This document shows, one piece after another, positions 1 through 64,000 of a stretch of DNA of 64,000 nucleotides (position 1 is its first letter; every line of letters starts with the position of its first letter). The notes under the pieces are model-generated. The model ran no database searches. It was not told where the DNA came from and saw only the letters and a list, made by a program, of their open reading frames with translations. The position numbers and the translations under genes were made by a program. Source of the stretch: Paraburkholderia hospita (GTDB lineage: Bacteria; Pseudomonadota; Gammaproteobacteria; Burkholderiales; Burkholderiaceae); NCBI RefSeq assembly GCF_002902965.1, contig NZ_CP026108.1:496001-560000 (forward strand), written 5' to 3'.

Positions 1-608
1 ACACGGTCGACGCGCTCAAGAAGGGCGGTGTCGAAGTCGTGTACGCTGACTCGATCACGCCCGGCCAGATGGATTACTCGCCGACCCTGACCAAAGTCGC
101 GTCGCTCAAACCCGACGTGATCTACTACACCGGTTACTTTTCCGAAGCCGGACTGCTCGTGAAGGAGGCGCGGCAACTGGGCCTCAAGATGACCCTCATG
201 GGTGGCGACGCCACCAACGACCCGACGCTGATGAAAACGGCCGGCCCGGCCGCCGACGGCATGATCATCACGACCTCTCCGCTGGCGCAATTCCTTTCCG
301 GCGCGCACAGCTACGTCGACGACTACACAAAGGCATATGGACAGGGTCCCGGCCCGTATTCCGTCTATGAATACGATGCCGTCGCCGTAACGGCAAAGGC
401 GATTGCCGATGCGAAATCGGCGGACCCGAAGGCGATCATCGCCGCGCTGCACAAGATCAAGGACTATGCGGGCCTGACTGGAACGATCGGATTCGATCCG
501 AAGGGCGACCGCAGCCGCGCGGTGTACATCACGATCATCGTGCGGAACGACCAGTTCGCGGCTTACCAAAGGCAGGACGCGGGCGGTCACTGGGTGGCAA
601 TGAAATAG
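1..608 (+). CDS. Branched-chain amino acid ABC transporter, periplasmic binding protein (C-terminal part)
   Basis: This is the C-terminal ~200 residues of a LivJ/LivK-type periplasmic binding protein (type I solute-binding fold). The frame is open from base 3, so the true start lies before the window. The visible part contains the second lobe and hinge pattern of the family (KPDVIYYTGYFSEAG, MGGDATNDP, then VYEYDAVAVTAKAI and GTIGFDPKGDR). It would deliver branched-chain amino acids or a related ligand to the permease pair encoded just downstream. The gap to the next gene is 25 bp, which indicates one operon. The exact ligand cannot be read from the sequence. Confidence 0.9.
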   Translation, partial: TVDALKKGGVEVVYADSITPGQMDYSPTLTKVASLKPDVIYYTGYFSEAGLLVKEARQLGLKMTLMGGDATNDPTLMKTAGPAADGMIITTSPLAQFLSGAHSYVDDYTKAYGQGPGPYSVYEYDAVAVTAKAIADAKSADPKAIIAALHKIKDYAGLTGTIGFDPKGDRSRAVYITIIVRNDQFAAYQRQDAGGHWVAMK

Positions 609-633
609 GCGCCGCGGCTCACCCGTTGCGGCC

Positions 634-1533
634 ATGAGCACCTTTTTCCAGTACGTCGTCGAAGGGCTGACGATCGGCTCGTTCTACGCGCTCGTGGCCC
701 TCGGGTACACGATGGTCTACGGCATCATCCGTCTCATCAACTTTGCGCACGGCGATCTGTTCATGGTCGGCGCATTTATCGGCTGGACCAGCCTCGCAGC
801 GTTCGCGAGCGCGCATCTGTCGCTTGCGCTCGCGCTGGCGGCTGCTTTCGCGGTGTCGATGGTCGCGACGGGTGGACTCGGCGTCGCCATCGCGCGCGTC
901 GCGTATCAGCCATTGCTGCGCGCACCGCGCCTGTCGATCCTCATTACCGCGCTAGGCATCTCGCTGGCACTCGAAAACGCCGTGCTTCTTATTTACGGCG
1001 CCGGCTTCAGGACCTATCCGCACCTGCTCACCCACGCGGGACTCAATCTGCTCGACGTGCAAATAACGTTCGCGCAGATCGGCATCGTCGCCGTCAGCTT
1101 TACGCTGATGCTGGGTCTCTACTTTTTCGTGCATCACACGTTCCTCGGCACCGCGATGCGTGCGCTCGCTATCGATCAGGATGCAGCGCGCCTGATGGGC
1201 ATTGATGTCGAGCGGATGATCCAGCTCACCTTCTTCATCGGATCGGTTCTCGCTGCAGTCGCGGGCGTGATGGAGGGCCTCTTTTATACGCAGATCAACT
1301 TTTTCATGGGCTTCGTGCTCGGCCTGCGCGCATTTACCGCGGCCGTGCTCGGTGGCATCGGCAATATACCGGGCGCCATGGCGGGCGGACTCCTGATCGG
1401 GCTGCTGGAGGCATTCGGCGCTGGTTATGTGTCGTCGCGGTGGACGGATGTGTTCGTGTTCGGCGTGCTGATCGCCGTGCTGGTGGTCAAGCCGACGGGC
1501 CTGTTCGGCGAGCGCGTCGTCGAGAGGATGTAG
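634..1533 (+). CDS. livH: Branched-chain amino acid ABC transporter permease LivH
   Basis: This 299-residue inner-membrane permease has the LivH signature near the N-terminus (GLTIGSFYALVALGYTMVYG, then INFAHGDLFMVGA) and about eight hydrophobic segments. It would form the translocation channel with the LivM domain encoded next. The gene starts at ATG 25 bp after the binding-protein stop and ends 3 bp before the next start, so translation is probably coupled. Length and motif order are normal for the family. Confidence 0.93.
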   Translation: MSTFFQYVVEGLTIGSFYALVALGYTMVYGIIRLINFAHGDLFMVGAFIGWTSLAAFASAHLSLALALAAAFAVSMVATGGLGVAIARVAYQPLLRAPRLSILITALGISLALENAVLLIYGAGFRTYPHLLTHAGLNLLDVQITFAQIGIVAVSFTLMLGLYFFVHHTFLGTAMRALAIDQDAARLMGIDVERMIQLTFFIGSVLAAVAGVMEGLFYTQINFFMGFVLGLRAFTAAVLGGIGNIPGAMAGGLLIGLLEAFGAGYVSSRWTDVFVFGVLIAVLVVKPTGLFGERVVERM

Positions 1534-1536
1534 CGT

Positions 1537-3351
1537 ATGCGCGCACCGGTTCCGATGCGAGTGCGGACCACGATCGTCACGGTGGGGCTGCTCGCGCTTG
1601 CCATCGCGCTGCCGGCTTTCGCCAGCAACTACGTGATCGATGTCGCCCTGACGATCGTCACGTACTCGATCCTCGGCCTGGGGCTGAACATCGTGGTCGG
1701 CTATGCCGGCCTGCTCGATCTCGGCTACGCGGCATTCTTTGCGATCGGCGCCTACACCACCGCATTGCTCGAAACGCTGCTGGGTTTCTCTTTCTGGGAG
1801 ACGCTCCCTTTCAGCGTGGCGTTTGCCGGGGTATCGGGGGTGGTGATTGGCTATCCGACGTTGCGTCTGCGTAGCGACTATCTGGCCATCGTCACGCTGG
1901 GGTTTGGCGAGATTACCCGGATCGTCGCGACCAATCTCGACATCACGGGCGGTCCAAACGGGATTTACGGTATCGCCAGCGCGAGTCTCTTCGGCTATGA
2001 GATCAGCTCGCCGCGCGCAGTCTACGAACTGGGCATGGCGTTCCTCATCGTTGTCCTGCTATTCGCGGTCCGCCTCGGCCGCTCGCGGCTCGGGCGTGCC
2101 TGGACGAGTATCCGCGAGGACGAAGCGGCCGCCGAGGCAGTCGGCGTCCCGACGCTGCGCGTGAAGCTTCTGGCCTACGTAATGGGCGCGCTGATCGGCG
2201 GCATAGCGGGCAGCCTGTTCGCCGCGCGTTTCGGCACCATCGATCCCACCGGTTTCACTTATCTGCAGTCCGTGACGATTCTCATCATCGTCGTGCTCGG
2301 CGGACGCGGCAGCATACCGGGCGTGATTCTCGGTGCGATCATCGTCGCTGGCGTACCGGAATTGCTGCGCTTTCTGAACCTCTGGCGCATTTTCGGATTC
2401 GCCGTCGCGCTCGTGATCCTGATGCTGTTGCGACCGCAAGGCTTGTGGCCTGTCCGTGCAAAACGCGCGATGCCGCATGTGGGTGTGTCAGGCGTGCCGG
2501 CTTCACCCGCACCACCCGTCATGGCAGGGGCGGCCGAAACGCTGCTCGAGGTTCGCGATCTGGCGTGCCGATTCGGCGGCGTGCTGGCGGTCGGTGGAAT
2601 CAGCTTTGTCGTGCGCAGCGGCGAGATCCTTGCGCTGATTGGCCCGAACGGTGCCGGCAAGACGACGGTCTTCAACTGCCTGACTGGCGTCGTCCGCGCG
2701 AGCGATGGACGTCTGTTCTGGTGCGGCGCGCCCCTGGGTGGCGGCGCACCCCACCGCAACGTGCACCGCGGCATCGCCCGCACGTTTCAGGGCATTCGTC
2801 TCTTTGGTCACATGAGCGCGTTTGAGAACGTGCTGACGGGAATGGACCATCGGTTGCACACATCGCTTGTGTCAGAACTCCTGGGCACACCGTCCGCTCA
2901 CGCCGAGGCGGCTGAACACGAGGCGCAAGGCACGCGCTGGCTCGACATGGTCGGACTTGCTGCACGAGCGAGCGAATACGCGGCCGATCTACCCTATGGC
3001 GACCAGCGCCGGCTCGAAATCGCTCGCGCATTGGCGAGCAATCCGCGCCTGCTGCTGCTTGACGAGCCGGCTGCCGGGATGAATCCGACAGAGAAGTACG
3101 CGCTGATGGAGCTGATCCGGCGTATCCGCGCGCTCGGCGTCACGGTGCTGCTCATCGAACACGACATGACGCTGGTAATGGGCGTCTCCGACCGGATCAT
3201 CGTGATGGATCACGGCGTGATCATCGCCGAAGGGCCACCCGCGCAGATCCAGAGCGATACGCGCGTGATTGACGCGTATCTTGGCACCGCCGAAGAAGAC
3301 GACGCGGCCGGCGATGTCGCCAGCGGGGAGAGGTCGCTGTGGAACTCCTAG
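1537..3351 (+). CDS. Fused LivM permease and LivG ATPase of the branched-chain amino acid transporter
   Basis: One 604-residue frame carries two transporter subunits. Residues ~10-305 are a LivM-type permease (YSILGLGLNIVVGYAGLLDL, DYLAIVTLGFGEITRI). A short Ala/Pro-rich linker leads to a LivG-type ATPase from ~335. The ATPase has Walker A GPNGAGKTT near 369-377, signature YGDQRRLEIARAL near 486 and Walker B LLLLDEPAAGM near 505, followed by LIEHDM. The stop overlaps the livF start by 13 bp. LivM-LivG fusions are known in Burkholderiales, so the fusion looks natural rather than an assembly error. It would supply one channel half and one ATPase half to the complex. Confidence 0.92.
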   Translation: MRAPVPMRVRTTIVTVGLLALAIALPAFASNYVIDVALTIVTYSILGLGLNIVVGYAGLLDLGYAAFFAIGAYTTALLETLLGFSFWETLPFSVAFAGVSGVVIGYPTLRLRSDYLAIVTLGFGEITRIVATNLDITGGPNGIYGIASASLFGYEISSPRAVYELGMAFLIVVLLFAVRLGRSRLGRAWTSIREDEAAAEAVGVPTLRVKLLAYVMGALIGGIAGSLFAARFGTIDPTGFTYLQSVTILIIVVLGGRGSIPGVILGAIIVAGVPELLRFLNLWRIFGFAVALVILMLLRPQGLWPVRAKRAMPHVGVSGVPASPAPPVMAGAAETLLEVRDLACRFGGVLAVGGISFVVRSGEILALIGPNGAGKTTVFNCLTGVVRASDGRLFWCGAPLGGGAPHRNVHRGIARTFQGIRLFGHMSAFENVLTGMDHRLHTSLVSELLGTPSAHAEAAEHEAQGTRWLDMVGLAARASEYAADLPYGDQRRLEIARALASNPRLLLLDEPAAGMNPTEKYALMELIRRIRALGVTVLLIEHDMTLVMGVSDRIIVMDHGVIIAEGPPAQIQSDTRVIDAYLGTAEEDDAAGDVASGERSLWNS

Positions 3352-4076
3352 AAGTCCGCGATCTGCGCGTGAGTTACGGGAACATCGAGGCGTTGCATGG
3401 TGTCTCGCTCGATGTCGGGGCGGGCGAGATAGTTGCGCTGCTCGGCGCCAATGGTGCAGGCAAGACCACGATGCTCAGGACCATCTCGGGTCTGATCCGG
3501 CCACGCGCCGGACGGATCGCGCTCTCCGGGCGGCCGCTGACGGGGATGCATTCCCATCAGATCGTTGCGCTCGGCGTTGGACACGTGCCGGAGGGGCGAC
3601 GGATCTTCGGCACGCTGACAGTCGAGGAGAATCTGCGCCTCGGCGGCTATCTGTTGCGGCGCGACGCTGTGGCGCTGGATCGCCGGATCGCCGCCCTCTA
3701 TGAGACCTTCCCGCGGCTTGGCGAGCGACGCGGCCAGTACGCCGGAACGCTCAGCGGTGGTGAACAGCAGATGCTCGCCATTGGGCGCGCGCTGATGCTC
3801 AAGCCCAGGCTTGTGTTGCTGGACGAACCGTCGATGGGGCTCGCGCCGAAACTGGTGCGCGCGATCTTTGGCATGATCGCGGACGTCTGCACGGAAGGCA
3901 CTTCGGTGCTTCTTGTCGAGCAGAACGTCAGACAGGCTCTTCGCATTGCGCACCGGGCTTATGTGCTGGAAGGCGGGAGTATGGCGCTGTCGGGTACGTC
4001 CCGGGATCTGGTCAACGACGGCCGTGTTCGAGCCGCGTATCTTGGAGGGAGTGCGTCATCGACGGGATTGCCATAA
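3339..4076 (+). CDS. livF: Branched-chain amino acid ABC transporter ATPase LivF
   Basis: This 245-residue ABC ATPase is of the LivF type. It has Walker A GANGAGKTT, the LivF landmark GHVPEGRRIF, signature LSGGEQQMLAIGRAL and Walker B LVLLDEPSMGL followed by LLVEQN. The start is GTG at 3339, inside the end of the upstream frame, with a purine-rich GGGGAGAG just before it. It pairs with the LivG domain of the preceding fusion to power transport. It is the last clear gene of the operon. Confidence 0.93.
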   Translation: MELLEVRDLRVSYGNIEALHGVSLDVGAGEIVALLGANGAGKTTMLRTISGLIRPRAGRIALSGRPLTGMHSHQIVALGVGHVPEGRRIFGTLTVEENLRLGGYLLRRDAVALDRRIAALYETFPRLGERRGQYAGTLSGGEQQMLAIGRALMLKPRLVLLDEPSMGLAPKLVRAIFGMIADVCTEGTSVLLVEQNVRQALRIAHRAYVLEGGSMALSGTSRDLVNDGRVRAAYLGGSASSTGLP

Positions 4077-4140
4077 CGGGTGCCATGCAGATTTTTGCGC
4101 ACACCGCCCGCTTTTTCAAGGAGCCCAAGGGCGCGAGATC

Positions 4141-4347
4141 ATGACCTTGAATTATGCAGGCAGGTCGGACGATGAAGCAATGGCGGCCCGGCATCACCAG
4201 AAACAGAAGGCGCAGGAACAGGCCGTCGGCGAAATGGCCATGGAAGGAAGCGAGAGCGATGCCGAGCATAGCTGCGGCGAGCCGTCGGAACAAGGCAAGG
4301 AGGTATGGCGAAGGGGAAGTGGCATGAACGGTGGAGGGAAGAAGTGA
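4141..4347 (+). CDS. Small hypothetical protein, charged
   Basis: A 68-residue frame begins at ATG 4141, 64 bp after livF. It is rich in Glu, Gln, Lys and Met, with no hydrophobic segment, and ends in a Gly/Lys tail (NGGGKK). The ribosome site is weak (AAGGAGCCC lies about 20 bp upstream). I do not recognise the protein. It could be a small cytoplasmic protein or a chance frame. Confidence 0.35.
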   Translation: MTLNYAGRSDDEAMAARHHQKQKAQEQAVGEMAMEGSESDAEHSCGEPSEQGKEVWRRGSGMNGGGKK

Positions 4348-4641
4348 TTTTGTGTCGTCGATCGGATGCAATGCGGGCCGAAACCATCCGCCCGCATTGC
4401 ATCACGTATGAATCAGAAATTGACACGATTGAAGCCCGGAGGCAGCCGGTTATGCATCGTGCGGCGATCGCGGGACTGTGCAGCTCGGAATGTGGCACAG
4501 ATCAAGCTGCAAGCGCGGATGGACGCGCGATTTCAGGATGCGATCCCCTCACTAAACGTCGCGACAGAATGCCGTGGCCAGTGCACACTATCCGTATGCG
4601 CGAGCATTTCGGCGTCCGCCAATACAACCGGGAGTAGTGTC

Positions 4642-4782
4642 ATGGCAAAAGGTCAGTTACGCAGCAATCGCGAAGTAAAAAAACCGAAACAGCCGAAGAA
4701 TCCGTCTCCGATTTCGTTGCCATCCGGCGCGACTCGTCTCAGAGAGACGCCGAGCGTTGCCAATACGCATAAAAAGCATTGA
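4642..4782 (+). CDS. Small basic conserved hypothetical protein (46 aa)
   Basis: This frame encodes a 46-residue basic protein starting MAKGQLRSNREVKKPKQPKN. From memory, proteins with this start (MAKGQ, Lys/Pro-rich) are widespread very small hypothetical proteins of Burkholderiales and other proteobacteria. GGGAG lies 7-11 bp before the ATG. The start was chosen because the longer upstream extension has no ribosome site and unlike composition. It is soluble and Lys-rich, with no known function. Confidence 0.65.
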   Translation: MAKGQLRSNREVKKPKQPKNPSPISLPSGATRLRETPSVANTHKKH

Positions 4783-5052
4783 CGGCGGATTCGCTCGGGT
4801 CATTCCATCGGCGTCGCCCCGGCATTTGAAAGCGCGCTCGATACCCCTCTTTAGGCGGACTTCGTCGTTCGTCCGCGTCTGGGTAAGACGTCTTTTGATG
4901 AGTCGCCGGCCTGGTGATGAGTGTCGACGCAGCACGCGCTGGTGCTGACGACGATGTCGAGGTGACAGTCAGATCCAGTGCCAACCAAGGGGCCTCACCT
5001 TGTTGGTAGCCCTAAACTATTAGTCTCGGTATCGTCCGACGAGGCGTCCATC

Positions 5053-5466
5053 ATGGAAATCGAAGCCAGGGATCCCAGCTACGAGCTCAGCGAGAAGGCG
5101 ACATACGTCACCGTCAATGGCGTCAAGTATGCAATCGTGTGCGCGGACACCTGGTTCGACGAGATCGGGGTCGAGAACGCCCCTGCGCCGGGTGGAAAAG
5201 CGCTGTCGCGTCCGCTGGGGCACGTAATCAAGGGCAGTGGAAAATTTTACGTCGTGAAAACCGTCAAGCTCGTCCTCAACCCTGACCATCTGGCCTATCA
5301 CGCGGCGCCGCACAGGGCGACTTACTACCCTGCAGATCAGGTGACGTTCACGGCCGTCTCCAGGAACAAGGTGCGCCCTGGCAGTTCGGCGCATAGCAAA
5401 ACCGATCGTGTCGTCGGGCGCGGCAAGGTCGGCGTGGGCGGTATGCGTACCGAGTCACACAGCTGA
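5053..5466 (+). CDS. Hypothetical protein (137 aa)
   Basis: I do not recognise this protein. From ATG 5053 it reads MEIEARDPSYELSEKATYVT and continues with alternating hydrophobic/charged residues that suggest beta structure (VNGVKYAIVCADTWFDEIGV, KFYVVKTVKLVLN). The tail is Gly/Arg/Ser-rich and may be disordered. An upstream in-frame start at 4978 is possible, but the added 25 residues look non-coding. It stands alone between a small basic gene and a convergent membrane-protein gene. Confidence 0.55.
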   Translation: MEIEARDPSYELSEKATYVTVNGVKYAIVCADTWFDEIGVENAPAPGGKALSRPLGHVIKGSGKFYVVKTVKLVLNPDHLAYHAAPHRATYYPADQVTFTAVSRNKVRPGSSAHSKTDRVVGRGKVGVGGMRTESHS

Positions 5467-5504
5467 CGGCACGCGGGTCGAGTCGCAACTTCCTGGTCGA
5501 GGGA

Positions 5505-5867
5505 CTAGCGGGACGCGTCCCGCTTTTCTCTGATCGCCTTCGCCTTGTCCTTCCGCCAGATCAGGAAGTTAGTCACCGCGGCCGCGATGAATGTGACGAT
5601 AGTGGCAGCCGACGAGGCAATGAGTGTCTTTTCCTCAGTATCTCGCGAAGGCGTCGTCGGTTTGTGTGAGGAAGCGGATGAAAATGGGACTGCCGGGGCG
5701 CTTCCCGACAAGAGTTGTGATGCGCTTTTCGGCTGCACGGCGGTTACTTGCGGCAACTGGTTCCCCGAGATGTAACGCACGAAAAGAGCGGCGGTTATGC
5801 AAAAAAAGCCCACAAAGACGCCAAGGAAGAACCGACAAAACAGCTCGAGCCTGGTGGAGTTTGCCAC
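5505..5867 (-). CDS. Small two-helix membrane protein, hypothetical
   Basis: A 120-residue protein starts at GTG 5867. The start is supported by GGAGG six bases upstream, a better signal than any other in the frame. It has one membrane segment near residues 9-30 (FFLGVFVGFFCITAALFVRY), a Ser/Pro/Thr-rich loop of ~45 residues, and a second segment near 88-108 (AATIVTFIAAAVTNFLIW). A basic C-terminus follows (RKDKAKAIREKRDAS). No family is recognised. The frame stays open upstream, but that part overlaps other coding sequence and lacks a start signal. Confidence 0.6.
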   Translation of the reverse strand: MANSTRLELFCRFFLGVFVGFFCITAALFVRYISGNQLPQVTAVQPKSASQLLSGSAPAVPFSSASSHKPTTPSRDTEEKTLIASSAATIVTFIAAAVTNFLIWRKDKAKAIREKRDASR

Positions 5868-6115
5868 GCCTGCCTCCGTCTCCGTCGACGGTTGCCGCCT
5901 CGTGCGCGAAGTCTGTTTCCGTTTCGCGCGGATCGTCCGATTCGGGTTCGGCTCCAACTTCTCGGAGATGAACGATTCTGCGGTAAGAGCCTGCAACTGT
6001 CTAAGATGGCGTACATTGATCGGTCGGCGCGGCGCATGAAGTGTAGCCTGGGTGTCATGTCGGGGCGTCGTGCCGTCTAGTTGGCCACTCCGGTATGGGG
6101 CTCGGTATGCGCTAC

Positions 6116-7300
6116 TCAGTCCCGGCTTGTGAAAACCGTCAGCACCCCCGTGTAGCCGTAAAGATGACTCCTTGCGATCTCGCCGCCGGCGAAAAAGCCC
6201 ACCAGCGGCACCTCGCCCAGGGTATCCCGCACCGTCTGCAGTTCCGCATGCCGCGCTCCAAAATGGGGCCCGCCGCGTCCCGAGCAACTGACATACAGCG
6301 CGCCCGACAGGTGGGCTTTGGTGTTGCTCTCCAGTTCCGCGCGGATCTCCGTTGCAATGCGCACCAGATCGCGCCTGGCGGCCTCGGCATTGCGCGTGCA
6401 AAACGCCAGATGCATGCCTGGCTCGATCTGGTCCGCAATCGCCAATATCCGGTGCCGGGGATCGATACCGACCAGGTGCCGCACGAACGTATCCGCGCCG
6501 AATTTTCCAGGCCACGTCGGCACATCCTCGGCACCGGTGCTCAAGCCCACCAGCGTGGTGGACAAGGCCTGTGACAGTTCATCAGTTGACAGATCCTCGT
6601 CGAGCCCAAGATCCTGCAACACGCAATCGAGAGCGGGCTTGCCGTCCAGCGTGACCACCAGATTGTGTTCGGCCCGGGTGATGGTACGCACCGGCCCGGC
6701 AGGCTGGCAGCCCTGCGTCACACGTGAGATCAGACCGACCTCGGGCCCGAACAGCACGCCGGACAACCCGCCGCTGAACACACCGTCCGCGAAGTGGAGC
6801 GGACGGTTTCTGGCCGAGGACAGACCGCCGAAAAGATAGCCTGTGGTCGTGCGGGCACTCAGTTCTTGCAACAATTCCTGCAGGTCCGGGGTAGTGCCTT
6901 CGGCATGAACCAGTGCCGTATGGGCGACGAACCTTGAGGACCCCGCAGGCAGAGGCTGTCGCCCGGAGAAGAGCCGGAACGACTCCCGCGGCAGCGGGGC
7001 GAGCATCAGCGTCAGGGCCGGTTCGTCGATGTACTCGACGCCACTGGCGGCTACGCCGACGCCGACCGTACCGACCCAAGCGACGCCGGGGTACGCGCGC
7101 CGCAGTTCGTCGAGGATCGCCGCGGACTCGGATGTGTAATAGTCGCTCAGGTAACACCAGCCGAGCGTGAACTGTGCGGATACATGTTGCTCTGCCGCAC
7201 TCGCCGTCATCCGGGTGTCAAGTTGCTGCCGGCACTCGGCGAGCGCCACGCGCCAATCGGCGTCAGCAGCGTGAGCGTGGATAAACGAAGCGTGGTTCAT
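6116..7300 (-). CDS. FIST domain protein (sensory small-ligand domain)
   Basis: The protein matches the FIST N plus FIST C architecture. Support: FTLGWCYLSDYYTSESAAIL, PGVAWVGTVGVGVAASGVEY, TTTGYLFGGLSSARNRP, then FCTRNAEAARRDLVRI, YVSCSGRGGPHFG and LVGFFAGGEIA near the end. FIST domains are predicted ligand-sensing modules often fused to kinases or cyclases. Here it stands alone at about 394 residues from ATG 7300 (MNHASFIHAH). A second in-frame start lies 14 codons upstream at 7342. No output domain is encoded next to it, so it would have to act on a partner elsewhere. Confidence 0.82.
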   Translation of the reverse strand: MNHASFIHAHAADADWRVALAECRQQLDTRMTASAAEQHVSAQFTLGWCYLSDYYTSESAAILDELRRAYPGVAWVGTVGVGVAASGVEYIDEPALTLMLAPLPRESFRLFSGRQPLPAGSSRFVAHTALVHAEGTTPDLQELLQELSARTTTGYLFGGLSSARNRPLHFADGVFSGGLSGVLFGPEVGLISRVTQGCQPAGPVRTITRAEHNLVVTLDGKPALDCVLQDLGLDEDLSTDELSQALSTTLVGLSTGAEDVPTWPGKFGADTFVRHLVGIDPRHRILAIADQIEPGMHLAFCTRNAEAARRDLVRIATEIRAELESNTKAHLSGALYVSCSGRGGPHFGARHAELQTVRDTLGEVPLVGFFAGGEIARSHLYGYTGVLTVFTSRD

Positions 7301-7666
7301 GGCACAAATCTGCCGAAGGCAACAACACGCCGGCGACGACATCGCGGTCGAGGTGGCGGTCAGGGAACAAACAATCGGTGATTCAAGGTGTACTCATCGA
7401 GCGCTCGCACACAAGAAAGATGGTAACACCCCGGCCCATTGAAGCTCCACGCCGCGTCCCTGCTTTGAAGCCCGCCGGGTGCTACATTACCTGTTGAAAA
7501 GCAATGCGCAGCGACGGTATCGCGAGCGCTTCCGGCTCGCACGCAGCTGGACGTTTCACCGGGTTCCCGCCGTCCGGAGCATCGTCGCGCGCGCCGCCGG
7601 CGTAGCAGGACTGGCGTCGTACTTCTCCGGGCTCCGCTGACTACCGGACTTCGGAGGATCACTATC

Positions 7667-8101
7667 ATGACAAGCTACGATCAGGACATTATCGCGTGGG
7701 CCCGGGAACAGGCAGCGCTGCTGCGCGCCGGGCGGTTCGAGGAAATTGACGTCGGGCACATAGCCGACGAAATGGAGGACGTAGCCAGAGCAGAAGTGCG
7801 TGACATCACGCGCCGCATGGCGGGCCTGACCGCGCGGCTTCTCAGGTGGCAGTACCAGCCGGAGTTGCGCTCGCCGAGCTTGCGTTCGATGATCCGTGTG
7901 CAGCGTGAGCGGTTGAAGGTGCAACTGAGAGGCACACCCAGTCTGCAGCCGATTCTCGCCGACGACGAGTGGATCAAGGACGTGTGGGCTGATGCCCGCC
8001 AGGAAGCGAGCAAGGAGACGAGTATCGGTTTTGCGTTTTTTCCTGAGCGCTGCCCGTGGCCGATGGAACAGGTCCTCGATCCGATGTTCTGGCCGGACTA
8101 G
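7667..8101 (+). CDS. DUF29 family protein
   Basis: This 144-residue protein is a typical DUF29 member. It opens with TSYDQDIIAWAREQAALLR, then has DVGHIADEMEDV and LRWQYQPELRSPSLRS. It ends with the family C-terminus CPWPMEQVLDPMFWPD. GGAGG eight or nine bases before the ATG gives a strong ribosome site. DUF29 proteins are common in cyanobacteria and Burkholderia; the function is unknown. The frame is open for about 50 codons beyond the TAG stop (see next entry). Confidence 0.88.
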   Translation: MTSYDQDIIAWAREQAALLRAGRFEEIDVGHIADEMEDVARAEVRDITRRMAGLTARLLRWQYQPELRSPSLRSMIRVQRERLKVQLRGTPSLQPILADDEWIKDVWADARQEASKETSIGFAFFPERCPWPMEQVLDPMFWPD

Positions 8102-8254
8102 GGCAGGGGACGCAGGAACACCCTGCGAATTCAAGGCTTCCGCAGCCGGATCACGGCGGACTGCGCGAGCGACTGCGAAGTGCGGATCGTCTCGTCCACC
8201 GACGCCATGCGCCTTTACTATCAGGACCCGGAGTTCGCCATCCGCGCCAACTGA
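8102..8254 (+). pseudogene. Possible gene remnant directly after DUF29
   Basis: The DUF29 frame stays open after its stop for 50 codons and gives a protein-like sequence (RITADCASDCEVRIVSSTDA, MRLYYQDPEFAIRAN) ending in TGA. There is no good start codon or ribosome site for it. It may be the C-terminal remnant of another gene joined by deletion, a readthrough extension, or chance. Confidence 0.25.
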
Positions 8255-8413
8255 TCGCAAGAAAGAAGGCCATTTTAAGCGTTTCAAGTGCGCGGACGGC
8301 TATCATGAGAGCATCGGCATCAATTGGATTGCTGACGCTCTTGACGTTCCAGTCCGATGGCACGTCCGGACACGCGTTCGTAGGACAACGAATATATATT
8401 TGAGGTAATAGCC

Positions 8414-8638
8414 ATGCTTGACCTGCATATCCGAAAATGCATGGCACGGCACAAAGAACATCGCGTCGATACAAGCCCACGCGCAGACGTCAGCGCTCAG
8501 CAAGCTGACTCACGCTGGCTGGTTGCGCTCGCGCTAGTCGGAAGCGCGGTCGCGGCAATCGCGATCGTCACTGGCCTGCCAGCCACGGGACTTGCGATCT
8601 ACCTGATGCTGACGCTGCCGTTTGTGTTCTTCGCCTGA
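8414..8638 (+). CDS. Small membrane protein, hypothetical (74 aa)
   Basis: The N-terminal ~35 residues are polar and basic. Two hydrophobic stretches follow (WLVALALVGSAVAAIAIVTG and LAIYLMLTLPFVFFA), so the protein probably forms a membrane hairpin. GAGG lies about ten bases before the ATG. No family is recognised. Confidence 0.5.
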   Translation: MLDLHIRKCMARHKEHRVDTSPRADVSAQQADSRWLVALALVGSAVAAIAIVTGLPATGLAIYLMLTLPFVFFA

Positions 8639-9037
8639 CTGAACCCGATGCACGGCGCCCTCAGGACAGGCAACCATGTACGTCACGCGAATTGCGCAAC
8701 GGGGTGCCGAGCCGCAAGGCTTTGCAAATCCCGCGAATTGCTCTTTTGCCGCGCGCCCCGTCGCTAACAGGCTACTTGAAGGACAGGCATCCTGAGTTAC
8801 CGCGCCGACCCTCAGAGCTTGGGCAACCGGCGAAGCGGCGAAAGCCATGTGGACTTGCCGAAACTGCAATGCGCGATTTGCTTTCGATGAAGTCGAAACC
8901 CAGACGGACGAAAGTGGTTTTTTTCATTTGTCGCGACTGTGGATTACCAGAACAGGTTGACAAACGTAGGGCAGGACGCGGCGGGGCGCCTGCAGCTTAA
9001 CAGCGCTATGACGGGTAGAGCACCTCAGGAGGCGGCC
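8639..9037. other. Intergenic stretch, no confident gene
   Basis: Nothing convincing is seen across these 399 bases. A 39-codon frame at 8676-8795 (+) starting MYVTRIAQRGAEPQ has only a weak ribosome site. A second frame covering 8692-9000 has the composition of a shadow frame. Confidence 0.4.
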
Positions 9038-9175
9038 ATGCAGTTCGACTACAAGGAGTTCCACATCGATACGTCGCCGCTTGATGAAGGTGGCCGTTAC
9101 GTCGGGCCCATACCTTCATCGACGGCCTGGTCGGGGCTGCAACCGATGGATAAAACAGATGGCCCGCGCCAATGA
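9038..9175 (+). CDS. Short hypothetical protein, probably a truncated family member
   Basis: A strong ribosome site (AGGAGG, spacing about 6) precedes ATG 9038, which begins MQFDYKEFHIDTSPLDEGGR. The start resembles small Burkholderia proteins of ~75-80 residues that begin with an MQF-Y-F pattern (memory-based). After about 22 residues the sequence no longer resembles that family and the frame stops at 45 aa. This suggests a truncation or frameshift. Function is unknown. Confidence 0.45.
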   Translation: MQFDYKEFHIDTSPLDEGGRYVGPIPSSTAWSGLQPMDKTDGPRQ

Positions 9176-9405
9176 ATCTCTCGCAACATCGAATTGAGGG
9201 GCGCTCATGGTCTTGTGGGACAAGCATCCAGTACCGCGGCTTCGAGATCAATATCCAGCCGAAGCCGATCAACGCGACTTGCGGCGCACCGGTCGGCCCT
9301 GACAATCGGTTCAGGTTTCCGGATACATTTGCCGTCCCGGAGCCGACCTGCGGCATGGGTACCTCACCAAGGCGTCCCAGTCTCTCGAGCACGCTACGGA
9401 TTTGA
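9172..9405 (+). CDS. Hypothetical protein (77 aa)
   Basis: The ATG overlaps the previous stop (ATGA), which suggests translational coupling. The middle of the protein looks like folded sequence (IQYRGFEINIQPKPINATCG), while the end is low-complexity Pro/Ser/Arg. No family is recognised. It may be a remnant. Confidence 0.35.
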   Translation: MNLSQHRIEGRSWSCGTSIQYRGFEINIQPKPINATCGAPVGPDNRFRFPDTFAVPEPTCGMGTSPRRPSLSSTLRI

Positions 9406-9426
9406 CTGACGGACAGGCCGGCGAAG

Positions 9427-10539
9427 ATGAACTGCGTCAAGCTGTTTCTGTGCGGGGACGTTATGTTGGGACGCGGTATCGATCAGATACTGCCGCATCC
9501 GAACCGGCCCCATCTCTACGAGCCCTATATGCGTTCGGCGAGAGACTATGTGAGCCTCGCCGAAGCGAAAACCGGCCCATTAGCGGAGTGTGTCCCGTTC
9601 GGCTACGTGTGGGGCGATGCGCTGCCCGAACTGGAGCGCATGTGTCCTGCCGCGCGCATCATCAACCTCGAGACGGCCGTCACATCCAGCGAGGACGCAT
9701 GGCCCGGAAAGGGCATCCACTACCGCATGCATCCCGCCAACGCTCCCGTCTTGAGCGCCGCGAAAATCGACTGCTGCGCGCTCGCGAATAATCATGTGCT
9801 CGACTGGGGCTATCGCGGGTTGAAGGAAACTCTGAATGCCTTGCGTTCAGCCGGCATTCATACGGCGGGCGCGGGGCAGGACGACGTCGAGGCAGCCACG
9901 CCTGCCGTGATCGAACTGGCGGGCGGCGGCAGGGTGATGATCTTCGCCTTTGCCACGGAATGCAGCGGCGCGGGCGCGGACTGGGCCGCCGATCGGGGCC
10001 GCCCCGGCGTGAACCGGCTCTCTGATCTTTCGGCTGACACCGTATGCACGATCGCCGCGCAGGTGCGAGCGGTCAGGCAGGCAGCCGACATCGTCATCGT
10101 CTCGATCCATTGGGGCGAGAACTTCGATTTCGACATACCTGCGTCGCGGCGATACTTCGCGCACGAACTCATCGATTCGGCGGGCGTGGATCTCGTACAC
10201 GGCCATTCGTCGCACCACGTGAAGGGCATCGAGCTGTATCGAGGCAAACTCGTCCTGTACGGTGCCGGGGACTTCATCAACGACTATGAAGGTATCGGCG
10301 GTCAGGAAGCGTTTCGCAGCGACCTTGCGCTGATGTATTTCCCCACGCTCGACCTTGAAACAGGCTTGCTGGCCGAACTGTCGATGACGCCGACGCAGAC
10401 ACGCCACTTCCAAATCAACCGGGCGCCTGAAGTAGGCATTCGATGGTTACACGAAACGCTGAATCGGGAGAGTCAGCCATTGGGCGCCACCGTGGAGCGC
10501 CGCGCGAACGACACGCTCGTGCTGCGTGCGGGCGCTTAG
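9427..10539 (+). CDS. CapA family protein (poly-gamma-glutamate synthesis type metallophosphoesterase fold)
   Basis: This 370-residue protein has the CapA/PgsA-type calcineurin-like core. Support: LCGDVMLGRGIDQIL at residues 8-22, INLETAVTSSEDAWPGKGIH, ALANNHVLDWGYRG, IVSIHWGENFDFDIP, LVHGHSSHHVKGIELYRGK and LYGAGDFINDYEG. The Asp, Asn-His and His-x-His clusters are the expected metal ligands. No CapB/CapC synthase genes are nearby, so a capsule role is not supported. It is more likely a stand-alone phosphoesterase of this family. It is convergent with the next gene, with a 4-bp overlap of stops. Confidence 0.85.
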   Translation: MNCVKLFLCGDVMLGRGIDQILPHPNRPHLYEPYMRSARDYVSLAEAKTGPLAECVPFGYVWGDALPELERMCPAARIINLETAVTSSEDAWPGKGIHYRMHPANAPVLSAAKIDCCALANNHVLDWGYRGLKETLNALRSAGIHTAGAGQDDVEAATPAVIELAGGGRVMIFAFATECSGAGADWAADRGRPGVNRLSDLSADTVCTIAAQVRAVRQAADIVIVSIHWGENFDFDIPASRRYFAHELIDSAGVDLVHGHSSHHVKGIELYRGKLVLYGAGDFINDYEGIGGQEAFRSDLALMYFPTLDLETGLLAELSMTPTQTRHFQINRAPEVGIRWLHETLNRESQPLGATVERRANDTLVLRAGA

Positions 10540-11183
10540 GTGCCGAGATAACGCTCGAACCACTGCACCGCGTACCGCGCAACGGCTTCCAGTGTGCCGG
10601 GCTCTTCGAACAGGTGGGTGGCGCCGGGGACGATCACAAGATCCTTCGGACATTCGAGAAGAGCGAAAGCCTCCCGATTGACTTCGATGACAGTGGCGTC
10701 GAGCCCGCCTACCACGAGCAACGTAGGCGCCTGCGCCGCGGCGAGAAGGTCGCGTCCGGCGAGATCGGGCCTGCCGCCTCGCGAAACGATCGCCTCAACC
10801 GGGACCGACGACACGTGCGCCGCGCGGATCGCCGCAGCCGCGCCCGTGCTCGCGCCGAAGTAACCAAACGAGAGGCGTGCCGTCTGCTTTGCCGCGATCC
10901 AGGCCGTTGCTTGCGCGAGACGCACCGCCAGCAGCTCGATGTCGAAGCGGGCAGCGGGACCGGTGTCTTCCTGCTCGGAGAGCAAGTCCATCAGCAGCGT
11001 TCCGATGCTGGCCCGGTTGAGTTCGGTGGCCACGTACTGGTTACGAGGGCTGAACCGTGAACTGCCGCTGCCGTGCGCGAACAGAACCAGTGATTGAGCG
11101 TCCTGTAGCAGCGCAAGCGTGCCCATCAGGAAGGCGTCTTCCACCGGAATGGTGACTTCCTGCATTTGGAGCCGAGGGTCCAT
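10536..11183 (-). CDS. Alpha/beta hydrolase (dienelactone hydrolase-like)
   Basis: This 215-residue protein has an alpha/beta hydrolase fold. It has LVLFAHGSGSSRFSPRN after the first strands, a nucleophile elbow GASTGAA (Ser112), the acid in GGLDATV (Asp162) and a terminal His in PGATHLFEEPG (His190), in the correct order for a catalytic triad. HGSGSSR-type hydrolases of this size are often fused to or located beside phosphoribosyltransferases in Burkholderia; here it is alone. The substrate is unknown. The start at 11183 lies about 90 bp from the next gene. Confidence 0.85.
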   Translation of the reverse strand: MDPRLQMQEVTIPVEDAFLMGTLALLQDAQSLVLFAHGSGSSRFSPRNQYVATELNRASIGTLLMDLLSEQEDTGPAARFDIELLAVRLAQATAWIAAKQTARLSFGYFGASTGAAAAIRAAHVSSVPVEAIVSRGGRPDLAGRDLLAAAQAPTLLVVGGLDATVIEVNREAFALLECPKDLVIVPGATHLFEEPGTLEAVARYAVQWFERYLGT

Positions 11184-11273
11184 GGCATCCTCAAGCCGGG
11201 TACGACATTTTCCGACCCAATACGCGACGCGTGCGCCGTCATTCTCGCGGGCGCGCTGATGCCGAGCAAGACA

Positions 11274-11597
11274 TCAGATTGCCCGGCAGGCTTCCGCGCA
11301 TGTCCGGCACGCATCGCTGCATGTGCCGCAGTGCTCAGGTGCATGCCGCGCACATTCATCGGCGCACTCGTCACAGATCCGTGCGCAGAGTTCGCAAAAC
11401 TCGGGTGCGAAATGGCTTTGTCGAGCCAACGCCGCAGATGTGAGGCGGCATAGCGAAGCGCAATCGGCGTTGAGGCGAATACATTTGGCCATGCTCACCC
11501 TGCCCGGTTCATCGAGGCAGGCGGATGCGCAGCGATCGCAGGCAGCGGCACAGGCATCGCAGGCTTCAATAGCCGGCTGATAGATTTCGGGGTTCAT
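11274..11597 (-). CDS. Four-helix bundle copper-binding protein (DUF326, Csp-like)
   Basis: A 107-residue Cys-rich protein starts at ATG 11597 with GGAG just upstream. Cys spacing follows the DUF326/Csp pattern: CDACAAACDRCASACL, CIRLNADCASLC, then FCELCARICDECADECARH and CGTCSDACRTCAEACR. Known Csp proteins hold many Cu(I) ions inside a four-helix bundle through these cysteines. No signal peptide is visible, so this would be a cytosolic copper store or buffer. The longer start at 11660 adds Arg-rich non-coding-like residues. Confidence 0.88.
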   Translation of the reverse strand: MNPEIYQPAIEACDACAAACDRCASACLDEPGRVSMAKCIRLNADCASLCRLTSAALARQSHFAPEFCELCARICDECADECARHAPEHCGTCSDACRTCAEACRAI

Positions 11598-11660
11598 CGA
11601 CGAAGCTCCAGACTTGAATAGAGTTGTTCGGCGTCCGCCGCGTGCTCTCCTGCAAGGCAA

Positions 11661-12732
11661 GGCGCAAGGTGTTGCGAATGACTTCAGGGCCGACCAGCGC
11701 GCCTCTCGTAGCAGCGTAGTCGCTAGTGTCGGTGCCGTAAAGCGAAGCTGCGAGCCGGATTTCTCGCGAATAGCTTGATTAAACGTTTCGAGTTTGATTC
11801 GCTGTACCGGTTCGCCGTGGTTCCGGACGAGATTCTTCGAGACAAGGCGACAACAGGGGGACTAACCTCACGGGTCGACGCTATCCGCGATGGCCGCTCG
11901 GTGATCCACATCCGTCTCAACCGAAGCGTCCCGGTGCGGCCCACCTCGGCCCTGGACCATCGGCGATAGCAAATGAGTGCGACCTCAACGTCGCCTCAGG
12001 TTGGGGAAGTCCCTCACATTTGAAAAACTCGGAGCGTGCTGTTTTCGAATAGCACTCAAAAAAATCGAACTCTCAGATCGATCTACAACCCGCTCGCGAG
12101 CATTAGTTAAGGGTAAAACGACCCCTGCAAACCTGGCGAGAACAACTGTCGTCGAGTTCTTCAACACAATAGGTCGAGGGCGGTCCGTCACGACAAGCGG
12201 GGTCCAGTCCCGCCATTCGAGTTATCAGTGTGACCGGCCGTCAAGCGTCGTTCGAAAGTTTCCTGCTCAGACGTCAGGCGGTCGCTCCTGCTACGAAGTC
12301 GCCGTTCCATTGCCCACTAAGCACGCCGGACGATGTACCGCTGAGTCGCGAAATCGCCAAATCATGCGAAAGTCAGTCTCCCAACATCCAGGCAAGCCGG
12401 CATTTGACGTGCAACGGCCAACGGGCCCTCATGAAGTTGACCCGCCTCGTAGACGAAATATCTGTCCTGCACTTCGAGACCGCGCGCAGCGCCATTATGA
12501 GCTTGCGAAAAAAAGTCTGGAGGACATCGCTCAAGCAGAGGACCTGGAGTGATTGCCTTGGGCTTCATCATTGAGGTCGTCAAGGGCTTCCGGGACCCCA
12601 ACTAGAGTTACCGGCGGCTTGCGTCTATCCTTCTCTCACCCCTTTGGCTGCCAGCGGCGTCGACGAGGTGCTCCGCGCTCATCGATAGTGGTTACCGCTC
12701 AGCAAAAGCAAACCCAAAAAGGAGAAAACCAG
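11661..12732. other. Long stretch without a confident gene
   Basis: About 1.07 kb without a gene I can support. Open frames of 190 and 114 codons exist on the + strand (11977-12552, 12230-12574), but they overlap each other, lack ribosome sites and have erratic composition. The end of the first (HYELAKKSLEDIAQAEDLE) is the most protein-like piece. It may be a decayed gene. The last ~30 bases contain the ribosome site of the next gene. Confidence 0.35.
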
Positions 12733-13194
12733 ATGTCACAATCGATCTCGCGGCGCGCTTTCATGGCATTCGGTGGTCTGGCCCTGGCGGGCATGCTGTC
12801 CTTGGCGCAAGCGGCGCCGGTCCCATTTGAAGTGCCATTGGTGGGTGGCCAACAGGTCCCACCGGTGCAGACTCCTGGCAGCGGCAGTGCCAGGCTCACG
12901 TACGACCCTGGTACGCGGGTCGTAACCTGGAACATCAGCTTCAGCGGATTGTCGAGTCAGGCCACAATGGCGCATTTCCACGGCCCCGCCCCGGCCGGCA
13001 AAAACGCCGACGTGAAAGTCTGGCTCTCTCAGAAGGGCAGCATGGAGATGACGAGCCCACTTAGCGGTCAGGCCACGCTATCCCCTGACGACGCCAAGAT
13101 GTTCGAAGCCGGTGACATGTACATCAACGTTCACACCAAGAACCATCCGAACGGGGAGATCCGCGGCCAGGTGGTGCCGCCGAAGAGCTACTGA
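12733..13194 (+). CDS. Secreted CHRD domain protein
   Basis: A 153-residue protein starts at ATG 12733 behind AAGGAG. The N-terminus is a twin-arginine-like or Sec signal (SRRAFMAFGGLALAGMLSLA) with likely cleavage after AQAA. The mature part is a single CHRD domain: LVGGQQVPPVQTPGSGSARL, MAHFHGPAPAGKNADVKVWL, and the closing YINVHTKNHPNGEIRGQV. CHRD domains are beta-rich extracellular modules of uncertain function. The gene is monocistronic and convergent with cytochrome b561. Confidence 0.9.
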   Translation: MSQSISRRAFMAFGGLALAGMLSLAQAAPVPFEVPLVGGQQVPPVQTPGSGSARLTYDPGTRVVTWNISFSGLSSQATMAHFHGPAPAGKNADVKVWLSQKGSMEMTSPLSGQATLSPDDAKMFEAGDMYINVHTKNHPNGEIRGQVVPPKSY

Positions 13195-13238
13195 CGCAAC
13201 GACTGAAACGGCACCCTGAGATCAGGTTCGCGGCGAGC

Positions 13239-13931
13239 TCAGAGAAAAACCGCGAGCAGCATCACCACGGTAGCCCCGACCCCGAGCGGCAGCAGCGCCA
13301 GCAGCGCTGGCGTCTGCCGCGGCGCGTCGATGAACGAGGGCAGCAGCTTGTAGCCGGTTAGCATCGGCCGCAGCAGGTTGTGTCCCTTCGCTATTGCGTA
13401 GAGAGCGATCACGAGCACGTGCAGTGTTACCGCGGCGAGCAGCACGTCCCAAACAAGCCCGTGCAGTGTCGAGATGGCGTTGGCGAGCCACGAGGGGATC
13501 ACCACACTCAACGGCCCTTCGTCGGCGATGTCGTTGTTGACGTAGAGCCCGCTCAGCGTCTCGACCAGTAACAACGCGAGGAGCAGCAGGACTATCCAGC
13601 CGCCGGCCGCATTGTGGCCCATCTGCACATCCGGCTCGCGCCGAAACAGGTGACGCAGATGACGAAGTGCAGCCGCGGGCGACGCCACGAAACTGCGAAA
13701 GCGCGCGGTCTCGCTTCCAAAGAAGCCCCACAGCAGCCGGAAAATAACCAGGGCGAGCAGCGACTCGCCGACCCGGACGTGCCAGTCGATCCAGTTCAGC
13801 TTCAAGGTGACATACGCCGCCGTAACCAGCGCGACCACCAGCCAGTGAAACAGGCGCACCGGTGCGTCCCAGACCAGCACCGGGCGGCGGGCAGGCTGTG
13901 TCTGCAGTGTTGCAAGTTCGTCGGCATCCAT
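13239..13931 (-). CDS. Cytochrome b561 domain membrane protein
   Basis: From ATG 13931, behind GGGAGGAG, the protein has 230 residues with at least four membrane helices. Support: VRLFHWLVVALVTAAYVTL, HVRVGESLLALVIFRLLWGF, WIVLLLLALLLVETLSGLYV and LHGLVWDVLLAAVTLHVLVI. Histidines within these helices (RLFHW, WHVRVGE, STLHGLVW, LHVL) are the expected haem ligands. It would pass electrons between the quinone pool and a periplasmic haem partner. The ~78 residues upstream in the frame are not coding. A tiny hydrophobic frame lies just upstream on the same strand. Confidence 0.87.
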   Translation of the reverse strand: MDADELATLQTQPARRPVLVWDAPVRLFHWLVVALVTAAYVTLKLNWIDWHVRVGESLLALVIFRLLWGFFGSETARFRSFVASPAAALRHLRHLFRREPDVQMGHNAAGGWIVLLLLALLLVETLSGLYVNNDIADEGPLSVVIPSWLANAISTLHGLVWDVLLAAVTLHVLVIALYAIAKGHNLLRPMLTGYKLLPSFIDAPRQTPALLALLPLGVGATVVMLLAVFL

Positions 13932-13956
13932 GTGCCGTGTCTCCTCCCGCAAGCGG

Positions 13957-14025
13957 CTAGAAGAGATACAGGGCCGCGATGAACACCACGCCGAAGAATA
14001 GCACCGCGGTAATGAGTTAGGCCAT
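13957..14025 (-). pseudogene. Tiny hydrophobic frame with a stop at codon 3
   Basis: Just upstream of cytochrome b561, an ATG-Ala-TAA is followed in frame by LITAVLFFGVVFIAALYLF and a stop. The 19-residue hydrophobic stretch would make one membrane helix. As written, the frame is broken by the TAA at codon 3, so it is either a mutated small membrane peptide gene or a chance hydrophobic stretch. Confidence 0.3.
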
Positions 14026-14268
14026 TGTGTCCAGCAATGAGCTACGCTACCTCGACGGATACTAAAGGCAGTTTTCCTTGCACGCGTGCGCAAAATTTTT
14101 CGCTGACGCGTGGCGTACCCACTTGGAAGTGTGTGAAATCGTCGCCGAATCGCATCGTCGATCACGCTAAGACTTATCAGGCGGCGGGCATAACCACTCC
14201 ACTAGTCACGTCTACGCGCTCTGATGACGAGAGGCGATCTGCTTCATGCTCACGCCACCCACTGAAAT

Positions 14269-14607
14269 ATGAAACCCAATAGCATCGCGCGCAAACACCT
14301 GTATATCCTCGATGGGAAGAATAAGCCTGTCGAGGTGTTCGACTTCAGCGAGTGGTCGCGCTGGCGGTCTGAGAATGACCTGATTTTTCGGCGCACATTG
14401 ATGGAGGAATCCGGCGTGACAATCACTACCCGCTTTCGCGGTGTATCTGAAACGGGTAGCGGAGAGCCCCTGCCGTTTGTGACCCGTGTTGCCGGCATGC
14501 AGCAGGAGCGAGACAACGAGAGCTACGGAGTCCGCACGCTCGATGAGGCGCTGGAGCAGCATGAGCGCACCCTACAGAAAATCCTCCAGATGCTGACCAG
14601 ACCGTGA
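14269..14607 (+). CDS. Hypothetical protein (112 aa)
   Basis: This is a soluble protein with a charged N-terminal half (LYILDGKNKPVEVFDFSEWS) and a predicted helical C-terminus (RTLDEALEQHERTLQKIL). The ATG has only a weak purine stretch before it. No family is recognised, but the codon use and even composition look like a real gene. About 260 bases without a recognisable gene follow it. Confidence 0.5.
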   Translation: MKPNSIARKHLYILDGKNKPVEVFDFSEWSRWRSENDLIFRRTLMEESGVTITTRFRGVSETGSGEPLPFVTRVAGMQQERDNESYGVRTLDEALEQHERTLQKILQMLTRP

Positions 14608-14871
14608 TCGCCACAACGCGGCGGCGCACATCGTGTTATATCTGAGGCAGTCGCGCCTGTCGCGCGGGATACGACGGTGGCAGGACGCCGAGCGGCCTGC
14701 ATCAGTTCTTGTGGGCCCTACATGGAAAAGCGCCATCGGCGCGCAATCAATGAATGAAGTGCTCGCTAGCGATGAGCTGCTGCAAGGACGCTGTACTACC
14801 CGTTAGGGTCGCAGTTAGCCGTTATCTACTGCCCGTTGTTCAATCCACTTCACGACCACGGAGCACTTGCG

Positions 14872-16659
14872 TCAGGGCGCTCCAGCTCCCTGATGTATTT
14901 CGCCCCCACGCATCAGGCGCCGCGCGATATCGGCCGTCTGCAGCGTGCCGCGTTCAGTCGGTGAATGAGCCGCGAGATAGCGGGCGACCGCAATGAGAAT
15001 ATGGCGACCCTCGCCAGAGTCGCCCCACACAGCAAACTGCCGGGCCCCAGCCTCCAGCATCTGATAGGCATGGAAGCCTGCATCTTCGCGCAGCACCGCA
15101 AGTGCAAGCGTGGCGATCAGCGCCTGGGGCGGATGGCCGAGCGTGAGATGGCGCGCTACCAGCATTGCCACAAGATCGACCTGTCGCTGCCGGTCGAAGG
15201 CATCGAGCAACGCGGTGCGGATCGTCTCCGGATCGGCGGGGAGGTCGTCGAGCTGATCGTTACCTTCGCCCGGGATGCCCGCCGGTGGCACGTTCAGATA
15301 ACGGGCAAGGTAGAGCGCCATGGCCCCGTGCGTGATGGCGCGCACGGCCGCGACGTAGCCGTCGATGTCCTCGTTCCCGATCCGCCTGAGCATCTGCTGG
15401 ACCGCGTTGGCATGGGTGAAAACGTGGTGCGCCGTCTCCCAGTCGGCGTGCTCGTTGGCATTGCCGAAGCGCGCGACGCGCAGCGCCGCGCCATAAGCGA
15501 GTGACTGTCCCAGGTCAGCAGGCGCGGCGCCAGCACGGATCGCCGCCTTCAGCGCATCAATGATTTTCGCTGGATCGTCTCCGAGCAGTTCCCGCGCCAG
15601 CGCCGCGTGCTCTGACCAGCTTTGCGAGCCGCGTCCGTCAGCGAAGAGTTGCCCCATCTCGCTGGCTGATTCGTCACACAGCGCGACAAGATCGACAGGC
15701 TGGCGCCAGGCGGTCGATTCCTCGGCGCCACGAGCGGCCACCATCTGGGCGATGATAGTCGGCAGCAAAACTGACGCGTGTTCCCAGCCGACCAGGTCGA
15801 GGCACTCAAACGCCTTGTTGACGAAGTCGAGCGAATGACCTGTGTCGGCAAACGCCCGCTCGGTGCCGGCAGAAAGCAGGGCGTCGGCGAGCGCAGCGGG
15901 TGAAACCCCCGTGGCAATCGCCGTCAACAGGGTGCGCTCAGCCGCCTCGCGGTGACGCACGTTTGTCCAGAGGCGCAGCCAACGCTTGAGCGCAGCTGGC
16001 TCCGGCCGGCTGTCTAACGGTGCACGTTCCCGCCGCGGCGCCTCGCCCGCGCAGTCCGCCGCCACACGGCGCGCGCCGTGGAACAGGGCGAGATAGGTGT
16101 CGTCCTCTTTCAGCAGCGGCAACAGATTGGCGAGCGCCGTCAGAATCGTGAGACCGACGCCCCAGCCATCGCGGTTCTGCGCTCCGAACAGCGCCACCCG
16201 TCGCACGATGTCGGCCACAGATACATCGGCCGTGAGCTGACCCTGCACGGCTTTGGCGATGACGAGTCCGAGATTGTGCGCAAGGCCATCCGCAAACCGC
16301 TGACGCCAGTGCGCCGCGGGATCGGAATGTCCAAACGTGGTCGCCACCCAGACGTCGCCATTGCGCACCTGGACCGCGCTGCTCGGCACATCGTCCGCCC
16401 AGAGGTCGAATGTGCAGCCGCTCTGCAGATCGAAGCGGGCATGGTGCCAATGACAGGTCAGGATGCCATCCTCGACAGTGCCTCGCTCGAGCGGAAAGCC
16501 CATGTGTGGGCAACGATTGTCCAGGGCGAAGACGCGCCCGCGGTCGTAGATGACGAGGATTGGACCATGGCCACCTTGCACAACGAGCCGCCCCTTCACC
16601 CTCAGCTCTTCAAGGCTTCCCACGAGCATGAATCCGTTATTCGATGCGTCCATGAGCAT
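14872..16659 (-). CDS. Rieske [2Fe-2S] domain protein with long C-terminal region
   Basis: The N-terminal ~100 residues are a Rieske domain. They have CPHMGFPLERG at 50-60 and CHWHHARFD at 69-77, the two Cys-His pairs that bind a 2Fe-2S cluster. The remaining ~490 residues are Ala/Leu-rich and probably all-helical, with histidines such as GAMALYLARYLN and VARHLTLGHPPQ. Residues ~140-590 resemble no enzyme I can name with certainty. No dioxygenase catalytic domain is visible. It could be a Rieske-containing redox protein with a helical repeat body. It is convergent with a short gene, and its start is near 16659 (second Met two codons later). Confidence 0.75.
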   Translation of the reverse strand: MLMDASNNGFMLVGSLEELRVKGRLVVQGGHGPILVIYDRGRVFALDNRCPHMGFPLERGTVEDGILTCHWHHARFDLQSGCTFDLWADDVPSSAVQVRNGDVWVATTFGHSDPAAHWRQRFADGLAHNLGLVIAKAVQGQLTADVSVADIVRRVALFGAQNRDGWGVGLTILTALANLLPLLKEDDTYLALFHGARRVAADCAGEAPRRERAPLDSRPEPAALKRWLRLWTNVRHREAAERTLLTAIATGVSPAALADALLSAGTERAFADTGHSLDFVNKAFECLDLVGWEHASVLLPTIIAQMVAARGAEESTAWRQPVDLVALCDESASEMGQLFADGRGSQSWSEHAALARELLGDDPAKIIDALKAAIRAGAAPADLGQSLAYGAALRVARFGNANEHADWETAHHVFTHANAVQQMLRRIGNEDIDGYVAAVRAITHGAMALYLARYLNVPPAGIPGEGNDQLDDLPADPETIRTALLDAFDRQRQVDLVAMLVARHLTLGHPPQALIATLALAVLREDAGFHAYQMLEAGARQFAVWGDSGEGRHILIAVARYLAAHSPTERGTLQTADIARRLMRGGEIHQGAGAP

Positions 16660-16789
16660 ACCTCCCGCATTCGTCTCTCCGCGGACATCGCAGGGACATT
16701 GTAGGTACGCCGGGTCCCCGGCAACAGAAGCATGCTTTTGTTCGCCCGCACTCGCTACCCGTGAAGCAATTGCCCTGACGGGACAAAAA

Positions 16790-16808
16790 TACGCAAATTA
16801 CGCATAAT
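16790..16808 (+). promoter_or_regulatory. Direct repeat and -10 region before the Phd/VapC operon
   Basis: Two copies of TACGCA (16790-16795 and 16799-16804) lie nine bases apart, and a CATAAT hexamer at 16803-16808 could be the -10 element. They sit about 30 bases before the antitoxin start. Antitoxins of this family usually repress their own promoter, so the repeats are a reasonable operator candidate. Confidence 0.35.
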
Positions 16809-16834
16809 ATGTATTGTCTTAAGCGGAGCTACTC

Positions 16835-17089
16835 ATGACTACTGTCACTGCCACCGATCTCGCCCGGCGCACGAATCAGGTGCTCGACGCCCTGGCTCGG
16901 GGGGAGTCTGTCACGATCACGCGCAATAACACCGTACTCGGCACAATCAATCCTCCCGTGCGCGCTGTCACGCTTCGTGAAGCCTTCGAGCGGCTCCCCA
17001 GGATGTCGCCCGAGGTTGCCGAGCGTTACAAGTCCGATATCCGCAACGCCGATTTCGACGACGAGGTGCGTGATCCGTGGCAGAAGTAA
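16835..17089 (+). CDS. Phd/YefM-type antitoxin
   Basis: This 84-residue protein starts TTVTATDLARRTNQVLDALA and continues GESVTITRNNTVLGTINPP, the characteristic N-terminal DNA-binding part of Phd/YefM antitoxins. The acidic, flexible C-terminus (DIRNADFDDEVRDPWQK) would wrap the toxin. Its last codons overlap the toxin start by 13 bp, so the pair is co-translated. Confidence 0.88.
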   Translation: MTTVTATDLARRTNQVLDALARGESVTITRNNTVLGTINPPVRAVTLREAFERLPRMSPEVAERYKSDIRNADFDDEVRDPWQK

Positions 17090-17499
17090 TCGTTGATACG
17101 TGTGTCTGGATCGATGTCAGTCGGGGCATCCTCGACGTTGACGCGATCTACAGCCTCGCTGGGTCTGAACTGGTCCATGTCTCGGCGATCTCGCTTGGCG
17201 AACTGGCGTTCGGCGCGCAGCTCCCAAACGACGCGCGAGAGCGAGCCGAGCGAACGGCATTGCTGCGCGCCGTCGAACGGATGTCGGTGCTCGCGGTAAC
17301 GCGCGAGACGACACAGTCATTCGGTCTGCTCGCGACCATGATGAAGGTGGCGGGTCGTAATTCGCGCCCGCGTTATAACGATCTCTGGATCGCCGCTCAG
17401 GCTCACGAACATCGTCTTCCGCTTCTCACGAGCAATCCTGACGACTTTCGCGCGCTCGACGTGATTGAAGTCATCGAAGCGCCGAAGGCGGCTCATTGA
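17077..17499 (+). CDS. vapC: PIN domain toxin (VapC family)
   Basis: This 140-residue PIN-domain ribonuclease has the acidic active-site residues in order: Asp7 in VDTCVWID, Glu42 in SLGELAFG, Asp102 in RYNDLWIAAQA and Asp122/123 in TSNPDDF. VapC toxins cut specific tRNAs or rRNA when free of antitoxin. The partner is the Phd-type protein encoded immediately upstream. The full-length frame and intact residues suggest an active toxin. Confidence 0.9.
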   Translation: MAEVIVDTCVWIDVSRGILDVDAIYSLAGSELVHVSAISLGELAFGAQLPNDARERAERTALLRAVERMSVLAVTRETTQSFGLLATMMKVAGRNSRPRYNDLWIAAQAHEHRLPLLTSNPDDFRALDVIEVIEAPKAAH

Positions 17500-17813
17500 A
17501 CGCAGGCGTCGCGCGGTTCGCTCCGACGACTTCTTTTTAGTGTCTGGCAGTCTACGGCGCGCGCTGCACCCGGAAGCAGTCGAGCGTCCATCTCCATGCT
17601 CCACTGTCCAGCATGCAGAATTCCTTGCGCAAGCCGGTGAAGTGATTCGCTCGGTGGTATCGAAGCATGAGCGCGGCGACCACGACCGCGAAAATCAGGC
17701 CGCCTGCTGGCTATCCACGACACTACCTGATGTCATTAACGTTATAGAGCGAGCGTTCGATAGTGCGTGGATGCGTGCCGGGTGAGCACCGATCATTGGT
17801 CACGGCTCGACCA
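17500..17813. other. Intergenic stretch, nothing recognised
   Basis: No coding frame with a start signal, RNA gene or clear hairpin is seen between the VapC stop and the remnant that follows. Confidence 0.4.
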
Positions 17814-18086
17814 TCACCTCCCGAGTTGCTTTTCACTGCGCAGCGCCGGAAGACGGAGTGCGTGACTTCGCCGCCTCGGTTCAATCGAGAAACGCGGCCT
17901 CGACGATGATCTTGGCCGCTGGCCGCAGATACCTGCGCTGTGCCAGGGTGTCGCCCGGGCGAGAAACGCCAGCCGCGAGTTGAAAAACGCGGGCGCGCTG
18001 CCGACATACCCGAGTGTCCCGTCCTGCTCGAAGACGATCGCGCGCTCGATCTGATTGCCGGGAAGGTAGTCGAGATCCCCAGGCAT
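17814..18086 (-). pseudogene. Frameshifted remnant of a small hypothetical gene
   Basis: The frame starts MPGDLDYLPGNQIERAIVFE and continues in protein-like fashion to FFNSRLAFLARATPWHSA. It then turns Arg/Ser-rich. In another frame of the same strand, the sequence AKIIVEAAFLD followed by TGA (17881-17883) reads as a normal C-terminus. A single-base indel near 17900-17950 would join the two. No function is known. Confidence 0.4.
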
Positions 18087-18235
18087 CTGCTCAATGAGAG
18101 GGCAGGAGAGGGAAAGACGGTAAGCTGGCGCACAGACTATCCGCCCGAGCCAACAGAGAATGGCCTCGACGGGGGCGTGCTTACATCCGCGTCTGGAGAT
18201 CCCTGAGGTTCGTGGCCACGAAAAAGGAAAAAATC

Positions 18236-18565
18236 ATGAACCATCGACTGGTTGCCGCTGCTGTCCTTGTCATCCCGTCGTTGTCGCAAGCATTCCAGCC
18301 AATCCCTGTTCCCGAATGTCACGCGGCAGGCCGGGATGCTCCGGCTCAGGAGACGATAGACGCCGCAAAGTGTCGGGCTCGATGGCTGATTGCGGGGGCG
18401 TATAACCGAACGGAAGGCAATGCGATGAATGCCGTTTCAGAGTGCGCCGGCACATTCGACGAGGTTCTCAACCATCGTTTGACGGAGGGGGTGTCCCATG
18501 ACGAACTGGTCGTGATGTGCTTCGACACTGCCATGCACATGGGCATCATGAAACCCGACCAGTGA
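18236..18565 (+). CDS. Small secreted hypothetical protein
   Basis: From ATG 18236, with AAGGA upstream, the 109-residue protein begins with a Sec signal (NHRLVAAAVLVIPSLSQAF). The mature part contains four Cys (PECHAAG, AAKCRAR, SECAG, VMCFD) that could form two disulfides in the periplasm. The C-terminal half is helical (NHRLTEGVSHDELVVMCFDT). No family is recognised. Its end overlaps a remnant on the opposite strand. Confidence 0.65.
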   Translation: MNHRLVAAAVLVIPSLSQAFQPIPVPECHAAGRDAPAQETIDAAKCRARWLIAGAYNRTEGNAMNAVSECAGTFDEVLNHRLTEGVSHDELVVMCFDTAMHMGIMKPDQ

Positions 18566-19012
18566 AGCAGATACCACCGCCCGACGAGGTCGGTCGTACT
18601 GGATAAGCGCGACCAATGCTGCGAGATGACAATGCTTGCCCCGAAGCGGGAGCCGTCCTTGCGAACGCGCCAGCCTTCTTCTGAATACTCACCGGCGGCC
18701 CGCGCGTTTCGCAGCACTTCTTCCGGGTGTCCCGCCGAGACCTGGTGCGAGGTGTAGAGGGCAGAGAAATGCTGACCGATTATTTCGTCGGCGGTGTATC
18801 CCTCTGGACGTTGAGCCCCGGTTCCACGTCGTAACGATGCCAATTTCGCTGAGCCTGACGATTGCATGCTCGCTGACGGAGTCGACGGGAAGTTTGAAGG
18901 TGGCATTGCCGTCCTGCGGATTGCAGCATTCGCGAGACATCGGGGCAGCTGACACAGCGTTCGCTTCGTTCATCGCGACTCCCCAGTTTCGTTGCGCCAG
19001 AAGCAGGCGCAT
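18560..19012 (-). pseudogene. PAS-domain sensor gene remnant, frameshifted
   Basis: Two frames together give a PAS domain. One supplies VSEHAIVRLSEIGIVTTWNRG (18689-19012). The other supplies AQRPEGYTADEIIGQHFSAL followed by EVLRNARAAGEYSEEGWRVR and KDGSRFGASIV (18346-18906). They join near 18820, inside the WNRGAQRPEGY motif of PAS sensors. The kinase or cyclase part is missing, and the downstream end runs into the secreted-protein gene. This is a truncated, frameshifted sensor-kinase fragment. Confidence 0.7.
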
Positions 19013-19411
19013 GCCGGCCCTGACGGATTCACATGAAGACAGGAGCAGTGGCCATACCGCTACGGCTGCGGGACTATGGCTGGCTGCTCGAAGTGCGGCA
19101 AGTTAGCGAAAACGGGTCGTGAACGACCGGAAACAGCACGGTGGGCGCGCGCTGACGGAGCCGGAGCGACCGTAAACGCTGCGTTCCTGGCTTTTTCGAC
19201 TATTCTCTTACTACAAGACTGGACGTCCGGCGCAGTAGGAGGCAGTCGGACGGCTAGAGCAATCATGGCTTTCCACACAATGACCTCGCCTGCGCCGAGT
19301 TGACAGCCATTACCTGAAAAGAAAGTGAGCGCCAGCGGGTGTCGGTCAACAACCGGAGCCGTCGACAATGAACGAACCCAAATCGAAGAGAGACCCTGAG
19401 GGAACGCGCCG
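19013..19411. other. Intergenic stretch left of the IS6-type element
   Basis: No gene is supported in these ~400 bases. Open frames present on both strands have no start signal and shadow-like composition. Confidence 0.4.
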
Positions 19412-20251
19412 GGTTGTGTCGCACTAAGGATGGCGGGACGAGGCAGTTTCGATATGGTAAGAACTGCTTACGTAAGCAGTGAATAGAATTGGTCGGCAAC
19501 GGTCCGTTCGATGGCGGCGTCTTTCATCTGCCCTTTCCTGATCATATGCATCACTTCGATGCCTTACAGGATGACGCGGGCGCAGTGAAAATTCTTGAAG
19601 CCCATCATCGGCTTGACGATACGTTTGATTGTGCGATGATCCTGTTCGACAATGTTGTTCAAATACTTGATCTGCCGGATCTTGATCGGCGTTTGCCGTT
19701 CGGCGTTGATGGCTTGCAGAGCGGCGAGATTGGCGCCGCTCTTATCCACGGTGATGGTCTGCGGCTCGCCGTTCTGGTCGATGGCCTTCTCGAAATAGCG
19801 ACGCGCGGCAGCCTTGTCGCGATGGGCTCGAAGCAGGAAATCGACGGTATTGCCGGCCTTGTCCACCGCGCGGTACAGGTACTTCCACTGGCCGCCCACC
19901 TTAATATAGGTCTCATCCATCCTCCAGCTCTTGCCGACCGGTCGCTTGTGCTGGCGAAACGCTTTTTCGAATAGCGGGATGAGCTTGATGACCCAGCGGT
20001 GTACCGTCGAATGGTCCACCTCGAAACCTCGTTCTGCCATCATTTCCTCGAGGTTTCGCAGGCTCAGCGAATAAGCCACGTACCACCGCACGCACAGCAG
20101 GATTACATCGAGCGGATAGTGCAGTCGCTTCATCACCTTGCCGACGTCAGGTGGCAACGTCTTGCGTGGCGTCTTCGTCGTCTTGGCCATCGTGGTCGTC
20201 AGCAATTTCCATTAGCCGGATTTTACCTTGATGCCTTGTTGCGACAGAGCC
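19412..20251 (-). mobile_element. IS6-family (IS26-like) insertion sequence, ~840 bp
   Basis: The ends are related inverted repeats: 19412-19429 on the left (GGTTGTGTCGCACTAAGG) and 20233-20251 on the right. Read inward, the right end is GGCTCTGTCGCAACAAGGC, and about 14 of 19 positions match. The size is typical of IS6-family elements. No 8-bp target duplication is seen at these borders. An 18-bp perfect palindrome lies at 19463-19480, over the transposase stop. The element cuts the 3' end of the hypothetical gene to its right. Confidence 0.8.
19468..20205 (-). pseudogene. IS6-family transposase with one in-frame stop
   Basis: The frame has the IS6 transposase pattern: RWYVAYSLSLRNLEEMMAER, DHSTVHRWVIKLIPLFE, WRMDETYIKVGGQWKYLYRA with the first catalytic Asp, VDKSGAN with the second, and NIVEQDHRTIKRIVKPMMGF with the Glu. 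TAA at 19564-19566 interrupts FHCARVIL-stop-GIEVMHMIRKGQMKDAA. Thereafter the same frame is open to TAA at 19468. The family normally has Ser at the stop. The catalytic core lies before the stop, so loss of the last ~32 residues may or may not abolish activity. Confidence 0.8.
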
Positions 20252-20549
20252 GCTCGTAGACCCGGGGCCACGGCCACGCCTCGAGCGCCCAGGCCGGCGG
20301 ACCGTCAACCGACTCAAAGCCATATTCGCCCGGGTCATCAAAAATGTCGTCGGCCGTCTCGTCCAGAATTTGCTGCATGTAGTCGACGTCACGCACGCTC
20401 ATCGGATGCCACCGTTTGCGGTAGCGATCCTGCCCGCCTATGACTTTTCGTGCCGACAGATCGATGACGATCCGGTGGGACATATATGGATCGCTCGCCC
20501 ACAGCGATTCCCAGCGGCCAACAGCGTACCCACGTGGCTGTGCCATCAT
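20223..20549 (-). CDS. Hypothetical protein, 3' end replaced by IS6 sequence
   Basis: Starting at ATG 20549, the protein contains PYMSHRIVIDLSARKVIGGQ and acidic helical stretches (DYMQQILDETADDIFDDPGE). The final dozen residues (ERLCRNKASR) come from the IS6 terminus at 20251, so the native C-terminus is lost. The start overlaps the stop of the gene upstream by 4 bp (ATGA), which shows a two-gene operon. No family is recognised. Confidence 0.55.
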   Translation of the reverse strand: MMAQPRGYAVGRWESLWASDPYMSHRIVIDLSARKVIGGQDRYRKRWHPMSVRDVDYMQQILDETADDIFDDPGEYGFESVDGPPAWALEAWPWPRVYERLCRNKASR

Positions 20550-20998
20550 CGGAGCAGCAGCCTTTCAACGATAGCGCTCGCTGGCTTGCCACCATCCTGA
20601 TCTACGTAGAAAGCGACGGCGCCTCCGACCACGTCGTGCGAGCGGATATGCACAGCATGGTCCTTCGAGCCGCGCGATCGGGACGCGCTTCTCGGCGCAA
20701 GATCGAGCGCGTTGAACCGGATCGGATAGGTGACCAATTCGTCGCCCGTCTGAACCACGAATTGAATGCGATCGAGCCTGACTCCAGCCAGCTGCGTCCC
20801 CACGATCCTGTTCAGCACCGTGTCAAACGCCGCTTCGGAAATGTGCATCTGCGAATCGACTGCAGCACTGCGGAGCAGATGTACGATGGCACGTGCGCCG
20901 GCCGCCTGCGGGATCAAAGCGATGCGATAGCGCGCGATGTGTGGCTCCTGGTTTGCATTCGGGTATATGACGTCCTTGAACGGGCCTATGTAGGTCAT
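20546..20998 (-). CDS. Hypothetical protein (150 aa)
   Basis: First gene of a two-gene operon reading leftward. ATG 20998 (MTYIGPFKDVIYPNANQEPH) was chosen because AAGGA lies six to ten bases upstream. Two other Mets lie 2 and 25 codons earlier. The protein mixes beta-like segments (IARYRIALIPQAAGARAIVH, GVRLDRIQFVVQTGDELVTY). No family is recognised. It overlaps the next gene by 4 bp. Confidence 0.55.
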   Translation of the reverse strand: MTYIGPFKDVIYPNANQEPHIARYRIALIPQAAGARAIVHLLRSAAVDSQMHISEAAFDTVLNRIVGTQLAGVRLDRIQFVVQTGDELVTYPIRFNALDLAPRSASRSRGSKDHAVHIRSHDVVGGAVAFYVDQDGGKPASAIVERLLLR

Positions 20999-21122
20999 GT
21001 GCATCCTTGTTGGTAAATCGCAGAACGCGTGCTCTGCGTATGACCCACGGTACGCACAACTAATAGAAGTCAAGGCGCTCGCTTTGGCGGCCCCTGCACG
21101 CTATCGCCGCAACGCCGATATA

Positions 21123-22046
21123 TCAGGGGTTGCTGCTTTCAACGTCAAAGGTCTGCCGCAGCCTGTTGACCGTCCGATGGCTAGAAAGCCCCAGCAGATT
21201 ACTCACCTGCTCGTTGGACATGCCCTCGATGAGGTGCCGACGGCCGAAGGTATTGCGCAGCAGACGCGGGCTTTCGTCGGGTGCGGAGATTTGCGCCTGA
21301 CGGAGCGCTTGGCGCACGTATTCACCGAGCCTGTCTGTTTTCATGGGGGTACCGCGTGCCGTTGACACGAAGAGCCACTGCGCAGGACAGGACATTCCTG
21401 TGCGCGCGCCCTGATAAAGCCGTAGGAGATCAACGGCGAACGCATCAACGGGCACGCGTCGCGCGATACGCGGTCCGTGTTTCTTCACGAACACACTCAT
21501 GCGCGAGCTGCTCGCGTCCAGATCTTCTACGACGAGCGCCCGGAGTTCTGACGCGGTTAGGCCGGTCCCGAGCAGCAACGCGACGATTGAGGCGTTGCGC
21601 AATTCCTTGAAGGAATCGAAGGCGCGAACGGCACAGGCTGATTGAAGTCGAACGTCATCGGCAGAACCCAGGAAGACAGGCGCCGGCTCCTCTTCTGGCC
21701 AGCGCTCGCTCGACAGGAGGTTGCTGGCTGGATTACCAGTGCGAAGCTCAAGCGCGATCAGGTGTCGGGCGAGACGATCAATCAGCTTAAGGTATCGCTG
21801 GCGCGTTGACGTGCCGGGCCTGCAACTGCCATCGAGCTCGGCAAAGAAGCTGTCGATATGGTCGACGCCGAATGCGACCACATTGCTGCGGTGAGCAATC
21901 AGGTATCGGTTGAGCCGACGAAACATCGACAGGTGCTGAACAATCGATTGCTCCGCAAAGGCGCGACGATCGGCGCCAGTCGCCTCGACACGCTGCCATT
22001 CGACGTATGCATCTTCGGGACTTCGCAGCCACTGTTCCGGGTCCAT
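21123..22046 (-). CDS. Tyrosine-recombinase-like protein lacking catalytic residues
   Basis: From ATG 22046 the protein has 307 residues and the two-domain layout of XerC/D-type integrases. The SAM-like N-terminal domain covers ~30-105 and the catalytic fold ~125-300. Box I reads GTGLTASELRAL, with Thr164 where the catalytic Arg belongs. Box II reads PRLLRNTFGRRHL, keeping only Arg264 of the H-x-x-R-H set. The last box reads LLGLSSHRTVNRL, with Leu in place of both the His and the nucleophilic Tyr. It therefore should not cut DNA by the usual chemistry. A second protein with the same losses is encoded divergently at 22565. Confidence 0.72.
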   Translation of the reverse strand: MDPEQWLRSPEDAYVEWQRVEATGADRRAFAEQSIVQHLSMFRRLNRYLIAHRSNVVAFGVDHIDSFFAELDGSCRPGTSTRQRYLKLIDRLARHLIALELRTGNPASNLLSSERWPEEEPAPVFLGSADDVRLQSACAVRAFDSFKELRNASIVALLLGTGLTASELRALVVEDLDASSSRMSVFVKKHGPRIARRVPVDAFAVDLLRLYQGARTGMSCPAQWLFVSTARGTPMKTDRLGEYVRQALRQAQISAPDESPRLLRNTFGRRHLIEGMSNEQVSNLLGLSSHRTVNRLRQTFDVESSNP

Positions 22047-22187
22047 AAACCTATATACTGAATTTACGTCTCCCCATACTACTGCGAAGCTACCGCTTCG
22101 CCAACCCGTTTTGCAAAGGGAAGGGGGTGCCATTGTCCACGCAGACCAGACCAAAGGTGCAGGCCCGGGGAAGCCGAGGCTGATTCG

Positions 22188-22340
22188 ATGGCATTCGACT
22201 TCGCAGCGCAAATTGAAGCGCGGAAGTCCCGCCACTCGAACACGATCGCACATCGTGCTATCCAGATGGATCGTTGGATGACGTCCGCGACACGACGCGC
22301 TACATCTGCGGGCGGTGACCAGTACCGACTTGCCTCCTGA
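22188..22340 (+). CDS. Small hypothetical protein (50 aa) with its own terminator
   Basis: ATG 22188 starts MAFDFAAQIEARKSRHSNTI and the frame ends at TGA 22338-22340. GAGG lies nine bases upstream of the ATG. A strong intrinsic terminator begins 17 bases after the stop, in the right orientation. The peptide is basic and helical (IAHRAIQMDRWMTSATRRAT). The combination of start signal, stop and terminator argues for a real gene. It sits in the divergent space between two recombinase-like genes. Confidence 0.6.
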   Translation: MAFDFAAQIEARKSRHSNTIAHRAIQMDRWMTSATRRATSAGGDQYRLAS

Positions 22341-22357
22341 ATCACTTCCCTGGCAGC

Positions 22358-22394
22358 GAGCCTGCGCGTCTTTTGACGCGCAGGCTCTTTTTTT
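22358..22394 (+). terminator. Strong intrinsic terminator
   Basis: A perfect 13-bp stem (22358-22370 with 22375-22387) closes a TTTT loop and is followed by seven T residues (22388-22394). It terminates + strand transcription and fits the 50-codon gene just upstream. Confidence 0.88.
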
Positions 22395-22564
22395 ACACGG
22401 TGGTGTGTGACCAACCCTTGCCAGCGTCGCTCACGGGCAAGGCCGCTGGCAGGTTTTTCCGAGGAAATGAGGTAGTTCAAGGCTGTCAGCGATGCTTGCT
22501 ACTGAGGACGGGCGAACTCCTCGTAATACCCGAAAATGCGGCACGAAAACTTCGGGATTAGACG

Positions 22565-23224
22565 ATGGCAAAGCCTCCGGTAGTTGAACTTCATCAAATT
22601 CGCCATGCGCTGAAAGTTGCAGCCGTGACGGGGCAATCCCCCGTTCGCGATGTTGCACTTCTGCTGCTGTTATATGGCACTGGCCTCACGCCGAATGAGG
22701 CCGCCACGCTCCTGATTTCAGACTACTTGGAAGCGAACGGAGCGGTGCGTGTTCAATCAACGGTCCGCGCCGAAATCGCGTTTAACGGCAAGGCTCGCCC
22801 GTTGATCTGGGCAAGCTCCAAAATCCGCCAGGCAATTGATGACTACCTTGCGTATCGGCTCGCGGCGCGGCAGGGCGTTACAACCACTCCATCGGCGTAC
22901 CGTGGATTGGACGCTTACGCTTCACTTTTTAGGGCGAGCGACGGAGAACCGTTCACCTTTACCCGGCGGGTGACAGGAAGCGGCGCAGTAAGCTATTCCT
23001 GTGAAACCCTGACGGAGATTGTCCGGCGACTGCATCAGCAGGCGGGCATAGAAGGCGGCAACGCATCAGCGGCGAGGCGCACGTTCGCTGTGCGCCTGCA
23101 TCGGGACGGTCGCTCGCTGAAACTTATTCAGCAACTGCTTGGAGTTTCGAGCCTGTCTGCCGTTAAGAACCTGATTCAAGGCGATCCAGTTCACCTGTCG
23201 TCCATAGTAAGCGGGGTGATCTGA
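22565..23224 (+). CDS. Second degenerate tyrosine-recombinase-like protein
   Basis: This 219-residue protein corresponds to the catalytic domain alone of a tyrosine recombinase. Box I reads YGTGLTPNEAATLL (Thr42 instead of Arg). Box II reads SAARRTFAVRLHRDG, with Arg171 retained but both His positions changed. The last box reads LLGVSSLSAVKNLI, with Val194 and Leu203 in place of His and Tyr. These are the same substitutions as in the protein at 21123-22046. Loss of the nucleophile suggests a structural or DNA-binding role rather than strand cleavage. It precedes a MazEF pair. Confidence 0.65.
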   Translation: MAKPPVVELHQIRHALKVAAVTGQSPVRDVALLLLLYGTGLTPNEAATLLISDYLEANGAVRVQSTVRAEIAFNGKARPLIWASSKIRQAIDDYLAYRLAARQGVTTTPSAYRGLDAYASLFRASDGEPFTFTRRVTGSGAVSYSCETLTEIVRRLHQQAGIEGGNASAARRTFAVRLHRDGRSLKLIQQLLGVSSLSAVKNLIQGDPVHLSSIVSGVI

Positions 23225-23273
23225 CGGACCAACGAGACCGCGAAACGGCGCTGGTACGATTGCGGATTTGGTT

Positions 23274-23316
23274 ATAACATTGTGTTGACGTGCGTTTCGC
23301 AATGGCATAACATTGT
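23274..23316 (+). promoter_or_regulatory. Promoter and candidate operator of the MazEF pair
   Basis: Two copies of ATAACATTGT (23274-23283 and 23307-23316) lie 33 bases apart, close to three helical turns. TTGACG at 23285-23290 and TAACAT at 23308-23313, 17 bases apart, could be the -35 and -10 elements, so the second repeat covers the -10. MazE-type antitoxins repress their own operon, which fits these repeats as binding sites. Confidence 0.5.
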
Positions 23317-23331
23317 ACTTACGGTGGACTT

Positions 23332-23580
23332 ATGAAAACAACGATTCGCAGGATGGGTAATTCGCAGGGCGTGCTGATTCCAAAGCCCGTCCTCGCGCAG
23401 TTGGGACTGGAGAACGAAGTGGAAATGGAAGTTGAAAACGACGCGATTGTGCTGCGTCGCCCCCGCCATAAGGCTCGCGACGGTTGGGCTGAGGCGAGCA
23501 AGGCGCTTGCTGAGAGCGGTGACGACGCGCTGGTGATGGGTGAGTTTGGCAACGCCGACGATGCGGAGCTTGCATGGTAG
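23332..23580 (+). CDS. mazE: MazE/AbrB-type antitoxin
   Basis: The 82-residue protein begins KTTIRRMGNSQGVLIPKPVL, the swapped-hairpin AbrB/MazE DNA-binding fold, followed by EVEMEVENDAIVLRRPRH. The C-terminal ~30 residues are acidic (GDDALVMGEFGNADDAELAW) and would bind the toxin. The stop overlaps the toxin start by 7 bp. Confidence 0.92.
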   Translation: MKTTIRRMGNSQGVLIPKPVLAQLGLENEVEMEVENDAIVLRRPRHKARDGWAEASKALAESGDDALVMGEFGNADDAELAW

Positions 23581-23894
23581 TGCGCGGCGAAGTCTGGCTC
23601 GTTGCGCTCGATCCGACGCTAGGTAGCGAGATTCAAAAGACGCGGCCATGTGTCGTGGTATCGCCGCCGGAAATGCACGACCATCTGCGGACGGTCATCG
23701 TCGCGCCGATGACTTCCAAGGGCCGCCCTGCGCCGTTTCGCATACCCGTGACGTTCAAACGGAAACAGGGGTTGATCCTGCTGGATCAGATTCGCGCGGT
23801 AGACAAGGTGCGGCTGGTAAAGAAAGAAGGCGTGATTGCCGATAAGACGATGTTGGACACCCTGCGTACCTTGCAGGAAGTGTTCGCGGAATAG
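23574..23894 (+). CDS. mazF: MazF/PemK-type mRNA interferase toxin
   Basis: This 106-residue toxin matches the MazF/PemK family: VRGEVWLVALDPTLGSEIQK, TRPCVVVSPPEMHDHLRTVI, VAPMTSKGRPAPFRIPV and the closing IRAVDKVRLVKKEGVIADK. The conserved Arg in KTRPCVVVSP and the Thr of APMTS are present, so it should be active. MazF proteins cut mRNA at short sequences; MazE from the overlapping gene upstream neutralises it. Confidence 0.92.
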   Translation: MVVRGEVWLVALDPTLGSEIQKTRPCVVVSPPEMHDHLRTVIVAPMTSKGRPAPFRIPVTFKRKQGLILLDQIRAVDKVRLVKKEGVIADKTMLDTLRTLQEVFAE

Positions 23895-23903
23895 GAAAAT
23901 TCT

Positions 23904-23978
23904 ATGAAACTCACGCGAATCAACGTCTGCACGCTCGTTCTGGCCGTGGTCCTAGCTGCACTCATCACGCCGGTCTAA
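23904..23978 (+). CDS. Possible very short membrane peptide (24 aa)
   Basis: ATG 23904, with AGGA seven to ten bases upstream, opens a 24-codon frame KLTRINVCTLVLAVVLAALI that would form one membrane helix. It follows mazF by 9 bp and could be co-transcribed with it. It could equally be chance. Confidence 0.35.
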   Translation: MKLTRINVCTLVLAVVLAALITPV

Positions 23979-24016
23979 AGGACCTTGTAGCGCAGATTCC
24001 GGCGACCGCATCGAGC

Positions 24017-24142
24017 ATGTCCAGATGGTTGGTCATCGGGTTTCTCTACGCAGTCCAAGGCGCTTCGGCACTGTATGGTGCGCGGTCGCTTTCGCGGTGG
24101 ATTTTTGCGCACGCGACGGGCGATAAGAGCGCGTCGCATTGA
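24017..24142 (+). CDS. Possible small membrane protein (41 aa)
   Basis: The frame SRWLVIGFLYAVQGASALYG followed by a basic tail has one hydrophobic segment. The ribosome site is weak, but the frame stays open ~12 codons upstream and ends shortly before the next gene. No family is recognised. Confidence 0.3.
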   Translation: MSRWLVIGFLYAVQGASALYGARSLSRWIFAHATGDKSASH

Positions 24143-24190
24143 ATTGTGAACAGGACGGAAAAGCCGGTGCATCCGGCGCAAGGAGAAGCG

Positions 24191-24514
24191 ATGGAACACG
24201 AAGCACTCTACGATGCAATCCAGAATGCGTTTGGCGTACTCGCCGCGCATGGCGGCAGGATCGAAGACGAACATCGCGCTCTCGTTGCTGGGCTGATCGA
24301 GCGATGCGAGATTGCCGCGATGAACACAGATGCCGACCTTGGGCCGTGGGAGCGCAGAGAATTCGCTTTGGCTCGTGCGGCGCACGCAGCTGGCTGGCTT
24401 CGCTTGTCCTTGACTGCGGCGCATAAGGCGTTGCAGGTAAGCGAGTTGCCGAGGGATCAATACGATTACGGTTGGACCTACAGCCAGCATCAGATTGAAA
24501 AGTCTGCTGATTGA
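24191..24514 (+). CDS. Hypothetical protein (107 aa)
   Basis: ATG 24191 has AAGGAG at ideal spacing, so this start is preferred over the one 15 codons upstream. The protein is largely helical (HEALYDAIQNAFGVLAAHGG, AGWLRLSLTAAHKALQVSEL). No known domain is seen. Another small gene with the same style of ribosome site follows 35 bp downstream. Confidence 0.6.
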   Translation: MEHEALYDAIQNAFGVLAAHGGRIEDEHRALVAGLIERCEIAAMNTDADLGPWERREFALARAAHAAGWLRLSLTAAHKALQVSELPRDQYDYGWTYSQHQIEKSAD

Positions 24515-24549
24515 CCGGAAAAGCGGTTCCGCCCCCAACAAGGAAAGCG

Positions 24550-24777
24550 ATGAAAACCTACACCTACGAGGAAATCACGGCAGCGGCCAAGCAAATCGTC
24601 GCTGACGAGTTGAATCGCGCGGAGAAGGAGCCGAACTCGGAATCGGCTCGGCATCTTCGCGGCTACGCTGTGGGCGCATGGCTGCTGTGGCAGACGGTCA
24701 CGGGCAACGAGGCAGGCAACCCGACTCGCCGCGAGGACAGCAAGGCATTCAAGAAGCTGCTTGGTTTGCCCGATTGA
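24550..24777 (+). CDS. Hypothetical protein (75 aa)
   Basis: ATG 24550 follows AAGGAAAGCG. The protein reads KTYTYEEITAAAKQIVADEL and ends in DSKAFKKLLGLPD, a compact acidic helical protein. It is probably co-transcribed with the gene at 24191. The IS30 element begins 31 bp after its stop. No family is recognised. Confidence 0.6.
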   Translation: MKTYTYEEITAAAKQIVADELNRAEKEPNSESARHLRGYAVGAWLLWQTVTGNEAGNPTRREDSKAFKKLLGLPD

Positions 24778-24808
24778 TCGGTGAATAGCTAGGAAAACCG
24801 CGGCGCGA

Positions 24809-25900
24809 TCAAATCTGAAGTGCAACACCTTCCTCGTGTAAGGTGTGCACATGCAAAAAAGAAGAACGTATCAACAGCTTCAGCCTGAAGAACGCATAAC
24901 CATTGCAAGCATGAAGCAGCAGGGTTCGAGTGTTCGGGCCATGGCCCGAATACTCGGGCGCCCGGCATCAACCGTGAGCCGCGAGCTGACCAGAAACACG
25001 TGTTCTGCCGTGGGCTATGCGTCTGCGCCGGCGCAGTCGCTCAGCACGAGCCGACGCGAGGCTGCGCGCCCATGTCCCAAGCTGCACCCTCAAAGCGTGT
25101 CGTGGCGCGTCGTACTCACCCTGCTGGAATGGAAGTGGTCGCCCCAGCAGATCTCAGGTACCCTCAAACGAATGTGGCCCAACGATCCGACCCAGCACGT
25201 CTCGCACGAGACCATCTACACTGCCATCTATGCGCAGCCACGCGGTGAGCTGCGCCGCCAGCTTATCGCCTGTCTGCGCCACGGCCACAGCACGCGTATG
25301 TCACGCAAGCGGGGCACTGACCGGCGCGGCCAGATCCCCGACATGGTGAGCATCCATGTGCGCCCGCCTGAGGTCGACGACCGGGTGATGCCAGGTCACT
25401 GGGAAGGCGACTTCATAAAGGGCGTCGGCAACCAGTCTTCCGTCGGCGTGCTGGTTGAGCGCACCAGTCGCCTGGTGCTGCTGGCGAAGATGGAAGACGC
25501 CACCGCCGCCTCGGCACTGGCGGGCTTCACTGCCAAACTGAATTCGATCGCCGCACCACTGCGCCAGAGCTTTACCTACGACCAGGGTAAGGAAATGACC
25601 CGGCATCAGGAGCTCAGCGCCGCCACCGGCGTGCGCGTGTACTTCTGCGATCCGCACAGTCCATGGCAACGCGGTACCTGCGAGAACACCAACGGGCTGC
25701 TGCGGCAGTATCTGCCGAAGGGCACTGACCTCTCGATCTACAGTCAGGACGAACTCGATGGCATCGCCGACAGCCTCAACAGCCGACCTCGCGCTACCCA
25801 TGCATTTCATTCACCATTCGAGGTCTTCGAACGTATGCTCGCAACCGCTTCGATAACCTCAGCTTCCATTCATTAGCCCCCTGTTGCGCTTCACTCTTGA
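24809..25900 (+). mobile_element. IS30-family insertion sequence, ~1.09 kb
   Basis: Related ends at 24809-24828 and 25881-25900 form inverted repeats. The left reads TCAAATCTGAAGTGCAACAC and the right, read inward, TCAAGAGTGAAGCGCAACAG. The single transposase gene fills the space between. No target duplication is clear at these borders. Confidence 0.8.
24851..25876 (+). CDS. IS30-family transposase
   Basis: This 341-residue transposase has an N-terminal HTH (LQPEERITIASMKQQGSSVR, then RPASTVSRELTRN) and the IS30 DDE core. The core residues are the Asp in GHWEGDFIKG, the Asp in SFTYDQGKEMTRH and the Glu in CENTNGLLRQYLPKGTD. The frame is full length and undamaged, so the element may still move. 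ATG 24851 was chosen; GTG 24845 is two codons upstream. Confidence 0.92.
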   Translation: MQKRRTYQQLQPEERITIASMKQQGSSVRAMARILGRPASTVSRELTRNTCSAVGYASAPAQSLSTSRREAARPCPKLHPQSVSWRVVLTLLEWKWSPQQISGTLKRMWPNDPTQHVSHETIYTAIYAQPRGELRRQLIACLRHGHSTRMSRKRGTDRRGQIPDMVSIHVRPPEVDDRVMPGHWEGDFIKGVGNQSSVGVLVERTSRLVLLAKMEDATAASALAGFTAKLNSIAAPLRQSFTYDQGKEMTRHQELSAATGVRVYFCDPHSPWQRGTCENTNGLLRQYLPKGTDLSIYSQDELDGIADSLNSRPRATHAFHSPFEVFERMLATASITSASIH

Positions 25901-25943
25901 AACCGCCCGCTTTAATTTTGACCGTTTTCGAAATAAAAGACAA

Positions 25944-26597
25944 ATGCCGACTTACATTCTGAGCCTGATCTCGTCAGCGGGCGTAAGCGCCGCGTTATGC
26001 GGCGCACTGGTGTTCCTCGCGCGCAATTGGATTGGCGAGCGACTCAAGCGTGCTATAGGGGCAGAATACGACTCGAAGCTTGAGGTACACAAAGCGCAGT
26101 TACAAGCCTCGAACGCCGAGCGCCTCGAATCGTTCAAAGCTCAACTGGCCATGCAGTCAGCGAGGGACGGCGCCGTACATGCGGCTCTTGTGAAGTACCG
26201 CTTCGATGCCATCAAAGCAGTGCTTGGCCCCTTGTTGGAATTTCATGAGGCCGTTGCGGCCCTCGTGAACCCGCTGCAGCTTAACGGCGGACCGGATTTA
26301 GACCAGAGAGTTGAACGCGTGCTTCAGGCTCAGAAAGCCTTCGTGGAGGCCTATCAACCTAATCGGATCTTTTTACCCAAACGCTGTGCTGATCACGTTG
26401 CCGAGATCCGATCGAAGCTTGTAAGCAACGCGAATGTCTTTACGCAAATTGTGAATCCAGCGATCAAAGGCACTGGAATCAACGATCCATACACCAAGTG
26501 GAACGAAGTTTACGTTAGCGTTTCCTCGGAAGTTCGCAGGACCATTGCAGAAATGGAATCGGAGATGCGTACATTGATGGGCGACGAGCGAAGTTGA
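25944..26597 (+). CDS. Membrane-anchored coiled-coil hypothetical protein
   Basis: From ATG 25944 the 217-residue protein has an N-terminal membrane helix (ISSAGVSAALCGALVFLARN). A charged region follows that is likely coiled coil (SKLEVHKAQLQASNAERLES), then helical domains to the end. The architecture suggests a cytoplasmic domain tethered to the inner membrane. No family name can be given. The IS30 element ends 43 bp upstream and may have replaced its promoter. Confidence 0.6.
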   Translation: MPTYILSLISSAGVSAALCGALVFLARNWIGERLKRAIGAEYDSKLEVHKAQLQASNAERLESFKAQLAMQSARDGAVHAALVKYRFDAIKAVLGPLLEFHEAVAALVNPLQLNGGPDLDQRVERVLQAQKAFVEAYQPNRIFLPKRCADHVAEIRSKLVSNANVFTQIVNPAIKGTGINDPYTKWNEVYVSVSSEVRRTIAEMESEMRTLMGDERS

Positions 26598-26677
26598 CGC
26601 GGTTAAAGCGTGGGCCGCCTAAGTAGCCCGCAATGCCATATGAACACCTACGAAACGAATAGGTATCGGAAAACGTT

Positions 26678-26839
26678 ATGACGGAGCAAAACATAGAGCA
26701 ATTGAGGGATCGACTCGCGAGAGCCGAGTCAGAGCGGGATGCTTGGCGAGATAAATCTGAGCACCACTACAAGATGGCGTGTGCTCTGGTGGAGGCTCTC
26801 TGTAAGCAACTCGTTGCAGCGGAGTCTTCTCAGTCCTGA
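26678..26839 (+). CDS. Small coiled-coil protein (53 aa)
   Basis: ATG 26678 starts MTEQNIEQLRDRLARAESER, followed by DAWRDKSEHHYKMACALVEA. This heptad-like, charged helix is typical of small coiled-coil proteins on Burkholderia mobile DNA. The ribosome site is weak, but the amphipathic sequence is hard to explain by chance. The next gene starts 41 bp downstream. Confidence 0.5.
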   Translation: MTEQNIEQLRDRLARAESERDAWRDKSEHHYKMACALVEALCKQLVAAESSQS

Positions 26840-26879
26840 AACCTGATGATTGGACCGGAATGGTCGCGGAGGCAGCGTA

Positions 26880-27143
26880 ATGGCGAGTCACGTACTCACT
26901 CAGTTCCCGCAAGACGAGCAGGATGATTTCGCAGCCGTGTGCCGGAAGAACGGCCGTGCCGTCAGAGAATTCCAAGTGGTGGACGAAGACCAGTATCCGA
27001 GTGGCGGCAGGGTCGGGCCAATTGGCCGGCAAGTGACCATGGCGCTGCGCGGTAGGTCAGCCGTGGCTCTATACGATGGCGGACACGGCGGCGCCTGGAT
27101 CGCCGATTTCGAGAACGACTTGAAGGCAGGATCGTTCGAGTGA
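26880..27143 (+). CDS. Hypothetical protein (87 aa)
   Basis: ATG 26880 is preceded by GGAGG at seven bases. The protein reads ASHVLTQFPQDEQDDFAAVC and has a Gly-rich C-terminal half (VALYDGGHGGAWIADFENDL). No family is recognised. A short frame at 27173-27244 (+) that begins IIKAEKFGGFVAI may be the start of another small gene cut by the following IS6-type sequence. Confidence 0.55.
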   Translation: MASHVLTQFPQDEQDDFAAVCRKNGRAVREFQVVDEDQYPSGGRVGPIGRQVTMALRGRSAVALYDGGHGGAWIADFENDLKAGSFE

Positions 27144-27255
27144 GACAACAAAGCGGAAAATAGGCCAATGGGATGATTATCAAGGCAGAGAAGTTTGGCG
27201 GTTTTGTCGCGATAAGCGATGAGGGTTCAGCAAGCCGGCATTAGATTAGGATGCC

Positions 27256-27975
27256 TTATGTGATCAGCAAGTAAAATTGAACGGCGACACTGCGGGTGGT
27301 GTCGCCACTCGTCTGGCCCTTGCGGATCATGTGCATGAGCTCGATACCGGAGAGGATGATGCGCGCGCAGCAGAAATCCTTGAAGCCCATCATCGGCCTG
27401 ATGATTCGTTTGATCGCGCGATGGTCCTGTTCCACAATATTGTTCAGGTACTTGACCTATCGGATCCGGATCGGCATTTCCCGTTCGGCGTTCAGGGCAT
27501 CAAGTGCGGCCAAGTTCGCGCCGCTCTTGTCGATGGTGACCGTCTCAGGTTCTCCATTGTTCCCAATCGCCTTTTCGAAGTAACGTCGGGCAGCGACCTT
27601 GTCACGACGGGCGCGCAATAGGAAGTCGACCGTGCTGCCGGCCTTGTCGGCTGCGCGATACAAATACTTCCACTGGCCACCTACCTTGATATACGTTTCA
27701 TCCATTCTCCAGCTCTTCCCCACGGGTCGCTTGTACTGGCGAAACGCCTTTTCGAACAGCGGCACGAGTTTGATGACCCCGCGGTGCAGCGTCGAGTGGT
27801 CAACGTTGACACCGCGCTCGGCCATCATCTCTTCGAGATTGCGCAGACTCAACGCATAAGCCACATACCACCGCACGCATATCAAAATTACATCAAGCGG
27901 ATAGTGAAGGCGCTTGAGTACCTTGCCGATTCCGGGCGGCAACGACGTCTTCGACTTCGACATTCCGGTCTTCAT
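27256..27975 (-). pseudogene. IS6-family transposase with one in-frame amber codon
   Basis: The reading frame matches IS6 transposases (WYVAYALSLRNLEEMMAERG, WRMDETYIKVGGQWKYLYRA, TIDKSGANLAALDALNAERE). It is stopped by TAG at 27457-27459 exactly where the family has Gln in IRQVKYLNN. After the stop the same frame gives VKYLNNIVEQDHRAIKRIIR, then MMGFKDFCCARIIL and ends at TAA 27256. The amber codon precedes the catalytic Glu, so the truncated protein should be inactive. A CAG to TAG change explains it. Confidence 0.82.
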
Positions 27976-28027
27976 GTAGTTGGAGAGGCGGGCGAATTCT
28001 ACCGCAGTGCCTTACTGCGACACTGCC
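27256..28027 (-). mobile_element. Second IS6-family copy, left terminus not clear
   Basis: The right terminus at 28009-28027, read inward, is GGCAGTGTCGCAGTAAGGC, closely related to the ends of the element at 19412-20251. I could not find a matching left terminus near 27220-27256, so that end may be lost or diverged. The element interrupts the transposase gene to its right. Confidence 0.65.
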
Positions 28028-28984
28028 TCCCGGTGCGTACGTTCACCGACTGGCGCGACCCGTCACCGGGCTTCTTCGAGATCGACGTGGTCGAACACTG
28101 CGGCGGCTCGAAGACAGACGGGGAGTTCGTCCACACGCTGACGTTGACCGACATCGCCAGCGGCTGGACAGAATGCGTGGCCATGCGGACGCGCAATCAG
28201 ATGCTGATTATCGAAGCGTTTGACAAGGTGGCCGCTGAGCTGCCATTCGCGATGCTTGGAGTCGATTCGGATAACGACAGTGCGTTCATGAACCAGAACG
28301 TCTTCGACTACTGCAAGGGACATGGTCTTGAGCAAACCCGCTCGCGGGCTTACAAGAAGAACGATCAGGCTTGGGTAGAGCAGAAGAATGGCTCCGTGGT
28401 ACGGCGGCTCGTCGGTTACGGCCGCCTGAGCGGCGCCGATGCCAGGAACGCGCTCGCGCGGCTATACGCGTCATCGCGTCTATACATTAACTTCTTCCAG
28501 CCTTCATCGCCGGCGCAAGGTAGACCACATTCAAGCTGAAGTCCAAGACGCGCGATGGTGCTCGTGTGCACAAGGGGAAAAGCTGAAGGCGCAGTTCAAC
28601 AGCCTCGATCCTGTGCGACTGTTGCAGGATATCCGAACGGCTCAGCAGACATTGAGCGAGCTCGCGGCCCACGGTGTGCGCGCTGAAGCAGCGTCGGCAG
28701 GCGAATCAGATGTTGCCGTGTTCCTCGCGAGCCTCTCCTCGGCGTGGAAGGAGGGGGAAGCACGTCCGACGCACCGAATGCAACCCAAGGCCAAGCACTG
28801 GTGGAAAACCCGGGTGGATCCGTTCGCCGACGTGTGGCCGGTCATTGAAGGATGGCTGATCGCCGAGCCCACTGTTGCCGTCAACAAATTGATGGAACGG
28901 TTGGCGACGATGGTTCCGGACGCCTATGCAAGCAAGACACAACTACGAACGTTGCATCGTCGGGTCAAGGCATGGCGCGCCTAG
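28028..28984 (+). pseudogene. DDE integrase-core transposase fragment, truncated and frameshifted
   Basis: After the IS6 end the frame reads GFFEIDVVEHCGGSKTDGEF, HTLTLTDIASGWTECVAMRT and AWVEQKNGSVVRRLVGYGRL. These are the integrase-core residues of ISNCY/IS481-related transposases. The N-terminal half is missing. Near 28505-28560 the frame changes from FFQPS to a second frame that continues QFNSLDPVRLLQDIRTAQQT and ends at 28984 after LRTLHRRVKAWRA. The element was cut by the IS6 copy and then decayed. Confidence 0.7.
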
Positions 28985-29496
28985 CGTGTGAGAGAAATGG
29001 TTCTGGGCAGCCTGCGCCAATGCACCGAAACGCCGACTGAAGCGTGAATTGCAGAAAAGTTGAAGCCGGCGGGGGCCGGGCGCTTCGCGCCCGGCAAACC
29101 ATGAAAGAAAAGAAGAGAGAAAGCGAAACGACAACAATCCGTCGGGTAACATTCCTTCGTGAGGCAACATGCATGCCATGGACAAGGCGGAGACGCATGG
29201 CCCGAACTGTCATTGTTGTCGATTTCGATCTACGCGACCTGCAGCCTACCTGCTATGGTTAATTAGGCGGATCACTGGCGCTGGGCTGATTTGCGTGATG
29301 CCCGAGCCCCTGAACGCGTGAATGCGTCGATGTGACATCCGAGTTCGCACGATAGCTGTCAGGCACGAACATCAAGGGCAGGACGGCGTGCCCTTGGTGT
29401 TCGTGATGTGCGTGCTCGCCAACCATGCCGGCCACCGCGACGATTCGTCATGAAAAAGTGGGATCCGCGACGCAAAACCGGCAGGAGGAGGCGAGT
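28985..29496. other. Intergenic stretch with a GC hairpin
   Basis: No gene is supported. A perfect 9-bp stem, 29075-29083 with 29087-29095 (GCCGGGCGC, loop TTC), stands out but lacks a T tract. The last bases hold the strong ribosome site of the DUF2252 gene. Confidence 0.4.
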
Positions 29497-30909
29497 ATGG
29501 ACACCGTGATGAAGGCGCCTAGGAAGGGCAAGGCCGAATTCAGTAACATCGCGGAGGACGTCCCGGTCGTTCGCTCCCGCGCAGAACGCCTCGCCGCAGG
29601 CCAGGCGTTGCGTGAAAGCGTGCCGCGCAGCGGTCATGGCGACTGGACACCGTCGGCCCAGCGCCGCGACCCCATAGAGATCCTGGAAGAATCGAATCAG
29701 GATCGATTGCCGGAATTGGTCCCAATCCGCTATGGCCGTATGCTCCGCAGTCCATTCACGTTCCTGCGCGGCTCAGCGGCGCTCATGGCCTACGATCTCG
29801 CTACGACTCCAAGCACAGGTCTTCGGGTGCAAGCCTGCGGAGACTGCCACCTGTTGAATTTTGGCTTGTTTGCCACCCCGGAGCGCAATCTAGTTTTTGA
29901 TCTAAATGACTTTGACGAAACGCTGCCGGCACCTTGGGAATGGGATCTGAAACGGTTAGCCGTCAGTTTCGCCGTGGCAGGACGCGATAACCAGTTGCCG
30001 GACGCAGATTGCCGGAGAGGCGTCCTAGAATGCGTGCGCATATATCGAGAGCGCCTGCGGGAGTATTCCCGAATGAACCCTTTGGAAGTCTGGTACACCC
30101 GCCTGGACATGAGAACCCTGATTGCGATGGCACCCGACGAAAAGGTCAAAAAGATGCGCGAGCAATTGGCGGAAAAAGCCCGCCAGCGTGTTATTGAAAA
30201 CCTCTTTCCAAAGATTGTCGGCGAAGTGGCTGGGCGACGCCGCTTTGTCGACCAACCGCCACTTATCTTCCACGTCAGTGATGCGGGCTTCGAGGAGCGG
30301 GTTCGTGAGGCGCTAGCCGACTATCGCCAGTCGCTCTCCAATGAGCGCCGTGTCCTTCTGGATCACTACCACCTGGAGGACTTCGCCGTGAAGGTCGTGG
30401 GTATTGGCAGCGTTGGCACGCGGTGCTTTATCGGGTTGTTTTTTGACGAGGAAGACCATCCCCTGATTCTCCAGTTCAAGGAAGAGCGCCGGTCGGTCCT
30501 CGAACCCTATGCGGGAAAGAGCCAATATGAGAATCAGGGTGAGCGTGTCGTCATGGGACAACGGCTGATGCAGTCTTCCAGCGACATCTTCCTGGGATGG
30601 TTGCGAGGACAGCGAGGCTATGACTTTTTTGTGCGCCAGTTGCGGGACATGAAGATGTCTGCGCCGGCCGAGGAAGTCAGCCCTGCGCAGCTCAAACGCT
30701 ATGCCGGGCTCTGCGGCTGGACCTTAGCCCGCGCCCATGCCAAGTCCGGGGACGCCACGACCATCAGTGGCTATTTGGGCAAGGGCGACGCCTTTGACGA
30801 GGCCATCGGCGCGTTTTCCCTCGCCTACGCCGATCAGACGGAGCGTGACCACGCGGCGCTGGTGAAGGCGGTAGGTGCCGGCAGGCTGGATGCTCTCGCT
30901 GAAGAGTAG
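29497..30909 (+). CDS. DUF2252 family protein
   Basis: From ATG 29497 behind GGAGGAGG, the protein has 470 residues. It shows the DUF2252 kinase-like pattern: MLRSPFTFLRGSAALMAYDL, ACGDCHLLNFGLFATPERN, FDLNDFDETLPAPWEWDLKR, VGSVGTRCFIGL-like VVGIGSVGTRCFIGLFF, and LARAHAKSGDA near the end. The C-GD-H-N and D-N-DFDE motifs resemble active-site motifs of aminoglycoside-phosphotransferase-fold enzymes. The biological substrate is unknown. It is intact and stands alone between mobile DNA blocks. Confidence 0.88.
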   Translation: MDTVMKAPRKGKAEFSNIAEDVPVVRSRAERLAAGQALRESVPRSGHGDWTPSAQRRDPIEILEESNQDRLPELVPIRYGRMLRSPFTFLRGSAALMAYDLATTPSTGLRVQACGDCHLLNFGLFATPERNLVFDLNDFDETLPAPWEWDLKRLAVSFAVAGRDNQLPDADCRRGVLECVRIYRERLREYSRMNPLEVWYTRLDMRTLIAMAPDEKVKKMREQLAEKARQRVIENLFPKIVGEVAGRRRFVDQPPLIFHVSDAGFEERVREALADYRQSLSNERRVLLDHYHLEDFAVKVVGIGSVGTRCFIGLFFDEEDHPLILQFKEERRSVLEPYAGKSQYENQGERVVMGQRLMQSSSDIFLGWLRGQRGYDFFVRQLRDMKMSAPAEEVSPAQLKRYAGLCGWTLARAHAKSGDATTISGYLGKGDAFDEAIGAFSLAYADQTERDHAALVKAVGAGRLDALAEE

Positions 30910-31329
30910 TGCGCTGCCCCCCCACTCGCACGCAGCAGGCGCTTGCGCACGACCGGTCGCGAGCGCTTCCTTCAAGCCTGGCCTGTAACCCGCCGGCAAA
31001 ACCCGTGCAACTCCAGCTCCACTCATCGCGACGAGCGGACTGCTCCATTGAGTTATCTTGGCCGAGACCGTCCCCTCTCAGCGCGCCATTGTGGCGAATG
31101 ACCGTAACTAGGAGCAGACGAAGGATTGACATAGCTGATGATTTGACGTACGTACGCGTGCACGAATGACCGCTAGACCCTGCGGAAGCCGCCGTTCACG
31201 TGGCGCTCGCTGCAACGGCCGAAGAGGGTCGAACAGCGACCGCTCACTGGAGCGCAAAATCGCTCTCCCTTCATCAAAGGGTGGTTGCCAAGGAAACGCT
31301 TAAGTGTTCGCCCGTTCGTCGGGTGCCAT
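30910..31329. other. Intergenic stretch, nothing recognised
   Basis: No coding frame with a start signal, RNA gene or repeat was found between the DUF2252 gene and the integrase remnant. Confidence 0.4.
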
Positions 31330-31500
31330 GGAATAAGGGGGCAGACCGGTCAGAAGCCACCATTGAAGCTTCGTGAGATCTGGGCGATTCAAACAAGACT
31401 TCAGATGTCATCCAACGCTCGCGAGTTGGCGCTGTTTAACTTGGCAATCGACAGCAAGCTTCGAGCGTGTGATTTGACGCGACTGCAGGTGCAGGACGAT
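31330..31500 (+). pseudogene. Tyrosine integrase fragment
   Basis: A short stretch reads TGQKPPLKLREIWAIQTRLQ, then ARELALFNLAIDSKLRACDL and TRLQVQD. This is the start of the catalytic domain, including the first Arg box, of a common Burkholderia phage-type integrase. The sequence then loses similarity, and no C-terminal boxes or N-terminal domain are present. It is a truncated remnant. Confidence 0.6.
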
Positions 31501-31634
31501 AACCTGCCGAGACGACGAAGATCTGGAAACGACAATCTGACGTTTACGATGCAACAGAACCCTTCTGCGAAGTCAGCAAGAACGCTTTGCCACAACCATG
31601 CCTGAGGTCGCGGTCGTAGCGGAACTAGCAGGTT

Positions 31635-31706
31635 GCTGAAGTACCCATCAATGGAAGCAGCACCCCTCCGCGTACGCAGCTTCTGTTGCAACCTTTTCGC
31701 ATTGCG
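31635..31706 (-). pseudogene. Tail of an IS5-type element left of the IS21 insertion
   Basis: The bases just outside the IS21 left end (for example QQKLRTRRGAASIDGYFSNL on the minus strand) continue, after removal of the IS21 element, the sequence that follows the IS5-type transposase fragment at 42611-42832. I take it as the other side of the IS5-type remnant into which IS21 jumped. Its outer end is not defined. Confidence 0.4.
31701..31706. repeat. 6-bp target duplication of the IS21-family element (left copy)
   Basis: ATTGCG at 31701-31706 is repeated at 42529-42534, immediately outside the two IS21 termini almost 11 kb apart. This marks both borders as the product of one insertion event. 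Confidence 0.85.
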
Positions 31707-31798
31707 TGCGTATTTCGGCGAACGTGACCGCCGATTTCGGGAACGTGACCGATTCGGCGGGGTTGGGCGTTGCGCGGTGTTGATTGTAGATTTTCTTG

Positions 31799-32566
31799 TT
31801 AGTTCTGGTCGAGTTCGGGCTCCAGGACGCTGGGTTTTGGGGATGACTTTCTGAGGGATTCACCGGTGAGCGTGATCCGGTGATGACGCTGCATGAGACG
31901 GTCGAGCATTGCGTCGGCGATGGTCTCGTCGCCGATCCATCCATGCCAGTGCTCAATCGGTAACTGGCTGGTGATGATGGTCGCCTTTCCGGCCGAGCGG
32001 TCATCGATCATCTCGAGCAGATCGTTTCGGACCATCGCGTCGAGGGGAGCCATTCCCCAATCGTCCAGCAGGAGCACGTCAACGCGGGCGACCTGCAGCA
32101 GCCATTTTGTGAAGCCGCCATTGCCGTGCAGAACGCGAAGCTCCTCGCCAAGTCGCGGCACGCGCAGATACACGGCCGAATGCCCACGCCGGCAAGCGTA
32201 TTGGGCCAGGGCGCACGCGAGCCACGATTTCCCAGCGCCGGTTGGACCGCTGATGAGCAGGCTGTAGCCGGCTTCGACCCAGTCACCGAGCGCGAGACTC
32301 GTGAGTGAGCGCGGATCGACGCCACGGCCAGCGCGCGTGTCGAGATCTTCAATGGCGGCTTGCGGATACTTGAGGCGCGCCTGCTTGAGCAGTCGGGTAC
32401 GACGGCGATCATCACGCCAGCTGGCTTCCCGGTCGACCAGCAGTGACAGGCGTTCCTCGAAGCTCAGGCTGGTCGCACCGGGCTGCGTCAATTGTTCTTC
32501 CAGGCCGTCAGCGAAACCGTCCAGCTTCAGGGTGCGCAGTTGCGTCAGTGTCTGTTGCATCATCAT
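31799..32566 (-). CDS. istB: IstB-like ATPase of the IS21-family element
   Basis: This 255-residue AAA+ helper ATPase has the IstB N-terminal helical region (TLTQLRTLKLDGFADGLEEQ), Walker A ISGPTGAGKSWLACAL, Walker B VDVLLLDDWGMAPL and sensor-like TIITSQLPIEHWHGWIGDET. IstB normally binds DNA and directs the IstA transposase. The gene is intact, but its istA partner is split, so the element cannot move on its own unless IstA is supplied from elsewhere. Confidence 0.93.
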   Translation of the reverse strand: MMMQQTLTQLRTLKLDGFADGLEEQLTQPGATSLSFEERLSLLVDREASWRDDRRRTRLLKQARLKYPQAAIEDLDTRAGRGVDPRSLTSLALGDWVEAGYSLLISGPTGAGKSWLACALAQYACRRGHSAVYLRVPRLGEELRVLHGNGGFTKWLLQVARVDVLLLDDWGMAPLDAMVRNDLLEMIDDRSAGKATIITSQLPIEHWHGWIGDETIADAMLDRLMQRHHRITLTGESLRKSSPKPSVLEPELDQN

Positions 32567-32578
32567 GGTGGGTCTTCT

Positions 32579-33106
32579 TTATTGGTAGTAGCCGGGACCG
32601 CGTACATGCGCGTGGCTCGGGCTGATCCAGTCGGCAGGCGTTGCCACTGCAGCGCGGTCGCGGTTGTTGATCAGGATGTCGCGCACGTGGCGGTAACGGT
32701 GCACGCCCAGCTCCAGTGCTAGCGCACAGGCGGCTTCGAGACGTTCGCGGCCATAGCGACGTGAGAGCGAGAGCAATCCGAGGCACGCCCGATAGCCGTG
32801 TTCCGGATGGCGTTGCTCCTGCAGCAGCCGGGTAACAAGCGCGCCGGTTGCCGCGCCGATCTGCTGTCCCCAATGAATCAGCCGCTGCGGCGTCCATTCC
32901 AGATGAGCGCGGTGCGCCGCCGGCATGTGCTCGACGACGGTGGTGTAGCCGCCTGCGCGGTCGTTGCGTGCGTGGCTGGCGACACGGCGACCTCGATGCA
33001 GCAGTTCGACAGCGCCCGCCGTGATGCGCGCATCGAGCTTGAGACCGACCAGCGCGTGCGGCACGCTGTAGCGGTGTTTGTTGATCTCGACGTGATAGTC
33101 GATGTG
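32579..33106 (-). pseudogene. istA fragment 3 (C-terminal part)
   Basis: The sequence begins at the RIT junction with HIDYHVEINKHRYSVPHALV and runs through ELLHRGRRVASHARN and YRHVRDILINNRDRAAV to the stop at 32579. This is the C-terminal DNA-binding and IstB-contact part of IstA. It is 12 bp from istB, as in intact IS21 elements. The frame continues to 33277 only because it reads into the RIT terminus. Confidence 0.88.
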
Positions 33107-33132
33107 TTCTGTGGTCGACCACAGAACACATC
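33101..33132. repeat. 32-bp perfect palindrome at the left RIT junction
   Basis: Bases 33101-33116 are the exact reverse complement of 33117-33132, with TCGA at the centre. The palindrome joins the istA target GATGTG (33101-33106) to the RIT terminus and ends with CACATC, the inverted target sequence. The right RIT end (36554-36559) has a single GATGTG and no such palindrome. Confidence 0.85.
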
Positions 33133-33214
33133 TTGTGTGGCCAAGCGATTTCTGTAGCCTTGGCGCTGATGAGCTACTTCCGGCGGCGATCGTCGCAGTC
33201 TGAAGACCACAGAA
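33127..33214 (+). repeat. RIT left terminal inverted repeat (88 bp)
   Basis: The sequence starts CACATCTTGTGTGGCCAAGC and is the inverted copy of 36472-36559 with five mismatches. It contains several sub-repeats (TTCTGTGGT-like) that may be recombinase binding sites. Confidence 0.9.
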
Positions 33215-33275
33215 GCAGGTCTCAATTTGAGGAGCAATATTACCTTTCCGCTTTCTTGCGGAAGGAGGACTCCTC

Positions 33276-34526
33276 ATGTTCGATCAACTTTTCAAGGACC
33301 CGGCTGCAGTTGCCCGTCACACCACCGCGCCGCTCTATCGCGAGCGGGTTCGATACCTCGAGTACATGCAACGCCATCAGGCTTCCCGCAAGACCTTGAT
33401 TCGCAATGCAACGTACATGATGCGGATAGGAGAGGCATTGAGATGGACGTTACCGGATTCCTTCACCGCTGCTCAACTTGGCAAGCTCGCAGATCGATGG
33501 CGTAACCGTCGAGCGACTAATCCTACCCGCACCGATGGGGAAGCATCCCGAACGGCGTATGTATCGACAGCGACGAACTGGATGCGTTTTCTTGGACGAC
33601 CGCAAGCGTTGACCGGCGAGCAGCCTGGGTCGGAACAGATCGCGGCCTACGCTCGCTTCATGCGCGACGAGCGTAATCTCTCTGCACTAACAATTCGCAC
33701 GCGTAGCGGTCGCGCCTCCGAGTTTCTCCGGCTCGCCAATGCCGAGGGCTATGACATCCGTCGACTTGACTGGAAAGCCATCGACCTCATTCTTGCCTCG
33801 AAGGGAAGCCGCGATGGTCTGACGCGCGCGTCGATGCAAACCTATGGCTACAACATCCGCAGTTTCATCCGCTACTTGGAAGAACACGGGCAATGCCGAC
33901 CCGGTTTATCGTCGTCGATACAACCGCCGCGGGTATATCAAGGCGAGGCACTACCTGCCGGTCCGTCCTGGCCGGAAGTCCTTCGTGTCCTTGAGAATCT
34001 CGAGGGGAACCGGCCCGGCGCGATTCGTGATCGCGCGATCTTGATGATGTTCGCGGTGTACGGATTGCGTGTGGCCGAAGTGCGCCGACTGTGTCTCGAC
34101 GATTTTGACTGGCAGGAAGCGCTTTTTCGCGTGCATCGTTCCAAGCAAAGCCCACATGTTGCTGTGTTTCCATTGGCCGGCGACGTAGCGGATGCTCTTG
34201 CGAGGTATCTGCGCTTTGTTCGAGTGAAGTCTGATCGGCGGGAGCTGTTTCTCCAGTTGCGTAGTCCATATCAACCACTTGGCAGCAGCGCGATCTGGCA
34301 GGTTGTGAATCGTCAGCTGAGGCCAATGGATCTGTTGATCAAACACAAGGGACCGCATTCCTTGCGGCACGCGTGTGCGACCCAGCTTCTCGGACGAGGT
34401 CTAACCATGAAGGAGATTGGAGATTTCCTCGGACACTGCCATCCCGCCACCACGGCGTTATACGCGAAGGTCGATATCAACGGCTTGCGCCAGGTGGCTG
34501 ACGTTGATCTCGGGAGGTTTCTATGA
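33276..34526 (+). CDS. RIT recombinase 1 (tyrosine recombinase)
   Basis: This 416-residue tyrosine recombinase is the first of the trio. A strong AAGGAGGA site precedes ATG 33276. The N-terminal core-binding domain covers roughly 60-230. The catalytic domain has the Arg box MMFAVYGLRVAEVRRLCL, box II PHSLRHACATQLLGRG (His-x-x-Arg-His) and the nucleophile box FLGHCHPATTALYAKVD with His and Tyr. All catalytic residues are present. The stop overlaps the next start by 4 bp. Confidence 0.92.
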   Translation: MFDQLFKDPAAVARHTTAPLYRERVRYLEYMQRHQASRKTLIRNATYMMRIGEALRWTLPDSFTAAQLGKLADRWRNRRATNPTRTDGEASRTAYVSTATNWMRFLGRPQALTGEQPGSEQIAAYARFMRDERNLSALTIRTRSGRASEFLRLANAEGYDIRRLDWKAIDLILASKGSRDGLTRASMQTYGYNIRSFIRYLEEHGQCRPGLSSSIQPPRVYQGEALPAGPSWPEVLRVLENLEGNRPGAIRDRAILMMFAVYGLRVAEVRRLCLDDFDWQEALFRVHRSKQSPHVAVFPLAGDVADALARYLRFVRVKSDRRELFLQLRSPYQPLGSSAIWQVVNRQLRPMDLLIKHKGPHSLRHACATQLLGRGLTMKEIGDFLGHCHPATTALYAKVDINGLRQVADVDLGRFL

Positions 34527-35464
34527 AGCTCGCTGACGCAATCTCACTGTATGTGCAGGTTATCCACGCCAGTGGATGTAAGGGCGATAGTATTCATGGC
34601 GTGCTTGTCTTGTTTGCCAAGTACGTGGGAGGTGAGCGGGAACTCAGTTCGATTTCGCAGACGGAGGTTCGAGCATTCCTCGATGGGAATCTACCGCTCA
34701 GCCGCTATTGGCATCGCAAGCATTCTGCTCTCGTGGGCTTCTTCCGCTTTTCGCTCGCACGCGGCTTGGTATCTGCCATTCCTCTACCTGCCAGGACACC
34801 ACGTTGCTATCAGGATTTCCAGCCCTATGTGTATTCCGAGGACGACGTCGACCGACTGATCGCTGCGCTTGAGTGTGCCCGCGCGACGCCGATTGAAGCA
34901 CGCACCCTTCGGGTCCTCGTGCTGCTTTTATACGGGACCGGCCTACGACTGTGCGAAGCACTGCACCTATGCCTCGCAGATGTGGATTTGCCGCAGCAGA
35001 TGCTCACGGTTCGCGACACGAAGTTTTACAAGACACGATGGGTTCCAATTGGAATGCAACTCGTCCACATCCTGCACGAATATATGGTGGCGGTTCACAC
35101 ATCCATCAGCATCGAAACTCGCGACGACACGCCACTGTTTGTCCGTCGTGACGGTGGTCGGCCAACCGGGAGCGGCATCCGACGCGCATTTGCAAGGCTC
35201 AGGTCAAAGGCTGGCGTTCGGCGCAACGACGGCGCCCGGTATCAGCCGCGTTTGCACGATATGCGGGCAACGTTCGCTGTACATCGCTTGACCACCTGGT
35301 ATCAGCAAGGTGCCGACGTGCAGCGACTTCTTCCTCTGCTGTCGACCTATCTCGGACACGCGAGCATAGCGGCCACCCAGGTCTATTTGCCTATGTCGCC
35401 AGAACTTCTCGTGGAAGCGTCGAACCGTCTCGGACGATACGTCGCGCTGGAGAGCCAGTCATGA
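34523..35464 (+). CDS. RIT recombinase 2 (tyrosine recombinase)
   Basis: A 313-residue tyrosine recombinase with Arg box LLYGTGLRLCEALHLCL, box II RLHDMRATFAVHRLTTWY (His-x-x-Arg, with Ala where many have His) and nucleophile box YLGHASIAATQVYLPM. It is translationally coupled to its neighbours by ATGA overlaps on both sides. In RIT elements the three proteins belong to separate subfamilies kept in a fixed order, and this one fits the middle position. Confidence 0.92.
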   Translation: MKLADAISLYVQVIHASGCKGDSIHGVLVLFAKYVGGERELSSISQTEVRAFLDGNLPLSRYWHRKHSALVGFFRFSLARGLVSAIPLPARTPRCYQDFQPYVYSEDDVDRLIAALECARATPIEARTLRVLVLLLYGTGLRLCEALHLCLADVDLPQQMLTVRDTKFYKTRWVPIGMQLVHILHEYMVAVHTSISIETRDDTPLFVRRDGGRPTGSGIRRAFARLRSKAGVRRNDGARYQPRLHDMRATFAVHRLTTWYQQGADVQRLLPLLSTYLGHASIAATQVYLPMSPELLVEASNRLGRYVALESQS

Positions 35465-36465
35465 ACGATCTGAACCTGTTGGCCCCATGGATTAAACGCT
35501 TCCTGGCCGATTACCTCGTCACGGTAAGATGTGTGGCGCGAAGCACGCAATTGAGCTACCGCGACACGCTGGCCAGGCTCATTCGCTACGCGGCGGGCGA
35601 ACTACGAACGCGTCCTGACCTGCTGAAGCTCGACGACATCAGCAGAGACCTGATCAACCGATTTCTCCCAACAGCGACGACCGGTAAAGCTGTGGGCGCG
35701 AGAACCCTCAACCAACGTCTCGCGGCCATACATAGCTTCGCGCGATTCGTGGGCGAATACGGACCAGAGCACCTGGAATGGTCCGGGCGTGTCTTAGCGA
35801 TCCCATTCCGTAAGTTCGCACGCCCCGAGATTCCCTACCTTGAGAAACCCGAGATGGATGCACTTCTTGCTGCGGCAGACTTACGAACGGCACAGGGAAG
35901 GCGTGACCATGCGCTGCTGATGTTCCTGTACAACACTGGTGCGCGAGCGACAGAAGTTGCACAGGTTAAGGTTGAGGATCTGCAATTGCAGTCGCGAGAT
36001 GGCAACGGCAACGCGTTTGTCAGATTGCTGGGCAAAGGCAACAAAGTTCGATTATGTCCCCTCTGGCCGCAAACGGCAGCGGAGATCTCGGCACTGATTG
36101 TTGGTCGGCCAGCTGACCAGCATGCATTCTTGAACCGGCGTGGTACGTCGATTACTAGATTCGGAGTCCACTCAGTGGTGGAGCGCTGCGCGAAGCGCAT
36201 CGAGGCGAGGTTCCCTGCGGTCGGTGCGAAGCGGGTCAGCCCGCACACGATTCGCCATACAACGGCCACCTACCTCCTGCGCTCGGGTGTCGACATCAAC
36301 ACCATCCGCGCGTGGCTCGGCCATGTGTCGCTCAACACCACCAACATTTACGCACAGATCGACCTGGAGATGAAGTCGCGTGCCTTGGCGCAACTGCAGC
36401 CATCCGGCGAGGCGCCGCGGCGCCGAATGGAATCCGACCTGCTGCGATTCCTGCGCTCACTTTAA
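35461..36465 (+). CDS. RIT recombinase 3 (tyrosine recombinase)
   Basis: This 334-residue recombinase has a SAM-like N-terminal domain ([20 protein letters not shown]), Arg box [18 protein letters not shown], box [21 protein letters not shown] and nucleophile box [17 protein letters not shown]. The frame ends seven bases before the right inverted repeat. Catalytic residues are complete. Confidence 0.92.
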
Positions 36466-36471
36466 CTGGAT

Positions 36472-36559
36472 TTCTGTGGTCTTTAGACTGCGAGGATCTC
36501 CGCCGGAAGCAGCTCATCAGCGCCAAGGCCACAGAAATCGCTTGGCCACACAAGATGTG
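36472..36559 (-). repeat. RIT right terminal inverted repeat (88 bp)
   Basis: Inverted partner of 33127-33214 (five mismatches). The outermost GATGTG at 36554-36559 is also part of the istA codons that follow, so the exact element edge is uncertain by six bases. Confidence 0.9.
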
Positions 36560-36804
36560 AACCGTCACTGTCTTGAAGCGCGCGAGCTCATAGGGCTGTG
36601 CCGGCAGCGGCTGCAGTGCCGGCGCGTCCAGCTGGGCGAATGCGCTGGCGCGACATCCCGGCAGCTTCTGGAACGGCCTCTCATTCAGGTTCTTGAGCAG
36701 CGGGCGGATCGCCTCATTGACCGAGTGGACCGACTCAAACCGGTGATGACGCAGCCGCGCCATGATCCAGCGTTCGACGACCTGGACCGCAACCTCTACC
36801 TTCG
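36560..36804 (-). pseudogene. istA fragment 2 (middle part)
   Basis: Minus-strand reading gives [20 protein letters not shown], then [20 protein letters not shown] and [19 protein letters not shown]. This is the middle of IstA. It joins fragment 3 across the RIT element and fragment 1 (ending YRPQDKA) across the serine-recombinase unit. The join QDKA-KVEVAV matches the usual IstA sequence. Confidence 0.88.
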
Positions 36805-37125
36805 GTTTCTCGCAAGTCAGCAACTGTCTGCCATGAGGAACGTCGCGTAGTCAAAGGCGCGTCCTTCGAGATTACCCACCCATTTCATCCAGCGCGTGGA
36901 AATCACTTTGTCCTGGTGAGTCGCAAGCAGAACTGGGGTGAAGATCGCGTGATGTATTACGACGCACACAAGCGTCTGTGCTCGGTGCTGGCATCTTGGA
37001 CCGATGTCCCGGAGCCAGATCTGTTCGCGCAGGCCTCCGCTGGACATTCCTGGTTTAGAACTGACGATCTGCTTCGATTGCGTGCGCTCGTCGACGATTT
37101 ATTGGGAGTGCGCGATGTCAAATAA
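36805..37125 (+). CDS. DUF5372 family protein, start unclear
   Basis: The open frame from the unit border gives [40 protein letters not shown], then [20 protein letters not shown] and [20 protein letters not shown], the DUF5372 pattern. No start codon is in frame at the N-terminus. ATG 36833 is in another frame and stops after five codons, so a one-base indel may have broken the start; GTG 36916 is the first in-frame start. DUF5372 genes typically lie at the head of recombinase units like this one. Function is unknown. Confidence 0.7.
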
Positions 37126-37251
37126 ATTTCGCCGTTCACGTAAGGATAAATACGCCGATATGGAGATGACGCTGGTTCTGACACATCAAGGATATCTCGG
37201 TTTTTACGGGGAAATAACCGCATCGTATATAATAGGCCAGATCACGAAGAT

Positions 37252-37282
37252 ACTTGACACATCAAGTGGCGCGGCGTACTTT
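37252..37282 (+). promoter_or_regulatory. Promoter with palindromic operator before the HTH gene
   Basis: TTGACA (37254-37259) and TACTTT (37277-37282) are 17 bases apart, 32 bases before the HTH start. The -35 lies inside the palindrome ACTTGACACATCAAGT (37252-37267), a candidate site for autoregulation. Confidence 0.5.
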
Positions 37283-37313
37283 AATTTCCATTACGTCAAC
37301 GAGAGATCATGTA

Positions 37314-37766
37314 ATGACCAAGCCACCGTCAAAGCGCGATCGCCTACGCGAACTTGGTATTCTCAATCCTCATCCCGACCGAATACGGGCGCCATGGTTT
37401 CGATCGGGCGATTTCTTCGATCCCGACGATCTTGTTCAGGTCAAGTACGAGATGTTGCGTCATGTTCGGGTCGATGGCGCTTCCAAGGCCGAGGCGGCCG
37501 CCCTGTTCGGAATGTCCAGACCTACGTTCTATCAGGCAGAGAGCGCCTTTGCGCGCGAGGGACTGCCAGGATTGCTGCCAAAACAGCGTGGACCCAAAGG
37601 CGCACACAAACTCAACTCGGTGGTCATGGCGTTCATCGAGGAACGTCTGCAGCAAGACAGCAGCATTCGCGCTCGCGCGCTTGCGCAGGAAGTCGAAACC
37701 TGGCTGGAGCTTTCGGTCCACCCACGCAGTATCGAACGTGCGTTAGCACGCAAAAAAAAACCGTAG
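37314..37766 (+). CDS. Helix-turn-helix protein of the recombinase unit
   Basis: The 150-residue protein from ATG 37314 (MTKPPSKRDRLRELGILNPH) contains a homeodomain-like HTH near residues 50-85: YEMLRHVRVDGASKAEAAAL, then FGMSRPTFYQAESAFAREGL. A second helical part follows (MAFIEERLQQDSSIRARALA). It ends RALARKKKP directly after nine A residues. A -1 shift on that run would extend it by ~95 residues into the next frame. It may regulate the unit or assist the recombinase. Confidence 0.75.
   Translation: MTKPPSKRDRLRELGILNPHPDRIRAPWFRSGDFFDPDDLVQVKYEMLRHVRVDGASKAEAAALFGMSRPTFYQAESAFAREGLPGLLPKQRGPKGAHKLNSVVMAFIEERLQQDSSIRARALAQEVETWLELSVHPRSIERALARKKKP
37752..37760 (+). other. A9 run, candidate -1 frameshift site
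   Basis: The HTH gene ends CGC AAA AAA AAA CCG TAG. The nine A residues (37752-37760) form a slippery sequence. A -1 slip continues as ACC GTA GAG into the downstream frame, which has no start codon of its own nearby. Confidence 0.5.
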
Positions 37767-38047
37767 AGGATTCGCCTCAATTCCCTCTCCCATCGTCCGC
37801 GCTTGCCCATTACGAAGTGCTACGGGCCGACCTGCTCGGCGCAGGTCCTAAGTCAGAAGGCCACGCCGCCATACGCTTTCACGGCCTGTTGCACGGGCTG
37901 GCGATCCAACGCCCGGATGCTTCGCGCATCGAAGCTCCCGCTTCAACCGTGCCTGCTTCCAACTCAGTGCGGGATAACGGCGCGCTTGTTCGCGTGCTCG
38001 CCAACCTCGTACTGCGCACCCACGAGGAGCTTGCCCATGTCTACTAA
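37760..38047 (+). CDS. Hypothetical protein in the -1 frame, possibly the C-terminus of a frameshift fusion
   Basis: This frame reads SALAHYEVLRADLLGAGPKS, then HAAIRFHGLLHGLAIQRPDA and LVRVLANLVLRTHEELAHVY. It is well-formed and ends overlapping the recombinase start by 11 bp. No ATG or GTG with a ribosome site begins it; the first in-frame GTG is internal (VLRADLL). It is therefore either expressed by -1 frameshifting from the HTH gene at 37752-37760, or the two were split by a homopolymer error. A fusion product would have about 244 residues. Confidence 0.55.
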   Translation, partial: TVEDSPQFPLPSSALAHYEVLRADLLGAGPKSEGHAAIRFHGLLHGLAIQRPDASRIEAPASTVPASNSVRDNGALVRVLANLVLRTHEELAHVY

Positions 38048-38810
38048 CTCCGCTCTGAAGGTCACCGCAGAACATCTGCGGCGTGATGCGTTCCTCTACG
38101 TTCGACAGTCGTCGCTTCGTCAGGTGTTCGAGAATACCGAGAGTACGAAGCGGCAATATGCACTGCGCGATCGTGCCGTTACGCTCGGGTGGCCGATCGA
38201 ACGCATTCACATTGTCGATAACGATCTCGGCATGTCCGGTTCCAGCGCCGAAGGGCGAGATGGCTTTCAGCATCTGGTCGCAGAGGTCGCCAATGGTCAC
38301 GCCGGCATCGTGCTGGGATTGGAGGCGTCGCGCCTTGCGCGCAATAACGCAGACTGGCATCGCCTGATCGAACTTGCATCGCTCACACAAACTTTGATTT
38401 GCGACGAAGATGGAATTTACGATCCCGGCCAATTCAATGACCGTCTTTTATTGGGCTTGAAGGGCGCCATGAGCGAGGCCGAACTTCATGTTCTCAAAGG
38501 GCGGCTACAAGGTGGTATCAAGAACAAGGCACGCCGTGGCGAACTGGAAGTGCCGTTACCCATCGGGCTTGTTTACCACCCGAACGGCTCAGTGGTTCTC
38601 GATCCTGATCAACAGGTCCGAGGCGCGCTGCAGTTGCTATTCGATACGTTTCGGCAGGCTGCGTCAGCTACAGCCACGGTCAAACGATTTCGCCAGGAAG
38701 GCTGGCTGTTTCCGCGTCGCATCCACCGGGGGATTGGCAAGGGAGACCTGATTTGGGGACCGCTGGAACACTGTCGCGTTATCCAGATATTGCACAACCC
38801 CCGTTATGCC
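38037..38810 (+). pseudogene. Large serine recombinase, N-terminal part (split by IS4-type element)
   Basis: From ATG 38037 (MSTNSALKVTAEHLRRDAFL) the resolvase domain has the catalytic Ser in YVRQSSLRQVFENTESTKRQ, then GMSGSSAEGRDGFQHLVAEV, LGLEASRLARNNADWHRLIE and MSEAELHVLKGRLQGGIKNK. The recombinase domain begins around residue 170. The frame is cut after HNPRYA at the 9-bp duplication 38802-38810. The start overlaps the upstream frame. The remainder resumes at 40292. Confidence 0.85.
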
Positions 38811-40282
38811 CATTTCATTACACACAACTCATTCGTCAAGTTCTCGTGCGTACCTGAGTCCGGCGGCGAAATCCATCACGCGCTGCAGACCTTGCCAGAT
38901 GGTCTTGACTCCGGGTTCGCCATCGCCTTTGCGCGCCAGGAAGCCACCCAGCATGGCGACCAGACGCACGGCCTCATTCAGTCGCGGTGACGTCTTGGGT
39001 GGTTTCTTTTTGTTCAGAATGTATGCCGCGCGCCATTCATCGCGCTCGAACAGCAGTTGCGCGTCAAGGTCCGGGCAGGTTCGACCCAGTCGCATCAGCC
39101 GGGCGATACGCCACGCGACCACCATGTACAGCGCCAGGGCGCGCTCAAGCCGCGCCTTCGATGTGAGCTGCAACGCCTCGACCCGACAGCCGTTCTTGAG
39201 TACGTGAAAGAATAGTTCCACCTCCCAGCGCGCCCGGTACCAGTCAATCAGCTGCGCCGCCGCATCAAGGTCGTTCGCATCGCGGTTACTCAGCAGCCGC
39301 CATTCGAGCGGCTTGACGCCTGCCGGCGGGTCGAGTTCCCGGGCGACGATACACGTGACGTTCACCACGTCGCCTGCAGCATCAGGCAGCGCGACACGCT
39401 GCGCCCACACCTGCTGGCGGACCGTACGCGCCGGCTGAGCCTGACGGGCCGCCAGCGTAAAGTGAATTGTGCCCAAGGGCTTGGCCGCCGTAACCTTGTT
39501 CCACAGTTTGCCGCCTTCGGGCAGGGTGCGATTGTGTTGCGAGCGCAGCAGCCAGTCGGCCGGGTTGTCCAACTCGCGTGCCTTGAGCATCAACGCCATG
39601 ATGTCCGACTCCCGGTCAGCCACATAGACGAGCCGCGTGGCAGGCAGTGCCGCAGCCTGTTCGGCAACCCGCTCATATCCTTCGACCCAGCGAATGCTTT
39701 CCTTGAGGCCCGCACGCACACCATCCGCGCCTTTGGGTTCGCGTGCCCACATGAAGGCGTCAAGCACGCCCAGCGGCTCGCGCGATGGCGTGACCGCGTA
39801 AGTCGGGTGCAGATACATCCCGCGCTGGGCCTCATACGACAGCGGCCCCAGACCCGTAATCGTCTGGCCGTTAAAGTCCAGCTCCGTTGTGTCCTGGATG
39901 CATAGCACCACTTCGCAAGCTCGCATCCGCTCGACCGAGCTTTGCCAGTGGGGCGCCAGAATATCGCGCCAGTCCAGTTCATCCTGGGCCAGAAACCGGT
40001 ACGCCCCGGCCGTCTCCGCCCAGCCGCCGCATGCGTTAGGTATGCTTGCCGTCGGCTTCTGCGCGAGCCGCTCCGCCAGCAGCACGGCGCGCGCGTTCAG
40101 ACGCTGATCACCCAGGTCGATGTCCTTGAATTCTGCCGCTGCCCAGCTCGCTGCCTCTTGCTTCATGCGCCGCCCAAAATGCGACAGTAAACGACACTCC
40201 GAAGCAGTTTACAACCCACCCCGCTATGTCATTGACCGTAAACGACTTTCTCGGCGCCTACAGACTTATGTGTAATGGGATG
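38811..40282 (-). mobile_element. IS4-family (IS50-like) insertion sequence, 1472 bp
   Basis: The element is bounded by a perfect 9-bp target duplication CGTTATGCC (38802-38810 and 40283-40291). The ends are inverted repeats: CATTTCATTACACA on the left and CATCCCATTACACA read inward on the right. It interrupts the serine recombinase. The perfect duplication and intact transposase point to a recent insertion. Confidence 0.92.
38829..40166 (-). CDS. IS4-family transposase (Tn5/IS50-like)
   Basis: This 445-residue transposase starts ASWAAAEFKDIDLGDQRLNA, as Tn5-type transposases do. Landmarks: CIQDTTELDFNGQTITGLGP with the first catalytic Asp, VYVADRESDIMALM with the second, and LIDWYRARWEVELFFHVLKN with the Y-x6-E-type Glu region. 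The frame is full length and undamaged, so the enzyme is probably active. Confidence 0.93.
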   Translation of the reverse strand: MKQEAASWAAAEFKDIDLGDQRLNARAVLLAERLAQKPTASIPNACGGWAETAGAYRFLAQDELDWRDILAPHWQSSVERMRACEVVLCIQDTTELDFNGQTITGLGPLSYEAQRGMYLHPTYAVTPSREPLGVLDAFMWAREPKGADGVRAGLKESIRWVEGYERVAEQAAALPATRLVYVADRESDIMALMLKARELDNPADWLLRSQHNRTLPEGGKLWNKVTAAKPLGTIHFTLAARQAQPARTVRQQVWAQRVALPDAAGDVVNVTCIVARELDPPAGVKPLEWRLLSNRDANDLDAAAQLIDWYRARWEVELFFHVLKNGCRVEALQLTSKARLERALALYMVVAWRIARLMRLGRTCPDLDAQLLFERDEWRAAYILNKKKPPKTSPRLNEAVRLVAMLGGFLARKGDGEPGVKTIWQGLQRVMDFAAGLRYARELDE

Positions 40283-40291
40283 CGTTATGCC

Positions 40292-41601
40292 GGGGCCTTC
40301 GTATACGGTCGCACACGCGGAGTATATCGTCAGGGACGCAAATACTTCGGGCTTAAGGTTGACCGAGAGAATTGGCAGGTGTTAATCCAGAATGCACATC
40401 CCGGCTTTATTGATTGGGACGAGTTCGAACGCAACCAGGCGACGCTTAAGCAGAATTTAACGGGATTCGGGCGCGATCGACGAGGCAGCATGCCACGTGA
40501 GGGCGTTGGGCTCCTGCAGGGGCGCGTCGTGTGCGGAGTGTGTGGCGCACGCATGCGTGTACGGTATCAGGTCGTCGGTAATAAACTCGAACCCTACTAT
40601 ATGTGCACGGAGAACCCAGTGCGCCGTGCCAGCAAACCCTGCCAATCGGTTCGCGGAAGTGCCATCGACGACGCGATAGGCTCGCTTCTTTTAGAGAGTG
40701 TCGCACCGGCCGCTCTCGAGGTCGCGCTAGCTGTCGAAGACGAGATCTCTGGGCGCGTCAAACAGGCCGCCGATCAACGTCAGAACCAACTGGCCCGAGC
40801 TCGCTACGATGCCGAGCTCGCGCGTCGTCGGTATATGAGTGTCGATCCCACCAACCGGCTTGTCGCTGACACGCTCGAGGCGGACTGGAACGAACGTCTG
40901 CGTGTGCTCGACGGATTGCAACAGGAGAACGAGCGACTCCAGAACGCCGATCACAAGCTGTTAAGCAGCGATGCGCGAACCAAGATCCAGTCGCTCGCCG
41001 AAGACTTCCCTCGTGTTTGGAATGATCAACGAGTCGTTCCGCTCGAGCGCAAGCGCATGGTCGCTTTGCTCATCGAAGACGTCACCCTGGTCAATCCGAA
41101 CGCGTCGCAATCCATGTACGCTTTCGCGGCGGCCGAACTACCTCATTGGAGATCGATAAGCCCAAGCCTATCGCACTGATTCGAAAGACGCGGCCGGAAG
41201 TCGTTTCGAAGATCGACAAACTTCTCGAAACCGGCTCGGACCGACAGGTCGCCGAACAGCTTAATGCACTCGGCTATACAAACTGGAAAGGCGAAACGTT
41301 CACGCACAAGAAGGTCTACCTCGTACGCACTGCGTACCGGCTCAAGAGCCGGTTTGAGCGCCTGCGCGAACGCGGCATGTTGACGGCCAACGAACTCGCC
41401 GCACAACTCGGGGTCTGTCCGACCAGCATCCACCTATGGGCCCGGCGCGGGCTGTTGCGTCAGCATCGCTACGGAAATCTGCATCGCTGTCTCTATGAAC
41501 CCGTCGGCGACGTCGTCCTGGTCAAAGGCCAAGGCGGCCGCTACAGTTCGACACAACCGACGTTTATCGCTGTTCCACCAACCGCACAAGGTGCAATATG
41601 A
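40292..41601 (+). pseudogene. Large serine recombinase, C-terminal part with an additional frameshift
   Basis: After the IS4-type element the frame resumes GAFVYGRTRGVYRQGRKYFG. It then shows a zinc-ribbon/recombinase region (GRVVCGVCGARMRVRYQVVG, then YMCTENPVRRASKPCQSVRG) and a coiled coil. It drifts out of frame near 41095: one frame ends at 41179, while the other reads AIHVRFRGGRTTSLEIDKPK, then IALIRKTRPEVVSKIDKLLE to TGA 41599-41601. A one-base loss close to AACGCGTCGC explains it. The C-terminal part (LGVCPTSIHLWARRGLLRQH) is a small HTH normally attached to these recombinases. Confidence 0.8.
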
Positions 41602-41609
41602 AGCGTACG

Positions 41610-42360
41610 CCTTGTCCTGCGGACGATATACGCGTGCAGGAAGGAATGACGTGCCGTAGTGACGCGCAAAGTCCAGCACGGTGTCGCTGGCGCGAGGTTC
41701 ATAGCGGTCGGGATCGGCAATCATCGCGCGCGGGTTATCCGGCACGATCAGCTGCGGCACGCCACCATAGAAGGTCAGCGCACGTGCGATGCCGCCCAGC
41801 CAGTCCTCCATCGTTTCGGCTGGCGTCGCGCATGCGAACGTGTAACTCGATGCGCCCATGGCTGCCACGAAGATGTGCGCGCGGCGTCCAGTCGTCAGCG
41901 GCAACGTGGGGCCGGCGAAGTCGACAAACAGTTTCTCGCCGGCGCGGTGAATCTGACGCATCGAGCGCTTCAGGCGTTTCGTGAACGCCTTGTAGTGCTC
42001 GCAGAACTGCGTATAGCGGTAGGTCTGCCGGTCCGCGAACTCGGCCTGGTACTCCTCCCACAGCAACGTAAGCGTCATGCCCTTGCGAAGCAGCTCCTGG
42101 TGGATGCGTCCGTAGTCGGGCTGGGCGTAGCCTGCTGGCCCCGTGGGCTTGCCGAGGAGCCGCCGCTCGAGGTCGCCTTCATCCATATCGCAGGCGCTTG
42201 CCCAGTCCAGCCCGGCGGCACCGGCCAGTCCTATGTACTTCGTGACCACGCCCTTGGATATGCCCAGTGACGCGGCGATCCGATCGTGCGAGAAACCGCC
42301 GTCGAATTTAAGTCGTAAAACGTCGTTGATCATGCGCATGTTCATCCGGTGCGCGGGCAT
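41610..42360 (-). pseudogene. istA fragment 1 (N-terminal part)
   Basis: Starting at 42360 (MPAHRMNMRMINDVLRLKFD) this fragment has the IstA HTH (RIAASLGISKGVVTKYIGLA), the start of the integrase core (EKLFVDFAGPTLPLTTGRRA, catalytic Asp in VDFAG) and the second core Asp in LIVPDNPRAMIA. It ends at TSFLPARVYRPQDKA, where the serine-recombinase unit begins. The open frame runs on to 41434 inside that unit. Confidence 0.88.
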
Positions 42361-42528
42361 GCTCTCTCCGGCAAAAGCCGGCGAGCATAGCCCGCGTAGT
42401 TGATGTCATGCGCAACGCCAATCCTGCCTTCCGGTCCGCTCGGTCACGTTCCCGAAATGCCCGGTCACGTTGCCGAAATCGCCGGTCACCATCCCGAAAC
42501 GGCCGGTCACGTTCGTCCGAAATACGCA

Positions 42529-42534
42529 ATTGCG
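42529..42534. repeat. 6-bp target duplication of the IS21-family element (right copy)
   Basis: ATTGCG, the partner of 31701-31706. Confidence 0.85.
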
Positions 42535-42832
42535 AAACCTCAGCGCGGATTCATCATCATTTTCGATGGCCTGAGGCCAATTTCTGGGCTCGTTGCTGCC
42601 ATTTTCGCCACTACGGGCGGACTTGTCCCAGTGAACGCATGCGCACGAGGTTGTAGGCCGCCATGTTCAACACGAACATCTGGTCCACCTTCTTCAAGTC
42701 ACGCACCATGACCTGGCGCATGCGTCCCACGGTCTTGGCCCATCCGAAACCTTGTTCGATCGTAAGCGGTAGTTCCGGCTCATCTGGAACCGGTGTGTGA
42801 GAAGGAACAAGATTGCGTCCGCAGCTAACCAC
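42535..42832 (-). pseudogene. IS5-family transposase C-terminal fragment
   Basis: Minus-strand frame 42611-42832 reads LPLTIEQGFGWAKTVGRMRQ, VMVRDLKKVDQMFVLNMAAY and NLVRMRSLGQVRP. This is the conserved C-terminus of IS5-family transposases, including the Glu of the E-x-GFGW-K motif. The N-terminal part is gone, probably cut when the IS110-type element arrived on the right. The IS21-family element is inserted just beyond its stop. Confidence 0.75.
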
Positions 42833-42969
42833 ATTGCGGACGAATTGAAATGAACGCGTCCCTCCCCGTGGATGTGAGAATAAAGGGAAGGCAGATCCTC
42901 TCGGGCCAACGGCGTCGATGTGCCCATGTGGAAAAATACGGAACTTTCCCTGGTAACCGGAGGATCCAG

Positions 42970-43989
42970 ATGAATCGTACGGCGGTGGGTGTGGATATCG
43001 CGAAGTCGGTGTTTCAAGTGCATTACGTTGATCCGGAAACGGGGGAGATCGTAAACAAGCCGATCAAGCGCGCGAAGTTTATGGAGTTCTTTGCGAACCG
43101 GGCACGTTGCCTCATTGGTATGGAAGCGTGCGGCGGCGCCCAACACTGGGCCCGGCAACTGATGAAAATGGGACACGAGATCAGGCTGATGCCGGCGGAA
43201 TTCGTCAAGGCCTTCAACATCAGGAACAAGAACGACGCGGCGGATGCGCGGGCAATCTGGCTTGCTGTGCAGCAGCCCGGCAAGCCGGTCGCTGTGAAGA
43301 CAGAGATGCAACAGGCAATGCTGGCACTGCACCGCATGCGCCGACAGCTCGTGGCGTTTCGTACGATGCAGATCAACGGTCTTCGAGGCTTGCTGACGGA
43401 ATACGGCGAGGTCATGGGACGAGGCCGTGCAGCCTTGGACAAGGCAATACCGGAAGTACTCAGGCGCGTTGCAGAACGTTTGCCCGCAGTGGTAATTGAC
43501 ACGCTGCGCGAGCAATGGAATGGACTAACGAAACTCGATGAGCAGGTCGCCTGCATCGAGCGCCGGATGCGCGAGTGGAAAAAGGAAGATAAGGCCGTAA
43601 AAGCGATCAGCGAGATTCCCGGTGTCGGACTGCTGACGGCCACGGCGGCAGTTGCGATGATGGGTGATGCGAAAGCATTCAGTTCGGGGCGGGAATTTGC
43701 CGCATGGGCCGGTCTCGTGCCCAAACAAACCGGTTCAGGCGGCAAAGTGAACCTGCACGGTATATCGAGGCGCGGGGACACGTACCTGCGCACGCTACTG
43801 ATTCACGGGGCGAGAAGCGTGCTGACACACGCGAAGGATCCTGGGCCGTGGGTTGAGCAGATGAAGAAACGGCGCCCGCTAAACGTAGTCATAGTTGCCT
43901 TGGCAAACAAGATCGCCCGAACGATCTGGGCGGTGCTGGCTCATGACCGACCGTACAAGACGGGATACGTGAGTGTGAAGCCGGCCTGA
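42970..43989 (+). CDS. IS110-family (IS1111 group) transposase
   Basis: From ATG 42970, with GGAGGAT upstream, the 339-residue protein has the RuvC-like DEDD N-terminal domain: NRTAVGVDIAKSVFQVHYVD (Asp), CLIGMEACGGAQHWARQLMK (Glu) and KNDAADARAIWLA (Asp pair). The C-terminal Tnp_20 domain is IPGVGLLTATAAVAMMGDAK followed by FAAWAGLVPKQTGSGGK with the conserved Ser region. The frame is intact. Such elements move through a circular, bridge-RNA-guided step and have no long terminal repeats, so I have not assigned borders. The flanks ~42835-42969 and 43990-44180 are probably its non-coding ends. Confidence 0.9.
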   Translation: MNRTAVGVDIAKSVFQVHYVDPETGEIVNKPIKRAKFMEFFANRARCLIGMEACGGAQHWARQLMKMGHEIRLMPAEFVKAFNIRNKNDAADARAIWLAVQQPGKPVAVKTEMQQAMLALHRMRRQLVAFRTMQINGLRGLLTEYGEVMGRGRAALDKAIPEVLRRVAERLPAVVIDTLREQWNGLTKLDEQVACIERRMREWKKEDKAVKAISEIPGVGLLTATAAVAMMGDAKAFSSGREFAAWAGLVPKQTGSGGKVNLHGISRRGDTYLRTLLIHGARSVLTHAKDPGPWVEQMKKRRPLNVVIVALANKIARTIWAVLAHDRPYKTGYVSVKPA

Positions 43990-44280
43990 ATAGCTCACAC
44001 CAGATAGAAGATCAAAGTTTAACGCTGTAGTGGTGAACGTCGAAAGGTTGCGCAGCAATCGAGTGTGATGACAAGCCAGGTAGGACCGGGACGCATGAAA
44101 CCTGAATAAGCTGAAGAGCTTCGAGCTCGCCGGACGAATGAGGCGTGAGTCAGCGGATTTCATAGGGGCCCGCAGCGGCTGTAACGACTGCGTCAAGGCC
44201 GGATAGAGAGCCGCAACCAATCCTGCAAGTCGGAACACCCGGAAGTTGTTGCAAAAAGGGACGCGTTCATAGAGCAGCTT

Positions 44281-44772
44281 ATGACTGACCTACAAACTGA
44301 CTTTGACTTCCTGCCCCTGCGGGTGATCGGTAAATCGGCCGACGGCAAGAACCGGTACGACCGTGATGGCAAGCGCAAGCTGATCGAGGCGTGCCAGAAG
44401 CCGGGAGCCTCCGTGGCCGGGCTGGCACTGAAGGCTGGCGTGAACGCCAACCAGCTTCGCAAGTGGATCGGCCTCGAGCGTAAAAAGACGCGCTCCCGAA
44501 CTGAACGGCAGCCGACACCAGCCAGTACGCCGGCATTTGTTCCTGTTCTGGAAGTGGTTGATGCCGAACCTGTGCACTTGCCTCCCATGCCGTCCCTGCC
44601 CGACGCCCAGCCGGCTGCGGCACGGCGTGAACCGATGCGCCCCTCGCAACGCCCGCCGTTGCCGTCACGCCTGGTGGCGCAGTTGCCCAACGGGGTGAGT
44701 CTTGAACTTGAATGTACGCAACAGGACACGGCGCTGCTCAGGGCAATGATCGACGCGTTGGGGGGTCGCTGA
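44281..44772 (+). CDS. IS66 accessory protein TnpA
   Basis: This 163-residue protein has an HTH typical of IS66 TnpA: RYDRDGKRKLIEACQKPGAS, then VAGLALKAGVNANQLRKWIG. A Pro-rich linker and the conserved tail VAQLPNGVSLELECT follow. It ends in TGATG, sharing bases with the tnpB start. TnpA and TnpB are needed with TnpC for movement in characterised IS66 elements. Confidence 0.9.
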   Translation: MTDLQTDFDFLPLRVIGKSADGKNRYDRDGKRKLIEACQKPGASVAGLALKAGVNANQLRKWIGLERKKTRSRTERQPTPASTPAFVPVLEVVDAEPVHLPPMPSLPDAQPAAARREPMRPSQRPPLPSRLVAQLPNGVSLELECTQQDTALLRAMIDALGGR

Positions 44773-45125
44773 TGCTGAGCTTCGCCGATGACCTGAGGGT
44801 CTACCTGTATCACGAGCCGATCGACTTCCGTTGTGGCATCAATACCCTTGCTGCCCTGGTTGAGGATTCGATGCGGCTGGACCCGCTCGCACGCGCCGTG
44901 TATGCGTTCCACAACCGCAAATGCGATCGCATCAAGCTTCTGCTGTACGAGCGCACCGGTTTCTGGCTGCTGCTGCGTCGGCTCGAGCAAGACCGTTTCG
45001 TGTGGCCACGACGGCATCAGGAAGTGATCGAATTGACGACGCAGCAGCTTCACTGGCTGCTCGACGGCATTGACATCGACGCGCTTCGGCGTCATCCCGT
45101 ACGCCATTACCAGCACGCCAGCTAG
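44772..45125 (+). CDS. IS66 accessory protein TnpB
   Basis: The 117-residue protein matches TnpB (IS66 Orf2): VYLYHEPIDFRCGINTLAAL, VYAFHNRKCDRIKLLLYERT and GFWLLLRRLEQDRFVWP. It starts at ATG 44772 in overlap with the tnpA stop. The frame is complete. Confidence 0.93.
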   Translation: MLSFADDLRVYLYHEPIDFRCGINTLAALVEDSMRLDPLARAVYAFHNRKCDRIKLLLYERTGFWLLLRRLEQDRFVWPRRHQEVIELTTQQLHWLLDGIDIDALRRHPVRHYQHAS

Positions 45126-45215
45126 CCCGATGCGTTGCACGTAAACAACGGCAGACGCGCCATTTACGAATTGACGTAAACCCACGGCGCGTCGCGCTTC
45201 GCTATCCTGGAGTGC

Positions 45216-46856
45216 ATGAAGAACGCACCCGACCTCAAGCGCGTACCCAAGACCGTCCAGGGCTATATCCACGTTCTCGAAGCGCGTGTAGCCGGCGACG
45301 CGAAACACATCGACGAATTGAACCAGCGCGTCGAGCAACTCGAGGAACAGGTCCGCCTGCTGCAGGCCGAGCGTTACGCACCGAAAAGCGAAAAACGCAA
45401 GGATCGCGTGTTCGACGAAGCCGAGCAGATTGCACGGACCGAACCCTGCGACGAGGACGATGAGGGTGTCCAGCCTGCGCTGCCCGACACCGGATTGCCA
45501 CCGGCCAGCCAGCCTGAACGGCGCAAGGCCGGACGCAAGCCGTTGCCGGCGTACCTGAGGCGCGAACCAGTCGAATACGATCTCCCGCAGGACCAGCGAG
45601 GCTGCCCCTGTTGCGGCAATCCTATGCATCGCATCGGTGAGGACGTGAGCGAGCAGCTGCACGTCGAAGTCAAGTGGACCGTCCGTAAAAACGTGCGTTC
45701 CAAGTGGGCCTGCCGGCACTGCGAGCGGCACGCCGAACGTACTCCGGTCGTGCTTGCGCCGATGCCGGTTCAGCCGATCCCGGGCAGCCATGCGGACGCA
45801 TCGGTGATCGCGACGGTTGCGACCGCGAAGTACGTCGACGGCATGCCGTTGTACCGGATGCAGGAAGCGCTCGCACGCTGGCAGATTCCGGTGAGTCGCG
45901 GCACACTCGCGCACTGGGTCATTCGCCCCAGCGAACTGCACTACAGCCGCCTGTACGATGCGCTGCATAAAACGTTGCTGTCGCAGCCGCTGATCCACGG
46001 CGATGAAACGACGGTTCAGGTACTCAAGGAATCCGGCAGGTCCGCGCAGAGCAAGAGTTACATGTGGTGTTACCGCAGCGCCCAGGATTGCGCCGAGCCC
46101 GTCGTGCTGTTCGAGTACCAGCCGGGACGCGGCCAGGAGCATCCGAAGAAGTTTCTCGGTGACTACAGCGGCATGCTGATGAGCGACGGCTACAGTGCTT
46201 GGCGCACGCTCAAAAAGGCAACGCACTTCGGATGCATGGCTCACGCGCGCAGGCTGTTCGTCAAGGCGGACAAGGCGGCCACAAAAAAGACGGACTCTGG
46301 CAAGCAGAAGACGCCGAACGCTCGCGTTGCGAAGGCGCTCGAGTACTTCCAGGCCCTGTACCGAGTCGAGGCGCTGGCAAAAGGCGATTTGCCTGCTGGG
46401 CTCACGCGAGCCGACTACACGTACGACCTGCGGCAAAAACATAGTGTGCCGCTGCTTGAGGCCTTTAAGGCATGGCTCGATGAACTGGCACCGAAGGTGG
46501 CGCCCCAGAGCCTGCTCGGCAAGGCGATCGCCTACACGCGCAACCAATGGGAATATCTCGGCCGCTACATCACGAATGGTTGCGCCCCCATCGATAATAA
46601 GGTCATCGAGCGCGACGTCAGGCCGTTTGCAACTTCGAGGAAAAGCTGGCTGTTCAGCGACACGGTGGATGGTGCGAAGGCGAGTGCCACGATCTACAGC
46701 CTGGTCCTGACATGCCGGGCTTGCGGCGTCGAGCCGTACGACTATCTGCTGCATGTACTCACGGAGCTGCCGCAGCGTGCGCCTGATGCAGACGTGACCG
46801 ACCTGCTGCCGTTCAATTATGCGCGGCAACTGCAGGCCAAGGCACAGACCGGCTGA
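45216..46856 (+). CDS. IS66-family transposase TnpC
   Basis: This 546-residue DDE transposase has an N-terminal coiled coil (HIDELNQRVEQLEEQVRLLQ) and a zinc-binding part (CPCCGNPMHRIGEDVSEQLH, then KWACRHCERHAE). The catalytic core has Asp in LIHGDETTVQVL, Asp in MLMSDGYSAWRTL and Glu in NKVIERDVRPFATSRKSWLF. The C-terminal helices (TCRACGVEPYDYLLHVLTEL) are normal. No damage is visible, so the element may be active. Confidence 0.93.
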   Translation: MKNAPDLKRVPKTVQGYIHVLEARVAGDAKHIDELNQRVEQLEEQVRLLQAERYAPKSEKRKDRVFDEAEQIARTEPCDEDDEGVQPALPDTGLPPASQPERRKAGRKPLPAYLRREPVEYDLPQDQRGCPCCGNPMHRIGEDVSEQLHVEVKWTVRKNVRSKWACRHCERHAERTPVVLAPMPVQPIPGSHADASVIATVATAKYVDGMPLYRMQEALARWQIPVSRGTLAHWVIRPSELHYSRLYDALHKTLLSQPLIHGDETTVQVLKESGRSAQSKSYMWCYRSAQDCAEPVVLFEYQPGRGQEHPKKFLGDYSGMLMSDGYSAWRTLKKATHFGCMAHARRLFVKADKAATKKTDSGKQKTPNARVAKALEYFQALYRVEALAKGDLPAGLTRADYTYDLRQKHSVPLLEAFKAWLDELAPKVAPQSLLGKAIAYTRNQWEYLGRYITNGCAPIDNKVIERDVRPFATSRKSWLFSDTVDGAKASATIYSLVLTCRACGVEPYDYLLHVLTELPQRAPDADVTDLLPFNYARQLQAKAQTG

Positions 46857-46987
46857 CGTACTGGCCGCGCGTCGGTTCGTGACTGCGCGCGCTTCCATCC
46901 CCCCGATGCAGACATCGCCGGTTGATCTCAACCGCCGCGGTGCGGCTACGCTCGGCCGTCACTTACAAATGATTCTCCATTCGGTGT

Positions 46988-47299
46988 GCTAAAGCTCGCG
47001 CTTACGATCAGGTGGCGACGCGACCGCTGCTGATCGTGCCGCCGTGCATCAACAAGTTTTACATCCTCGACCTGCAGCCCGCAAATTCGTTCGTTCGCTT
47101 TGCCGCAGAGCAGGGCAATACGGTCTTTCTGGTGTCCTGGCGAAACCCCGATGCCGCGTGCGGCCATTTTACGTGGGATGACTACCTGCGTCAGGGCGCG
47201 ATTCGTGCCATCGAGGTAGCGCTCGCAATCAGTGGCGCAGATAAGCTGAACGCGCTCGGCTGGTGCGTGGGCGGCACGATCCTGTCCACGTGGATTTGA
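46988..47299 (+). pseudogene. PHA synthase (phaC) internal fragment
   Basis: The frame reads LLIVPPCINKFYILDLQPAN, then FVRFAAEQGNTVFLVSWRNP and ALGWCVGGTILST, which includes the nucleophilic Cys of class I PHA synthases (G-x-C-x-GG). Both ends are missing. The IS66 border lies just upstream, and after GTILST the sequence passes directly into a PRC-barrel gene. This is a deletion-fused relic. Confidence 0.85.
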
Positions 47300-47720
47300 C
47301 GCGCCAACGGGTGAAGGACAGCCCTGGCATCGATACGCACAAGCCGGTTTCGCGCCAGCACGAGGCCGGATACTTGAGGTACTACTCCGCTGTATTGGGG
47401 CGGCCCCAACCTGTGGGGAATGGGGGAGCACCCCGTGCCGGGCTTCATCGGTACAGCGCACGTACGTCAGCAACTTTCGCTGTACGGCGACAAGCCGCCG
47501 GGAGATGTTCATCTACGCAGCGCGAGTCATGTTGAACGCTACGTCAGCGAGGCCACCGGTGGCAGCGTCGGCCATGTCCGCCGGTCTATTTTCCACGATG
47601 AAGCGTGGGTTGTCCGCTGTTTTATTGTCGACACTCGCAAGTGGTGGCCGGGCGGCAAGGAAGTGTTGCTGGCGACGCAGGGGATCGACGTTATCGACTG
47701 GTTTGCCTCTTCGCCTTCAA
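47285..47720 (+). pseudogene. PRC-barrel domain protein, frameshifted fragment
   Basis: VHVDLTRQRVKDSPGIDTHK followed by RQHEAGYLRYY is the second half of a PRC-barrel repeat. After a frame change near 47390 the sequence reads GPNLWGMGEHPVP. A second PRC repeat then follows: VHLRSASHVERYVSEATGGS, VGHVRRSIFHDEAWVVRCFI, VDTRKWWPGGKEVLLATQGI. It is truncated at both ends and fused to the phaC fragment. PRC-barrel proteins of this type are stress-associated in Burkholderia relatives. Confidence 0.72.
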
Positions 47721-47889
47721 AATTCTTTCGCACTAACAATTCTGGACTGGGATCGTTTCCCTCGGATGGTTTTTATTCTTTTCGCCAGGGCAACCAGCAG
47801 CTCAGGCGCGCGGCACTCGCACACACGCTTTTCGGGGGCGGAGCGATCCAGGTCTTCGGTACGATCTTGACTGTAGCGAATCAGCCCCG

Positions 47890-48330
47890 GATTTTGCAGT
47901 TGCGATGCCGCTTCGGTGACCCTTGGTCGGCACACGCTTGCCGTCGACGACCTTCGGCCCCGTCCACCCCTTGGGCGTGCTCAGCACGATCATCGGCCAG
48001 TGTGGGCGTCCGGGCCGCTGGCCAGCGGGCAGCGCGCGGGCGTCGCGCTGAATCGTATGAATGTCCGCAACGACGATGTCGAGCGTCGAGAATCTGATGA
48101 ATGGTTTCGGGGTTGTCCCCCTCAACGAAATATGGCTCGTAGCCGTAGCCCCGCATCAGATCCGTCAACTCGTCCTTGCCGATTCCTGCGAGCAGTGTCG
48201 GGTTCGCGATCTTGAAACCGTTGAGGTGGAGGATCGGCAGCACGGCGCCGTCGCGGGCCGGGTTCAGGACTACAGCGTGGTGAAACGGCAGTTCGACCGG
48301 CAGTTGCCTGATCTGAAGGCGATATAAAAC
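47890..48330 (-). pseudogene. Phosphoketolase fragment, frameshifted
   Basis: Minus-strand frames give [20 protein letters not shown] and [20 protein letters not shown], followed by [20 protein letters not shown], which match phosphoketolase (thiamine-diphosphate enzyme splitting xylulose 5-phosphate). After a frame change the sequence continues [20 protein letters not shown]. The large N- and C-terminal parts are missing. It lies beside phaC and PRC relics, a combination found together in low-oxygen/carbon-storage gene clusters of related bacteria. Confidence 0.75.
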
Positions 48331-48501
48331 GCGTATCTTTGTGCGGCGTACATAAGCTTGCCCCGGTCACCGGAATCATTGGCAGTGGGAAACGGCCCCT
48401 TGCCGGAGGACGTATCAGCTGGTCATCGGTTGCTCAATGACATACGATGTGGTGTCGCTCTGGCGCTCGTATGCGCCGGCCTCGACACTGGAGACGTTAA
48501 T

Positions 48502-48942
48502 ATGAGCAGAGCGGATGAGGTGACGGACGATGTCGCGCGGGCGGCTTTAACTGTGTTTTACCGAGCCATGTCGCTTAAAGATATATCCCTGTTTCGGACC
48601 GTTGTAACGCCAGACTGGCAGTACATCCCGCCTTCTCCAGGACCGGTGTCGGGTCCGGACTCTATGATCCCTGTGTTCGCGGATCTGTCGTATTCACTGC
48701 CTGACATGGACATCAGGATTCTGGATGTCCTGGTTCACGGAGACAAGGTGGCCGTGCGTGCGATCGTGACTGGGACGCAGTCGGCCCCACTCATGGGAAT
48801 CGCAGCCACATCGAAACCTGTCAATTTTGCGATTCACTCGTTTCACGAATTCCGCAAGGGACATATTGCCAAAACATGGCACCTGGAAGACTGGCTAGGT
48901 GTTTTTCGTCAGATCGGAGAGTTGCCGTCGAACCTTCCGTGA
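48502..48942 (+). CDS. SnoaL-like (NTF2-fold) protein
   Basis: From ATG 48502, with GGAG upstream, the 146-residue protein has the SnoaL/ester-cyclase-type NTF2 fold pattern: LTVFYRAMSLKDISLFRTVV, TPDWQYIPPSPGPVSGPDSM, DMDIRILDVLVHGDKVAVRA and IHSFHEFRKGHIAKTWHLED. Such proteins are small hydrolases, isomerases or binding proteins. The substrate is unknown. It is intact within a region of decayed genes. Confidence 0.75.
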   Translation: MSRADEVTDDVARAALTVFYRAMSLKDISLFRTVVTPDWQYIPPSPGPVSGPDSMIPVFADLSYSLPDMDIRILDVLVHGDKVAVRAIVTGTQSAPLMGIAATSKPVNFAIHSFHEFRKGHIAKTWHLEDWLGVFRQIGELPSNLP

Positions 48943-49192
48943 TGGCAGGTCGTCCGGTATATCCACTATGTGGCCTGTTCCTTGTATCGCTGCTGGCGCC
49001 GTATCTCGAATGCGAGGCCAGCTGTCGCCGCAGTTGGGAATCGTGACGCGGCGACACATCCGCGAGTACGCCATGCGGCGGAAATGAAGTTTTGGTCTGG
49101 TCCATGCCTGAAACCAACTCGTCGCACCCAGCAGCGTCAGCAATAGTCGATCGACCGCGGACGGTTGTCTCTGTCTAATCTGGAAGACTGAT

Positions 49193-50230
49193 ATGGAAAG
49201 CACGCCGAGACACAAAATCCCCGCAACGCTGATTCCTGGCGATGGAATCGGACCGGAAGTGGTTGCTGCAACGGTTCAGGTTCTTGACGCTTTAGGATCC
49301 CCCTTCATCTGGGACGTACAGCATGCCGGAATCGCCGGGGTCACCCACTGTGGGGACCCTCTACCAGATGTGACACTCGAGAGCGTTCGCAAGAACAAGC
49401 TTGCCCTCAAAGGTCCATTGACGACCCCGATCGGCGAGGGGTTCCGCTCTTCCAACGTTCGACTTCGCGAGGAGTTCCAGCTTTTTGGCAACGTTCGGCC
49501 CGTCCATACCATCATCCCTGGCCGCTACGACCAGATCGACCTCGTGCTCGTGCGCGAAAATCTCGGCGGGTTTTATGTTGCACACGAATACTACATTCCC
49601 GTCGGCGATGATCCGAAAGCGGTTGCAGTCGCGACCGGGGTAAACACACGCGATGCGTGCGTACGAATCGCAAGATTTGCCTTCGAATATGCCTTGAGGC
49701 ACGGTCGAAAGAAGATCACCGTTGTGCATAAGGCCAACATCCTGAAGGCACTCACAGGAGTGTTCCTGGAAGCCGCTCGAGACGTTGCCCGGGATTACGA
49801 AGGTCGGGTGGAAATGAATGACATCATTGTCGACGCCTGCGCGATGCAGCTTGTGCTGAACCCGTGGCAGTTCGATATGCTTGTGTGCACCAATCTGTTT
49901 GGAGACATTTTGTCGGATCAGTTAGCGGGCCTTGTTGGCGGACTGGGCATGGCGCCCGGCGCCAATTACGGTACTGATACGGCAATTTTTGAAGCCGTGC
50001 ATGGATCGGCGCCGGACATCGCTGGTAAAGACGTCGCCAACCCCATCTCCTTATTACTTGCGTCAGGCTTGATGCTGGAGCATGTTGGTAAGGGTGATCT
50101 CGCCCAACGATTGCGAACTGCAATCACTGAAACACTCAACACCGACCATATCTGTACGCGTGATCTGAAAGGCACTGCGTCAACGCGCGAGTTCGCCGCC
50201 GCAGTGGTTCGCCGGATCGAGAGCACGTAG
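49193..50230 (+). CDS. Isocitrate/isopropylmalate dehydrogenase family protein
   Basis: This 345-residue protein has the beta-decarboxylating dehydrogenase pattern: ATLIPGDGIGPEVVAATVQV, LKGPLTTPIGEGFRSSNVRL with the substrate Ser-x-Asn, VRENLGGFYVAHEYY, KITVVHKANILKALTGVFLE with the catalytic Lys, DACAMQLVLNPWQFDMLVC, TNLFGDILSDQLAGLVGG with metal Asp residues, and the NAD-type loop EAVHGSAPDIAGKDVANP. The GPLTTP-G-SSN pattern favours NAD-dependent isocitrate or homoisocitrate-type activity over LeuB. No leu genes are adjacent. It is intact. Confidence 0.87.
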   Translation: MESTPRHKIPATLIPGDGIGPEVVAATVQVLDALGSPFIWDVQHAGIAGVTHCGDPLPDVTLESVRKNKLALKGPLTTPIGEGFRSSNVRLREEFQLFGNVRPVHTIIPGRYDQIDLVLVRENLGGFYVAHEYYIPVGDDPKAVAVATGVNTRDACVRIARFAFEYALRHGRKKITVVHKANILKALTGVFLEAARDVARDYEGRVEMNDIIVDACAMQLVLNPWQFDMLVCTNLFGDILSDQLAGLVGGLGMAPGANYGTDTAIFEAVHGSAPDIAGKDVANPISLLLASGLMLEHVGKGDLAQRLRTAITETLNTDHICTRDLKGTASTREFAAAVVRRIEST

Positions 50231-50290
50231 TCACGGGGGAGAACAAGAACCTCGCAATCGGCGTGGGTACGGCCGGCTACGAGGTTTACC

Positions 50291-50564
50291 ATGAACGTCG
50301 TTGATTTCGCTCCTGAAGTCTGGCCAGACGGACGCGCGATCATATTTCGTTTGTCTGACCGACGTTGTGATGTCGAATGTGCGATTACGCGAGAGGCGCT
50401 TGAAGAATATTTCTGGTTACCAACGGGCGCAGACGATGCGTCGCATGCTGAAAACATTTGCAGACGGTCGCCGGCGCATTCTCGCGGTCGCAGAAAGGAA
50501 AATGCGGGTGCGCCCAGATCAACCGGTCCGATTCACAATTGATGACTTTGTGGCGAAGCGCTAG
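50291..50564 (+). pseudogene. DUF1488-like protein, probably frameshifted
   Basis: ATG 50291 starts NVVDFAPEVWPDGRAIIFRL and reaches ITREALEEYFWLPTGADDA, as in DUF1488 proteins. The expected C-terminal part (MLKTFADGRRRILAVAERKM, then PVRFTIDDFVAKR) is in the neighbouring frame, ending at 50564. A one-base indel near 50435-50450 joins them into an ordinary ~90-residue protein. As written, the first frame ends in low-complexity sequence at 50542. Confidence 0.6.
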
Positions 50565-50685
50565 ACATCTGACGACGGACGGCGTTGGAGTCGGAATCTG
50601 CTGGTTCCGCGGCACGTGCGCCGAACGACGAAGGCATAATACTTGCACTGAACAAAACCGCACGATCGTGTGTCTCCGCCAAGTT

Positions 50686-52255
50686 CAAATGTCGTACCTC
50701 CAGCTAAATAGAAATGTCGGGTTTTGCTGTGCTTTTTCTTATGTTTTTGGGGTGGGGCGGCGCAGCCGCCCCCCGTTCCCTCATGCCGTTGGCGCTGACT
50801 TCAAGAATGACCTTGTTGATGTCGGCAACCTCAATGGCCCGCTGTTTCTTCAGCCCGATGAGCGCCTGCTTCGCGCGAACTTCTTCACCGCAATGCGTAC
50901 GTGACGGCGAGCCCGAGGCGCGGCGCTCATCACGCATGGCCTGCACGTGCCTCGCAACCTCCAGGGCGCTGGCCAGCCGCTTGTTCTCAAGCTCCGCGCC
51001 CTGATCAATGCGCGTGATGCGATCGTATTGCCGGTAAGGCAGCGTGACACCGCCGGCCTGGATCTCGATGACGCCATCGGGATATTCAACGACCTCGACG
51101 TATTCATGGATCAGCCCACGGCAGACAGGCGTGTCATCCAGCAGGTACATCACGCGGTCGTACTGCACGGTCAGCGCATTGGAGACCTTGCGTGGCACGC
51201 GATACGCGAGGATCTGTCGCAGTGCCTCGTCGGCCCGCAGGGGCCGGTGCGCGTCGTAATCGCTCTTCGGTGGCTTGCCGAAACGCCGGTTGAAATCGGC
51301 GATGAAGGAGGGCGCATACGCATTGGCCGCCTCCCGCGTGCTGATCCCGCGCAGCCGCAGCTCCTTCACGAGGCGATCCTGCAGCGTCAGGTTGGCCCGC
51401 TCGACGCGTCCCTTGGCCTGACTCGTGTTCGCACAGAATGCGTCGATGTTGAGTTCGTACAGCGCGCGGCCGAACTGCGTGACACCTTTGCCCACCGTCT
51501 CCGAGCGCTGCTTCACGTAAAAGACGCTGGCCTTGTCGCTGTAGAACGCGACCGGCTTGCCGTGCGCGTCCAGATACTTCGCCAGCGCCTCAAAGTAGCT
51601 GAAGGTCGACTCCGTCGCCGTGAAGTGCAGCGCCATCAGCCGCCCGGTCGCGTCATCGATGAACACCAGCAGCGTGCAGGCGGGCGCCCGGTCCTCAAAC
51701 CAGCGGTGATCGCTGCCGTCGATCTGGATCAGCTCGCCCAGACACGCGCGGCGGTTACGCGGCTGGTACACCTTTGGCGCACGTTCCCGGCGCGGAATCC
51801 ACAGCCCGGCAGCCCGCATCAGCGTGCGTACCGTCTCGACGGCCAGTTCGATGCCATGACACTCCCGCAGCTTCTCGCACGCCAGCGTCGGCCCAAAATC
51901 CGGGTAGCGCTCGCGGATCAGCGCCAGCGCCCGCTGTGCCTTGCCGGCAGGAAGCTGATGGTTGCCCGGACGGCCTCGCTTGCCCGACACCAGTCCGGCC
52001 ACGCCGGCCGCCTCATAACGCCGCACCAGCCGCTCCACCTGGCGCACGCCCAGTCCCAGCCGTTCAGCCGCCTGGCCCGGCTTGAGCCGGGCCTCGGTCA
52101 CGGCCTGAATGACCTTGAACCGGTCCACCTCGCGCATCGTCATCGTGATCGTCCCAGTCGCATTCATCGCCGGCGCTCCCTGAGGAATGTCCGGCGCTCA
52201 AACTACCTAAAACACGACATTTCTATTTAGCGGAAACCCGACATTTCTATTTGGG
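50686..52255 (-). mobile_element. ISNCY-type insertion sequence with doubled terminal repeats
   Basis: Each end carries two copies of an AAATGTCG-containing repeat. The left end has AAATGTCG at 50688-50693 and AAATAGAAATGTCG at 50706-50719. The right end has the inverted forms at about 52215-52229 and 52239-52253. The transposase gene fills the centre. Exact outer edges are uncertain by a few bases. Confidence 0.72.
50704..52167 (-). CDS. ISNCY-family transposase
   Basis: This 487-residue transposase has an N-terminal HTH (VIQAVTEARLKPGQAAERLG, then LGVRQVERLVRRYEAAGVAG) and an integrase core with Asp in GELIQIDGSDHRWFEDRAPA, Asp in VAFYSDKASVFYV and Glu in SQAKGRVERANLTLQDRLVK. A beta-rich C-terminal part follows. 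The frame reads through the left terminal repeat at its 3' end. No damage is seen. Confidence 0.88.
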   Translation of the reverse strand: MNATGTITMTMREVDRFKVIQAVTEARLKPGQAAERLGLGVRQVERLVRRYEAAGVAGLVSGKRGRPGNHQLPAGKAQRALALIRERYPDFGPTLACEKLRECHGIELAVETVRTLMRAAGLWIPRRERAPKVYQPRNRRACLGELIQIDGSDHRWFEDRAPACTLLVFIDDATGRLMALHFTATESTFSYFEALAKYLDAHGKPVAFYSDKASVFYVKQRSETVGKGVTQFGRALYELNIDAFCANTSQAKGRVERANLTLQDRLVKELRLRGISTREAANAYAPSFIADFNRRFGKPPKSDYDAHRPLRADEALRQILAYRVPRKVSNALTVQYDRVMYLLDDTPVCRGLIHEYVEVVEYPDGVIEIQAGGVTLPYRQYDRITRIDQGAELENKRLASALEVARHVQAMRDERRASGSPSRTHCGEEVRAKQALIGLKKQRAIEVADINKVILEVSANGMRERGAAAPPHPKNIRKSTAKPDISI

Positions 52256-52342
52256 ACCTACATCGTGCTTGTTGCTAAATTACATTATGTCAAGTTATAG
52301 CGTACAGAACCGCACAGCCGAGGGCATTGATAACGTGTAGAA

Positions 52343-52372
52343 TGTGGATAGATGTGCGCATATCTATCCACA
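52343..52372. promoter_or_regulatory. 30-bp palindromic operator of the CcdAB pair
   Basis: Arms TGTGGATAGAT (52343-52353) and ATCTATCCACA (52362-52372) are perfect inverted copies around a TGCGCA centre, with a single mismatched pair. The palindrome ends 11 bases before the antitoxin ATG and overlaps the expected promoter (TTGATA at 52327-52332), which fits repression by the CcdA-CcdB complex. Confidence 0.75.
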
Positions 52373-52383
52373 TGGAGGTTCAC

Positions 52384-52626
52384 ATGGCACATGCAGCTGC
52401 CGCCGTGTCACGTAAGGCGACCAATGTCACACTGCCTGTCGACGTTTATGAGCGAGCGAAGGAACTGGGCATCAACTTCTCACGTGCGTGCGAGCAGGCT
52501 TTACGCGACGCAATCAAGGCCGAGGAAGGTCGTCGCTGGGCGCAGGAGAACGCGGAGTTCATTAAAAACACCAACGACTGGGTCGAAAAGAATGGCCTTC
52601 CACTCGCTGAATACCGGATGTTTTGA
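52384..52626 (+). CDS. ccdA: CcdA-type antitoxin
   Basis: This 80-residue protein has the CcdA ribbon-helix-helix start (SRKATNVTLPVDVYERAKEL, then GINFSRACEQALRDAIKAEE) and the toxin-binding tail WAQENAEFIKNTNDWVEKNG with ending LPLAEYRMF, close to classical CcdA. GGAGG lies seven bases before the ATG. The stop overlaps the ccdB start (TGATG). Confidence 0.93.
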   Translation: MAHAAAAVSRKATNVTLPVDVYERAKELGINFSRACEQALRDAIKAEEGRRWAQENAEFIKNTNDWVEKNGLPLAEYRMF

Positions 52627-52943
52627 TGGCGCGATTTGAAGTTTATGCCAATCCGGGCAAAAGCAAGGCAAATACGCCGTACCTTGTCGACGTGCAGAGC
52701 GACTTTCTCGATGGCCTAACTATTCGGGTTGTTGTCCCGCTGATTCGTGCTGACTCTTTCCCTCCCGGCAAACTGCCAGCAGATTTCACGCCGTCCTTCG
52801 AGATCGCTGGCGTCAAATGCCTGATGCACCCGGCATTCATTGCATCTGTTCCGTTAAACGAGCTGGGTCCCTCGATCAGTTCATTGCGGGAGCATCGGGA
52901 CAAGATCACGGCAGCGCTTGACCGTCTGCTGGGCGGCTACTGA
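52626..52943 (+). CDS. ccdB: CcdB-type gyrase-poisoning toxin
   Basis: This 105-residue protein matches CcdB: ARFEVYANPGKSKANTPYLV, DVQSDFLDGLTIRVVVPLIR and HPAFIASVPLNELGPSISSL, ending LDRLLGGY. CcdB poisons DNA gyrase. The last three residues of plasmid F CcdB, needed for killing, are Trp-Gly-Ile; here the end is Gly-Gly-Tyr, so toxicity cannot be assumed from sequence alone. Confidence 0.92.
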   Translation: MARFEVYANPGKSKANTPYLVDVQSDFLDGLTIRVVVPLIRADSFPPGKLPADFTPSFEIAGVKCLMHPAFIASVPLNELGPSISSLREHRDKITAALDRLLGGY

Positions 52944-53360
52944 TCAATCAACCACTGCTGCTGCTGGCATTACCAAACGGGACCAACTCGGTCGACGCGA
53001 CATTCCTCGCCAGCATCAAGCGATTTTGTCCCGTCACCTGGCTGCATCATGCAAGCTCTTGCATACAGTATGCTTCGTCGCCCTATCCTCGAAATTGAAG
53101 ACCTTTGATTGTCGGTCGATGCGTAAACGCACCGAAAATATAGGATACCGATAAATATTCGCTAAATTGGGTTTCTGTGCACTCGTGATCCACGACTTGA
53201 GGGAGCGCCACAGGCCGTCGTCGGCGAAATCGCGACACCGCATTCCCGCCCAATCAGAGAGTTGGCCATAATGCGTCAGGAGTCCGACACATTTCGATCT
53301 CGTCACGATTTAAGAGAGAAACAAATCTTCGGCTCAAGCGGTGAAGCGCGGGACAAAAGA
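52944..53360. other. Intergenic stretch, nothing recognised
   Basis: No gene is supported between ccdB and the convergent SWIM-protein gene. Open frames here are shadows of the SWIM gene or lack start signals. Confidence 0.4.
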
Positions 53361-54368
53361 TCACCCGCGGCGTTTCGCGGATTTCGACGTAGCAGGCGGA
53401 CGTGCAACCGGCTTTTGAGATGCGGCAGAACGGTTGACCTTCGACGTGCCGGGATCGGTGTTGCCCCTGGCCTTTTTCAGGGCGGCGGCGCTGGACTTCG
53501 CGGTCGGCGTCGCGACCTTGTTTTTCGGTGCCGATTTCACGGTGGTCGCGGACGACTTCGGCGTAGTCGAGGCGGACGTTCTCGCTTTTTGCGAAGTGGA
53601 TACCTTGCGCGTGCGGTTGCCTCGGACCGTGTCGGCATCTGCAAAGGGTTCCGTGTCAATATCGATACCGAATACATCGCCCAGAACCGCATTGTCGAGC
53701 AGCTTGCCGGACGCCGGGACGGTTTTTCCCGCACCAGACAAATTCTCGTTCGTGTGATTGACGAGATCGGACGGGTCAACGCCACGTAACGTAAAGAGCA
53801 ATTCGGGCTGCTGGTCGAACCGTGCGCCGATGCCATAGAGTACTGCTGCGACGTGCTTGCACATCACCGCCCAATCCAGGCAGTTGCAACCGAACCTGAT
53901 GTCCTTCGGTGCGGGGAAAAGCCCGGTGCCGGGCTTGCAGATGCGGCCCATCACGGCAGCCGATAGCTTGCCCAGCAGCAATTCGACCATCGAGTCAATC
54001 GACGACGAACAGTCGGCGCTCAACGCACGCCACTGCTTTTGTGGACAGGCTGCGACATCAATCTTGATTTCGTACTGGCTTGATCCCATCACCTGTGCAT
54101 GGATCTTGCCCGCCGTAATCTGCAGGTCGATCACCGACCCATTGCGCACGTAGGTGCGACCTCTTGGCAGGCGACTGTCGTAATCGCTGTAATGCTCCAG
54201 ATTGTCGCACCACGCTTTGCCCCAGAAGGTCTTTGCTATCGCGCCACGATACGGTGCGATGGGTGAGAGGGTCTTGCCAGCCTTGATCGCTCTGGCGACC
54301 AGCTGCTCCGCTTTTTTTCGGCGCTCGGCCACCGGGACGTAAGGTTTCCATCCACCGTAGTTAGCCAT
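53361..54368 (-). CDS. SWIM zinc-finger protein with H1-like basic tail
   Basis: This 335-residue protein carries a SWIM motif (FGCNCLDWAVMCKHVAAVLY, C-x-C-xn-C-x-H) at about residues 158-177. It follows a conserved N-terminal part (TFWGKAWCDNLEHYSDYDSR, LPRGRTYVRNGSVIDLQI). The last ~90 residues are Lys/Ala/Ser/Thr/Pro-rich (SASTTPKSSATTVKSAPKNK), like histone H1 or Alg/AlgP tails, and would bind DNA non-specifically. The gene follows the SNF2 helicase by 18 bp on the same strand. SWIM proteins are usual partners of bacterial SNF2 helicases. Confidence 0.88.
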   Translation of the reverse strand: MANYGGWKPYVPVAERRKKAEQLVARAIKAGKTLSPIAPYRGAIAKTFWGKAWCDNLEHYSDYDSRLPRGRTYVRNGSVIDLQITAGKIHAQVMGSSQYEIKIDVAACPQKQWRALSADCSSSIDSMVELLLGKLSAAVMGRICKPGTGLFPAPKDIRFGCNCLDWAVMCKHVAAVLYGIGARFDQQPELLFTLRGVDPSDLVNHTNENLSGAGKTVPASGKLLDNAVLGDVFGIDIDTEPFADADTVRGNRTRKVSTSQKARTSASTTPKSSATTVKSAPKNKVATPTAKSSAAALKKARGNTDPGTSKVNRSAASQKPVARPPATSKSAKRRG

Positions 54369-54386
54369 CAGCGTTCCTCTTCATGA

Positions 54387-57065
54387 TCAGTTTTCCTGCG
54401 CGGAATGAATATCGAGCTTGACAAGAGCGAGCAGCTCCTGGTCACTCATCTCGGTCAGCTGCAGTTCCGCACCGCCTTCAAGCATATCGTTCACCAACTG
54501 CTGCTTCGATTCGATCAGTTGGTCAATCCGATCCTCGACCGTACCCTGGCAAACAAACTTGTGCACCAGAACATTCTTGCGCTGGCCAATGCGAAATGCC
54601 CGATCGGTCGCCTGATTCTCTACGGCGGGATTCCACCAACGGTCGAAGTGAATCACGTGGGAAGCCGATGTGAGATTCAATCCCGATCCTCCCGCTTTGA
54701 GCGACAGCACGAAGAACGGTGTTGATTCGTCCTCCTGGAACTGTCTGACCAATTCGCGCCGTTTGCCTACAGGCGTTCCGCCATGGAGAACCAGGCCCTC
54801 CCGTCCGAAAAGGGATCCCAGGAACGCAGCAAGTGGCTCGGTGGTCTCGCGGAACTGCGTAAACACCAGTACCTTTTCCTGCTTGGCCGCGATCACGTCG
54901 ACCAACTCCCGCAGGCGGGCAAATTTGCCGCTGGCTTCGGGGCTCCATGCCGCGTCGCCAAGCCACTGGGACGGATGGTTGCATATCTGCTTGAAACGCA
55001 TCAGGTAGCTTAATACGATGCCTTTGCGTTCAATACCGTCGGCGCCGTCGAGCGCCGCCGCCAGGTCCTTTACCGCGCGTTCGTACAACGCGGCTTGGAC
55101 GGGGCTCAGGTGGCACCACGCTTTGAGTTCGGTTTTTTCCGGGAGGTCGGCGATAACACGCCTGTCTGTTTTCAGACGGCGCAAGATGTAGGGTCGCACA
55201 AGCGTGCGAAGCGGGCCAAAATGCTCGATGTTCGCCAAACGCCGCGTGAGACCGGCAAATTCCTTCGCCGAACCCAACAGCCCTGGATGCGTGAAATCAA
55301 AAATGGACCACAGATCCGACGAGCGGTTTTCCACCGGGGTGCCCGTCAGGGCGATACGTGACTGGGCCTGAAGCTTCTTTACCTGTTTCGTCTGCCTGGC
55401 GCCGGGATTCTTGATCGCCTGGGCCTCGTCGACAATCGCGATGCGCCACTGGATCGTTTCCAGAGCGGGTTGACGCAGCAGCGAACCGAAACTGGTAATG
55501 ACGAGGTCTGTCTGCGTGAGCTGCGCGTCGTTCAGTGCGCGTAGTTCTTCTGCTGGCGTCACGGACGGGTGAGCCACCAGCACGCGCAGGCCGGGTGCGA
55601 AGCGTTCAGCTTCCGCGACCCAGTTTGCCAGCAAGGACGCGGGTGCGATCAGCAGGCTCGGGCGCGAGTCGGCCTGATCGCGCTTCAGGACCAATAGCAG
55701 GGAGAGTACCTGCATCGTCTTTCCGAGGCCCATGTCGTCGGCCAGACACGCTCCCAACCCAAGTTGGCTAAGCAGGTATAGCCATCGCACGCCGGCCCGC
55801 TGGTATGGGCGAAGCTGGGCTCTCAGGTCGGGGCCCGGATCGACCTGCGCCAACCCTTCCGGTTGGCGTAAATGCCCAAGCGTCTCTGCCAGCCAGTTTC
55901 CTGCAACGACCTGCGCCCAGTTCCGCTCGTCGGAGCCTTCAGCTTCGTCGCCTGATACACCCGCCAGGAGACGCAAGGCATCGTTCAACGGCAGTCCCGA
56001 TTGCGCGGCCTTCTCCAGACTCTCAAAGCGGTGGACTACGTGGCCAAGTTTTTTCGTGTCCACTTCGATCCAGCGCCCCCGAATCCACTGGAGACCGTCA
56101 GCACCCTTGAGCAGACGCCTGATCTCGGCGGGAGTTAACGGCTCGCCATCGAGCGACACCTCCATTCTGAAGTCGAGCAGCGCATCCTTGCCGAGGAGCG
56201 ACGGAGGCTGTGTCCCAACGCTGGCCCTGACCGCGGGTCGCGCGGGGCGGCCCGTCGCCCAGGTAGCCGGCAGCCGAACCATGATTCCGGCAGATTCCAG
56301 AGCTGGCAAATCGCAGAGAAGACGGTAAGCGTCAGCCGGCATCCAGCGCAACGGGTGGTATATTTCGCGCGATTCGAGCATCGCACGAAGCCAGTCGCAG
56401 CGGTCAGCGGCACGCCGAACCGGCATCAGGAGAGAGAGCAGCTTCGCCTTGTTCCGCGCACCAGAAAATTCCTCGAGCGCCCGCGAAAGTGGTTGATGTT
56501 GTGTCTTGCCATGGGCCGAGATGCGCGCTGCGTAGGTTGCCAGGAAGGCGAAAGGGGCTTCAGGGTCCTTGCGGTTTTCGGCAAGGTTGAAGTGAACACG
56601 GCCCACAAGATTCCAGGCAGGATGACGCGACTTGAGATATGTCTGAAGCGACTCCCCCGTGCTTGCCAGCTCATCACGTAAAGCGATGTCGATTTCGCCC
56701 CACAATGCGACCAGGACATCCGACGTGAGATATTCGGCACCCGTCATGGGCGGCGCATCTTCGATCAGTCTTTCGAAGTCCCCTGTGTCCGGTTGAGAGA
56801 CTGCGACTTCCTCGCCTTCTGGCGTCGTGCATAAAGACGTGACATAGCGGGCGCCAAAGTCGCGCCACCATGCCCACGCAGGCGGCAGTGCACGCCCTAT
56901 GGTTGCGCTCCCCAGATAGAGCAGCCCATGACCCGTGCCGCGCCTGAAGGAGGCACCCAGCGCAACGTCATCTGGCAAGGCAGGCGCATCGACGTCCGGC
57001 GCTGCAAGGAGGTGGCCTGCCGGTGTGATTTTTGGCGCGAGACGATCGCTATCGGTCGAAAACAT
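54387..57065 (-). CDS. SNF2-family DEAD/DEAH-type ATP-dependent helicase
   Basis: This 892-residue protein has an N-terminal bacterial SNF2-associated region (~1-400) followed by the two helicase lobes. Motif I is CLADDMGLGKTMQVLSLLLV (near 446). Motif II is IAIVDEAQAIKN, with Gln where DEAH has His. Motif III is ALTGTPVENRSSDLWSI. The second lobe has FVLSLKAGGSGLNLTSASHV and WWNPAVENQATDRAFRIGQR. It probably moves along or remodels protein-DNA complexes. It forms an operon with the SWIM gene downstream. All motifs are intact. Confidence 0.93.
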   Translation of the reverse strand: MFSTDSDRLAPKITPAGHLLAAPDVDAPALPDDVALGASFRRGTGHGLLYLGSATIGRALPPAWAWWRDFGARYVTSLCTTPEGEEVAVSQPDTGDFERLIEDAPPMTGAEYLTSDVLVALWGEIDIALRDELASTGESLQTYLKSRHPAWNLVGRVHFNLAENRKDPEAPFAFLATYAARISAHGKTQHQPLSRALEEFSGARNKAKLLSLLMPVRRAADRCDWLRAMLESREIYHPLRWMPADAYRLLCDLPALESAGIMVRLPATWATGRPARPAVRASVGTQPPSLLGKDALLDFRMEVSLDGEPLTPAEIRRLLKGADGLQWIRGRWIEVDTKKLGHVVHRFESLEKAAQSGLPLNDALRLLAGVSGDEAEGSDERNWAQVVAGNWLAETLGHLRQPEGLAQVDPGPDLRAQLRPYQRAGVRWLYLLSQLGLGACLADDMGLGKTMQVLSLLLVLKRDQADSRPSLLIAPASLLANWVAEAERFAPGLRVLVAHPSVTPAEELRALNDAQLTQTDLVITSFGSLLRQPALETIQWRIAIVDEAQAIKNPGARQTKQVKKLQAQSRIALTGTPVENRSSDLWSIFDFTHPGLLGSAKEFAGLTRRLANIEHFGPLRTLVRPYILRRLKTDRRVIADLPEKTELKAWCHLSPVQAALYERAVKDLAAALDGADGIERKGIVLSYLMRFKQICNHPSQWLGDAAWSPEASGKFARLRELVDVIAAKQEKVLVFTQFRETTEPLAAFLGSLFGREGLVLHGGTPVGKRRELVRQFQEDESTPFFVLSLKAGGSGLNLTSASHVIHFDRWWNPAVENQATDRAFRIGQRKNVLVHKFVCQGTVEDRIDQLIESKQQLVNDMLEGGAELQLTEMSDQELLALVKLDIHSAQEN

Positions 57066-57309
57066 GGATGGTCGAGAGGAAAGTTCCAGAGTCGAATGAC
57101 TGTTCGAATGCAGGCGGCATGTAGCCTCGCGTGCAGATGACGTAATCTTGCGCCCCGGGATAAATTGCTATTTCTGGTCATGGTGCTGGCTTTCGGCAGC
57201 ATGTTGTATGGCGTTGCCGGGTGACGCTTCTGTCCGCGCCGAACAAGGTTTGACCCGCAGGCAGCGGCAACCGAAACTTTCCTCGAGGTGCACGCCGGTT
57301 CGAGAGCGG

Positions 57310-58329
57310 TCAGTGCTTCGTCATGTGCCCTGGTACGCCTCCTGTTACCGATGCAATGCCGTGCGCCTTGATGGTGTTCAACGCTTCGGCCAGCGCGGCT
57401 CCGTCGGTCGGAAACGGGTCGTCCCAGACTGTCGATGTTCCGAGCGGGTCGATGATTTCCAATATCCAGCCATCGCGGCTGTCGTCTCCGGCCCGATAGA
57501 TGTGCACATCGACCGACGTGCCTTCGCGAGTGACGCCCGTAGACAGCGGGGACAATGCAAGCGGATGAAACGCATCTTCCGTCGTCAGGCCGAGCGAATC
57601 GACAAGGAACAGATCCTCGGACTCATTCTCGTCTCGCGCGTCCAGATCGCTGCGCCCGGTATGCTTGCCTGTCCTGTCTTTCGGCCTTGAAGCCGCCGCG
57701 ATCATGTTCGGCCGCTCGCCCTGCTCCATCAATTTTCGACGCTCCTCGCACCAATATTGATGGATATTGAGCGCTGCGGCCGCGAGCAGGTTTGCGAATG
57801 ACCGGCGTTGCCCGACCGTGTAATCTCGCTGCTCCAGTTCGTGGTATCCGGAGGCCGTTCCAAACAACAGGATGACATTGAACCACTCGGGGTGTCGTTC
57901 AAGCAGCGGCTCCCAGGCCTCCCGGTCAATGTTGATGCCTTTGCAATAACCCTCGCACCATTCGTCGAGGATGAGAACCTCTTCGCCCTTACACCCGGTG
58001 GTGTGCAACGGGGGCTCGAACAGATCGGGACAGTGATTCAGGGCATTGTTGATATCGTTCCAGTATCGGATGATCAGTCCGGTAATCTTGCGTGCCCGCC
58101 CTGCTGACAAGAATCTGGGTTGACGTGTTGCGTGCCTTGCATCCCAAACCCACGGAAGAATCGCGCTCGGCATGACCGTGTTCGGTCCACAGATGACGGC
58201 GGTCAGAAAGCCGTGCAACATGACGACGTCCATCGCATCGTCGCAAACGGCATTGCTCGAAAGAAAGCGTTCGAGGACATCAAACTCTTCGTCAGTCAGT
58301 GGATCGTCCGATTCGGGATCGAGAGTCAT
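57310..58329 (-). CDS. UPF0149 (YecA-like) family protein
   Basis: From ATG 58329 (TLDPESDDPLTDEEFDVLER) the 339-residue protein has the UPF0149 pattern: DAMDVVMLHGFLTAVICGPN, TVMPSAILPWVW, LILDEWCEGYCKGINI and EWFNVILLFGTASGYHELEQ. The C-terminal ~110 residues lack the SEC-C zinc motif found in many YecA proteins and instead form a beta-rich part (SVDVHIYRAGDDSRDGWILE). Function is unknown. The ~47 in-frame residues upstream of 58329 are basic and non-coding-like. Confidence 0.82.
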   Translation of the reverse strand: MTLDPESDDPLTDEEFDVLERFLSSNAVCDDAMDVVMLHGFLTAVICGPNTVMPSAILPWVWDARHATRQPRFLSAGRARKITGLIIRYWNDINNALNHCPDLFEPPLHTTGCKGEEVLILDEWCEGYCKGINIDREAWEPLLERHPEWFNVILLFGTASGYHELEQRDYTVGQRRSFANLLAAAALNIHQYWCEERRKLMEQGERPNMIAAASRPKDRTGKHTGRSDLDARDENESEDLFLVDSLGLTTEDAFHPLALSPLSTGVTREGTSVDVHIYRAGDDSRDGWILEIIDPLGTSTVWDDPFPTDGAALAEALNTIKAHGIASVTGGVPGHMTKH

Positions 58330-59187
58330 GATATTCTCATGGGGATACACGGTAGACGCGATGATGATCGCCTGTGCATGTCGCTGTCGCCGACATGCCA
58401 GTATTTTACCCGATGGAGCGATGCGCAAATCGGACTGCCGGTCGGCAGGCGATGAAATTCTTTCGCGCACATGTCGCTAACCCCTGTGATTGATAGGGAC
58501 GCGTTTTCTGGTGAAACTCCAGTTTCGCGACACCACATCCCCAGTGGTCCCGCACCTGAAACGCCCGGATGCCCAGTCACGGGCTTCCGTACTCTTTCCC
58601 CGATGCGACGTCGGTGTCCGCCGTGCGTGCACACAGCCATGACTTCGCGCCCGTCAACGAGCGCTATTACCCGCTCCTACCCGGAGATGGCAAGTCGACG
58701 CGCGGCGCACTTTGACGCATCCGTGGGCTACTCGCGAACGTCCTCGGCGCCCCCCCCGGCGTCTGCCCGATGCAGATGGCGTTTTTCCATGCGTTCCACC
58801 GTCGAAGCCCTCCGCCGGGCGATCAGCTCTTCCTAGAAGCGTTCGAGCTGACGGCTACGAGGGCGAATCCGCAGGCTATCGTTTCCAGCTCCTTGCCGAG
58901 TCACAGCCAGCCCCCTTTGTGATTCTCGGAGCCGGGTGCAGAAGATGAAGCGCCCGTTGTCAGTCAGGCATCTGGTCGAGCACGCTGGTCACTTTTCAGG
59001 TCGCTGAGACGACGGTTAACCGCGGTATTGAATGTGACGGAGATGAAGTTGGTCACCTGCCGCGCGCTTTTATCGGCAGCAGGCTTGTTGAGTGGAACGA
59101 CGACGGCAATTCGAACTTTTACATAGGAATCCTACTCTATAACTGCTAATTCGGTTTATGTCAAATGCATAGGATACCTATTGATGT
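58330..59187. other. Stretch without an intact gene; possible remnant at 58964-59131
   Basis: About 860 bases without an intact gene. The minus strand at 58964-59131 is open for 55 codons with protein-like content (YVKVRIAVVVPLNKPAADKS, then FISVTFNTAVNRRLSDLKSD) but has no start codon at its beginning and follows a stop. It may be the end of a decayed gene. Nothing else is recognised. Confidence 0.4.
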
Positions 59188-59940
59188 TCAAAAGTGCCAA
59201 CGAAGCGCCGAAAGCATTAAGTTCGGCCATCGCGTGATCCGAGACCTTCGGCCCCTTTCACAAAAGCTGCCCTTGATCGCTCTCTGTGGCGCAGTCTTTG
59301 GCTCTCGCGGCGCTAGGGGGAACGACTCCGCATGCATTGCTTCCGCCGGATAGAGTCGAAGGAACGAACGCGCCTCGTCCGTTGACTGGCACTTCAGCCA
59401 GTCCGCGTATCTTTCCGGCGGCACAATCACGACCGAGCGCTTTTCATCGCCTGGCTTGTGAAAACGCCGCATCAGCGGGTGCTCATCCGAATTAACGGTT
59501 AACATCGTGAACGCTAGATTCTGCGAGCCGTCCGCCTCCGTCCATTGTCGCCACAAGCCGGCAATGGCCAGAGGGTCGCCATTGGCGGTACCTATCTTCC
59601 AACGCACTGCTTTTCCTGTCTCATAGTTTGGTTCGTAAAACGTGCGAAACGGGATCAGGCACAGTTGCAGATTCTTCCACGCGGCGCTGAAGCTGCGTTT
59701 CTGCTCGACCGACTCTGAGCGGGCGTTCATCGTGTCGAACACTTTGACCCCAGGCGGAATGTGCCGTCGCGGCACGATACCGAACGACGCGGGCACTGTC
59801 TCGAAGGATTCGCCGCCGCGCCGGAAGACCGGCGCAAAATAGTCCTTGTAGATCTCAGGCTTGTAGTCGAAGTCCGGTCGTGGGAGCAGGCTGAACACGT
59901 CCCACGCGTCGTTCGGATTGGCTTCGTAGCTTGTACACAT
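59188..59940 (-). CDS. SOS response-associated peptidase (SRAP, YedK/HMCES family)
   Basis: From ATG 59940, with AAGGAG upstream, the protein has 250 residues. The SRAP active site is complete: Cys2 directly after Met1, Asn72 in FDTMNARSE, Glu103 in RTFYEPNYE and His161 in MRRFHKPGDEKR. SRAP proteins form a stable thiazolidine cross-link through Cys2 to abasic sites in single-stranded DNA and so protect replication forks. The earlier Met codons in the frame would bury Cys2, so 59940 must be the start. Confidence 0.92.
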   Translation of the reverse strand: MCTSYEANPNDAWDVFSLLPRPDFDYKPEIYKDYFAPVFRRGGESFETVPASFGIVPRRHIPPGVKVFDTMNARSESVEQKRSFSAAWKNLQLCLIPFRTFYEPNYETGKAVRWKIGTANGDPLAIAGLWRQWTEADGSQNLAFTMLTVNSDEHPLMRRFHKPGDEKRSVVIVPPERYADWLKCQSTDEARSFLRLYPAEAMHAESFPLAPREPKTAPQRAIKGSFCERGRRSRITRWPNLMLSALRWHF

Positions 59941-60565
59941 GGCGGTCTCCTTGAGCCGCCATGATAGTGCAGTGAGCCGAGTGAGGCCGCCCTCTTCTGC
60001 TAACGAATTGCTGACGAATTCGGCCACGCGTCAGAGACGCGAAGGCGAACCGTGGGCGTTTTGCGAGGCGAATCGGTTGGTATTGCAGACGGCTCGTTCA
60101 ATATGCGCCGTTTCGAAAGGCTGAGTGGCGTGGCGATGCAGGCGACGGCGATGGCTGACAAAGTTTCAAAAAAAGCGGGCACCACGGATGCATGCACTGA
60201 CGGTCGAGGCTGGTACGCGTCAGCGGTACGCGGTTCGAAATTGAAAAGATGAGAGAGGACGTCGACGTGCGGTGGGCATGAAGCGGATGATCGATGATCT
60301 CTTTTTATCTTCACGCGCACGCGTCTGGGTAACCCGCTGCCCGTCGTTTTTCACGCCGCAGGACATCGGACGTATCCTTGCTACCGACGGTTGTATTGCT
60401 ACACCGTGGTGATAGAAGTGCATACCGTCCCTCGGACTGACATCAGGCGCAGGCGCCCCCGTTTGGCGGCGGGCGACGTGATACAGCGCGATCTCGTGAA
60501 TGGAGCGAAGATACGCGCCACACGTGGCACGCACGTGACCGACAACTTTGTTGGCGGATCGCAGC
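59941..60565. other. Stretch without a confident gene
   Basis: Open frames on both strands (60052-60252 +, 60000-60320 -) lack ribosome sites and resemble no family. The minus-strand frame that continues left of 60566 is the out-of-frame tail of the gene described next. Confidence 0.4.
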
Positions 60566-60753
60566 TCAGGGTTTTCGCGCAATCGCGCGAAGAACTGAAT
60601 CGCCGTCGCGGGTAAGACGGGGGCGTTGAGCTCCGGACCCCAGCTTTTCCAGCGCGACGAGTTGACGGTCCAGCAGTATTCACGGTTCAGGTCAACCTGC
60701 TCGGGCGCAGCCGCGACTAGCATCAGGGTGGCGAATTCGTGCGGGCTCAGCAT
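60566..60753 (-). pseudogene. Small Burkholderia-type hypothetical protein, frameshifted
   Basis: ATG 60753, with GGAG upstream, starts LSPHEFATLMLVAAAPEQVD, then LNRE. The rest of the expected ~60-residue protein (LLDRQLVALEKLGSGAQRPR, then LTRDGDSVLRAIARKP) is in another frame and ends at TGA 60566-60568. The span is 188 nt, not a multiple of three. A small deletion near 60680 after LNRE explains it. As written, translation runs on to 60220. The family is common in Burkholderia and has no known function. Confidence 0.6.
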
Positions 60754-60973
60754 GTATGTGTCTCCGCTTACTCTGGAATGAACCGAGATTAACTTTGACG
60801 CAACTGGCCGTTTCCAAGTTCCAGGCTTCTGAGCGCCGGCAGATCTGCCAACAATCAAAAAAAGGGCCGAATTCGGTTGACGTTTATCGGCCATCACCGC
60901 CCCGTGTACAGGAGTAGGATCTGATCTGTGAGAAACGGCCTTCTAAGGTATTGATGGGCGGGGAGCTGTCGGA

Positions 60974-61225
60974 ATGAAAAAAATCGCTTTGCTATGGAAG
61001 GTTGTCAGGGACGATTTGCGCGTGCTCTCATATGCGCTGCGGCATCCCGACCGTCCAAGATGGCTGATGCCCGCGACCGCTCTGGTGGCGCTGTACGCGA
61101 TCGATCCTTTCAATGTCACTGTCCCATTCGTCGGGATTGTGGACGACGGTGTGCTAGTCCCGCTGGCATTGCATTTGATGGTCCGTTGTCTGCCAATCCA
61201 GTTGCGACGGCTACGCCGCCTATGA
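60974..61225 (+). CDS. YkvA family (DUF1232) membrane protein
   Basis: This 83-residue protein has the DUF1232 pattern: DLRVLSYALRHPDRPRWLMP, ATALVALYAIDPFNVTVPFV, then GIVDDGVLVPLALHLMVRCL. The core P-x-D-x-x-P-F-G-DD motif is slightly altered (IDPFNVTVPFVGIVDD). It has two hydrophobic segments. GGGGAG lies upstream of the ATG. YkvA proteins are small membrane proteins of unknown function. Confidence 0.82.
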   Translation: MKKIALLWKVVRDDLRVLSYALRHPDRPRWLMPATALVALYAIDPFNVTVPFVGIVDDGVLVPLALHLMVRCLPIQLRRLRRL

Positions 61226-61477
61226 GGAAATCAACAAACAACGTGTTGCAGAGTTCGCGCCACGCCGCATGAATCAAGGCTCAGGACCCGAGTTGATTGC
61301 ACAGGACCGCATAGTAAAGGTGAGTGACGGAACTTAGGAAAACTGAGTGTCTCTTGTGGGTCGGCAAACGCCTTTCGCGTTGCAAGGCAGCAGCCATACG
61401 CCAGCGTATCCTGTCGGCAATGGCGCTGGCGTTCACGGATGCGATACAAGCTATGCTTGCTATAACCGGGTCACGCC

Positions 61478-61948
61478 ATGGCTAACCCGACAGATACCGC
61501 GAACGTTATTATCCGGCCACCGATCGCGTGGGTGGTCGCGGTGCTTGCCGGGCTCGCGCTCAACCGCCTCATTCCTTTGCCGTTCGTTCCGGCTGTAGTA
61601 CCTGGAGGCTGGGTGGGAGCGATAGTATTTGCCCTTGCGCTCGCACTGCTCGTCTGGGCGATCGCGACCATCACCCGGTCCGGTTCGAACGTGCCCACCA
61701 ACCAGCCGACCACGACCATCGTCGAGACCGGCCCCTACCGCTTCACGCGCAATCCTATCTACCTCGGTATGATGCTGGGGCTCATCGGCCTGGCTATTGC
61801 CGTCAACAGCCTGTGGCTGCTGCTGACGCTGGTTCCGTTCGCTCTCGTCATTCGCTACGGTGTAATCGCCCGCGAGGAAGCGTATCTTGAGCGCAAGTTC
61901 GGCGACGTCTATGGCCGCTACCGCGCGCGCGTGCGGCGCTGGCTTTAG
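61478..61948 (+). CDS. Isoprenylcysteine carboxyl methyltransferase-like membrane protein
   Basis: This 156-residue integral membrane protein has four hydrophobic segments and the ICMT/PEMT signature: TTTIVETGPYRFTRNPIYLG, then MMLGLIGLAIAVNSLWLLLT and the C-terminal REEAYLERKFGDVYGRYRAR. The RNP-YLG and E-x-x-L--F-Y-Y motifs bind S-adenosylmethionine in this fold. Bacterial members methylate unknown membrane substrates. It is monocistronic here. Confidence 0.87.
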   Translation: MANPTDTANVIIRPPIAWVVAVLAGLALNRLIPLPFVPAVVPGGWVGAIVFALALALLVWAIATITRSGSNVPTNQPTTTIVETGPYRFTRNPIYLGMMLGLIGLAIAVNSLWLLLTLVPFALVIRYGVIAREEAYLERKFGDVYGRYRARVRRWL

Positions 61949-62558
61949 TGCTTTGCGCGGGACCAGCCGTTGCTGGCAAGACGCTTCGAAGCGCCTCACG
62001 GGGCCGGCGCAAGATGATGCGATCTTGCCGTCCCGCCAGTCCAATTTATTCGCGCCTAGACTCCGCCGAATCTAACAAAATCGGTTCGGGCATCGACTGC
62101 CGCGCAACCAAATTCGCGAGCAAGTCGTTGATCAGGCGGAAGTCCTGGTCTCACTAATTCCGTCTCCCTGCAGCAGTACGCAATGGCTTTTCGATCGGCT
62201 TCGAACTGGAAAAGCTGGCGGGAGCAGGATCTACCAATACGGCGCGCAATCAAGCGGGTATTGGACGTGGTACCCAATAGACAGCGCATGCGCGCTGTGA
62301 GCGCACATTATTTCCCCGATTGCGATTTCCGACGCGCGCATCGCAAAAGTCAAGATCGTCAGACCAAATAAAAGAATTTGCGTTGATGGCTCAGTACACT
62401 ACACTAGCCCGCGAATGCTTCGGAAAGCACTACATCTAGTGTTGATGGGGCGTTCAACGTGGGCTTGAGCGCTTGCGACCCAACAGCGGCTGCAACCGCT
62501 GTCGGGCGCATTACGCCAAGTCTTTCCTTGACCCAGCCTCCGAGGAAAGGAGGTAAGT
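61949..62558. other. Stretch without a confident gene
   Basis: No supported gene in ~610 bases. Frames at 62183-62371 (+) and 62056-62289 (-) overlap each other and lack start signals. The final bases hold the perfect ribosome site of the next small gene. Confidence 0.4.
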
Positions 62559-62678
62559 TTGAAAGACCTTGTGATCGAGCTAGCCTGCAAGCTAGCGATC
62601 GAGGTAGTCGAGTCGGCTCCGTTTAAAGAGCTTTTGCATCACTGGCTAGACTCGCTACTTTTACTGCTACTTCGTTAA
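62559..62678 (+). CDS. Small hydrophobic peptide gene (39 aa) with ideal ribosome site
   Basis: TTG 62559 (or GTG 62571) opens the frame KDLVIELACKLAIEVVESAP followed by FKELLHHWLDSLLLLLLR. AAAGGAGGT lies at optimal spacing (62547-62554) and an intrinsic terminator follows 12 bases after the stop. The peptide is amphipathic with a very Leu-rich C-terminus, so it could associate with membranes. The signals make a real gene likely despite the size. I know of no family. Confidence 0.62.
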   Translation: MKDLVIELACKLAIEVVESAPFKELLHHWLDSLLLLLLR

Positions 62679-62690
62679 TTGGAGAACTCC

Positions 62691-62715
62691 CCCGGCCTGC
62701 AAGCCGGGTTTTTTT
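62691..62715 (+). terminator. Intrinsic terminator after the 39-codon gene
   Basis: A CCCGGC/GCCGGG stem (62691-62696 with 62703-62708) with loop CTGCAA is followed by seven T residues (62709-62715). A second hairpin with the same loop lies inside the gene at 62579-62596 (GCTAGC, loop CTGCAA, GCTAGC). Confidence 0.85.
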
Positions 62716-62737
62716 CGCCCATGAGAGCGAGAACTCC

Positions 62738-62890
62738 ATGCCCAAAGATCCGTTTAACAGTCGTTCAAAACCTGTTGACCAACTGTTGACGTTTCGTGCA
62801 GTGCAAATCCTAGGCTGTCAGGCGTGCCCATGCAATAGCGACAAAAGCCCTAAAAACGGATTCGGCAGGCCTAAAAGCCTTGTCTGTTAA
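62738..62890 (+). CDS. Possible small protein (50 aa)
   Basis: ATG 62738 opens a 50-codon frame, MPKDPFNSRSKPVDQLLTFR then AVQILGCQACPCNSDKSPK. The ribosome site is weak. It follows the terminator closely and resembles nothing I know. About 400 bases after it hold no recognisable gene. Confidence 0.25.
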   Translation: MPKDPFNSRSKPVDQLLTFRAVQILGCQACPCNSDKSPKNGFGRPKSLVC

Positions 62891-63306
62891 GGGTTCCAGG
62901 GAATTTGCCTGCGAAGCAAAAAAATAGTTTTTTTGTCCCTTGACACTCCCTGAATACCCCTTGAGCGGCGTAGGGCGCCAGAGTAAGTGCAACCGGCGCC
63001 ACAGTTGTGCGACCGAGCGACAAAGTTAGTACGGCTGGCCTACGTTCTTATGAACGCCGCCTCAGCTACACGGAAACCGGAATTAGCTGAATTGGCGGAC
63101 GGTTACTTCAGCTACTGGACACACGGGACAGGAAGGCTCGCAGCCTGATTTGTCCGGCGGACTTGACCGTCATCATGGACAGCCCACACGGCATTCATGG
63201 CGGTAAAACTCGTGATCATGAAGCAGGACCTGCGGGTGGTGCGTGCCTCTTATCCTGCATCACCTGCATTGCCCGTCGGGTCCAGGGACGTCGTCATTAC
63301 ATAGTA
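62891..63306. other. Intergenic stretch, nothing recognised
   Basis: A-rich and T-rich tracts near 62920-62935 and a TTGACA at 62940-62945 without a matching -10 are seen. No gene is supported. Confidence 0.35.
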
Positions 63307-63456
63307 TCAAGTTCCTGTGCCGCGCCAGCCGACAGATTTCAGTTGCCGGAACAACTGCGCCCGCCGATGTTCGCGTCGATAGTGGCCGAACACAAAGATG
63401 GCCGCGAACAGCAGGACCGCCGAACCTATGACCGTACCGAGCCAGGCTTCATCCAT
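63307..63456 (-). CDS. Small single-helix membrane protein (49 aa)
   Basis: ATG 63456, immediately after GGAGGTGGAGG, starts MDEAWLGTVIGSAVLLFAAI followed by FVFGHYRREHRRAQLFRQLK. One N-terminal membrane helix is followed by a strongly basic cytoplasmic tail. It lies 54 bp downstream of the phasin gene on the same strand and may be co-transcribed. No family name is known to me. Confidence 0.6.
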   Translation of the reverse strand: MDEAWLGTVIGSAVLLFAAIFVFGHYRREHRRAQLFRQLKSVGWRGTGT

Positions 63457-63510
63457 CCTCCACCTCCTGCAATTTGCTATGACCTTGCCACACCGGTATT
63501 GACACGCGAG

Positions 63511-64000
63511 CTATCGCTTCGCAGCCGCCGATACCGGCTCGATCGCGCGCTTCGTATTTTTTGATCCGGCCGCAGCGGCCGTATCGAAGCCACTTCTGGC
63601 GGCTTCGGCCGCCTGCTGGCTGGTTTTCTGTACGGTTTCGACCAGTGTATTGGCCGCCTTGATCGCGGAATCCAGCGCGGACATGGCGGCCTCCGAGCCC
63701 GCCGGCGCGTTTTTGGCGACATCCTCCACCACCGACTGTACCTGGCGGCTGTACGCTTCGAATTGCGTCTGCGCAACTTTCGCGAATTCGGCCTGCGTCG
63801 ACCACACGATGTCAAACAGTTGCCGGTTGTAGCTTTGCATCTTGTCGGCCGTCGGCGCTGCGAGGCTGTCCTGCAGCGCAAGCCAGTCCTGCGGCTCCTT
63901 CACGGAAAGCGCCTTCTGCGCCAGATCAAACGTGTCTCCCAGTGTCGAGCGGGTCACCTGCATGTTCAGTGCAGCCAGTTTCTCAATGCCTTCGACGACC
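63511..64000 (-). CDS. Phasin family protein (5' end beyond the window)
   Basis: The frame runs from the window edge to the stop at 63511. It reads EKLAALNMQVTRSTLGDTFD, KALSVKEPQDWLALQDSLAA, YNRQLFDIVWSTQAEFAKVA and QTQFEAYSRQVQSVVEDVAK, the PhaP-type phasin pattern. The C-terminal tail is Ala/Lys-rich. Phasins coat polyhydroxyalkanoate granules and control their size. The true start lies outside the window; ATG at 63961-63963 is internal to the domain. Confidence 0.92.
   Translation of the reverse strand, partial: VVEGIEKLAALNMQVTRSTLGDTFDLAQKALSVKEPQDWLALQDSLAAPTADKMQSYNRQLFDIVWSTQAEFAKVAQTQFEAYSRQVQSVVEDVAKNAPAGSEAAMSALDSAIKAANTLVETVQKTSQQAAEAARSGFDTAAAAGSKNTKRAIEPVSAAAKR

Follow-up and report, generated by a model that had tools for sequence, protein, structure and literature searches.

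A serine-recombinase unit at the catalytic-glutamate motif of transposase genes, in a nest of mobile elements of Paraburkholderia hospita

A small unit with a large serine recombinase interrupts the istA gene of an IS21 element in the 64,000-nucleotide stretch of Paraburkholderia hospita DNA analysed here (the window). It is very probably a mobile element whose recombinase integrates by a TT crossover into the DNA for the catalytic-glutamate motif of DDE transposases, as judged from where its relatives sit. The nest of mobile elements around the split istA is real and confirmed in the window, where the unit is itself split by an IS4-type element and a RIT element breaks the same istA at another place.

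Results

The nest in the window

The features of the nest are as follows.

31701–31706, no strand: left target duplication of the IS21 element, ATTGCG, present as one copy only in the empty site L010
31707–42528, minus strand: IS21 element including all inserts, 10,822 bp
31799–32566, minus strand: istB (Pfam IstB_IS21, NCBIfam IS21 helper ATPase)
32579–33106, minus strand: istA C-terminal piece, by alignment to intact L016
33101–33132, no strand: palindrome of 32 bp without a mismatch at one edge of the RIT, including the target GATGTG
33107–36559, plus strand: RIT insertion, with GATGTG at 33101–33106 and 36554–36559
33127–33214, no strand: RIT left inverted arm, 88 bp
33276–34526, plus strand: ritA, tyrosine recombinase
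34523–35464, plus strand: ritB, tyrosine recombinase
35461–36465, plus strand: ritC, tyrosine recombinase
36472–36559, no strand: RIT right inverted arm, 88 bp
36560–36808, minus strand: istA middle piece, with the catalytic Glu codon at 36794–36796 and the core codon (Lys) at 36806–36808
36809–41613, plus strand: serine-recombinase unit with the IS4-type element inside, TT core at 36807–36808 and 41612–41613
36916–37125, plus strand: DUF5372 gene, position transferred from L011
37314–37766, plus strand: HTH gene
38037–38810, plus strand: large serine recombinase, N-terminal part
38802–38810, no strand: target duplication of the IS4-type element, CGTTATGCC, exact 9 bp
38811–40282, minus strand: IS4/Tn5-type element, transposase at 38829–40166
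40283–40291, no strand: second copy of that duplication, CGTTATGCC
40283–41601, plus strand: large serine recombinase, C-terminal part, with a frameshift near 41092–41098
41614–42360, minus strand: istA N-terminal piece, by alignment to the intact relative
42529–42534, no strand: right target duplication of the IS21 element, ATTGCG, present as one copy only in L010
42611–42778, minus strand: IS5-type transposase C-terminal tail, a remnant entered by the IS21 element (NCBIfam IS5, 34.9 bits, below the cut-off)

The outer element has the IS21 family traits: an istA-like DDE transposase, an istB-like ATPase, inverted repeats at its ends and a short duplication of its target. Its ends are TGCGTATTTCGG at 31707 and CCGAAATACGCA at 42528, which verifies the claim of a first-pass annotation that IS21 ends about 10.8 kb apart have the same ATTGCG on both sides. 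The empty site which that annotation had proposed to look for is found in a paralogous stretch (L010) on contig C1 of the genome, with a single ATTGCG between flanks of 92.7% and 96.6% identity. ISAzo4 and similar family members likewise have istA/istB, inverted ends and direct repeats on insertion, but the istA in the window is in three pieces.

As the reference for these pieces we used an intact relative, L016 from a Burkholderia aenigmatica plasmid, to which they are 89–93% identical and were aligned separately. The segments 31703–33106, 36554–36811 and 41612–42528 follow each other end to end on it, with overlaps of 6 bp (GATGTG) at the RIT and 5 bp at the serine-recombinase unit, just as the annotation's three collinear pieces of istA would have it. 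This piecewise alignment answers the same question as an in-silico rebuild of istA. The outermost layer, annotated as an IS5-type remnant, is a weak call; just a 55-aa tail is left, and it scores 34.9 bits on an IS5 model with a cut-off of 140.

The IS4-type element has Tn5-type transposase domains (NCBIfam IS4, 380 bits against a cut-off of 160) and both traits of the Tn5-type IS4 family, short inverted ends (20 nt, 80% complementary) and a 9-bp duplication. The exact repeat agrees with the earlier description of a perfect 9-bp duplication where this element splits the unit.

The composite occurs a second time in the genome, at C4:228 kb, with no IS4-type element, an inverted RIT interior and no target duplication. 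The RIT and the unit occupy the same bases in both copies. The composite would have been duplicated with both inserts already in place and the IS4-type element would then have entered one copy. Of the relative order of events claimed from the window, the nesting itself holds and, beyond that, only the late arrival of the IS4-type element is supported, by its absence from the second copy and the same positions of the other inserts.

Structure and edges of the unit

The unit holds the DUF5372 gene, the HTH gene and the large serine recombinase of 694 aa. The recombinase has resolvase, recombinase and zinc-ribbon domains (read in the intact relative L011, with the window copy also examined) and a MerR-like C-terminal HTH. 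The two-base core TT is common to both unit ends and the target; its assignment comes from units that are 100% identical to each other but interrupt different istA genes, which fixes the edges. The core CG and the span of about 36805–41609 given at first are accordingly corrected to TT and 36809–41613. An ORF at 41146–41601 was considered as a further gene and rejected, since the frameshift near 41092–41098 makes it the C-terminus of the recombinase.

The domain order is the same as in the phage and ICE/IME integrases, CcrA/B/C and XisF, and the two-base core is also common to large serine recombinases. The XisF and Ccr models match the unit's recombinase, but far below their cut-offs. The unit differs from those systems in being a small three-gene unit without other cargo, in the MerR-like HTH and in its target, the glutamate motif of DDE transposases.

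Target choice and movement

Relatives of the unit were gathered by similarity, not by random draw. In its subclade, every one of the 32 distinct insertions whose flank could be read interrupts a DDE transposase (IstA 19, IS3 9, ISNCY 4); four more distinct loci (L039, L044, L071 and L075) have too little flank to read. The codon that holds TT precedes the catalytic glutamate by four residues in all 17 insertions with a located C-side edge, 16 of 16 distinct ones among the 30 loci examined plus L145. With duplicates included, Glu is at +4 from the core codon in 19 of 19 loci with a located edge out of 30 examined; in the other 11 the left edge was not found (L041, L065, L067, L068, L069, L074, L076, L081, L101, L113 and L114). 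Inspection of L113, L143 and L144 by eye likewise gave Glu at +4. The glutamate, E254 in the IstA of L016, aligns with the catalytic E233 of IS5376 IstA, and with TT at this distance the unit interrupts the transposase directly ahead of the final catalytic residue.

P. phymatum has two copies of a 3,327-bp unit, 100% identical, in unrelated istA genes whose proteins are only about a third identical; the identity of the copies begins and ends at TT. Likewise, the units of Caballeronia SBC2 and SBC1 are 100% identical with TT as the identity limits. As identical units occur in unrelated istA genes of one strain, the unit moves. These sequence comparisons show the target gene, the residue, the core and recent movement. 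Caballeronia SBC2, moreover, has two 100% identical copies of an IS21 that contains the unit (5,950 bp together), at two sites with 5-bp duplications, indicating that an IS21 carrying the unit still transposes.

In a tree of 64 recombinases, the target labels require 19 changes against a shuffled mean of 42.9. Within the subclade the target switches among the three transposase types, with label changes of 5 for IstA, 4 for IS3 and 2 for ISNCY. L103, L116, L126 and L130 were still labelled 'unknown' when the tree was made, and L046 and L109 were left out as too short. None of the four rows in the lineage beside the subclade was found in a transposase (L047 is by ssb; L048–L050 have no assignment).

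The RIT element

The RIT has three adjacent, overlapping tyrosine recombinase genes in one direction, an inverted repeat plus a palindrome at its ends and a size of about 3.5 kb, all as given for RIT elements in the available part of PMC3414803. The same part describes a RIT insertion into a Tn6049-like transposase gene and has no mention of the state of the window strain, whose two copies differ by interior inversion with the palindrome fixed. Among 398 genomes of the family, the closest RitC outside its own genome is 54% identical (E up to 1e-100).

Eight other RITs were read. A single one interrupts istA, at a different place from the RIT in the window; istB, IS66 tnpC, a Tn3 transposase and an acyl-CoA ligase gene have one each, two adjoin a group II intron reverse-transcriptase gene and one has no assignment. 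A bias of RITs towards istA was dropped, with only one of the eight in that gene and elsewhere in it. The annotated idea that two systems chose the same gene survives for the unit, whose subclade is found only in transposase catalytic motifs, but not for the RIT, which shows no istA preference.

The wider clade

Rows of the same insertion were merged before counting. L009 equals the window copy, L031 and L034–L036; L014 equals L013; L060, L061, L062, L063 and L066 equal L015, L039, L038, L040 and L045, respectively; L070 and L111 equal L046; L079, L080 and L118 equal L078; L098 and L110 equal L032; L099 equals L033, L100 equals L037 and L105 equals L104.

Of the 70 distinct rows of the subclade and deeper relatives, 61 are at mobile-element genes, as counted in the clade alone; the deeper relatives are mostly in mobile-element genes other than those hit by the subclade. 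The other nine (L047, by ssb, and L048, L049, L050, L052, L077, L102, L112 and L127) are elsewhere or have no assignment. In the evenly spaced plasmid sample L114–L130, 16 of 17 rows fall within or at various kinds of mobile-element gene. Some assignments are weaker: L116 (IS66 tnpB) from its place between tnpA and tnpC, L117 from the annotation of its record, L122, L106, L130 and L082–L087 from local tblastn and flank reading, L103 and L126 either beside or within the beginning of an IS91-type transposase gene, and L124 by eye with weak recombinase-model scores.

Discussion

Transposon-rich plasmids gather insertions, and both elements might be in istA only because so much of the replicon consists of transposons. 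The window is IS-dense, and for the RIT such chance fits the spread of other RITs over several genes. For the unit, all 16 distinct edge-located insertions have the same codon offset across the IstA, IS3 and ISNCY proteins, which rejects chance as the account of its site, and we give a chance nest next to no weight. Scarcely more credible is one old insertion into istA that was inherited with IS21, making the shared site a matter of descent rather than target choice. The window copy and P. phymatum pBPHY02 do share IS21 and unit at 93–96% and could represent one event, but as a general account this is rejected by the identical units of P. phymatum in istA genes of such different proteins, and it also runs against the relatives in IS3 and ISNCY genes.

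In the favoured account of targeted integration, the unit's large serine recombinase would integrate it via the two-base TT crossover at the DNA for the catalytic-glutamate motif, TT being within the Lys or Asn codon four residues before the glutamate. We infer that the unit's own recombinase performs the insertion, by itself or together with the DUF5372 and HTH proteins. The unit can presumably excise again, and an IS21 broken by it would move with IstA and IstB made elsewhere.

As to the RIT, the IS21 in the window carries it at GATGTG, with an interior that appears invertible via its arms, and the different orientation in the two copies may reflect mobility by its own recombinases. Homologous recombination between the two 88-bp arms could account for it instead, or else a second RIT insertion, a serious possibility that stays short of even. 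The arms are 94% complementary, and the two copies differ at 12 of 3433 positions in the RIT interior versus 3 of 5923 elsewhere in the composite (p = 0.0008). However, all five arm differences between the copies are exchanged, so the crossover is placed in the outer 29 bp beside the GATGTG site. The palindrome also stays on its side in both orientations, and in other RITs it adjoins ritA or ritC.

Integrases are best known for sitting in tRNA and housekeeping genes. Among the matches listed, we found no description in open PMC papers of serine-recombinase elements aimed at transposase motifs, and DUF5372 had no match in such papers. Inteins and homing introns resemble the unit in that they interrupt a protein family where its catalytic motif is most conserved. 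Splicing removes them and leaves the host gene unharmed, whereas the unit breaks it.

The unit's family is widespread and its apparent target is the active-site-coding DNA of other mobile elements' enzymes, which different IS families have in conserved form and which is available in many copies. It is a tangible example of one mobile element preying on another and a possible source of recombinases whose natural sites lie within transposase genes, while the nested inserts can help to put insertions in sequence. The presence of both RIT orientations in one genome provides a handle on the workings of the three-recombinase elements, left open in 2012 in the available part of that report (PMC3414803).

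We lean slightly to the view that the large clade is specialised on mobile elements, where each subclade would read the DNA of one catalytic or conserved motif, disarm the element and ride it, as hyperparasites and a natural transposon brake. It is rather unlikely that coding DNA of any sort, if strongly conserved, is the clade's target instead and that mobile elements dominate by the sampling of plasmids and IS-rich genomes. The row by ssb and the eight more without assignment would suit this, as would a survey whose available part reports single conserved genes as common targets of large serine recombinases, with enrichment for competence genes (PMC10083194). Both the plasmid sample and the overall count of the clade speak against it. 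The multi-targeting recombinases in that part of the survey also have many sites per enzyme family and, in one example, a TT core, but the sites described there are relaxed or AT-rich, and a DUF4368 clade is described as well, whereas the window unit's site is a transposase coding motif.

The kinds of motif that a clade so specialised would read are the DDE glutamate, the IS66 proteins, the IstB Walker A, the group II intron reverse transcriptase and even a recombinase of its own clade.

Results

The serine-recombinase units closest to that of the window share one kind of target. After merging duplicates, all 32 distinct insertions of this subclade with at least one readable flank lie in DDE transposases, namely IstA (19), IS3 (nine) and ISNCY (four), and four more have no readable flank. 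The relatives came from named genomes (15 loci), a family sample (33 of 398 genomes with a match at 1e-120), a phylum sample (11 of 398 at 1e-80) and a plasmid search at 1e-80 with 706 places in 376 of 72,556 records. From the plasmid places, 22 recombinase places and a further five were taken for reading, with L114–L130 as an evenly spaced sample of the matches.

In the rows aligned to the intact IstA of L016, an IS21 relative on a Burkholderia aenigmatica plasmid, the N-terminal piece stops at residue 248–253 and the C-terminal piece begins at 249–250. The unit core falls in codon 250, four before E254, with which the alignment pairs E233, a catalytic residue of IS5376 IstA according to PMC10122671. 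The residue at +4 from the core codon is Glu in 19/19 loci (16 distinct insertions) whose C-side edge was located by motif, and likewise in L145; L113, L143 and L144, read by eye, agree.

In IstA the core codon encodes K, in IS3 it encodes N. All seven IS3-type pieces scanned with NCBIfam NF033516 stop at profile positions 311–317, consistent with this core position. The core is preceded by CCGC in 20 of 22 rows and followed by a weaker half-site, AAGGCGAAGGT, in 13 of 22.

The window's genome of 11.5 Mb holds five relatives of the recombinase, in IstA twice (the two copies of the composite, the IS21 element with its inserts), IS3 twice and IS481 once. Four other istA genes above the cut-off span the whole profile uninterrupted. 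An uninterrupted ISNCY-type transposase at window 50704-52167 carries the same motif (K252, E256) and is an unoccupied candidate site for a unit of this kind.

Intact relatives of the unit have three genes, encoding DUF5372, a helix-turn-helix (HTH) protein and a 694-aa large serine recombinase. At least 7,069 of 8,000 candidates scored are related to the HTH protein, so proteins of that kind are common. P. phymatum STM815 carries 100% identical copies of a 3,327-bp unit in two istA genes, which lie on different replicons and have unrelated flanks; identity starts and stops at TT. A 100% identical unit bounded by TT is likewise found between Caballeronia SBC2 and SBC1. These comparisons define the ends of the unit, establish TT as its core and reveal recent movement.

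In SBC2, moreover, a unit-bearing IS21 of 5,950 bp occurs in two 100% identical copies, of which one has CCTGG as its flanking repeat and the other GCCAT. Splitting of istA thus does not stop an IS21 from moving, by inference with IstA supplied from elsewhere.

On the window's 0.97-Mb contig, the unit sits in a nest. Within the first 20 kb of the window, some parts have their best matches in chromids of Paraburkholderia hospita (95.7%, 35% covered) and Paraburkholderia sp. PGU19 (98.4%, 21% covered), by which the host is assigned to Paraburkholderia. ATTGCG repeats bracket the IS21-family element (31707 to 42528), and L010, a paralogous stretch in the same genome with flanks 92.7% and 96.6% identical, has a single ATTGCG and is the empty site. 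The three istA pieces of the element, proposed in the first-pass annotation to be collinear, do align end to end on L016. The first gap is occupied by a RIT element, which encodes three tyrosine recombinases, has inverted arms of 88 bp and bears a perfect palindrome of 32 bp at one edge; the serine-recombinase unit fills the second. The innermost of the four proposed levels is also borne out: inside the unit, exact repeats of 9 bp flank an IS4/Tn5-type element.

A second copy of the composite, 300 kb away, lacks the IS4-type element. Hence the IS4-type insertion is the latest event, barring precise loss. The recombinase frame of the second copy is open. The RIT and the unit occupy identical bases in both copies, so both were already present before the composite was duplicated. 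Comparison of the second copy's flanks revealed no target duplication.

The RIT interior is inverted in the second copy. The palindrome keeps its side. All five sites that differ between the two RIT arms are exchanged, which places the crossover within the outer 29 bp. Judged from these alignments, the interior was probably inverted relative to the palindrome by the RIT enzymes. That the arms instead recombined by homology, or that a RIT inserted separately, is a serious alternative, though we rate it somewhat below even. The RIT interior differs at 12/3433 positions versus 3/5923 plus one indel in the rest of the composite (p = 0.0008); either gene conversion did not reach the inverted part, or that part arrived separately.

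Among 10 RITs examined, a clear palindrome adjoins ritA in four and ritC in three, none is present in two, and the L090 RIT has an imperfect one by ritC scoring no better than chance. Two further RITs lie back to back at C4:650500-662500 of the window's genome (G000; L096), the contig of the second copy, and one interrupts a Tn3-type transposase.

Discussion

The likeliest mechanism is that the recombinase reads the transposase catalytic motif as DNA and would cut both partners at TT, whereupon its circular unit would be inserted. Constraint on the protein conserves this motif, which would give one enzyme sites in several IS families. The break would separate the last catalytic residue from the transposase's N-terminal half. 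With the IS ends untouched, the broken IS and its passenger could be moved by transposase from another copy.

Inteins likewise choose active sites, and their likeness to the unit is insertion at an active-site motif. Descriptions already exist of large serine recombinases, of RITs and of nested IS. Among the matches listed in the open PMC set, none ties a serine-recombinase family to transposase catalytic codons.

In the wider clade, more distant recombinases lie in or at the genes for group II intron reverse transcriptase (two motifs, with 7 and 4 rows), IS66 TnpB (3) and TnpC (6), IstB (4, including two at Walker A) and IS91-type elements (2), and at an IS481/IS3 motif further downstream (2). 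Overall, 61/70 rows are in or at mobile-element genes, weaker assignments included, and the other nine are elsewhere or lack an assigned target. The evenly spaced plasmid sample alone gives 16/17.

Target labels mapped onto a tree of 64 recombinases require 19 changes versus a shuffled mean of 42.9, and a single change suffices for five of the labels that occur in at least two rows. Switching of targets does happen, as IstA requires 5 changes, IS3 4, TnpC 3, ISNCY 2 and IstB Walker A 2. The choice of accessory genes may be linked to the target. The group II intron units of L118 (2183-2855) and related loci bear DUF5372 together with a DUF6788 gene that replaces the HTH gene.

One of the nine rows outside the 61, a recombinase of a neighbouring lineage by a single-stranded DNA-binding protein gene (ssb; L047, 3511-4176), is an exception to the mobile-element rule. 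In Rhizobium sp. T1473 (L146, 1-1139 and 2501-4585), a unit directly adjoins a second recombinase gene of its own clade, as if one unit had inserted beside another. In one of the 61 rows, a clade member apparently sits within another serine recombinase from that clade (L124, 5052-5528, Rhodovastum atsumiense plasmid).
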